Virus record (IMG/VR): IMGVR_UViG_3300010883_016682
Span: 1-31,515 of that record
Strand: one strand, 5' to 3'
Length of the DNA stretch: 31,515 nt
DNA from: a virus
Position numbers and translations under genes: made by a program. The number at the start of each line of letters is the position of its first letter. Position 1 is the stretch's first letter. Shown here in pieces: positions 1-31,515 of the stretch. The notes below the pieces were generated by a model. That model did no database searches and was not told where the DNA came from. It was given only the letters and a program-made list of their open reading frames with translations.

Positions 1-250
1 TAGCATTATTCACGTAGATGAAACATGTCGTATTCAAACAGTAAGTGAAGAAGAAAATAAACACTACTATAATTTGATTAAGGCATTTAAGAATAGAAAA
101 GGTGTTCCAATTCTATTTAATACTAGCTTTAACTTAGGTGGAGATCCATTAGTTGAGACTATCGCGGATGCAATTGATACATTAAAGAAATGTGATATTC
201 AATACATGTATCTTCCTGAAATTGAAATGTTATTAAAGGTACCAAACTAA
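1..250 (+). CDS. Carbamoyltransferase, C-terminal end (partial, 5' end outside window)
   Basis: The open frame enters at base 2 and ends with TAA at 248-250, giving about 82 residues. The reading contains VPILFNTSFNLGGDPLVET followed by an AIDT..K...I segment, the hallmark of the C-terminal (YrdC-like) domain of NodU/CmcH/TobZ-type O-carbamoyltransferases. In TobZ this domain makes carbamoyl-adenylate from carbamoyl phosphate and ATP, and the Kae1-like N-terminal domain transfers the carbamoyl group to a hydroxyl, usually of a sugar. Whether the N-terminal domain is present upstream cannot be seen. The stop overlaps the next start by one base (TAATG), so the two are likely co-translated. A separate N-terminal-half homologue lies at 4459-5367 on the other strand. 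Confidence 0.85.
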   Translation, partial: SIIHVDETCRIQTVSEEENKHYYNLIKAFKNRKGVPILFNTSFNLGGDPLVETIADAIDTLKKCDIQYMYLPEIEMLLKVPN

Positions 251-846
251 TGTTGTGGCTAAAAAATCCAAGTCCAGATAACGCATTACATACTATTCAA
301 CATGATGCGTTAGATGAAGAATCAATTAAAATTTTAGAAGAGTATGTTTCTAAGAACGAATTAGTTGCTGCTGAAACAAATCAAAGCGATCCTGATAATG
401 TTAAGCCAGATGATCAAGCAATACGCAAAACTAATATTATGTGGATTGAAAATAATGATCAAACAGCAGGTCTTTATTGGAATATTGCTAATTTAATCAA
501 TGGTGCTAATAATGGAAAATTTAAATGTGATATCAATATGATTGAAACATTACAATATTCTGAATATGAAGATGGTGGACACTATCAAATGCATGTCGAT
601 CAAGGCATGATTAGTGCTGTTCCTGGTGAGGACATTCGAAAATTATCATTTAGTATTCTACTAAGTGATGAGAATGAATTTGAAGGTGGTGAACTAGATA
701 TTACTGCATTCTCTCCAGAAGGAGGAGCTATGATTAAAAACGATATTTGTATCTTCCCGTCTATGTTACCTCATAGAGTTAATCCAGTTACAAAAGGAAA
801 AAGGCGAGCTCTTGTTGGTTGGATAAAGGGTCCTGCTTGGATCTAA
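250..846 (+). CDS. 2-oxoglutarate/Fe(II)-dependent dioxygenase (prolyl-4-hydroxylase-like)
   Basis: This 198-residue protein fits the single-domain 2OG-Fe(II) oxygenase superfamily. The double-stranded beta-helix core shows the metal triad H115-x-D117 (in YQMHVD) and H175 (in MLPHRV), followed by the basic R185/R186 that would hold the 2-oxoglutarate carboxylate. The stretch between, KLSFSILLSD then EGGEL, is typical of PKHD/prolyl hydroxylase-like members. Substrate is unknown; proteins, nucleic acids and small molecules are all used by relatives. An AAAGG Shine-Dalgarno lies about 9 bases before the ATG. The gene overlaps the carbamoyltransferase stop upstream and meets the minus-strand phosphatase tail to tail with a 4-base overlap. 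Confidence 0.85.
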   Translation: MLWLKNPSPDNALHTIQHDALDEESIKILEEYVSKNELVAAETNQSDPDNVKPDDQAIRKTNIMWIENNDQTAGLYWNIANLINGANNGKFKCDINMIETLQYSEYEDGGHYQMHVDQGMISAVPGEDIRKLSFSILLSDENEFEGGELDITAFSPEGGAMIKNDICIFPSMLPHRVNPVTKGKRRALVGWIKGPAWI

Positions 847-1502
847 ACTAACTTTTGCGCGAATTCTAAGAATGTATCGTATATTAGTGTTCTGTTTTTT
901 AATGCCTTATTTGCAAAGCTGTTCAACTTGGAAAGATCCTCAGATTCAGTACAAACCAGGACAGGAAGTAATCCGCATTTCATGGCCATTTTAGCATCAA
1001 TTACTTTATCGCCTACGTAATAACCACTTTTATATGGTACATTAAATTCGTCTCTTAAGCGTCTTAACATTCCAGGTTTTGGTTTAGCAAAGAAATCCTG
1101 CTTATTATTTGATTCATTATATAGTATTCCATCAATACTAGGACAACCTGCTTCTCCTAACAATTTAAGAGTGTATTGATCTATTTCTTCAACTTGCTCA
1201 TGTGTAATTAACTTTGCAGAAATGCCAGGTTGATCATGTATCATAGCAACTTTAAATCCTTTACGCCTAAGTATATTAACTGCAATGAATGAAGATTTAA
1301 TAGGAACAGCGTTTTCTATAGAAGTAATCGGAGATCCATCAGTTTCAAACATTACACCATCACGATCAAAAGCAATTAAAGGACGTGGGTACTTAGCATT
1401 TAATTGAATCCTACTAAGTCCATAATCTTCTCCTGCATCAGGCGTTCCTGATAAACCTAGAACTTTATCACTAGGTTCTTCTTGCCACATATTAAAGCTC
1501 AT
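843..1502 (-). CDS. HAD phosphatase, GmhB-like (heptose 1,7-bisphosphate phosphatase candidate)
   Basis: This 219-residue HAD-superfamily hydrolase has motif I FDRDGV (nucleophile D46, acid/base D48), a KPKPGM lysine motif near 140-145 and the metal motif GDKVIDA (D165, D169). The layout matches GmhB, which removes the 1-phosphate or 7-phosphate equivalent step product before adenylylation in ADP-heptose synthesis. Two departures are visible. The Cys/His zinc loop of classical GmhB is missing between residues 120 and 140, and the usual motif II TNQ is HDQ. There is also an extra 40-residue N-terminus. The neighbouring HldD-like epimerase (11-base overlap) and heptose kinase support a heptose role; histidinol-phosphate-type or other sugar phosphatase activity is the alternative. 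Confidence 0.75.
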   Translation of the reverse strand: MSFNMWQEEPSDKVLGLSGTPDAGEDYGLSRIQLNAKYPRPLIAFDRDGVMFETDGSPITSIENAVPIKSSFIAVNILRRKGFKVAMIHDQPGISAKLITHEQVEEIDQYTLKLLGEAGCPSIDGILYNESNNKQDFFAKPKPGMLRRLRDEFNVPYKSGYYVGDKVIDAKMAMKCGLLPVLVCTESEDLSKLNSFANKALKNRTLIYDTFLEFAQKLV

Positions 1503-2325
1503 AATTTATATAATCCTCTACCTTTTTGAATGACATATCAATTAAATTTTGTAATTTACCTGTATGTGCACATGTATAATCTTGATACTGTCCTTTCAAT
1601 TCTTCGGGCATAACTACATAATCAATTTCAACTTCACCAAGTTTATCAGCAATTGCTAATGCTATAGTTTCAAAGCTAGTTGTTATTCCTGTTCCTACAT
1701 TATATATGCCTGACGGTTTACCAATCATTTTTTCATGAACCTTACATATATCTTCTACGTGTATAAAATCGCGAACATATCTATCTGAATTTTTAAAAAG
1801 TTTTATATATTTCTGATTTATAGCTTGGTCATAAAATTTTGTAACAGGAGAAGCTTGGTCACCTTTGTGTTCTTCCATAGGACCATACACATTAAAGTAT
1901 CTAAACCCTTGAATTTTAGTACCAAACTCACCGTAAAGATGTGTCATATATTTGTCTAAATAAAACTTTGACCAAGCATATCCATTCATAGGTGATTTAT
2001 TATTACTGCCTTCTTTAAAATCTTCAGGAGATTTACCAAATCCATACACGCTTGCAGAAGAAGAATATTGAATTGGTATTTTATTCTTGGCACACCTTGC
2101 AACTAATTCAATAGTAAACTTATAGTTACGATCATATAGTTTATCAGCGTTTCTTTCAGTAGTTGAAGATACTGCTCCACAGTGGATTACATGGTCAATT
2201 GAATCCCATGGCAAAGCCCAATTAAATGGCCAATCCATACCAATAATATCATGGCCTAATTTTTTAAAATACTTAATCATATTTTTACCAATGAAACCAT
2301 TGCTACCTGTTATTAAAATCTTCAT
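1492..2325 (-). CDS. hldD: ADP-L-glycero-D-manno-heptose 6-epimerase-like (HldD) SDR protein
   Basis: This 277-residue extended short-chain dehydrogenase/reductase has the NAD(P)-binding GSNGFIG at residues 7-13, the Ser cluster at 88-91 and the catalytic Y116-x-x-x-K120. Beyond generic motifs it keeps segments I recognise from HldD: HCGAVSSTTE near 48-57, GFRYFNVYGP at 140-149 followed by HKG and AS, and LKGQYQ near the C-terminus. HldD converts ADP-D-glycero- to ADP-L-glycero-D-manno-heptose, the last step before lipopolysaccharide inner-core assembly. Length is somewhat below the roughly 310 residues of the enterobacterial enzyme. A GGAGG ribosome site stands before the ATG. It overlaps the kinase gene by 4 bases and the phosphatase gene by 11, indicating one operon. 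Another NDP-sugar epimerase is the less likely alternative. Confidence 0.85.
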   Translation of the reverse strand: MKILITGSNGFIGKNMIKYFKKLGHDIIGMDWPFNWALPWDSIDHVIHCGAVSSTTERNADKLYDRNYKFTIELVARCAKNKIPIQYSSSASVYGFGKSPEDFKEGSNNKSPMNGYAWSKFYLDKYMTHLYGEFGTKIQGFRYFNVYGPMEEHKGDQASPVTKFYDQAINQKYIKLFKNSDRYVRDFIHVEDICKVHEKMIGKPSGIYNVGTGITTSFETIALAIADKLGEVEIDYVVMPEELKGQYQDYTCAHTGKLQNLIDMSFKKVEDYINYEL

Positions 2326-3188
2326 GTAGTTTCCTCCATCACTTTTGCTAATTTATTCATATCAATCATATAAGTTCCTATAGTTTTAACTGCTTCACCT
2401 GCCATAATATTAGCAACAATAACTGATTTATATATAGGATAGTTCATATCACAGCAAATTGCTAACGCAGCTGTAAACGTATCTCCTGCTCCAGTTACAT
2501 CATACACATTTGTTTCAACAGCAGGATAATGTTCAATAGTATCACCTACATATAAAACACCTTCGCTTCCTAATGTAACCATAAAATGTTGAATATCAAG
2601 GTTATCTCTAACTTGACGTGCATGTACTAAGAGATCCTTTGCACTTAGATCTGTTTCATTTATATAACTTTCAAATTCTTTTTTATTAGGTTTAAGAATA
2701 TATGCACCTTTATATTGACTTAAACATTTCTTAGGATCTACTATTACTCTTTTACTTTTAGAAATAATATTTTGTGCATATTTGATTGTTCCTTTATTGT
2801 AATCAGATAATACAACAACATCGTATTCATTATAAATTTTAAAATCATTTTCTACGATAGTGTCTTCAATATATCTTTCACTATCAACTCTTGACATAAC
2901 ATGGCCGTCACTCAATATTCTTATTTTGTGAGGCATAATATTTGTTTTAGCTACATGTCCATGTGGACTTAATTTTTTGAATATATAGTAATGGATATCA
3001 TCACAGTAACCATATAACGAAACATCGTTAGTTACTGCTTTAATATTCATATAAGTATTACCAGCACCACCTAAAGAAAGCTTTTTGCTCTTTAGATCAA
3101 CAATTGGAATGGGTGCTTCCGGTGATAATCGTGTAGACGAGCCATACCAATATTCGTCTATTATGATGTCGCCTATGACATGAATCAT
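2322..3188 (-). CDS. hldE1: D-glycero-beta-D-manno-heptose-7-phosphate kinase (HldE N-terminal domain, pfkB family)
   Basis: This 288-residue PfkB/ribokinase-family protein corresponds to the kinase half of HldE (RfaE domain I). The start GDIIIDEYWYG, then RLSPEAPIPIV at 20-30 and GGAGN at 40-44, follow the RfaE pattern closely, and the ATP-site motif DVTGAGDTF lies at 230-238 with catalytic D236. It would phosphorylate heptose 7-phosphate at O1. In enterobacteria the kinase is fused to the adenylyltransferase; here that second half is a separate gene at 5710-6120. A GGAG site lies about 9 bases before the ATG. It is first in the block kinase-epimerase-phosphatase. Only 23 bases separate its start from the divergent heme oxygenase start, so no clear promoter of its own is visible. 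Confidence 0.9.
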   Translation of the reverse strand: MIHVIGDIIIDEYWYGSSTRLSPEAPIPIVDLKSKKLSLGGAGNTYMNIKAVTNDVSLYGYCDDIHYYIFKKLSPHGHVAKTNIMPHKIRILSDGHVMSRVDSERYIEDTIVENDFKIYNEYDVVVLSDYNKGTIKYAQNIISKSKRVIVDPKKCLSQYKGAYILKPNKKEFESYINETDLSAKDLLVHARQVRDNLDIQHFMVTLGSEGVLYVGDTIEHYPAVETNVYDVTGAGDTFTAALAICCDMNYPIYKSVIVANIMAGEAVKTIGTYMIDMNKLAKVMEETT

Positions 3189-3211
3189 TATTTTACTCCA
3201 TGAGGTTATTT

Positions 3212-3838
3212 ATGGCACTACGTGACTTACTAAAAGACATCCACAACGAAGCTGAAAACACAGAGTTTGCAACGCTTCTTATGAGTGGTAATATGTCTCC
3301 TGAACTATACGGTTTATATTTAAACCAACAATTTCATATTTATTCAGCTTTAGAAAACAGAGCTTATAAATTCCCATTTTATTTAGACAATCTTAGAAAA
3401 ATGGGAAGAATGATGCCGCTTGAAACAGATCGAGTTGGTTATGTTTATCCTGATAAAATTCTACCTACTACTAAAAAGTATATGAAATATTGCGGCCAAT
3501 TAAGAGAAGATCAAGTTATTGCTCATTTATATGTTCGCCACTTCGGTGATATGTACGGTGGGAATATGATCCAAAAGAAAATTCCTAAGTGTAATAGACC
3601 ATCAGAAGCTATGCATACAGAAGGTTTATATTACTTGTTCGAAGAGAAAAAAGAAAACATTTCCATAATGAGAAACCTATTAAATGATGATATGGCAGAT
3701 GAATGTAAGATAGTATTTCAATACGCAATCGATTTATTTAAGGAGTTAATGGACTATGATATTCCCGAAGCTTATATCAGCAGCATCGGATCTCCAGGAG
3801 TTGCTGGAATCAAAGACGGATCTCAAGCAACTGCATGA
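3212..3838 (+). CDS. ho1: Heme oxygenase
   Basis: This protein of 208 residues resembles biliverdin-forming heme oxygenases such as those of cyanobacteria and marine phages. With the start chosen here, H11 in DIHNEAE is the proximal heme ligand and the distal helix carries RHFGDMYGG (112-117), matching the GD..GG signature that lets the helix kink over heme. The enzyme opens heme to biliverdin IX-alpha, CO and iron using ferredoxin or another reductant. An ATG at 3200 is in frame, but the second ATG at 3212 follows a GAGGT site at the right distance and gives the usual MALRDLL start. The 3' end overlaps the bilin reductase gene by 83 bases, so the pair is translationally coupled and biliverdin can pass straight to the reductase. 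Confidence 0.92.
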   Translation: MALRDLLKDIHNEAENTEFATLLMSGNMSPELYGLYLNQQFHIYSALENRAYKFPFYLDNLRKMGRMMPLETDRVGYVYPDKILPTTKKYMKYCGQLREDQVIAHLYVRHFGDMYGGNMIQKKIPKCNRPSEAMHTEGLYYLFEEKKENISIMRNLLNDDMADECKIVFQYAIDLFKELMDYDIPEAYISSIGSPGVAGIKDGSQATA

Positions 3839-4445
3839 TTTCCCTTGGCCAGCAATATCATATGGACCCTGCAAACATTTTAGAAGAGCAGACTTATGTA
3901 TCATTGATGTAAGAGATAGGAAAAAACTATGGATGCTTCATCTTGTAGTTTATCCTCATTTTGACGATGGTTCTCCAATCTATGGCTTTGATATTATTGC
4001 TGGACCTAATAAGGTTACCGGAGCCTTTCATGACTTCTCTCCTTGTGATCCTAATAATACTATTATAACACAGTTTGGAGAGAATGTAAAGGACTTTATG
4101 CCAAAAAAGCAAAGAGAATTGCCTGATTGGGCAAAAAACATATTCAGTCCATATATGATTGCTGCAGGAAATGTTAGAGGCGATTCTGAAGAATTAGATG
4201 AAATACTTTCTTTATCCTTATTAAATTTAGAAATGCTTTTAAATATGATTGGAACCAACAAAGGTGATGTTGATTATAAGCCTCATCAATCGTGGTATGT
4301 TTATAACCAAAGACAAAATCCTCACACTTCAAGAGTGATGGAATCTTTGGGTATTGATAAAGAAACTGTAAGGAAATATATAGATGAATGTTTATGGCCT
4401 GTTGAAGAAGCTTGGATGGACAGCCGTCCTGTTCTTCACGATTAA
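3756..4445 (+). CDS. pcyX: Ferredoxin-dependent bilin reductase, PcyX/PcyA-like
   Basis: This 229-residue protein belongs to the ferredoxin-dependent bilin reductase family (PcyA, PebA, PebB, PebS, PcyX). The central segment LHLVVYP then YGFDIIAGP then FHDFSP aligns with the PcyA active-site region. H62 and D79 occupy the places of the PcyA catalytic His and Asp, whereas PebS has Asn at the His position. The C-terminal NPHTSRVME..GI and RKYIDECLWP also follow the family. Pairing with heme oxygenase and the retained His/Asp pair make the marine-phage PcyX type (biliverdin to phycoerythrobilin) the best guess; phycocyanobilin formation cannot be excluded from sequence. An AAGGAG site 10 bases before the ATG lies inside the heme oxygenase gene. 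Confidence 0.88.
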   Translation: MIFPKLISAASDLQELLESKTDLKQLHDFPWPAISYGPCKHFRRADLCIIDVRDRKKLWMLHLVVYPHFDDGSPIYGFDIIAGPNKVTGAFHDFSPCDPNNTIITQFGENVKDFMPKKQRELPDWAKNIFSPYMIAAGNVRGDSEELDEILSLSLLNLEMLLNMIGTNKGDVDYKPHQSWYVYNQRQNPHTSRVMESLGIDKETVRKYIDECLWPVEEAWMDSRPVLHD

Positions 4446-4458
4446 AGGTTGCATTTGG

Positions 4459-5367
4459 TTACTTCTTTTTTATTTTGGTTTTGAGGTATTTCAATACACA
4501 ACTAATTGATGAACCGCTGTCGCCTGGATCAGCTGGAACCCAAACATTAGCAGCGAGTTCTTTTAATTTATTTTGTATTCCTTTGTTATGCGCACAACCA
4601 CCAGATAGAATAACATTAGTAATACCAGTTTTATTAATCCAATAATTACACATTTTTAAAACTATTTCTTCAAATACAATTTGAGTAGTTGCTGCGATTT
4701 CTTCTTGTTTATAACTAGAAAATTTGTTTCCAACTCCTCTATGCAAATTGTCAACAAATATAGGACGCCATATATGAGGGATAATCATACTTTGAATATC
4801 TCTATACAAATATCTATTAAAGTATATTTTATTTGAAATTGATTCAAATAAGCTTTCGTCTTTATTTGGAATTAATCCAGAAGCCTTTACCATTGAACTG
4901 TAAAACAAACCTAAGCTATCTGGATAATTTTGTTTTCCTAAACATTTAAGCTTGTTTTCTTTATGACCCATGTATAAAGCTTTAGATGTTCCTTTCCAAA
5001 CAGAAGTACAATTATATTCTCCGATAGAATCCATTACAAATATTAAAGCTTCTCGAAAATCTGTTTGATAAAACGCTGCAGCATGTGCACCATGATGAGA
5101 CACATAAGTCCATGGACACTTAATACCTAAATCTTTTAATATTTTACTAACGTTGTTTCTACTAATAAAATTGGGCTGGCCAGCTCTCATTTGTCTTAAA
5201 CCCTTTAAATAAGGATTCTCAAACCACACCACCTTTTCAGGTGGGGCGATATTTTTAGCTTTTTCTATATCCTTTATAGACGTATATCTAAACGAATCAA
5301 TCAACAAGTTATTATGAAAAATTGATAGTGTTGCATCATGGCCGCTTGACATTCCCCAATAGATCAT
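4459..5367 (-). CDS. Carbamoyltransferase, N-terminal (Kae1-like) half only
   Basis: This 302-residue protein starts with GMSSGHDATLSIF and carries VSHHGAHAAAF near residue 89-99, FVMDSIGEY near 110-118, and ILSGGCAHN with VPADPGDSGSS near the end. These are the metal, nucleotide and substrate motifs of the N-terminal ASKHA/Kae1-like domain of NodU/TobZ O-carbamoyltransferases. Full-length enzymes are roughly 550-600 residues; the C-terminal YrdC-like domain is absent here and the frame ends cleanly with a lysine-rich tail. It may act with a partner supplying carbamoyl-adenylate, such as the gene at the left edge, or be a divergent transferase. It overlaps the upstream cupin gene by 4 bases and has an AAGGTGA ribosome site. 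Substrate is presumably a sugar hydroxyl (inference). Confidence 0.82.
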   Translation of the reverse strand: MIYWGMSSGHDATLSIFHNNLLIDSFRYTSIKDIEKAKNIAPPEKVVWFENPYLKGLRQMRAGQPNFISRNNVSKILKDLGIKCPWTYVSHHGAHAAAFYQTDFREALIFVMDSIGEYNCTSVWKGTSKALYMGHKENKLKCLGKQNYPDSLGLFYSSMVKASGLIPNKDESLFESISNKIYFNRYLYRDIQSMIIPHIWRPIFVDNLHRGVGNKFSSYKQEEIAATTQIVFEEIVLKMCNYWINKTGITNVILSGGCAHNKGIQNKLKELAANVWVPADPGDSGSSISCVLKYLKTKIKKK

Positions 5368-5723
5368 TTTTGAGAATCACCTTTTGCTATTCTATAATTA
5401 TCTTCAACGGAATCAGGTGTAGATACTTCAATTAATATTCCTGCTTCAACGCAACTAACTTGGTGAGGTTCACACGGATCGTTATGATAAACGTCACCTT
5501 CCTTTAAATCAACAGTTGCAACGCTAGCGTCTTCAGTTGAAATTTTCATTACTTTAAACTTACCATTAAGGCATAGCCAAGTTTCCATTTTTTCTTTGTG
5601 AAAATGCATAGAGAATTTAGAACCTGCTTTAAATGATAATAGCTTACCGCAGTATTTATCATTTGAAGCGAAGATAAATTCATGTCCCCAACCTTTTTTT
5701 ACAAAGCCGTTAAGTCTTGTCAT
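5364..5723 (-). CDS. Small cupin, sugar-isomerase-like
   Basis: This 119-residue single cupin has first-motif metal ligands H40-x-H42 and E47, and second-motif H87 in EPHQV. The beginning GWGHEFIF and the FKAGSKFSMHFH stretch resemble small cupins annotated as mannose-6-phosphate isomerase-like or found in polysaccharide clusters. The complete set of four ligands suggests a working metalloenzyme or sugar-binding protein, but the reaction cannot be inferred. It overlaps the nucleotidyltransferase gene by 14 bases and the carbamoyltransferase gene by 4, so it is the middle gene of a tight three-gene minus-strand operon. A role in altering the heptose or another nucleotide sugar is a guess from context. 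Confidence 0.8.
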   Translation of the reverse strand: MTRLNGFVKKGWGHEFIFASNDKYCGKLLSFKAGSKFSMHFHKEKMETWLCLNGKFKVMKISTEDASVATVDLKEGDVYHNDPCEPHQVSCVEAGILIEVSTPDSVEDNYRIAKGDSQK

Positions 5724-6120
5724 TTATAAAATCCAATATTTTTGATGATGATTGTCCAGGCATAGTGTCCATAATTTTAATCCATGCGAGGCCTCTTCCA
5801 ACTACAAATTCAGGCTCATAGTCACCACCTTTAGTAATCATATAAGGTTTAACCTTTTTGATTAACTCAAGCGGAGTATCTTCTTCGAAGATAATAACCT
5901 TATCCACATATCTAATTGCTTCGAGTACTTGTTTTCTTTGGTCTTGTGTATGATAAGATTTTCTCTTTATTCGTTTCATACTCTCATCAGAATTTAATCC
6001 TACGATTAATGCTGTACCATGAGATCTTGATTCTTTTAAGTATTCTATGTGTCCAGGATGTATTATATCAAAACATCCATTAGTAAACACTATTTTGTCT
6101 TCATTCAACTGATTCTCCAC
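5710..6120 (-). CDS. hldE2: Heptose 1-phosphate nucleotidyltransferase (HldE C-terminal domain)
   Basis: This 136-residue cytidylyltransferase-like protein has FTNGCFDIIHPGH with the H21-x-x-H24 nucleotide motif, VGLNSDESMKR, and EDTPLELI with KGGDYEPE. This combination matches the RfaE domain II/HldE C-terminal adenylyltransferase, which joins AMP from ATP to heptose 1-phosphate to give ADP-heptose. The kinase half is at 2322-3188, so HldE is split, as in some bacteria. A glycerol-3-phosphate cytidylyltransferase-like enzyme is the main alternative but lacks the TP..LI and KGGDY context. The first codon is GTG without a clear ribosome site; a TTG at 6108 follows a GGAG with 6-base spacing and may be the real start. 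It is the first gene after the early promoter at 6158-6186. Confidence 0.85.
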   Translation of the reverse strand: MENQLNEDKIVFTNGCFDIIHPGHIEYLKESRSHGTALIVGLNSDESMKRIKRKSYHTQDQRKQVLEAIRYVDKVIIFEEDTPLELIKKVKPYMITKGGDYEPEFVVGRGLAWIKIMDTMPGQSSSKILDFINDKT

Positions 6121-6131
6121 TTTTGTTTTTA

Positions 6132-6139
6132 TATAAATA
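6132..6139 (+). promoter_or_regulatory. T4-type late promoter box for the gp13 operon
   Basis: TATAAATA lies 57 bases before the gp13 ATG. This is the exact T4 late-promoter element read by gp55 with the gp45 clamp. It sits between the minus-strand nucleotidyltransferase gene and the early promoter that drives it, so the two transcription programmes share one short divergent region. Confidence 0.75.
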
Positions 6140-6157
6140 GAACTAATAAATAATATT

Positions 6158-6186
6158 ATTATACCACAGTTTTCGGCAAATGTACA
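6158..6186 (-). promoter_or_regulatory. Early-type promoter for the minus-strand heptose/cupin/carbamoyltransferase operon
   Basis: Read on the minus strand this is TGTACA, 17 bases, then TATAAT preceded by TGG (an extended -10). The same architecture occurs at 23619-23647 (minus) and 27163-27191 (plus, before gp45), and the spacer ends are also alike. Its start point would be near 6150, giving a leader of about 30 bases before the nucleotidyltransferase gene. Host sigma-70 recognition is inferred from the form. Confidence 0.75.
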
Positions 6187-6195
6187 GGAAAAAAT

Positions 6196-6951
6196 ATGGC
6201 AAATCCTAATTCACGTTCATCATTACTCGATTATTGCCTCAGAAAACTTGGGGCACCTGTACTTGAAGTTAACGTAGACGCAGATCAACTCGAAGATCGA
6301 ATCGACGAAGCTTTACAGGTGTACCAAGAATATCATTCTGATGCAACAGTAAAAACCTATCTTAAACATTTAGTAACTACAACAGACGTAACCAATAAGT
6401 ATATACCTATATCGTCTAGTATTATATATGTCTCTCGTTTGTTGCCATTCTCAAGTGCATCAAGTTCAAGTTCTAACATGTTTGGTGTAAAATACCAAAT
6501 GATGCTAAATGACATATCAGATTTACAAAATTTTGCAGGTGATTTAGCATATTACGAGCAAATGCAACAATATCTATCACTTTTAGATATGCAGCTTAAT
6601 GGAACACCTACAGTTAATTTTGCAAGACATCAAAATCGTTTGAATATATTTGGAGATTTTGAAGATCAAGATATAAAAGCAGGTCAATATGTTATCGCAG
6701 AAGTTTATCAAATTGTTGCTCCTAATTCGCATGTATCAGTATATAATGATATGTGGCTTAAAGATTACACAACCCAATTGATTAAACAACAGTGGGGTGC
6801 AAACCTTATTAAATTTGAAGGAATGCAACTTCCAGGTGGTGTTACTCTTAATGGTAGACAAATATATGATGATGCAACGGCTGCGTTAGAAGCACTTATG
6901 GAAAAATTAAAACTAGAACACGAACTTCCACCTGATTTCTATATAGGATAA
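6196..6951 (+). CDS. gp13: gp13-like neck protein
   Basis: This 251-residue protein matches marine T4-type gp13. The N-terminus has SLLDYCLRKLG, then EDRIDEALQVYQEYH and YLKHLV, a conserved opening of this family, and the C-terminus ends in a helical stretch leading to LPPDFYIG. In T4, gp13 with gp14 forms the neck that closes the DNA-filled head below the portal and offers the site where the finished tail binds. T4 gp13 is 309 residues, so this one is shorter, as in marine relatives. A short serine-rich run near residues 90-98 is the only low-complexity segment. It opens the late structural operon and is followed 4 bases later by gp14. An AGGAA site precedes the ATG. Confidence 0.88.
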   Translation: MANPNSRSSLLDYCLRKLGAPVLEVNVDADQLEDRIDEALQVYQEYHSDATVKTYLKHLVTTTDVTNKYIPISSSIIYVSRLLPFSSASSSSSNMFGVKYQMMLNDISDLQNFAGDLAYYEQMQQYLSLLDMQLNGTPTVNFARHQNRLNIFGDFEDQDIKAGQYVIAEVYQIVAPNSHVSVYNDMWLKDYTTQLIKQQWGANLIKFEGMQLPGGVTLNGRQIYDDATAALEALMEKLKLEHELPPDFYIG

Positions 6952-6955
6952 CAAA

Positions 6956-8080
6956 ATGGCCACTAATGTTAACTTCAGCGATAGAGTCACGTCTGAGCAA
7001 AGATTATACGAAGATATCGTAATTGAATCTTTAAAGATGTTTGGTCAAGACGTGTATTATCTACCTCGCACATTAATCAATGAAGATACAATTTTCAATG
7101 AAGACATTCCTTCTAAATTTAGTAATGCATATAAGATTGAAATGTACATTGAAAACGTTGATGGATTTGAAGGTGAAGGAGATATCTTCACGAAGTTTGG
7201 TGTGGAAATGAGAGATGAAGCTACCTTTGTAGTTTCACGTAAAAGATTTGGAAACGCTGTTATTCAATATGATAACGAAATTACAGCAGAACGACCTGAA
7301 GAAGGTGATTTAATATATCTCCCATTATCAAAAAGTTTATTTGAAATTGGACATGTTGAAAGAGAATTGCCATTTTACCAATTAGCAGCTCTTCCTACTT
7401 TTAAGATGAGATGTAGTCTATTCGAATATTCAGATGAGCAATTAGATACAGGAGTTACAGGTGTTGATGATATTGAAGTTTATTCAACGTATCAATATGT
7501 TATTGGTTATACAAAACCAATCATTGGAACAGCTACAGCCTCACTCTCCGGAGGTGTGGTTTCAGAGGTAGCAATTACTAATGCAGGTGATGGTTATAGA
7601 TCAGGAACTCCACCAGTCATTACTGTAAGTGCGCCATCAAATGCCGGCGGAGTACAAGCATCAATTGGTTCAACACTTACAAGTGGTAAGATTACAGCAC
7701 TTACAATTACAAATGCTGGATCAGGTTATACATCTGCACCAACAATAACAGTTGCTGGTCCTACAGATGTAGAATTTGTAAGAGGAGAACAAGTTTCTCA
7801 GACATTCGCAAGTGGTGTTAAAATGTTTGGAGAAGTGGTCAAACAAAACGATTCAGATGCACTTCTTTATATCGCACATGCTGGAGCAGATGATGGTAAA
7901 TTCCATAACTTTGCAACAAGCCTAGATATAACTGGAGCAACATCCTTTGCTGCATCAACAGTCTTATCAGTTACTGAATTAGATAACTCATCTGATACAG
8001 AAGATAACACAGACTTTGATACAGATATGTCAGGATTCTTAGACTTCTCAGAGAATAACCCATTTGGAGATCCTGAATAA
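6956..8080 (+). CDS. gp14: gp14-like neck protein with an inserted repeat domain
   Basis: This 374-residue protein has the gp14 N-terminal body (YEDIVIESLKMFGQDVYYLPR, here spanning roughly residues 18-38, then EDIPSKF and EMYIENVDGFEG) and an acidic C-terminus ending in FSENNPFGDPE. T4 gp14 is 256 residues; the excess is explained by an insert around residues 190-270 with two copies of a glycine-rich beta motif (AITNAGDGYRSGTP at 206-219 and TITNAGSGYTSAP at 250-262). Such repeats are common in exposed phage virion proteins. gp14 forms the collar with gp13. The stop shares one base with the next start (TAATG). Confidence 0.87.
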   Translation: MATNVNFSDRVTSEQRLYEDIVIESLKMFGQDVYYLPRTLINEDTIFNEDIPSKFSNAYKIEMYIENVDGFEGEGDIFTKFGVEMRDEATFVVSRKRFGNAVIQYDNEITAERPEEGDLIYLPLSKSLFEIGHVERELPFYQLAALPTFKMRCSLFEYSDEQLDTGVTGVDDIEVYSTYQYVIGYTKPIIGTATASLSGGVVSEVAITNAGDGYRSGTPPVITVSAPSNAGGVQASIGSTLTSGKITALTITNAGSGYTSAPTITVAGPTDVEFVRGEQVSQTFASGVKMFGEVVKQNDSDALLYIAHAGADDGKFHNFATSLDITGATSFAASTVLSVTELDNSSDTEDNTDFDTDMSGFLDFSENNPFGDPE

Positions 8081-8322
8081 TGAATGATGATTTCGATTTC
8101 GGTTTTACCGCAGTAAATGAAGATGAACTTGAAGTAACTAAAGAAATTAAAGTTTCGAGTGAAATTAGTAAACAACAATTAGATAAATTGTATAATGCTA
8201 TTATTCCTCTATTGAATAATCTTAAAGCAAATCCTGAGAAAGATTATATTCTTTGGCCTGATAGATTAGCAAAAGTTGAAGCATTTGAAACTGTATTACA
8301 AAAAATATATAGGGGCGGATAA
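8080..8322 (+). CDS. Small protein of unknown function between gp14 and gp15
   Basis: This 80-residue protein is not recognised. It is acidic at the N-terminus (MNDDFDFGFTAVNEDELE) and predicted helical in the rest, with a KLYNAIIPLLNNL segment and a basic end. It is joined to gp14 upstream and gp15 downstream by one-base TAATG overlaps at both ends, which argues for a real, co-translated gene. The similar DFDFGFT-type start and its location suggest a neck or tail assembly accessory protein (inference only). Confidence 0.75.
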   Translation: MNDDFDFGFTAVNEDELEVTKEIKVSSEISKQQLDKLYNAIIPLLNNLKANPEKDYILWPDRLAKVEAFETVLQKIYRGG

Positions 8323-9158
8323 TGTTCGGTAATTATTTTTATCACGAAAGAACTAGAAAAGGCGTATCTACTTTCGGCAAGATTTTTAATGACATTTATG
8401 TTCTTAGAAAAGATGCTGCCGGAAAAGTAGTAAGTCAAATAAAAGTTCCTTTATCGTATGCACCTAAACAAAAGTTTTTAGAAAGAATTAAAACTCAAGT
8501 TACTGGAGATCAAACACACATAGCAATTAAATTGCCAAGAATGTCGTTTGAAATTACAGGCATTACTTATGATACTCAAAGACAATTGCCTAAAGCTAAT
8601 TTTGATAATAAGCCAGGAACAACAACAAGTAAGAAAACTAAATTTAGACAAGCAGTTCCATATATAATGAATTATGATTTAAGTGTTTATGCTAAAAATC
8701 AAGATGATGCATTACAAATTGTAGAACAGATACTTCCTTACTTTAATCCACAATATACATTATCACTTAAACCGTTTGGTTCTACGTTTGATATATCAGA
8801 AGACGTTCCTGTTATTTTAACAAGTGTTAATATGGCTGATGATTATGAAGGTGATTTAGCAAGTAGACGAACAATCATTTATACATTATCATTTGAAATG
8901 CACGTTAATTTCTATGGACCTATTAGTGAAGGTGGAATTGTTAGAGAGGTTATTGGCAAACTTGATATTATAGGAGCAACTACTACAGTTGATTCAAATG
9001 GTGGAAGTAAAGTAACTACAACAACAGCCACTACTCCTTTAGAAAGAATTACATTAAAACCTAACCCATTAAATCTTACACCTCCAACAGGAGATAGTGA
9101 TTTTGGGTTTACCGAAGAGATTATATTAGCGGCGGATTCAGATGCTGCCATCACTTAG
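8322..9158 (+). CDS. gp15: gp15-like tail sheath stabilizer/tail completion protein
   Basis: This 278-residue protein matches T4 gp15 (272 residues). The opening MFGNYFYHERTRKGV with IFNDI.V and the later LPRMSFEITGI.YD..RQ segment near residues 70-90 are characteristic, as is the RRTIIYTLSFEMHVNFYGP region near 188-206. gp15 forms the ring that caps the top of tube and sheath and docks the tail to the neck. The last 60 residues are threonine-rich and loosely conserved, ending in a DFGFTEE tail. It follows the small unknown gene by a TAATG overlap, and its 3' end lies just before the gp16 ribosome site. Confidence 0.88.
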   Translation: MFGNYFYHERTRKGVSTFGKIFNDIYVLRKDAAGKVVSQIKVPLSYAPKQKFLERIKTQVTGDQTHIAIKLPRMSFEITGITYDTQRQLPKANFDNKPGTTTSKKTKFRQAVPYIMNYDLSVYAKNQDDALQIVEQILPYFNPQYTLSLKPFGSTFDISEDVPVILTSVNMADDYEGDLASRRTIIYTLSFEMHVNFYGPISEGGIVREVIGKLDIIGATTTVDSNGGSKVTTTTATTPLERITLKPNPLNLTPPTGDSDFGFTEEIILAADSDAAIT

Positions 9159-9171
9159 TATAGATAATGAT

Positions 9172-9186
9172 AAGGAGACCAAGTTG
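9172..9186 (+). promoter_or_regulatory. Ribosome binding site and TTG start of gp16
   Basis: AAGGAG at 9172-9177 is followed after 6 bases by TTG (9184). An in-frame ATG at 9142 lies inside the gp15 gene without a good ribosome site, so the TTG is the more likely initiation codon. Confidence 0.65.
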
Positions 9187-9546
9187 ACTGACTCTGATAA
9201 TGTTAAAGGTGACTATGATTATTCAAGAAAAACTTATTATGAACTTATCGAAAAAGGTAAGGAAAGTCTTGAATTAGCAATGCGCATCGCAGAAGAAACA
9301 GAACATCCTAGAGCAATAGAAGTTTTAGCAGGAATGCTTAAAAACGTTTCGGATGTTAACGATAGGTTAATGGAACTAAATCGTAAATTAAAAAATATTA
9401 AACGCGAAGATCCTAAGTCGATTAATAACCATACAACAAATAACGTAATGATTGCATCAACTGCAGATTTACAAAAACTATTAAAACAAGACGCTAAAGA
9501 GAGTATTATTGATGTCACACCAACAGAGCTATCTAGGGAATCCTAA
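9184..9546 (+). CDS. gp16: gp16-like terminase small subunit
   Basis: This protein of 120 residues from the TTG start (134 from the ATG at 9142) corresponds to the T4 gp16 family. It is almost wholly helical, with SRKTYYELIEKGKESLELAM then EHPRAIEVLAGML and a coiled-coil-like DRLMELNRKLKNIK segment, the conserved central core of gp16. The small subunit forms an oligomer that recognises concatemeric DNA and regulates the gp17 motor. T4 gp16 is 164 residues. The C-terminal end overlaps the gp17 start by 35 bases. I prefer the TTG because of its AAGGAG site; the ATG form would add 14 residues not needed for the conserved core. Confidence 0.85.
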   Translation: MTDSDNVKGDYDYSRKTYYELIEKGKESLELAMRIAEETEHPRAIEVLAGMLKNVSDVNDRLMELNRKLKNIKREDPKSINNHTTNNVMIASTADLQKLLKQDAKESIIDVTPTELSRES

Positions 9547-11116
9547 TGTTAAGCGTGATGGTGTTGAGCAAGAATGGACTACCGAACTTGTAGAAGAATA
9601 CATGAAGTGTTCTAAAGATCCTCAATACTTCGCAGCAAAATATATAAAGGTCATATCACTTGATGAAGGTTTAGTTAAGTTCAACTTATACCCTTATCAA
9701 ATAGATATGTTTAGACATTTTAATGAACATCGTTTTAGCATTGTATTGGCCTGTCGTCAATCAGGAAAATCAATATCAGCATGCGCATACTTATTATGGT
9801 ACACTCTCTTTACGCCAGAAAAAACGGTTGCGGTTCTTGCGAATAAAGGGGCGACAGCTAGGGAAATGCTCTCACGTATTACGCTCATGTTGGAAAATAT
9901 TCCGTTCTTCTTACAGGCTGGCGCAAAAGCTCTTAACAAAGGTAATATCGAGTTTAGTAATAATTCTAGGATTATCGCTAGTGCTACTACTGGTAGCTCT
10001 ATTCGTGGACTCTCTGTTAATCTCCTTTACTTAGATGAGTTTGCTTTCGTAGAAAGAGCTACTGAGTTCTATACATCAACATATCCGGTTGTATCTGCAG
10101 GTAAAGATACAAAGGTTATTATTACTTCTACTGCAAATGGAATAGGTAATCAGTTCCATAAAATTTGGGAAGGTGCAGTACAAAAAACAAATGAATACAC
10201 AGATTTTAGAGTTGATTGGTGGGATGTTCCAGGACGTGATGAGAAGTGGAAAGATGAAACTATTGCTAACACTTCCCAATTACAGTTTGACCAAGAGTTC
10301 GGAAATACGTTCTTCGGAACTGGTAATACTCTTATCAATGCTGAAACACTATTAGGCTTTAGAGCATCACCACATGTTGGTGTACTTGAAGCTGGAGATC
10401 TATTAATATACGAAGAACCAAAACCAAAACATGAATATATCATGACAGTTGATGTTGCGAGGGGAAGAGGTCAGGATTACTCTACATTCAATTTGATCGA
10501 TATTAGCGTCCGCCCGTTCGTACAGGTTGCTGTGTATCGCAATAACACTATCTCTCCGTTACTCTTCCCTAACATTATTTATAAATATGCGAAATTGTAT
10601 AATGAAGCATACTGTATAGTTGAATCAAATGACCAAGGTTCTTTAGTTACCCATGGTCTTTATCATGATTTAGAGTATGAAAACATGCACGTTTCTAATG
10701 CTGTTAAAGCTGATTCATTAGGAATAGAAATGACACGTAAATCTAAGAGACTCGGTTGTTCGGGTATTAAAGATCTATTAGAAAATAATAAACTTCTTAT
10801 AAGAGATGAAAACACTATTTTAGAAATATCTACATTTGTTTCGAAAGGTGTATCATATGAAGCGCAAGATGGTAACCATGATGATTTAATGATGAACTTG
10901 GTTATGTTTGGATATTTTTGTTCTACACAATATTTTAGTGATATGACAGATATTAACTTAAAAGAAATGTTATTTAGACAAAGAATGAAAGAAATTGATG
11001 ATGATCTACCTGGCTTTGGTTATATAAACAGTGGAATAGATGAAATTCCTGAATTGACTGAAGAGCAAATGCAAGGTAGAGCATGGTTAGTTGAAAGAGA
11101 AACGACAGATTTTTAA
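9512..11116 (+). CDS. gp17: gp17-like terminase large subunit (packaging ATPase and nuclease)
   Basis: This 534-residue motor protein has the packaging ATPase Walker A ACRQSGKS near residues 80-87, Walker B LLYLDEF near 170-176, and a C-terminal RNase H-like nuclease domain with DVARGRGQDYS near 313, the IVESND acidic motif near 370 and GNHDDLMM near 453, which supplies the last metal ligands. It cuts concatemeric DNA and drives it through the gp20 portal. T4 gp17 is 610 residues. The chosen ATG at 9512 is one codon inside a possible TTG start at 9509. It overlaps gp16 and is followed by the gp18 late promoter. Confidence 0.96.
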   Translation: MSHQQSYLGNPNVKRDGVEQEWTTELVEEYMKCSKDPQYFAAKYIKVISLDEGLVKFNLYPYQIDMFRHFNEHRFSIVLACRQSGKSISACAYLLWYTLFTPEKTVAVLANKGATAREMLSRITLMLENIPFFLQAGAKALNKGNIEFSNNSRIIASATTGSSIRGLSVNLLYLDEFAFVERATEFYTSTYPVVSAGKDTKVIITSTANGIGNQFHKIWEGAVQKTNEYTDFRVDWWDVPGRDEKWKDETIANTSQLQFDQEFGNTFFGTGNTLINAETLLGFRASPHVGVLEAGDLLIYEEPKPKHEYIMTVDVARGRGQDYSTFNLIDISVRPFVQVAVYRNNTISPLLFPNIIYKYAKLYNEAYCIVESNDQGSLVTHGLYHDLEYENMHVSNAVKADSLGIEMTRKSKRLGCSGIKDLLENNKLLIRDENTILEISTFVSKGVSYEAQDGNHDDLMMNLVMFGYFCSTQYFSDMTDINLKEMLFRQRMKEIDDDLPGFGYINSGIDEIPELTEEQMQGRAWLVERETTDF

Positions 11117-11128
11117 GATTGGGTTTAT

Positions 11129-11136
11129 TATAAATA
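11129..11136 (+). promoter_or_regulatory. T4-type late promoter box before gp18
   Basis: TATAAATA lies 92 bases before the gp18 ATG, just after the gp17 stop. The transcript would start near 11142 and carry a leader of about 80 bases with the small hairpin at 11156-11170. A separate strong late promoter for the sheath and tube genes is expected because of their high copy number. Confidence 0.8.
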
Positions 11137-11155
11137 GTTACAGGTGAATAAAAAA

Positions 11156-11170
11156 CTTGGATTCTCCAAG
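11156..11170 (+). promoter_or_regulatory. Hairpin in the gp18 mRNA leader
   Basis: CTTGGA, loop TTC, TCCAAG forms a perfect 6-bp stem about 14 bases after the expected late start site. It has no following T-run, so it is not a terminator; a 5' mRNA stabiliser is a reasonable guess. Confidence 0.5.
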
Positions 11171-11220
11171 AATATAGCGTATCATGTAGACTTATTAATT
11201 TAAACTGAGAGGAAGAAGCA

Positions 11221-12951
11221 ATGGCATTTTCAGAATCTCCATCAATTGTAGTTAGAGAAATCGACTTATCGGGGGTCGTCCCTTCAGTATCGAGTTCTAC
11301 AGGCGCATTTGTTGGCAATTTCGAATGGGGTCCGGTTATGGTGCCTACTAAAATTAACAATGAAGTTAGTTTAGTAGAAACATTCGGAGCTCCAACAGCA
11401 GGTACAACACGTAACTTTCACGAAGCATCATACTTTTTAAAGTATACTTCAGATCTTCGTGTAGTCAGAGTAATAGACTCAACCGGAGCGAACGCGTTCT
11501 CTGGTGGAGCAGCAGCAGATGTTGCGCACGTAGTTAAAAATAGAGAAGATTGGGACCAAGGTCAATCAGCTCAAGAAATCAATAATAGGAATTGGTTAGC
11601 AAAATATCCTGGATTACTAGGAAATTCTTTGCAAATTCAAATGTGTCCTTTTGATTCAGATGCTAATTTATCATTCACGAGTTGGGCGCTTGAAGATAAT
11701 TTTGATGCAGCTCCAGGCACATCAGCTTTCGCAAAAGGAAAAGGCGCTAAGAACGACGAAGTTCACGTAGCGGTTGTTGATAGACTAGGAGAAATATCTG
11801 GTACAGCAGGTGCAGTACTTGAAACTTTCCCATTCGTATCTTTAGCGAGTAACGCAAAGACAGCTGATGGAACAAGTAACTATGTACAAGATGTACTTAA
11901 TACTAGATCCCAATATATTTGGATGGCTAAGCACGATTCAGAGCACACTTTAGGTGGAACTACTGCAGACGCCAATGATGATTTCAAAATGAATGTTGAA
12001 GCAGTTAAAAGTTATGATTTAGGTAATGGAGCAGCATCACCATTTAGTTCTGGTGGAGCGTTAGGTAAGTTTCTATTAGGATGGGATACGGTTAACGATA
12101 AGGATAATATCCAAGTTGATCTTCTTATTGCATCTGGAACGAATACCAGAATATCAAATACAACGGTTGCAAATAGTCTTGTAGCAATTGCTCAAGGCAC
12201 AAGAAAAGACTGTGTTGTTTTAACATCTCCTTCTAAGGCAGACGTTATCGATACAACTACACCAGTTACAAATACAGCGGCAGCTGCAGCAACGTATACA
12301 CCATCTTCTTATCTCTTTGTAGATAATAACTGGTTGAAAGTATATGATAAATACAATGATAAATACATTTTTATCTCAGCCGCATCTTCTACAGCAGGTA
12401 TCATGGCAGCAACAGATTATGTTGCAGCACCTTGGTTCTCTCCTGCAGGTCCAAGACGTGGTCAATATCTCGGAATTACAGGATTGGCTTACACTCCTAA
12501 TAAATCCGAAAGAGATACTTTGTATAAAGTCGGCATCAACCCTGTAGCCAATATTCCGGGTCAAGGTGTATTACTCTTCGGCGATAAGACAAAGCTTGCA
12601 AGACCTTCTGCCTTTGACAGAATTAATGTAAGACGATTGTTCTTAACTATTGAAAGAGCAATTGCACTAGCAGCAAGAAATGTAATGTTCGAATTCAACT
12701 ATGAATTCACAAGAGCAGAATTTGTTGGTGTAGTCGAACCATTCCTTAGAGAAATCAAGGGAAGAAGAGGTATCACAGACTTTAGAGTAATATGTGATGA
12801 AACTAATAACACAGCTGCTGTGATTGACCGTAATGAATTTATTGCCAATATCCTGATCAAACCCGCAAGAAGTATCAACTTTGTTACGTTGAACTTTGTT
12901 GCAGTTAGAACTGGTGTTGACTTTGAAGAAATTGCTGGCAACATAGCTTAA
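11221..12951 (+). CDS. gp18: gp18-like tail sheath protein
   Basis: This 576-residue contractile sheath protein begins SESPSIVVREIDLSG and VGNFEWGPV, typical of T4-type sheath N-termini, and ends with the conserved core FDRINVRRLFLTIERAI, then FEFN near residue 480 and a C-terminal region around FVTLNFVAVRTGVDFEEI. T4 gp18 is 659 residues; the middle, surface-exposed domains are shorter here. About 138 copies surround the tube in T4 and contract on infection. A GAGAGGAAG ribosome site precedes the ATG. It is followed after 14 bases by gp19, with which it is presumably co-transcribed from the late promoter at 11129. Confidence 0.95.
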   Translation: MAFSESPSIVVREIDLSGVVPSVSSSTGAFVGNFEWGPVMVPTKINNEVSLVETFGAPTAGTTRNFHEASYFLKYTSDLRVVRVIDSTGANAFSGGAAADVAHVVKNREDWDQGQSAQEINNRNWLAKYPGLLGNSLQIQMCPFDSDANLSFTSWALEDNFDAAPGTSAFAKGKGAKNDEVHVAVVDRLGEISGTAGAVLETFPFVSLASNAKTADGTSNYVQDVLNTRSQYIWMAKHDSEHTLGGTTADANDDFKMNVEAVKSYDLGNGAASPFSSGGALGKFLLGWDTVNDKDNIQVDLLIASGTNTRISNTTVANSLVAIAQGTRKDCVVLTSPSKADVIDTTTPVTNTAAAAATYTPSSYLFVDNNWLKVYDKYNDKYIFISAASSTAGIMAATDYVAAPWFSPAGPRRGQYLGITGLAYTPNKSERDTLYKVGINPVANIPGQGVLLFGDKTKLARPSAFDRINVRRLFLTIERAIALAARNVMFEFNYEFTRAEFVGVVEPFLREIKGRRGITDFRVICDETNNTAAVIDRNEFIANILIKPARSINFVTLNFVAVRTGVDFEEIAGNIA

Positions 12952-12965
12952 AAGGGAGATACACA

Positions 12966-13493
12966 ATGGCGATTTTAGGAGTAGACGATTTTAAATCCAA
13001 AATCCGTGGTGGTGGTGCCCGTCCTAACTTATTTAAGACGACACTAAACTTCCCTGGATTTGCAGGCGGCGATGTTGAATTGACATCATTCATGTGTAAA
13101 ACAGCACAGCTTCCGGCATCAACTATAGCACCGATTGTAGTTCCTTTTAGGGGACGTCAATTGCAAATGGCTGGTGACAGAACATTCGAACCTTGGTCAG
13201 TTACTATCATTAATGATACTGACTTTCAAGTTAGAGATGCTATGGAAAGATGGATGAACGGCATATCAGCACATACTCAAAATACTGGCTTAGTTAATGT
13301 CGGTGATTATGTTGCAGATATGGTAGTTGAGCAATTGAATAAAAACGGTGATACTATAAAGACTTATAACTTCACTGGAGCGTTCCCAACCAACATTTCG
13401 GCGATTGATTTAGCATATGATGCTAATGATACAATCGAAGAATTCACGGTTGAGTTCCAGATTCAGTACTGGACAAGTAACACAACGTCGTAG
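12966..13493 (+). CDS. gp19: gp19-like tail tube protein
   Basis: This 175-residue protein matches T4 gp19 (163 residues), the stacked-hexamer tube subunit. Conserved stretches include RPNLFKTTLNFPGF near the start, FMCKTAQLPASTI near 40-52, VPFRGRQLQMAGDRTFEPW near 58-76 and the closing YDANDTIEEFTVEFQIQYW. The family fold is a beta barrel related to bacteriocin and type VI secretion tubes. A GGGAGA site precedes the ATG, and an inverted repeat follows the stop at 13502-13533. A second tube-like protein (gp3-like) occurs at 18994-19542. Confidence 0.95.
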   Translation: MAILGVDDFKSKIRGGGARPNLFKTTLNFPGFAGGDVELTSFMCKTAQLPASTIAPIVVPFRGRQLQMAGDRTFEPWSVTIINDTDFQVRDAMERWMNGISAHTQNTGLVNVGDYVADMVVEQLNKNGDTIKTYNFTGAFPTNISAIDLAYDANDTIEEFTVEFQIQYWTSNTTS

Positions 13494-13501
13494 ATATATA
13501 G

Positions 13502-13533
13502 TATATGGACGGGATTAATTTCTCGTCCATATA
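13502..13533 (+). terminator. Strong inverted repeat between gp19 and gp20
   Basis: A 13-bp stem (13502-13514 with 13521-13533, one G-T pair) closes a 6-base TTAATT loop. There is no T-run after it, only AACTATT, so classical termination is doubtful. It could reduce read-through from the abundant gp18-gp19 transcript, or act as a processing or 3'-end stabilising element. Confidence 0.5.
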
Positions 13534-13563
13534 AACTATTAATAAGTTAGGTGAGTGAAATAC

Positions 13564-15168
13564 ATGGCAGAAGACGGCACAACAGGTTTTAAACTTTTCG
13601 GGTTTGAGATCAAAAAAGCAAAAGGTAATGAAAAGGAAAAACTTCCTTCTATCGTTCCGCCAATTGATGATGACGGTGCAGGTTATGTAACTGCTGCCGG
13701 GTCCCATTTTGGGCACTATTTAAATTTAGATGGAGATGAAAGTTCTGACAATCATTCTCTTGTTGCTAAATATCGAGGAGTAGCACAACATCCAGAAGTT
13801 GATGCAGCTGTAGAAGATATTATTAATGAAGCAGTAAGTGCAGGTGAAGACAAACATCCTATTGAAATAAATCTTGATAATGTTGAAAAACTTTCGGCAG
13901 GTATTAAGAAAACTATTAAAACAGAATTCAATACAATTACTTCAATGCTTCAGTTCCATGACAATGCTCATGAGATCTTTAGACGTTGGTATGTTGATGG
14001 AAGATTATACCATCACTTAGTTGTTGATGAAGCAAATCTAAAAGAAGGCATTCAAGAAATACGACCTATTGATGCGGCTAAAATCCGTAAGGTTAAACAA
14101 ATTAAAAAGGATAAAGATCCAAAGACTGGAGCTATGTTAGTCACGAAGATTGATGACTTTTATATCTATCAGGAAAAGCCAGGAGCACAAACAGGTGGTG
14201 TGAAACTAAGTAATGACTCGGTTAGTTATATTACTTCTGGTATTATGGATCTAGATCGTAAGAAAATATATAGTCACCTTCACAAAGCGCTGAAGCCGAT
14301 AAACCAATTAAGAATGATGGAAGATTCTTTGGTTATCTACAGATTAGCTCGCGCACCCGAACGCAGAATTTTTTATATTGATGTAGGTAATTTACCAAGA
14401 GGTAAAGCTGAGCAATATCTAAAAGATATCATGTCACGTTATAGAAATAAACTCGTGTATGATGCTGAGACTGGTAATTTAAAAGATGATCGAAAGCATA
14501 TGTCTATGCTTGAAGATTTTTGGTTGCCAAGGCGTGAGGGTGGTAGAGGTACTCAGATAGAAACTCTCCCAGGAGGAGAGAACCTAGGACAAATTGACGA
14601 TATAATATACTTCCAAAAGAAATTATATCGATCTCTAAACGTTCCCCTCTCACGTCTTGAGCAGGAACAAGCATTTTCGCTTGGTCGTGCTACTGAGATT
14701 ACGAGAGAAGAGTTGAAGTTCCATAAGTTTATTGAGAGATTGCGTCGTAAGTTTTCTGCGCTGTTCCTTGAAATTCTTAGAAAACAATTGATTCTTAAAG
14801 GTGTTATCACCGAAGAAGATTGGGATCTTTGGAAGAACGATATTAATATTAATTTTATTAGAGATAACCATTTCACTGAATTACGTGACGCGGAGATCTT
14901 TAAAGAAAGAATTGGAACTCTAGATGGAGTGGCCAATTACATTGGTGCAGAAGGATTCTTTTCAAAGGAATATATATACAAAAATATTCTTATGATGGAT
15001 GATGACGAAATCCTTGAAATAAAAAAGCAGATAGAAGCTGAAGCAAAAGCTGGAGAGGAAACGCCGGCACCTGATGATGAGGAAGAACCTGAAGTAGAAC
15101 CTGAGGAGGAACCAAGTGAAGACGAACCAGAAGAAGAACAACCAGAAGACGAACCAAAAGAATCATGA
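13564..15168 (+). CDS. gp20: gp20-like portal protein
   Basis: This 534-residue protein matches the T4 gp20 portal (524 residues). Recognisable segments include AVEDIINEAVS near residue 85, DGRLYHHLVVDE near 145, RAPERRIFYIDVGNLPRGKAEQYL near 262-285 (a portal hallmark) and LSRLEQEQAFSLGRATEITREE near 362-383. Twelve copies form the ring at one head vertex, starting head assembly and guiding DNA packaging. The last 45 residues are an extreme run of Glu, Pro and Asp, not part of the T4 fold. The ATG at 13564 is chosen over an upstream GTG (13555). The acidic tail DNA also contains the ribosome site of the next gene. Confidence 0.96.
   Translation: MAEDGTTGFKLFGFEIKKAKGNEKEKLPSIVPPIDDDGAGYVTAAGSHFGHYLNLDGDESSDNHSLVAKYRGVAQHPEVDAAVEDIINEAVSAGEDKHPIEINLDNVEKLSAGIKKTIKTEFNTITSMLQFHDNAHEIFRRWYVDGRLYHHLVVDEANLKEGIQEIRPIDAAKIRKVKQIKKDKDPKTGAMLVTKIDDFYIYQEKPGAQTGGVKLSNDSVSYITSGIMDLDRKKIYSHLHKALKPINQLRMMEDSLVIYRLARAPERRIFYIDVGNLPRGKAEQYLKDIMSRYRNKLVYDAETGNLKDDRKHMSMLEDFWLPRREGGRGTQIETLPGGENLGQIDDIIYFQKKLYRSLNVPLSRLEQEQAFSLGRATEITREELKFHKFIERLRRKFSALFLEILRKQLILKGVITEEDWDLWKNDININFIRDNHFTELRDAEIFKERIGTLDGVANYIGAEGFFSKEYIYKNILMMDDDEILEIKKQIEAEAKAGEETPAPDDEEEPEVEPEEEPSEDEPEEEQPEDEPKES
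15104..15118 (+). promoter_or_regulatory. Ribosome site and GTG start inside the gp20 acidic tail
   Basis: AGGAGG at 15104-15109 followed after 6 bases by GTG (15116) lies within the Glu-rich end of gp20. It is the only conventional start with a good ribosome site for the 79-residue frame that continues past the gp20 stop. Confidence 0.55.
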
Positions 15169-15355
15169 ATGGGATGTAATTAGAAAACCTTTTCAAAGCA
15201 TTATTCTTAATTTACAAAATAATGCTAGCATTGCTGATCGAAATTACATATCTACAGGAGATTCCTTATGGCATGCGCAATATAATCGTGTTACGCAGCA
15301 ATTGATGGATTTAAAAGCCGAAATCAAATTAAAAGAAAAGCATTTCTTCGGTTAA
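15116..15355 (+). CDS. Small protein of unknown function after the portal gene
   Basis: This 79-residue protein is not recognised. The first 17 residues, encoded over the gp20 end, are Lys/Gln/Asn-rich; the part after the gp20 stop (EWDVIRKPFQSIILNLQNN then DSLWHAQYNRVTQQLMDLKAEIKLKEKHFFG) looks like an ordinary helical protein. A gene of this size and place is seen between portal and prohead core genes in marine T4 relatives (from memory, not checked). No ATG is available before residue 63, so the GTG at 15116 with AGGAGG is the likely start. Confidence 0.65.
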   Translation: MKTNQKKNNQKTNQKNHEWDVIRKPFQSIILNLQNNASIADRNYISTGDSLWHAQYNRVTQQLMDLKAEIKLKEKHFFG

Positions 15356-15367
15356 GAACTAAATTTA

Positions 15368-15375
15368 TATAAATA
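15368..15375 (+). promoter_or_regulatory. T4-type late promoter box before the prohead core genes
   Basis: TATAAATA lies 17 bases before the gp67 ATG. A start near 15381 gives a very short leader that still contains the AAGG ribosome site. It would drive gp67, gp68, gp21, gp22 and gp23 up to the terminator at 18916. Confidence 0.75.
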
Positions 15376-15392
15376 ATACAAAAGGTAGTGAA

Positions 15393-15602
15393 ATGGAACA
15401 AATCGTAAATTTTATTAAAAATGTCAAGGATCAAGACTTTAATGCAGCTAATCAAATCTTTTCAGAGTTGATGCAGTCTAAGCTTGAAGTTCAACTTGAT
15501 CAAGAAAAGATAAAAGTTGCTGATGCAGTATACAATGGTATAGAACCAGATGAAGATGTAGAGGAAGATGAAGAAGAAGAGGAAGCTGATGAAGAACTTT
15601 AA
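15393..15602 (+). CDS. gp67: gp67-like prohead core protein (PIP)
   Basis: This 69-residue protein has the layout of T4 gp67 (80 residues): a short helical start (IVNFIKNVKDQDFNAANQIF, about residues 4-23), a middle KIKVADAVYNG, and a C-terminal tail of almost only Glu and Asp from residue 52. In T4, gp67 is an internal scaffold component cut to small peptides by gp21. The acidic-tail DNA overlaps the start of the following gene by 14 bases and supplies its polypurine ribosome site. Position between portal and prohead protease matches T4 order. Confidence 0.85.
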   Translation: MEQIVNFIKNVKDQDFNAANQIFSELMQSKLEVQLDQEKIKVADAVYNGIEPDEDVEEDEEEEEADEEL

Positions 15603-15795
15603 AGAACTTCGTGAAGCAAAAATGCCTCCAGGGGAACATCAATTCGATAAAAAGATTAAAGGAATTACTTTAATGATACACAAAGATAAAAATAAATTTG
15701 TTGTGTACATTGATGGAGAAAAATTAGATGCATTTAAAGATCTAAAATCAGCACAAAGAGCTGGTGAAGAATTTATTAAAGCATTGAAGGGATAA
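15589..15795 (+). CDS. gp68: gp68-like prohead core protein
   Basis: This small basic protein of 68 residues sits where T4 has gp68 (141 residues). The opening MKNFKELREAKMPPGEHQF and the compact following part with KFVVYIDGEKLDAFKDL resemble short gp68 versions of marine T4-type phages. An ATG at 15568 would add 7 mostly basic residues; the ATG at 15589 is preferred because a GAGGAAG run precedes it at normal distance. Function would be as part of the prohead scaffold. It overlaps gp67 and is followed 3 bases later by gp21. Assignment rests more on position than on sequence. Confidence 0.65.
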   Translation: MKNFKELREAKMPPGEHQFDKKIKGITLMIHKDKNKFVVYIDGEKLDAFKDLKSAQRAGEEFIKALKG

Positions 15796-15798
15796 CAA

Positions 15799-16455
15799 AT
15801 GAAGTTAATCAGTGAATACTACGACGGAGATTTCGTCGAATGTCTAGTTGAGAAGACCGAGAGTGGTGATAAGAAATACACTATTCAAGGCATATTCGCT
15901 GAGACTAACAAAAAGAATCGTAACGGCCGAGTGTATCCACGAGAAATCATGGAAAAAGCGGTGAATAAATACGTTACAGAACAGGTATTAACTAAGAGAT
16001 CTGTAGGTGAACTCAATCATCCTGAAGGACCTACAGTAAACTTAGACAAAGTTTCGCATCTCATTACCGACCTCAAACTTGAGGGAGATAATGTTATCGG
16101 AAAGGCATCAATACTGCCAACTCCTATGGGCAAGATCGTAGAAGGTCTTCTTTCAGGTGGTGTTCAGTTAGGTGTCTCAACTCGTGGTATGGGTAGTCTC
16201 GTGCAACAGAATGGTGTAAACGTCGTCAAAGACGACTTTATTTTAAATACGGTTGACATCGTACAAGATCCAAGTGCTCCAGGAGCGTTTGTTAATGGAA
16301 TCATGGAAGGCGTAGATTGGGTCTGGAATAACGGCATTATTGAAGCAAGAGAAATTGAAAAAATGGAGACAGAAATTCTGAAAGCTCCACGAAAAAACCT
16401 TTATGAGGTTCAAACTCGTGAATTTAAAAATTTCCTCTCGTTACTTAAATCTTAG
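15799..16455 (+). CDS. gp21: gp21-like prohead protease
   Basis: This 218-residue serine protease matches T4 gp21 (212 residues). It shows RNGRVYPREIMEKAV near 40-54, the catalytic His in VGELNHPEG near 71-79 and the nucleophile Ser in LGVSTRGMGS near 130-140. After prohead completion the enzyme cleaves gp22, gp67, gp68 and the N-terminus of gp23 at L/I-x-E sites, then itself. A likely target LTE occurs in gp23 at residues 54-56. A GAAGGGA ribosome site precedes the ATG. It sits between core genes and gp22, as in T4. Confidence 0.94.
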   Translation: MKLISEYYDGDFVECLVEKTESGDKKYTIQGIFAETNKKNRNGRVYPREIMEKAVNKYVTEQVLTKRSVGELNHPEGPTVNLDKVSHLITDLKLEGDNVIGKASILPTPMGKIVEGLLSGGVQLGVSTRGMGSLVQQNGVNVVKDDFILNTVDIVQDPSAPGAFVNGIMEGVDWVWNNGIIEAREIEKMETEILKAPRKNLYEVQTREFKNFLSLLKS

Positions 16456-16474
16456 TAAAAAGGAGTACGTAAGT

Positions 16475-17554
16475 ATGTCTGAGATGATAAAAGAAGATCA
16501 GGATACTGAAGCTGAACTCCAGACTGACGAGAGTGAAGTCGTGGAAGAAGCAACAGAATTCGATGGAAAGAACGCAGAAGCAGATGCGGTAAAAGCTGTG
16601 AAAAAAGCAGAAGCTGACGGACCGGCCAAGGGGACTCCTCCTGGTGGACCCGGTGGTACTGCAGAAGCAATGCCTAAAACTAAAGCAGGTATAATCAATG
16701 CAATGTATGGTAAACTAAATCAGATGAAGAAACCTGAATTAGCTGCTAACTTTGACAAAATGATGGGTAAAGGTGCCAAGGTAAAAGAAGACGTAGACGG
16801 AGAAGAACTCGAAGCTCTTCCTGAATACAATTACTCTGGTGAACTGGACGCATTGGTTGAGTCTGAAGCTACTCTTTCCGAAGAGTTCAAAGCTAAAACT
16901 GCTATTATTTTTGAAGCCGCGCTCAAAAGCAAATTGTCAATGGAAATTGATCGTTTGGAAGAAAACTATACAACTGAACTCGAAGAAGCTGTTACAGAGC
17001 AAAATGCTGCAATGGTCGATAAAGTTGATAGCTACCTTAACTATGTTGTTGAGAACTGGATGGATGAAAACAAGCTTCAAGTGCAAGCTGGTCTTCGTAC
17101 AGAAATTGCTGAGTCCTTTATGACAAGTCTGAAAGACTTGTTTACTGAGTCTTACATTACTGTTCCAGACAGTAAAGTCGATCTTGTAGATGAACAGTCA
17201 GATTTGATTGCTGAGCTTGAAGAAAAGCTTAATGACCAGACTGGTAAATCTATTGCAATGGCTGAAGAAATCGAAAACTTCAAAAGAGAAGCGATTATTA
17301 GTGAGGCCTCAAAAGGCTTAGCCGATACTCAAGTCGAAAAGCTAAAGCAATTGACAGACGACGTAACCTTTCAGGATGAGAAATCTTTCGATAAGAAAGT
17401 ATCAACCATCAAAGAAACTTACTTTAAACCGAATACTGTAAAATCTACTGAGTCATTTCTTGAAACAGAATCCGAAGATGAGGGTCAAGCCCTTGTAGAA
17501 GATACTGGGGCAATGTCTAAGTACCTAACAGCAATTCGCAAATCTGCTAAATAA
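16475..17554 (+). CDS. gp22: gp22-like prohead scaffold (core) protein
   Basis: This 359-residue protein is highly charged and mainly helical, with long coiled-coil-like stretches, as expected for the gp22 scaffold; T4 gp22 is 269 residues. The first 90 residues are acidic and include an Ala/Glu/Lys-rich part and a Gly/Pro run (GTPPGGPGGT) that probably acts as linker. The more conserved core runs from about 170 (FEAALKSKLSMEIDRLEE) to the KLKQLTDDVTFQDEKSFDKKV segment near 290-310. An AAGGAG site 9 bases before ATG 16475 fixes the start; a longer frame back to 16403 overlaps gp21 and is unlikely. Confidence 0.88.
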   Translation: MSEMIKEDQDTEAELQTDESEVVEEATEFDGKNAEADAVKAVKKAEADGPAKGTPPGGPGGTAEAMPKTKAGIINAMYGKLNQMKKPELAANFDKMMGKGAKVKEDVDGEELEALPEYNYSGELDALVESEATLSEEFKAKTAIIFEAALKSKLSMEIDRLEENYTTELEEAVTEQNAAMVDKVDSYLNYVVENWMDENKLQVQAGLRTEIAESFMTSLKDLFTESYITVPDSKVDLVDEQSDLIAELEEKLNDQTGKSIAMAEEIENFKREAIISEASKGLADTQVEKLKQLTDDVTFQDEKSFDKKVSTIKETYFKPNTVKSTESFLETESEDEGQALVEDTGAMSKYLTAIRKSAK

Positions 17555-17566
17555 GGAGATCCCATT

Positions 17567-18892
17567 ATGCAGTCGTACGATAAACTAGTCGAAAAGTGGG
17601 CACCAGTACTGAACGAAGAATCAGCTGGCGTCATTAAAGACAACCACAGAAGGTCTGTAACTGCAGCCATTCTGGAAAACCAAGAAAAAGCTCTTGCAGA
17701 AGAGCGTAACCAACAAAACGGTTTCTTAACTGAAGCTGCTCCTGTTGGTGCTAATACTGGCTCTATTGGAACATGGGACCCTGTCCTTATTTCATTAGTA
17801 AGACGTGCAATGCCTAACCTAATGGCATATGATGTTGCTGGTGTTCAACCTATGACCGGTCCAACTGGCTTGATCTTTGCAATGAAAGCAAGATACGATT
17901 CAGGTACAACTGGTGCTGCTGAAGCGCTTCATAACGAAGCTGATACTTCACACACAGGTACACAAACTGGAGCCGCTAATGGCGCTGGTGGTGCATCTGG
18001 TTTAAATGTTACTAACGCATCTTCACCTAATACTATTGACTCTGATCGTCTAACAGCAATCACAGGAACTGGTATGACAACTGACTCTGCTGAGGCATTG
18101 GGTACTACCGATGCATTCCAACAGATGGGTTTCACCATTGAGAAAGCTACTGTGACTGCAAAGTCCAGAGCTCTTAAAGCTGAATACTCATTGGAATTAG
18201 CTCAGGATCTTAAAGCAATCCATGGTTTGGATGCAGAAACAGAATTGGCTAATATCCTTTCTGCTGAGATTCTTGCTGAAATCAACAGAGAAGTAATCAG
18301 AACGATTAACTCTCAAGCAAAAACTGGTGCACTTCAGGCTAACACAGCCATTAACGGTATCTTCAACCTAAGCTCAGACGCTGATGGTAGATGGTCTGTT
18401 GAGAAGTTCAAAGGTCTAATCATGCAAATCGAGAGAGAAGCTAACGTAATTGCTAAAGAGACACGTAGAGGAAAAGGTAATTTCATTATCACTTCTTCAG
18501 ATGTTGCTTCTGCACTTGCTGCTTCTGGTATGCTTGACTATGCACCTGCTATCTCTGCAAATCTTAATGTAGATGATACTGGTTCAACTTTTGCTGGTGT
18601 ACTTAACGGACGTACAAAGGTCTACATCGACCCATATGCTTCTGTTGATTACGTTACTGTTGGTTATAAGGGTTCTAACCCATATGACGCTGGTGTATTC
18701 TATTGCCCATACGTTCCGCTTACTATGGTTCGCGCAATTGGGGAGAATAACTTCCAACCTAAGATTGGTTTCAAGACTCGTTACGGTATGGCTTCAAACC
18801 CATTCGTTGGCGCAGCTCCTTCATCCGGTCTAGCAACTGTTAAGACTAACCAGTATTACAGAATCTTTAGAGTTGACAATATCTTAACTTAA
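17567..18892 (+). CDS. gp23: gp23-like major capsid protein
   Basis: This 441-residue protein matches the T4-type major capsid family (T4 521 residues, marine forms shorter). Recognisable parts are RRSVTAAILENQE, then IGTWDPVLISLVRRAMPNLMAYDVAGVQPM near 67-96, KSRALKAEYSLELAQDLKAIHGLDAE near 199-224 and the FITSSDVASAL region. A gp21 site is seen as FLTE then AAPV, giving cleavage after E56 and a mature protein of about 385 residues (prediction by analogy with T4). Codon use looks more GC-rich and regular than its neighbours, usual for a very highly expressed gene. AAGGAG precedes the ATG; the terminator at 18916 follows. Confidence 0.97.
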   Translation: MQSYDKLVEKWAPVLNEESAGVIKDNHRRSVTAAILENQEKALAEERNQQNGFLTEAAPVGANTGSIGTWDPVLISLVRRAMPNLMAYDVAGVQPMTGPTGLIFAMKARYDSGTTGAAEALHNEADTSHTGTQTGAANGAGGASGLNVTNASSPNTIDSDRLTAITGTGMTTDSAEALGTTDAFQQMGFTIEKATVTAKSRALKAEYSLELAQDLKAIHGLDAETELANILSAEILAEINREVIRTINSQAKTGALQANTAINGIFNLSSDADGRWSVEKFKGLIMQIEREANVIAKETRRGKGNFIITSSDVASALAASGMLDYAPAISANLNVDDTGSTFAGVLNGRTKVYIDPYASVDYVTVGYKGSNPYDAGVFYCPYVPLTMVRAIGENNFQPKIGFKTRYGMASNPFVGAAPSSGLATVKTNQYYRIFRVDNILT

Positions 18893-18915
18893 TAAGAAAC
18901 TGCAATATTAAATTT

Positions 18916-18943
18916 AAGGGGGGCTTCGGCCTCCCTTTTTTTT
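18916..18943 (+). terminator. Intrinsic terminator after gp23
   Basis: A 9-bp stem (AAGGGGGGC with GCCTCCCTT, one G-T pair) closes the very stable UUCG tetraloop, C(TTCG)G, and runs into eight T residues. This is a textbook rho-independent terminator and the clearest in the window. It ends the head operon just before the next promoter region. Confidence 0.92.
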
Positions 18944-18946
18944 ACC

Positions 18947-18975
18947 TTTACTTTCGTTATAAATAGTGGTATAAT
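18947..18975 (+). promoter_or_regulatory. Possible sigma-70 type promoter overlapping a late box
   Basis: TATAAT at 18970-18975 with TGG directly upstream reproduces the extended -10 of the early promoter family, but the -35 at 17 bp distance is TTTACT rather than TGTACA. It overlaps the late box at 18958. It may allow gp3 and the following recombination genes to be expressed before late time. Confidence 0.5.
18958..18965 (+). promoter_or_regulatory. T4-type late promoter box before the gp3-like gene
   Basis: TATAAATA lies 29 bases before the ATG, immediately after the gp23 terminator. The expected start would fall inside the TATAAT of the possible sigma-70 promoter, so both forms would give nearly the same leader containing AAAGGA. 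Confidence 0.72.
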
Positions 18976-18993
18976 ATAGATAAAGGATGTGTT

Positions 18994-19542
18994 ATGGCAA
19001 TTACCTCAACAAGTACAACAGTAGGAGTAGGCGAAAGCTCACTTACTACTAATACAAATTATTTACAGCCAAACGGATTTAAGATCTCGATTGATAGGAA
19101 ATACTTTCCAAATCTCCAGTTCTTTGCCCAAAACATTATGCATCCAAGCATGACTGTTGAAGCTGTTCAATTACAAATTCCAAGATTAGCGGGTGGTCTT
19201 AAGTTATCAGGCGACAACATTAACTTTGGTGAATTAAGCATGATGGTTATCATGGACGAAGGATTAGCATCTTATCAAGAGATATATAATTGGATGGTTT
19301 CGTTTGTTAATAAACAAGATGCGTCACCAATGGATGTAGCATTAGGCGCTGGTCCAAGTTACGCAGATATTACAGTGTCTATTACAAATTCACATAACAA
19401 TGTGATTAAACAAATCGTATATTATAATGCAATACCAACTTCACTCGGAGATATAATGTTTGAAGCAGCAACTGGAGATGTCCAATATATAATCATGCCA
19501 GTTAACTTTGCGTTTGATACGTTTGAAATTAAAAATCCATAA
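18994..19542 (+). CDS. gp3: gp3-like tail tube terminator/completion protein
   Basis: This 182-residue protein belongs to the T4 tube-related fold: NGFKISIDRKYFPNLQFFAQNI near 27-48, then LQIPRLAGG and INFGELSMMVIMDEGLASYQEIYNWM near 76-103 resemble gp19-like subunits. Location after gp23 and before uvsY is where marine T4-type genomes carry gene 3, and T4 gp3 is 176 residues. gp3 caps the tail tube at the head-proximal end. gp54 or a second tube protein are alternatives. AAAGGA lies before the ATG. The stop is one base from the SGNH-like gene start. Confidence 0.72.
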   Translation: MAITSTSTTVGVGESSLTTNTNYLQPNGFKISIDRKYFPNLQFFAQNIMHPSMTVEAVQLQIPRLAGGLKLSGDNINFGELSMMVIMDEGLASYQEIYNWMVSFVNKQDASPMDVALGAGPSYADITVSITNSHNNVIKQIVYYNAIPTSLGDIMFEAATGDVQYIIMPVNFAFDTFEIKNP

Positions 19543-19543
19543 T

Positions 19544-20215
19544 ATGTATTTAGTCGTGACTGGTGATTCCTTTGTGGATCGCAATTTATATAATATGAAA
19601 TATGGTAAATATCCCCTCTGGCCAGAAATACTTGCTAAAAAACTCGGAAGAAAATTAATACTTCGTGGAGTCTCAGGTATGGGTAATTCTTTTATATACG
19701 ATAGTATGATAGATGAGTTATGGAAACTTAGAACTGATGATGTTATAGCTATATGTAGTTGGACAGAATTTGAAAGAGTACATATAAATGAAAAACATAG
19801 AAGTAAAAGAGGTCGTGACGAGGGAGGCGAAGCGAATTATCAAGGTGCTAAAATCTTAACCAATATTATGGAAAATTTAGATGACTTAGGTTATTTTAAT
19901 AGATTCGAATGTGATACACGAAATGTAAGATATATGAAAGCTTTTGAAATGGTGTGTGAAAAAGCTTATCATCTTCAAGGACCATATCCATATCCAAGAA
20001 ATGAAAACGGTGGACATGAAACCTTTTTAACCGAAGAGTTAGAAAGACCTTTCATACCAAGTTTCTATAGATGTTTTCGTAATAACGTATTTGATAAAGA
20101 AATCTCATACACAATTTCAACTAAAGATGGTCACCCAAACGAACTTGGTCATAGTGAATTAGCAAAGTTAATATATAATAGTATAATGATGATGGAGGAA
20201 GCAAATGCAGTTTAA
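19544..20215 (+). CDS. SGNH/GDSL-hydrolase-like protein
   Basis: This protein of 223 residues has SGNH-type blocks: TGDSF at residues 6-10 (block I nucleophile S9), GVSGMGNSF near 42-50 (block II glycine and an Asn) and DGHPNELGH near the C-terminus, close to the block V Asp/His motif. The spacing D-x-H-P-N differs by one from the common DxxHPN. Members hydrolyse esters, often acetyl groups on sugars or lipids, but some phage versions may be structural. A start at 19508 inside gp3 is possible; the ATG at 19544, right after the gp3 stop, gives the natural MYLVVTGDS start. It overlaps the next gene by 11 bases. Confidence 0.72.
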   Translation: MYLVVTGDSFVDRNLYNMKYGKYPLWPEILAKKLGRKLILRGVSGMGNSFIYDSMIDELWKLRTDDVIAICSWTEFERVHINEKHRSKRGRDEGGEANYQGAKILTNIMENLDDLGYFNRFECDTRNVRYMKAFEMVCEKAYHLQGPYPYPRNENGGHETFLTEELERPFIPSFYRCFRNNVFDKEISYTISTKDGHPNELGHSELAKLIYNSIMMMEEANAV

Positions 20216-21134
20216 ACCTGTAACATATAATTACGACATGAAAGATACAAAGAATTGGGAAGAATTAGCTTATGCTTTACCCGACGATGTATTACAATAT
20301 ATCCCTAATGCCAACTTAGACGAAATCAATTTAATGGAAGGTGCTGGTAAAGTTGGAACAATATACAATCCTAAAAAAGCTGGATATGACGTTTACTTTA
20401 TGCACAAAGAGCATACGGGAATCGCTCGAGTAACTAATGAAAAAGATAAAGATGGAAACTTTGTAGGATTGTTTCCTGAATCAGATTTAGGCTGGCATAA
20501 CAATGGCAATTGGAGGCATTGGCGTCATGTTGTTGAATCTGCAATTGCGTTCTATTGTGTTAAACCTGGTGATGATGTAGTCACTTCATTCTGTAATAGT
20601 AAACAAGCATATGAAGATTTACCAGATGATATCAAAGCAGTAGCATCTAATTTTGAATATTGGGCTGAATTTGATAAAGACAATTCAATTTACCAATTTG
20701 ATGATGAGTCATTGAATGCTGGTATGCACGAAATGTTAGCTATGTTTGAAGGTAACCTTGAACCTACAGGAAGAAAGAATAGAGTAAAAAATCCTGTAAG
20801 AGGAAGTTGGAAACCACTTATCGTTGAGCATCCAGGAAGAACAATTCCTGCATGGTTTAAAGATAGAGGAAAAGCAATTTACACTGGCCATTTCGGTGTT
20901 ATGCGAAAATGCAGAAGTAAAGAAACGGGTGAAGAGTTTACAATGGAAGAAATGAAACCATTGATGAAAATACTACATGAACATCTGTTTCAAGAGAAGT
21001 ATATATATAATCATAAGTGGCAAAAAGGCGACTTAATTCTTAACGACCAATTCTTCTCATACCATAAAAGAAATGCAGTAAAGGGTGATAGACTACTTTA
21101 TAGAGTAGCGTTTAATTATAAAAACTTGGAATAG
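20205..21134 (+). CDS. TauD/TfdA-like 2OG-Fe(II) oxygenase with altered metal triad
   Basis: This 309-residue protein looks like the TauD family: LGWHNNGNW near 95-103 stands where TauD has WHTD, PGDDVVTSF follows, and the end KGDLILNDQFFSYHKRNA..GDRLLYRVAFNY contains the distal His (H287) and the 2OG-binding Arg (R300). The proximal motif is H98-N99-N100, so the usual Asp of HxD is replaced by Asn. Fe-halogenases replace this Asp by Ala or Gly; an Asn form could still bind metal weakly or be a non-hydroxylating variant. A GGAGG site precedes the ATG. Substrate unknown. It overlaps the SGNH-like gene and is followed 3 bases later by uvsY. Confidence 0.78.
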   Translation: MQFKPVTYNYDMKDTKNWEELAYALPDDVLQYIPNANLDEINLMEGAGKVGTIYNPKKAGYDVYFMHKEHTGIARVTNEKDKDGNFVGLFPESDLGWHNNGNWRHWRHVVESAIAFYCVKPGDDVVTSFCNSKQAYEDLPDDIKAVASNFEYWAEFDKDNSIYQFDDESLNAGMHEMLAMFEGNLEPTGRKNRVKNPVRGSWKPLIVEHPGRTIPAWFKDRGKAIYTGHFGVMRKCRSKETGEEFTMEEMKPLMKILHEHLFQEKYIYNHKWQKGDLILNDQFFSYHKRNAVKGDRLLYRVAFNYKNLE

Positions 21135-21137
21135 ATA

Positions 21138-21584
21138 ATGTTAGATTTGAAAAGCATACTTGATATGTGGAAAGATGATTGTGAAATTAGTAGAAATGAT
21201 TTGGCTGAGTCTTCTAGGTTAACACCTACATTACATGCTAAATATCTCGAAATACTTTCAACAACAAAACTCAATATGAAAAGAGCTGAGTTTCAGCAGA
21301 AAACCTTATTGAAAAATAAATGGTTATATTATAATGGTAAGATGGATCAATCTGAGCTTGAAGCTTTTGGTTGGGATCCTGATCCGTTTCAAGGCCTTAA
21401 AGTATTAAAGGGTGAAATGGAATACTATTATGATGCAGATCCAGAAATCCAAAAATCAGAAGAGAAAATTCAATATTTAAAAACAATCGTTGATACGTTA
21501 TCAGAGATTGTGGAGAATATTAAATGGCGTCATCAGACTATTGGTAACATGATTAAATGGAGACAATTCGAAAGTGGCTCATGA
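21138..21584 (+). CDS. uvsY: UvsY recombination mediator
   Basis: This 148-residue helical protein matches T4 UvsY (137 residues). LHAKYLEILSTTKLNMKRAEFQQKTL near 32-57 followed by KNKWLYYNGKM and DPDPFQGLKVLKGEMEYYYDADPEIQ is the family core, and the C-terminal KIQYLKTIVDTLSEIVENIKWR is its helical oligomerisation part. UvsY loads the UvsX recombinase on gp32-covered single strands during recombination-dependent replication. uvsX itself is not in the window. Its 3' end overlaps the uvsW start by 11 bases. Confidence 0.93.
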   Translation: MLDLKSILDMWKDDCEISRNDLAESSRLTPTLHAKYLEILSTTKLNMKRAEFQQKTLLKNKWLYYNGKMDQSELEAFGWDPDPFQGLKVLKGEMEYYYDADPEIQKSEEKIQYLKTIVDTLSEIVENIKWRHQTIGNMIKWRQFESGS

Positions 21585-23058
21585 TGTAATTGATTTTGAA
21601 AAGATTGATGAAGCTCAAATGCTTATTCAGTGTGATAGTGGTATTGCACAAGAGCTAAGTGAATTCTTTTCTTTCTACGTCCCAGGTTATAAGTTTATGC
21701 CAGCATATCGTAACAAGGTATGGGATGGAAAAATTCGATTATTTAATGTTCATACGCGTGAACTTCCAATAGGTCTACTTACATATGTAACTAACTTTGC
21801 TGCTAAACGAGATTATGGCACAAAGATAGATCCTCAATTAATAAAAATAGATCCTATAAGTGATAAAGAATTAAATTTGTTTATTGATTCTTTATCATTA
21901 CCATTTCCAGTTAGAGACTATCAGTTCATTGCAATTCAAAAAGCAATTGCTGTTAAACGAGCTATTCTGTTATCTCCTACAGGTTCTGGTAAATCTTTAA
22001 TAATCTATATTTTAGCACGCTTTATATTAGAAGCGTATAAAGATAAAAAGATATTAATCATTGTTCCTACAACCTCATTGGTTGAACAGTTGTTTACTGA
22101 TATGGAAGAATATTCTGCTAAAGATGAAGTCTTTGATGTTAATGAAGAAATTCATAGAATATACTCTGGAAAACCTAAAACTAATTTATCAGAACGTATA
22201 GTGATATCTACATGGCAATCTGTATATAAATTGCCTAGAACATGGTTCCATCAATTTGGTGCTGTGTTTGGTGATGAAGCACATGGATTTAAATCTAAAT
22301 CTCTTACTTCAATTATGAATAAGAGTGAACGTGCTAGCTTTAGAATAGGTACTACAGGTACGCTTGATGGAACACAAACTCATAAGTTAGTATTAGAAGG
22401 ATTGTTTGGTAGAGTATTTAAAGTTACAACTACTAAAGATTTACAAGATAACAATACACTAGCAAAATTAAAAATCAATATGCTTGTGTTAAAATATCCA
22501 GAAGATATAAGAAAAGAAAACAAAAGAGATTATCAAACAGAAGTTGATTATATTGTTAGACATGAAAAGCGTAATAATTTTATTAAGAACCTTACGCTTG
22601 ATTTGAAAGGCAACACGCTTGTTTTATTTCAATTTGTAGATAAACACGGAAAGGTACTGTATCAGCTTATAAATACTAATGCAGCGGCTAACAGGAAAGT
22701 GTTTTTTGTTAGTGGAGCTACAGAGACTTCTGATAGAGAAGCAATCCGTAGGATAACGGAAGGACAACAAGATGGAATTATCGTCGCCTCACTTGGTACT
22801 TTTAGTACTGGCATTAATATTAGAAACCTTCATAATATTGTATTTGCTACACCGTCTAAATCTCAAATTAAAGTTCTCCAGTCTATTGGACGCGGATTAC
22901 GTAAATCAGATAATGGTGTACCAACGAGACTCTATGACTTCGCCGACGACATATCATGGAAGAAAAAACAAAATTACGCACTGGCACACGCAGGCGAAAG
23001 ATTAAAAATTTACAAAAACGAGAATTTCGAGTATACTGTACATGAAATTGACTTATAA
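21574..23058 (+). CDS. uvsW: UvsW RNA-DNA and branched-DNA helicase
   Basis: This 494-residue SF2 helicase matches T4 UvsW (503 residues). The N-terminal domain has FFSFYVPGYKFMP then NKVWDGKIRLF, typical of UvsW. Motif I is SPTGSGKS near 133-140, motif II GDEAH near 234, and motif VI QSIGRGLRKS near 433. In T4 it unwinds R-loops and branched intermediates and shifts replication from origin to recombination mode. The start is a GTG at 21574 overlapping uvsY; GGAGA upstream is the candidate ribosome site and the deduced N-terminus aligns with T4. Confidence 0.95.
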   Translation: MAHDVIDFEKIDEAQMLIQCDSGIAQELSEFFSFYVPGYKFMPAYRNKVWDGKIRLFNVHTRELPIGLLTYVTNFAAKRDYGTKIDPQLIKIDPISDKELNLFIDSLSLPFPVRDYQFIAIQKAIAVKRAILLSPTGSGKSLIIYILARFILEAYKDKKILIIVPTTSLVEQLFTDMEEYSAKDEVFDVNEEIHRIYSGKPKTNLSERIVISTWQSVYKLPRTWFHQFGAVFGDEAHGFKSKSLTSIMNKSERASFRIGTTGTLDGTQTHKLVLEGLFGRVFKVTTTKDLQDNNTLAKLKINMLVLKYPEDIRKENKRDYQTEVDYIVRHEKRNNFIKNLTLDLKGNTLVLFQFVDKHGKVLYQLINTNAAANRKVFFVSGATETSDREAIRRITEGQQDGIIVASLGTFSTGINIRNLHNIVFATPSKSQIKVLQSIGRGLRKSDNGVPTRLYDFADDISWKKKQNYALAHAGERLKIYKNENFEYTVHEIDL

Positions 23059-23063
23059 ACTTA

Positions 23064-23071
23064 TATAAATA
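23064..23071 (+). promoter_or_regulatory. T4-type late promoter box after uvsW
   Basis: TATAAATA lies only 6 bases before the first ATG of the next gene. Transcription would start about at that ATG, so either the message is leaderless or translation begins at the in-frame ATG at 23095. Confidence 0.65.
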
Positions 23072-23076
23072 ACATT

Positions 23077-23577
23077 ATGAAAGAACCATTCCATATGAGA
23101 TCTACAATCGAACTGCGTCAATTCAAGTTGACCAATCAGGAAGAAGTAGTAACAGAAGTATTGGACTTCGGAGACGAAGACACTGATCACGCTATTGTCG
23201 TGCGCAACACTATGAAATTAGTAAATGTTGAGAATATGCATTCAGGGATGAGGTATTATGCCTTTAGACCATATATGCTTTATCAAGGTGACGGTAGTCA
23301 CGTACAAATTATTAACCCTGGACATGTAGTATCTGAATGTTCGCCGAGTAAATTGCTTGTAGAACAATATCAGAAGGCTATTGAAGAACGTATAAAAGAT
23401 GAAGATGGTCTTGCTTCCTTAGATGAGACTCGAAAAGCTATGACGGATTATCATAGTAAGATGTCAGAATTGATGAAAGATAGGTTAACTGGAGAAGAGC
23501 TTGCTGTAGCAGCTGAGTATGATTCAGACGCCGGAGCTAATGTTATTCGATTCAAGCCACCTGGAACTATGCATTAA
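23077..23577 (+). CDS. Conserved phage-type protein with a possible Sm/Lsm-like N-terminal domain
   Basis: This protein of 166 residues (160 from the ATG at 23095) has no assured function. The first 90 residues show a beta-rich pattern, QFKLTNQEEVVTEVLDF, AIVVRNTMKLVNVE, YYAFRPYMLYQ and VQIINPGHVVSECSPS, that recalls Sm-like folds (turned strand G-E-E, then V-x-N-P/T-M). The C-terminal half is helical and charged. Marine T4 relatives have such a gene near uvsW (from memory). The late box at 23064 argues for late expression and for the 23095 start. RNA binding is a guess from the fold resemblance. Confidence 0.72.
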   Translation: MKEPFHMRSTIELRQFKLTNQEEVVTEVLDFGDEDTDHAIVVRNTMKLVNVENMHSGMRYYAFRPYMLYQGDGSHVQIINPGHVVSECSPSKLLVEQYQKAIEERIKDEDGLASLDETRKAMTDYHSKMSELMKDRLTGEELAVAAEYDSDAGANVIRFKPPGTMH

Positions 23578-23618
23578 CAACTCCCTACGAGTATACCCCA
23601 TCCTCAACTAACTCTTCT

Positions 23619-23647
23619 ATTATACCACAGTTTTTAACAAATGTACA
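23619..23647 (-). promoter_or_regulatory. Early-type promoter facing backwards, without an annotated gene in front
   Basis: On the minus strand: TGTACA, 17 bases, TATAAT with TGG directly upstream, nearly the same as at 6158-6186 including most of the spacer. A transcript would start near 23612 and run antisense into the gene 23077-23577 and uvsW. The remaining 223-base intergenic stretch (23578-23800) also contains the plus-strand promoter at 23735 and otherwise nothing I recognise. Confidence 0.7.
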
Positions 23648-23734
23648 CTACTTTATGCAATAATATGCATGTTTATTTCAACAGTGACAAATATATCACA
23701 GTGGATTTAATTTCCATATCAGAGCATAAAGTCC

Positions 23735-23763
23735 TTTACATTTCGGCTAAAACAGTATATAAT
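23735..23763 (+). promoter_or_regulatory. Sigma-70 type promoter for gp55 and downstream genes
   Basis: TTTACA, 17 bases, TATAAT, close to the bacterial consensus, ends 37 bases before the gp55 ATG. Early or middle expression of the late sigma factor by the unmodified host polymerase would be expected. Its -35 differs from the TGTACA family by one base. Confidence 0.7.
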
Positions 23764-23800
23764 AGTCTTATATAATAAATTATCAACTAAAGTGAGTATT

Positions 23801-24394
23801 ATGGTTAAACCTAGAGAAAGACCCCACTACGTCAATAATGCTGAATTCTCTCAAGCAGTAGTGGATTATGTTACAACAGTTAACGAAGCCAGAGAGAAAG
23901 AAGAAAAATTACCAGTAGTAACAGACTATTTAGCAGGATGTTTTCTAAGAATCTCAGAAGGCTTAAGTCACAAATCTAACTTCATTCGATATACTTATCG
24001 TGAAGAAATGGTTATGGATGCTGTTGAGAATTGTCTCAAAGCAATAGAGAATTATAATTTAGCAGCAGCTACTAGAACAGGTAAACCTAATGCATTTGCT
24101 TATTTTACACAAATTTCTTGGTATGCATTTCTTAGGCGAATCGCTAAAGAAAAGAAACAACAAGACATTAAATTTAAATTCTTATCTCAATCTGGTATAG
24201 AAGCATTCCTTGATACATCAGGCGATAACGCATCAGCAAATCTAGTTCAACAACATTTTGTAGATATCCTTAAAGGTAGGATTGAAAAAGTAAAAGGCTA
24301 CGATACTAAGCTAAAAGATTATGTTAAGAAAGAAAAAGTTAAAGTTAAACGAAAAAAAGTAGTCGACTCTGACTTACAGGACTTTATGAATTGA
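23801..24394 (+). CDS. gp55: gp55-like late sigma factor
   Basis: This 197-residue protein matches T4 gp55 (185 residues), the phage sigma factor for late genes. The central part FIRYTYREEMVMDAVENCLKAIENY, then NAFAYFTQISWYAFLRRIAKEKKQQ near 100-125, corresponds to sigma region 2, which contacts core polymerase and reads the TATAAATA box. The C-terminus is a lysine-rich tail ending DSDLQDFMN, comparable to the clamp-binding end of T4 gp55. An upstream GTG at 23792 is in frame; ATG 23801 gives the natural start. Several TATAAATA boxes in this window are its likely targets. It overlaps gp47 by 4 bases. Confidence 0.93.
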   Translation: MVKPRERPHYVNNAEFSQAVVDYVTTVNEAREKEEKLPVVTDYLAGCFLRISEGLSHKSNFIRYTYREEMVMDAVENCLKAIENYNLAAATRTGKPNAFAYFTQISWYAFLRRIAKEKKQQDIKFKFLSQSGIEAFLDTSGDNASANLVQQHFVDILKGRIEKVKGYDTKLKDYVKKEKVKVKRKKVVDSDLQDFMN

Positions 24395-25452
24395 AAATTG
24401 CGATACTAAACGATACTCATTGTGGAATCAGAAATTCATCTGATGTCTTTATTAAGTATCAAGAGAACTTTTATAATGACGTGTTCTGGCCAGCATGTGA
24501 AGAAGCTGGTGTAAAACATATTCTTCACTTAGGCGATTACTATGATAATCGAAAATTTATTAACTTTAAAGCGTTAAACTCTAACCGAAGAGTGTTTCTA
24601 GATAAGCTAAGAGACAGTGGTATTACTATGGATATTATCCCAGGTAATCATGATACGTTTTACAAGAATACAAATGACTTGAATTCATTAAAAGAATTGC
24701 TTGGTCATTATATGAATGAAGTACATATTGTAATGGAACCAACTGTTTTAGAATATGGTTCATTAAAAATGGGTTTAATCCCTTGGATATGTCAAGATAA
24801 TTATGAAGAAACTCTTAACTTTATTAATACGTGTAAAGCTGATTGGATTGGTGCTCACCTAGAATTAGGTGGATTTGAAGTTATGAGAGGTGTTACTCAT
24901 TCAGGAGGAATGGATAGAAGCCTATTCAATCGATTTGAAATGGTACTCACAGGTCACTTTCATGTAGGATCTCATCAAGACAATATTAAATATCTTGGAT
25001 CACAAATGGAATTCTTTTGGTCAGATGCACATGATCCTAAGTATTTTCATATCCTTGATACTGAAACACGTGTAATTACGCCTGTTAAAAATGACTTAAG
25101 ATTATTTGAAAGGATTATATATGATGATACCAATAGAGATTATTCTAATTATGATGTCAGTGATTGCAATGATAAGTTTGTCAAAGTTGTTGTAAAAAAC
25201 AAAGCAGACTTATTTACGTTTGATCGATTTATTGATCGTATACAAAATGAGAATATACATGAATTAAAGATCCAAGAAAACTTTAGCGAGTTTATGGGAG
25301 AGAATGTTATTGATGGTGATGTATCAATTGAAGATACTAGCGCATTAGTCGATGAATATATTGAGAACACTGATACGGATTTAGATAAAACACTTATCAA
25401 ATCTAATATGCGTGATCTTATGAAAGAAGCACAAGCCTTAGAGTTATCATGA
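24391..25452 (+). CDS. gp47: gp47-like recombination nuclease (Mre11 type)
   Basis: This 353-residue calcineurin-type phosphoesterase matches T4 gp47 (339 residues). Metal motifs are visible in order: NDTHCG near 7-12, LGDYYDNR near 46-53, PGNHDT near 84-89, and GHFHVG near 188-193. With gp46 it forms the Mre11/Rad50-like complex that resects DNA ends for recombination and host DNA degradation. The start codon is TTG, overlapping the gp55 TGA; MKIAILND is the expected N-terminus, so this rare start is well supported. It overlaps gp46 by 4 bases. Confidence 0.94.
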   Translation: MKIAILNDTHCGIRNSSDVFIKYQENFYNDVFWPACEEAGVKHILHLGDYYDNRKFINFKALNSNRRVFLDKLRDSGITMDIIPGNHDTFYKNTNDLNSLKELLGHYMNEVHIVMEPTVLEYGSLKMGLIPWICQDNYEETLNFINTCKADWIGAHLELGGFEVMRGVTHSGGMDRSLFNRFEMVLTGHFHVGSHQDNIKYLGSQMEFFWSDAHDPKYFHILDTETRVITPVKNDLRLFERIIYDDTNRDYSNYDVSDCNDKFVKVVVKNKADLFTFDRFIDRIQNENIHELKIQENFSEFMGENVIDGDVSIEDTSALVDEYIENTDTDLDKTLIKSNMRDLMKEAQALELS

Positions 25453-27158
25453 TCAGATTTGAGAAAATTAAATACAAAAACTTCTTATCAACCGGAAATA
25501 CCTTTACAGAAATAGACTTAAATAAATCAAAGTCTACTCTTGTTATTGGTCATAATGGTTCTGGTAAATCAACAATGCTAGATGCAATATCGTTTGCGTT
25601 GTTTGGCAAACCACACAGAAATATTACTAAGACTCAATTGGTTAATTCTATCAATAAGAAAGATACTATTGTAGAATGTGAGCTTATGATTAATACTGCA
25701 AAGTTTAAAATCGTTCGTGGCATATCTCCAAACAAATTTGAAATTTGGAGAAATGGGACAATGATTAATCAATCGTCTCATGCAAAAGAATATCAGAAAA
25801 TTCTTGAGAATAATTATCTAAAACTAAATCATAAAAGTTTCCATCAGGTTGTCGTATTAGGTAGTTCTTCTTTCATTCCTTTTATGCAATTGCCTGGTGG
25901 TCATAGACGTGATGTTATTGAAGATCTATTAGACATTAAAGTGTTTACTCAAATGAACAAGCTTGCAAAGGAAAAAGCAAGTGCTTTAAAAGAACGCTTA
26001 AACGAAAATCATTATAACACAGAAGTTATAAAAAACAAAGTTGATACTCAAAAGAAATATATTAGAGATGTTAAAGTCTTAACTGAGCAAACAACTAAAA
26101 GCAAACAAGAAAAGATTGTTGAATACGAAACTGATATTAAAGAATTAAACGTAACGAATGGTGAACTATCAAGTGATGTTAGTTTAAATGAATCTGGACT
26201 TGAAGAGGAGTTAAAAAGTTTTCATGATAAAAAACAAAGCCTCAATACATACTTCCAGCAATTCAGAACGCAAATGGGTACTATCACAAAAGACGCTAAA
26301 TTCTATGAAGAGAATTCTGAATGTCCAACATGCTCCCAAGAAATTATTGAAGAAGTTCGAGAAGAAAAACTCAAAAGTGCTAAGGATAAGGCAAAAGAAC
26401 TTAAATCAGCTATGGAGCGTGCTTCGCTTGAATCCACCGACGTTGAAACTAATATTGGAAGGCTCAATAGTTCTTTTGCGAACCTCAGAGAAAAGCAGAA
26501 GAACATTCATTCTAACAATCAAGAAATCAATAGGCTGCAACGACAAATTACAAGTATTGAAACTGAGTTAACTACAAATGTAACAGCTGATTTACGTGAA
26601 GCACAAAAAGATCTTGAAGGATTAAGTGTACAACGTGATGCATTGCTTGAGTCTAAATTTGAAATGAATGAGACACAGCAATATAATTCTATTATTCTTG
26701 AGTTGTTAAGAGACACAGGCATTAAAACAAAAATTATTAAACAATATTTACCTGTTATAAATAAACTCATTAATCAGTATCTTCAAATACTCGATTTCTT
26801 TGTCCACTTTGATTTAGATGAAAGCTTTCAAGAAACTATTAGATCTCGCCATAGAGATTGGTTTACATATGATAGCTTTAGTGAAGGTGAGAAGCAACGA
26901 ATAGATTTAGCATTATTGTTTACATGGAGACAAGTTGCTAAAATGAAAAATTCTGTTTCTACTAATCTTTTGATTCTTGATGAAACTTTTGATTCGAGCT
27001 TAGATCATGAAGGTGTAGATAATCTTATGAAGATACTATATAGTTTAGATGAAGACTCTAATGTATTCGTTATCTCTCATAAAGGCGAGATCCTTGACGG
27101 CAAATTTGATGAAAAGATCGAATTCGTCAAGGAAAAGAATTTCAGTAAAATGAAATAA
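25449..27158 (+). CDS. gp46: gp46-like recombination ATPase (Rad50 type)
   Basis: This 569-residue SMC-like ATPase matches T4 gp46 (560 residues). It shows Walker A GHNGSGKST near 34-42, a long coiled coil interrupted by a zinc hook CPTC near residue 292, the ABC signature FSEGEKQR near 477 and Walker B LLILDETFDSS near 506-516. It partners gp47. Overlaps of 4 bases within gp55-gp47-gp46 point to one co-translated operon under the promoter at 23735. The stop is followed directly by the early promoter of gp45. Confidence 0.95.
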   Translation: MIRFEKIKYKNFLSTGNTFTEIDLNKSKSTLVIGHNGSGKSTMLDAISFALFGKPHRNITKTQLVNSINKKDTIVECELMINTAKFKIVRGISPNKFEIWRNGTMINQSSHAKEYQKILENNYLKLNHKSFHQVVVLGSSSFIPFMQLPGGHRRDVIEDLLDIKVFTQMNKLAKEKASALKERLNENHYNTEVIKNKVDTQKKYIRDVKVLTEQTTKSKQEKIVEYETDIKELNVTNGELSSDVSLNESGLEEELKSFHDKKQSLNTYFQQFRTQMGTITKDAKFYEENSECPTCSQEIIEEVREEKLKSAKDKAKELKSAMERASLESTDVETNIGRLNSSFANLREKQKNIHSNNQEINRLQRQITSIETELTTNVTADLREAQKDLEGLSVQRDALLESKFEMNETQQYNSIILELLRDTGIKTKIIKQYLPVINKLINQYLQILDFFVHFDLDESFQETIRSRHRDWFTYDSFSEGEKQRIDLALLFTWRQVAKMKNSVSTNLLILDETFDSSLDHEGVDNLMKILYSLDEDSNVFVISHKGEILDGKFDEKIEFVKEKNFSKMK

Positions 27159-27162
27159 ATGG

Positions 27163-27191
27163 TGTACATTCACCACAAACTATGGTATAAT
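27163..27191 (+). promoter_or_regulatory. Early-type promoter for gp45
   Basis: TGTACA, 17 bases, TATAAT with TGG directly upstream, 31 bases before the gp45 ATG. It is the correctly oriented and clearest member of the three-copy promoter family and would drive clamp, clamp loader and RegA genes. Confidence 0.82.
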
Positions 27192-27222
27192 ATACTATAT
27201 TAAATAATTAAGGAACTTTGTT

Positions 27223-27897
27223 ATGGAACTAAATGATACAACCCTTGAGGTGCTAAAGAATTTCGCCTCTATTAATCCTAATCTCGTTGTCAAAGTCGGT
27301 GATGAAATTAGCACAATCACAGAGGCCAAGAATGTTTTAGCTTCTGCTAAGATCGATATCCCTTTCCCAAAAGAATTTGGTGTATACAATCTTTCAGAAT
27401 TCTTGAATGTATTGAATTTGGTCGATAAACCAACTCTAAAATTTGACGATAACTTTGTAACTATCAGTGACTCATCTGGTAGATCAAAAGTCAAATACTT
27501 CTTCTCGGACATTGAGATGCTTACTGCACCAAGCAAAACTATCACAATGCCAGAAGCTGATGTAACCTTAACACTTGATGCATCGACGTTAGCTAAATTG
27601 AGGCGTGCAGCTTCAGCTTTAGATAACTCGAAAATTTCAATCTCGCCTAAAGATGGGACATTGGAAGTTTCCGTTGTTGATCCTGCTAATGCTACATCAA
27701 ACACGTTCACTACAATAATTGATGGTGAATATAAAACCACAGACTTTACGTTTGTGTTCGATATCAATAACCTTAAAATTATTGATGGAGATTACGAAGT
27801 TAGTATCTCTAGCAAACTAATCTCAAAATTTGTTAACAAAAGCAAGGGTGTCCAATACTGGATTGCACTTGAAAAATCTTCAACGTTCGGAGCATAA
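27223..27897 (+). CDS. gp45: gp45-like sliding clamp
   Basis: This 224-residue protein matches T4 gp45 (228 residues), the trimeric DNA polymerase clamp. The start ELNDTTLEVLKNFASINPNLVVKVG and EFGVYNLSEFLNVLNLVD near 53-70 are typical, and the FVFDINNLKIIDGDYEVSIS part near 183-202 completes the second domain. In T4 gp45 also activates late transcription with gp55 and gp33, so this gene links replication with late promoters found here. An AAGGAA site precedes the ATG. Confidence 0.94.
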   Translation: MELNDTTLEVLKNFASINPNLVVKVGDEISTITEAKNVLASAKIDIPFPKEFGVYNLSEFLNVLNLVDKPTLKFDDNFVTISDSSGRSKVKYFFSDIEMLTAPSKTITMPEADVTLTLDASTLAKLRRAASALDNSKISISPKDGTLEVSVVDPANATSNTFTTIIDGEYKTTDFTFVFDINNLKIIDGDYEVSISSKLISKFVNKSKGVQYWIALEKSSTFGA

Positions 27898-27900
27898 ATC

Positions 27901-28143
27901 ATGGCAGAAGAAAAAAAGACTGAAGCAGCTATTGCTGCTACACCAGATGCGGATGAGCCGCATTCACAGATCTACGATATTTCAAATCGTAGTGCAAGAT
28001 CAACTATCGCAGTCATTGATGCTGTCACTCAAAGAGGTGGTTTCAAAGGTGAAGAGTTGTCTACAATTGGACAACTACGTGATCAATCTATTCAGGTTAT
28101 CCAATTGTGCGAAAACTATCAGCAAGAACAGGCATCTAAGTAA
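27901..28143 (+). CDS. Small protein of unknown function between gp45 and gp44
   Basis: This 80-residue protein is not recognised. It has an acidic and alanine-rich start and a helical second half (STIAVIDAVTQRGG near 34-47 and LRDQSIQVIQLCENYQQEQ near 59-77). It starts 3 bases after the gp45 stop and is followed by the gp44 leader, so it belongs to the replication operon. T4 has no equivalent between these two genes. A helper of clamp loading or of late transcription is possible but unsupported. Confidence 0.75.
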   Translation: MAEEKKTEAAIAATPDADEPHSQIYDISNRSARSTIAVIDAVTQRGGFKGEELSTIGQLRDQSIQVIQLCENYQQEQASK

Positions 28144-28186
28144 TCCTACTTCGTTGTGAATTAAATTATATTATGAGGATTAAAAT

Positions 28187-29125
28187 ATGTCAGACCAGTT
28201 TCTCTGGGTGGAAAAGTATCGTCCACGCACTATCGCAGATACAATCTTACCTGATGCAATCAAAGCTACATTTCACCAGATTTTATCTGGTGGTGAGCTT
28301 CCTAACATGCTTTTTACAGGCACAGCAGGTTTAGGTAAAACAACTGTAGCCAAGGCTTTGTGTAATGAACTCAGCCTTGACTATATTATTATCAATGGAT
28401 CTGAAGAAGGTAACATTGATACACTACGAACTAAAATTAAACAGTTTGCTAGTACTGTCTCGCTTCAAGGTGGCTACAAAGTAGTTATCCTTGACGAGGC
28501 AGATTATCTTAATCCACAATCGTTTCAACCAGCTCTTCGTGGTTTCATTGAAGAGTTTAGTAACAATTGTCGATTCATCTTAACTTGTAACTTCAAAAAT
28601 CGAATCATTGAACCATTACATTCTCGTTGTGGTGTCTACGAATTTAACACATCTAAAAAAGATATGGCATCATTATGTATGTCATTCATGGATCGAGTTA
28701 AATACATTCTTCAAACTGAACAGGTTGCTTTTGATGAAAAGGTAATCGCAGAACTCATTATGAAATTTGCACCTGATTGGCGTAGAGTACTTAATGAATT
28801 ACAACGATATAGCATGTCTGGTACTATTGATGCAGGTATTCTAAGTAAATCATCTACTCAAAACTTTGAGGTTGTATGTCAATACTTAAAAGAAAAAGAT
28901 TTCAAAAAGATGCGTCAATGGGTCGTAAACAATATAGATACAGATGCTAGCGCTATCTTCCGTGGCATATACGATATCATGGGTGATAAGGTTGAAGCTC
29001 AATCAATACCACAATTAGTTCTTATCCTTGCAGATTATCAATACAAAAACGCGTTTGTTGCTGATCACGAACTAAATGTTGTAGCATGTTTAACGGAGGT
29101 TATGGCGAATGTCCAATTCAAATAG
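28187..29125 (+). CDS. gp44: gp44-like clamp loader ATPase subunit
   Basis: This 312-residue AAA+ protein matches T4 gp44 (319 residues). It begins LWVEKYRPRTIAD, a clamp-loader hallmark, then Walker A GTAGLGKTT near 45-53, Walker B VVILDEADYL near 98-107, sensor 1 in LTCNF near 136 and the arginine finger motif SRC near 147-149. gp44 (four copies) with gp62 opens and loads gp45. A GAGGAT site lies before the ATG; in T4 this leader is a RegA operator, and RegA is encoded downstream. It overlaps the next small gene by 17 bases. Confidence 0.95.
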   Translation: MSDQFLWVEKYRPRTIADTILPDAIKATFHQILSGGELPNMLFTGTAGLGKTTVAKALCNELSLDYIIINGSEEGNIDTLRTKIKQFASTVSLQGGYKVVILDEADYLNPQSFQPALRGFIEEFSNNCRFILTCNFKNRIIEPLHSRCGVYEFNTSKKDMASLCMSFMDRVKYILQTEQVAFDEKVIAELIMKFAPDWRRVLNELQRYSMSGTIDAGILSKSSTQNFEVVCQYLKEKDFKKMRQWVVNNIDTDASAIFRGIYDIMGDKVEAQSIPQLVLILADYQYKNAFVADHELNVVACLTEVMANVQFK

Positions 29126-29297
29126 TACTAAAGAATGGCAGAAACTTTATGGTGATATTGTATCAGAAAAGGTTGCTACCAAAGTTACGTTACCCAAGCC
29201 TCCAGAGTTTAGCAGAAAATCTGTCTTAGATGACGGGTGGGATAATCATTTTGCTGGAACGGAGAACTTCACTACATATAACAATCAAAAATCTTAG
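29109..29297 (+). CDS. Small protein of unknown function between gp44 and gp62
   Basis: This 62-residue protein is not recognised. It is hydrophilic, with KEWQKLYGDIVSEKVATKVTLPKPPEFSRKS in the middle and an aromatic DGWDNHF end. A GGAGG site lies at about 9 bases upstream, within the gp44 end, and it fills exactly the space to gp62, supporting that it is real. The short proline-containing motif could bind a partner, but no function can be inferred. Confidence 0.65.
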   Translation: MSNSNSTKEWQKLYGDIVSEKVATKVTLPKPPEFSRKSVLDDGWDNHFAGTENFTTYNNQKS

Positions 29298-29312
29298 ATA
29301 GGTTAATATATT

Positions 29313-29690
29313 ATGAATCCTTTTGAATACCTAACAGCTATCAATGATAGCAAAAAAGATATCATGATTGATGACATAGCTGAAAAAGGCTATAATTCAT
29401 TCATGATTAATCGTGGACTAAGTTACTTTAATGACACCGTACTAATGGCCAATGAGATGAATATCCACCATCAAATTGATAGTCGTTTACAATTCGATTT
29501 TCTTATAAATATAGTTAGGAAAAGACGACGTTTTTCAAAATGGGCAAAGCCTCAAGTTGAGAGTGATATCGAAGTTGTAAAACAGTATTATGGATATAGT
29601 AATGAAAAAGCCAGAAACGCACTTACACTTCTATCACCCGATCAAATTAATGGGTTAAAAAAGAAGGTGTATAAAGGTGGAACAAAATAA
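29313..29690 (+). CDS. gp62: gp62-like clamp loader small subunit
   Basis: This 125-residue protein matches the N-terminal and middle part of T4 gp62 (187 residues): YNSFMINRGLSYFNDTVLMANEMN near 27-50, then LQFDFLINIVRKRRRFSKWAKP near 58-79, is the family signature. The shorter length is the rule in marine T4 relatives. One copy joins four gp44 in the loader. Its end overlaps the GTG start of regA by 14 bases. Confidence 0.92.
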   Translation: MNPFEYLTAINDSKKDIMIDDIAEKGYNSFMINRGLSYFNDTVLMANEMNIHHQIDSRLQFDFLINIVRKRRRFSKWAKPQVESDIEVVKQYYGYSNEKARNALTLLSPDQINGLKKKVYKGGTK

Positions 29691-30087
29691 ATTAGTAGAG
29701 TGGACTCCAAGCGATATGTTGGAAGTTACACTTAGTGAACCAGATGATTTCCTAAAAGTGCGAGAAACATTGACACGAATCGGTGTCGCATCTCGAAAAG
29801 ATAAAAAACTATTTCAATCATGTCATATCTTGCATAAGCAAGGTAGATATTTTATAGTGCATTTTAAAGAATTGTTCTTGTTAGACGGGAAGAAAGCAAA
29901 TCTAGAAGAATCAGATATTGCTCGTAGAAATACAATTGCCACTCTAATGGGAGATTGGGGGCTTATAGAAATTCAGGGAAGTGCTTCTGAATTACAAGCT
30001 CCATTACGACAGATAAAGATTATACCATTTAAAGAAAAGTCACAATGGGAACTTTGTCCAAAATATAACATAGGAAACAATAAGTAG
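29677..30087 (+). CDS. regA: RegA translational repressor
   Basis: This 136-residue protein is clearly RegA (T4 122 residues): EVTLSEPDDFLKVRETLTRIGVAS near 16-39, KLFQSCHILHKQGRYFIVHFKELFLLDG near 44-71 and DWGLIEI near 93-99 are almost continuous matches, and KYNIGN ends it. RegA binds the ribosome sites of many early phage messages, including gp44 and gp45, and shuts their translation. The start is GTG inside the gp62 end; the N-terminus is about 10 residues longer than in T4, so an internal start such as the ATG at 29716 is an alternative. Confidence 0.95.
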   Translation: MEQNKLVEWTPSDMLEVTLSEPDDFLKVRETLTRIGVASRKDKKLFQSCHILHKQGRYFIVHFKELFLLDGKKANLEESDIARRNTIATLMGDWGLIEIQGSASELQAPLRQIKIIPFKEKSQWELCPKYNIGNNK

Positions 30088-30097
30088 GGAGACAAGA

Positions 30098-30313
30098 ATG
30101 TCTGCAGAAAATATGGAACTAATTGATGCTGCAATCAAGCACGCAGAAGGTGCAAGAGCAGTAGCAATCGCAAACATTAATGTCTATAGGAGAAATCCTG
30201 CAGGTATTGGAGAACATTCAGATATTGTAGAAGCTATTCAATGCGAGCTTGATAAGATCGCAGCAGCTGACGATAGAATTGAAGCAGCTACTAAATACTT
30301 CGCAATAACGTGA
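30098..30313 (+). CDS. Small helical protein of unknown function
   Basis: This 71-residue protein is not recognised. It is predicted as two or three helices rich in Ala, Ile and Glu (AAIKHAEGARAVAIANINVYRR, IVEAIQCELDKIAAADDRIEAA), suggesting a helical bundle or oligomer. A GGGAGA site precedes the ATG. The stop overlaps the GTG start of the sulfotransferase by 3 bases, so it is co-translated with it, yet no link in function can be shown. Confidence 0.72.
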   Translation: MSAENMELIDAAIKHAEGARAVAIANINVYRRNPAGIGEHSDIVEAIQCELDKIAAADDRIEAATKYFAIT

Positions 30314-30882
30314 TCCATACTGACAAATGGGCCTTTATGCACATACCCAAAACAGGCGGTATGAATTTCATAAAGCGCTCTAATGTCAGAGATGAAGTTA
30401 CAAATCGTCACATTGATCTTCCTAAGTTTTGGGTTCATAAACCATTACAGTATTGGATAGATCAAGGATTCTTAGACAAACAATATTTATTTACATTTGT
30501 TAGAAATCCATATGATCGTTTAGTTAGTCTATACAATCATATTAAAGTACGAGGAAATGCTCCAGATCTTCCAGATTTTAAGACATTTGTTATGACAGAT
30601 TGGCTTAAGGTTAGAGGTCAAATAGATGATTTCAATATTGCAGCTCCTATGGTAGATTTTTTAAAAACTAACTCATGGTGCGAATATGGAATTTACAAAT
30701 TTGAAGATGGATTCGAACCTGTAGAACAAATTGTAGGTTATAAGTTTTCAGATACATTTATAAATAAGAACGAACATCCTTATTATTGGAATTACTATGA
30801 TGATGAGTCTAGGAAAATAACTTATTTAAAATACGAGAAAGATTTTGAAAGATTTGGTTACTCATATATGGAAGCTTATTAA
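30310..30882 (+). CDS. Sulfotransferase-family protein
   Basis: This 190-residue protein carries the PAPS-binding elements of carbohydrate-type sulfotransferases: FMHIPKTGG at 9-17 (5'-phosphosulfate loop) and TFVRNPYDRLVSLYNH near 62-77 (3'-phosphate loop). The rest includes WHKP-like and FEDGF segments. It would transfer sulfate from PAPS to a hydroxyl, most often on a sugar. At 190 residues it is short for the group but has both loops. The start is GTG overlapping the stop before it. Together with the carbamoyltransferase and heptose genes it suggests surface-glycan decoration (inference). Confidence 0.8.
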   Translation: MIHTDKWAFMHIPKTGGMNFIKRSNVRDEVTNRHIDLPKFWVHKPLQYWIDQGFLDKQYLFTFVRNPYDRLVSLYNHIKVRGNAPDLPDFKTFVMTDWLKVRGQIDDFNIAAPMVDFLKTNSWCEYGIYKFEDGFEPVEQIVGYKFSDTFINKNEHPYYWNYYDDESRKITYLKYEKDFERFGYSYMEAY

Positions 30883-31333
30883 CTATCCAGAATATGATGT
30901 AGATTTAATGCGTCATGATGCATTTGTTTCTGATTATGAATACTATAAAAGTAAAAACAACAATCAAACAAACCAAGGATTTTCGAGAGCACCTATATAC
31001 AATTTTAAGTTTCATGAGGAATTAAAATTTGGTGGTGCTCTTTTTATAAAGTTTGACGCTGGTGCAATAATAGAACCACATATAGATGACCACGTTGGTA
31101 GATCTACTGTTATTGCAATTCCTTTATCTCCAGAATTTCCACACTTCGCTGGAATACAATATGGAGATTTTGAATACGGCTATACTGAACAACCCCTCGC
31201 ATTGAATACTCAAATTGAGCATTCGGTGCACAATAATAACTACCATCGATATTCTTATCAGTTGTGTTTTGAAAATACTATTGATGAGATTAAAGAACTA
31301 GATTTAGAGAATAAAATTTTCTTAGGGGTTTAG
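30845..31333 (+). CDS. Small 2OG-Fe(II) oxygenase-like protein (aspartyl/asparaginyl hydroxylase type)
   Basis: This protein of up to 162 residues has EPHIDDHVGRSTV near 77-89, giving an H79-x-D81 motif, then IEHSVHNN near 124-131 with distal H126, and R135 in YHRYSYQ. This order, with a compact single beta-helix, recalls aspartyl/asparaginyl beta-hydroxylase-like and related cupin oxygenases. The start is uncertain: TTG at 30845 or 30854 overlap the sulfotransferase end, while the first ATG (30908) would drop about 21 residues. A TATAAATA at 30759 within the previous gene could serve it. Substrate unknown. Confidence 0.68.
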   Translation: MKDLVTHIWKLINYPEYDVDLMRHDAFVSDYEYYKSKNNNQTNQGFSRAPIYNFKFHEELKFGGALFIKFDAGAIIEPHIDDHVGRSTVIAIPLSPEFPHFAGIQYGDFEYGYTEQPLALNTQIEHSVHNNNYHRYSYQLCFENTIDEIKELDLENKIFLGV

Positions 31334-31349
31334 TCTAGAGATTAGTTAT

Positions 31350-31357
31350 TATAAATA
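31350..31357 (+). promoter_or_regulatory. T4-type late promoter box before hsp20
   Basis: TATAAATA lies 77 bases before the Hsp20 ATG. The leader contains a small stem CTGGA-TAA-TCCGG (with one G-T pair), similar in place and core bases to the gp18 leader hairpin, and an AGGAG ribosome site at 31413-31417. Confidence 0.7.
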
Positions 31358-31426
31358 ATAATGAGTTGCTGGATAATCCGGAGCTCATAACTTTAATCTT
31401 GCTAATGTTTATAGGAGATATAAAAC

Positions 31427-31515
31427 ATGACTGGTAATTTTGCATACCCACGAAACGCGTTCTTAGGTTTCGACCACATCTTTGATCAATTGGAATCAAT
31501 CCATCTTGGCTCAAA
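31427..31515 (+). CDS. hsp20: Hsp20-type small heat-shock protein (partial, 3' end outside window)
   Basis: Only the first 29 residues are seen: PRNAFLGFDHIFDQLESI is a typical IbpA/Hsp20 N-terminus (alpha-crystallin family). Such a gene after the replication block is a trait of marine T4-like phages. It probably helps capsid folding or protects proteins late in infection. Placement under a late promoter with a strong AGGAG site supports this. The alpha-crystallin domain itself is outside the window, so the call depends on the N-terminal signature and context. Confidence 0.8.
   Translation, partial: MTGNFAYPRNAFLGFDHIFDQLESIHLGS

Follow-up and report, generated by a model that had tools for sequence, protein, structure and literature searches.

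A PcyX-clade bilin reductase with two altered pocket residues, encoded with a heme oxygenase in a T4-like phage

Genes for a heme oxygenase (HO) and a ferredoxin-dependent bilin reductase (FDBR) are known to occur together in phages. The cassette and the enzyme class go back to Ledermann 2016 and 2018, as these are cited in PMC11480375 and PMC10151467, and PMC11480375 reported the HO-FDBR cassette on contigs including that of phage CB_2, so that its linkage to T4-like genomes is published. The complete genome of the pelagiphage isolate Mosig EXVC030M (MT647606), which is T4-like, also carries the same overlapping gene pair, immediately 5' of gp13. The kind of cassette, the class of enzyme and their presence in T4-like phages are therefore already known. 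An earlier note on the DNA studied here had presented the T4 linkage as placing the reductase in a genomic background, a claim to novelty that Mosig and the PMC11480375 contigs rule out. What is new here, as judged from aligned sequences, is the reductase variant, namely a subclade with Asp at position 46 and, within it, a form with Cys at position 48. No description of the Asp46 subclade, of the Cys48 form or of the split sugar cluster described below was found in the accessible literature, and published trees may contain members of the subclade.

The window, i.e. the whole 31.5-kb stretch of DNA analysed, represents part of the genome of a T4-like phage. The features around the cassette are as follows (window coordinates, strand).

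250..846, +, 2OG-Fe(II) oxygenase
843..1502, -, HAD-type phosphatase
1492..2325, -, nucleotide-sugar epimerase
2322..3188, -, PfkB-type sugar kinase, adjoining the cassette, part of the sugar cluster on the opposite strand
3202..3205, +, GAGG, likely ribosome-binding site of HO, read directly in the sequence
3212..3838, +, heme oxygenase (HmuO/HO-1 type) with proximal His11 and distal GDMYGG motif
3739..3745, +, AAGGAG, likely ribosome-binding site of FDBR within the HO gene, read directly
3756..3838, +, out-of-frame HO/FDBR overlap of 83 bases, from the ORF coordinates
3756..4445, +, FDBR of the PcyX clade, with His62 and Asp79 kept and positions 46 (Asp) and 48 (Cys) altered
4459..5367, -, Nol-like carbamoyltransferase
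5364..5723, -, cupin protein
5710..6120, -, heptose-1-phosphate adenylyltransferase-like nucleotidyltransferase
6196..6951, +, T4 gp13 (neck protein, head-tail adaptor), fixed anchor 3' of the cassette

In the window, the T4 core starts at gp13, reaches as far as the major capsid protein and continues with UvsY, a UvsW-type helicase, gp46/47, the clamp, the clamp loader and RegA. The structural and replication core had previously been called complete; a large core is indeed present, but it is not complete in 31.5 kb, and the window ORFs that were scanned yielded no DNA polymerase. The nearest relatives of the major capsid protein are those of Phage C48C1 (67%), Methylophilales phage Melnitz (61%) and pelagiphage HTVC008M (61%), and the last two make a heterotrophic host likelier than a cyanobacterium. 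Several other genes of the window were noted. A TauD/TfdA-type Fe(II)/2OG dioxygenase (20205-21134) is inserted between the structural genes and uvsY, and two tail-tube family proteins (phrog_45; 12966-13493 and 18994-19542) flank the head genes. The gp14-type neck protein (6956-8080) is extended at its C-terminus by a region with matches to baseplate, fibre and virion structural families, and a sulfotransferase-like gene (30310-30882) adjoins RegA.

In the window ORF list, the longest HO frame covers 3200-3838 on the + strand. The ATG at 3212 is preceded, at a normal spacing of 6 bases, by GAGG, while no comparable element lies ahead of the ATG at 3200, so that 3212, the start already proposed, is preferred. 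The protein matches Pfam Heme_oxygenase (PF01126) with E=1.3e-14 and 54.9 bits, for a curated cut-off of 23, and its PDB matches are HO-1 and HO-2 structures. His11 and the Gly116-Gly117 of the distal-helix Gly motif are invariant in 30 aligned rows. The predicted activity of this HO is the turnover of heme to biliverdin IXalpha. Its C-terminus runs on over the start of the reductase, and an overlap of a similar kind is found in the closest sister locus (L044). Since AAGGAG sits inside the HO gene, translational coupling of the two genes is suggested.

The FDBR matches Pfam Fe_bilin_red (PF05996) with E=2.1e-13 and 50.9 bits, against a curated cut-off of 31. Its top PDB match is PcyX 5OWG (9e-48), whereas PcyA reaches only about 3e-12. 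The AlphaFold2 model (pLDDT 93, pTM 0.91) has the predicted fold of a bilin reductase: a Foldseek search with it returned PcyA, PcyX, PebA and PebB, the first two ranking with the best PDB hits. A second IMG/VR contig (L002), 99.9% identical over 7.6 kb, carries both genes, which shows that the cassette is no assembly artefact. The overlapping HO and FDBR pair of the earlier note, in a T4-like phage, is thus borne out by the two ORFs and by Pfam matches above the cut-offs.

Pocket residues were mapped by alignment, His62 corresponding to PcyA His88, Asp79 to Asp105, Cys48 to Glu76 and Asp46 to His74. The PcyA numbering was anchored by the PDB entries of the E76Q and H74E mutants. Residue counting on the Mosig protein equates the position of Cys48 with that of Asp55 as numbered in PMC11480375. 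The Asp-His catalytic pair, His62 and Asp79, is retained as had been noted; it is invariant in 99/99 homologues having a residue there, and nearly all other near-invariant FDBR residues are also kept. The proposed separation from PebS holds as well: PebS has Asn at site 62, and the site of Asp206, which forms the PebS catalytic pair with Asp105, is Asn188 in the window FDBR.

Positions 46 and 48 are different. Site 48 is Asp in 95 homologues, Glu in cyanophage PcyA and Cys only in the window and L002, and a scan of IMG/VR for the Cys48 pattern returned the L002 contig as its sole hit. Sequencing error was ruled out, since the two contigs differ elsewhere and agree here, and since the change takes two base substitutions. 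Site 46 is Asp in all 15 members of the window subclade and His in 81/81 others, as it is in PcyA and PebS. Scanning for the Asp46 pattern followed by an FDBR profile check left 26 hits, namely 25 FDBR stretches that combine Asp46 and Asp48, and L002 with Cys48. The Glu76 required of PcyA is absent from the window FDBR, and Cys48 likewise replaces the Asp55 that PMC11480375 termed PcyX-specific. For this last reason the enzyme is, on its sequence, filed as a member of the PcyX clade and not as a certified PcyX.

A reductase phylogeny was run as the earlier note had proposed (IQ-TREE, 71 rows, PebS and PebA as outgroup). The window FDBR falls within the bilin reductases, in the PcyX group, in a clade of 11 with support of 100/99 that is apart from Mosig and 5OWG, which are placed together. 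In both sequence and tree it is nearest to PcyX and separate from PcyA and PebS/PebA. Its assignment to the PcyX type was consequently upheld by phylogeny and by the 5OWG match, but not by the residue markers (Cys48 at Asp55, Asp46 at His74). The tree holds cyanobacterial PcyA rows on long branches, whose placement is unsure, and no bacterial AX-clade PcyA, because FDBR matches were found in just 3/385 genomes from the same class as the Rickettsiales MAG. PcyX-like FDBR genes were also seen in the bins of Halobacteroidaceae, Neomarinimicrobiota, Pirellulales and Rickettsiales MAGs (L120, L121, L122 and L123). The first three lie inside the phage PcyX clade and L123 is too short for the tree; these are probably phage contigs that ended up in bins.

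Selection is acting on the reductase gene: Nei-Gojobori comparisons with four sisters gave dN/dS values of 0.13-0.19 for the window FDBR, rough figures since dS is >1. A pair that keeps Asp (L003-L004) gave about 0.22, and the window branch therefore bears no sign of relaxation. The HO genes of the window clade mostly cluster together in a quick tree of this family. The HO of L046 (8481-9008) groups with those of L060/L061, although the L046 FDBR belongs to the window subclade, indicating that the halves of the cassette are sometimes exchanged. One viral record (G010, the record of L109) has two FDBR genes, at 53155-53706 and 79678-80286.

Relatives are encoded by at least 561 IMG/VR stretches; a plasmid search gave no match. 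HO adjoins FDBR on the same strand in 103/121 carrier loci, many of the loci being cut by contig ends. In all 62 carrier loci showing gp13, this gene lies 3' of the cassette on the same strand, 13-3225 bases off. In the window lineage the cassette splits an opposite-strand heptose-sugar cluster, with the HAD, epimerase and PfkB genes on one side and the carbamoyltransferase, cupin and nucleotidyltransferase genes on the other. Sugar genes, in a different order and without the cassette, also precede gp13 in the related phages L236, L239 and L240, and cyanophage S-SSM7 has similar sugar genes in this region. HTVC008M has several 2OG-Fe(II) oxygenases there and no HO-FDBR cassette. Taken together, these arrangements indicate a cargo region upstream of gp13, of which the cassette is one cargo. 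A role of the cassette in supplying iron to the adjacent 2OG-Fe(II) oxygenases was rejected, the adjacency being unspecific: such genes lie near only 25/78 cassettes, and HTVC008M has its own without any cassette. A T4 late promoter was also rejected, as shuffled sequences contain TATAAATA-like sites at least as often and HO is preceded by no exact copy. Scans for sigma-70 promoters and terminators gave nothing usable.

Gene content was surveyed in 29 carrier records (about 2 Mb), many of them fragments, so that absence is weak evidence for any single record. As the earlier note had observed for the window, no phycobiliprotein gene was found there or across the 29 records, and no phytochrome PHY domain was detected among the 29 either. 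A 2Fe-2S ferredoxin is encoded only by Mosig among these records, and the search of the window gave no ferredoxin gene. 5-Aminolevulinate synthase (AlaS) occurs in 4/29. In two of these, window relatives L007 (about 6655-7812, -) and L051, its gene lies directly beside HO-FDBR, bringing heme synthesis and heme breakdown genes side by side.

The reading that we favour, with some reserve, is that the cassette is phage cargo of the variable region upstream of gp13 that would convert heme to biliverdin and then to a phycoerythrobilin (PEB)-type bilin with host ferredoxin, for the benefit of heme turnover and not of light harvesting. HO would open host heme to biliverdin IXalpha, with release of CO and Fe2+. 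The overlapping FDBR, probably coupled to it in translation, would take electrons from host ferredoxin and carry out a four-electron reduction of biliverdin, most likely via 15,16-dihydrobiliverdin to PEB as in PcyX. The benefit would most likely lie in iron release, with the FDBR as a sink for biliverdin; the iron part of this argument has no specific support. Phycocyanobilin (PCB) is an unlikely product because the PcyA-specific Glu76, required for 18-vinyl reduction (PMC10151467), is absent. PEB is thus our best guess from sequence, held with real doubt: the Cys48 and Asp46 substitutions make the product less sure than for a typical PcyX, and FDBR regiospecificity is not reliably predictable (PMC13193486, FEBS J 2026).

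With two pocket residues altered, the enzyme might form a product other than that of PcyX (the two-electron 15,16-dihydrobiliverdin, phytochromobilin or PCB), which we regard as possible but doubtful. The Asp-His pair is intact, the Asp at this PcyX site is reportedly not needed for catalysis, and PCB in particular is unlikely without Glu76, all of which speak against such a change. In its favour, Asp46 replaces His in the whole subclade (15/15 versus 0/81) and Cys48 replaces Asp in the window form alone; in the neutron structures of PcyA a key water lies between His74 and His88 and Glu76 is treated as a proton donor (PMC9800206), and the formation of PCB by the CB_2 enzyme was ascribed to the absent Asp55 (PMC11480375). 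A bolder and improbable version would make the subclade a distinct class with an altered proton relay (Asp for His74 and, here, Cys for Glu76/Asp55) and a product that is neither PEB nor PCB; at the extreme, Cys48 would bind the bilin covalently and the protein would act as a chromoprotein or pigment sink. It is very unlikely that Cys48 marks a decaying reductase in a cassette where only HO matters. A near-invariant residue has been lost, but the frame is open, dN/dS resembles that of the Asp-keeping pair, the same form occurs in two contigs, and the catalytic pair and nearly all near-invariant residues are kept.

The remaining alternatives concern the use of the bilin. It might be made for a host photoreceptor, such as a bacteriophytochrome, and alter host light signalling. 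PEB is a poor phytochrome chromophore and no PHY domain was found in the 29 carrier records, so that this use seems improbable, even though a phytochrome can be loaded with the bilin made by the related CB_2 phage enzyme (PMC11480375) and hemO-pcyA-alaS adjoins a phytochrome gene in Bradyrhizobium ORS278. We consider it very unlikely that the phage infects a cyanobacterium and makes the bilin for the phycobilisome of this host. Bilin genes are frequent in T4-like phages of the Kyanoviridae, PebS serves cyanophages in this way, and P-RSM6 carries both PebS and PcyA. However, the closest capsid relatives of known host infect Methylophilales and Pelagibacter, no photosynthesis gene was seen in the window, and PcyX has not been found in cyanophages (PMC13193486).

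The regiochemistry of bilin reductases has yet to be explained, and predictions from single residues often fail. The subclade offers natural swaps at two pocket positions beside an intact Asp-His pair, and since sister genes vary at the second position (Cys48 or Asp48), expressing such a pair would directly test whether pocket residues set the product. The tie between Asp55 loss and PCB (PMC11480375) is in tension with the dispensability of this Asp that Ledermann 2018 is said to have found, and the window enzyme is a natural test. The lack of a bilin-binding protein in carrier phages makes it all the more pertinent to ask what non-cyanobacterial phages gain from degrading heme.

One of the described systems closest to the locus is PcyX (PcyX_EBK42635, with the crystal structure PDB 5OWG), a phage phycoerythrobilin synthase and, like the window FDBR, a PcyA-lineage enzyme encoded beside a phage HO. 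Both have the Asp-His pair, the same fold and no Glu76; the window enzyme differs by its separate, strongly supported subclade, by Asp46 for His and Cys48 for Asp55, and by a product that is only predicted. PebS of cyanophage P-SSM2 is also a phage FDBR and turns biliverdin into PEB, the predicted product here, but it belongs to a different lineage, lacks the His and uses Asp206. The hemO-pcyA/X(-alaS) cassettes of PMC11480375, including that of the freshwater phage CB_2, have the same gene pair as the window; AlaS accompanies it in the two window relatives mentioned above and not in the window itself, and the CB_2 enzyme, unlike the window FDBR, is a true PcyA making PCB. Mosig shares the overlapping pair, with 40% identity in FDBR and 30% in HO, and differs from the window in having 2OG oxygenases upstream, no split sugar cluster and a ferredoxin gene of its own.
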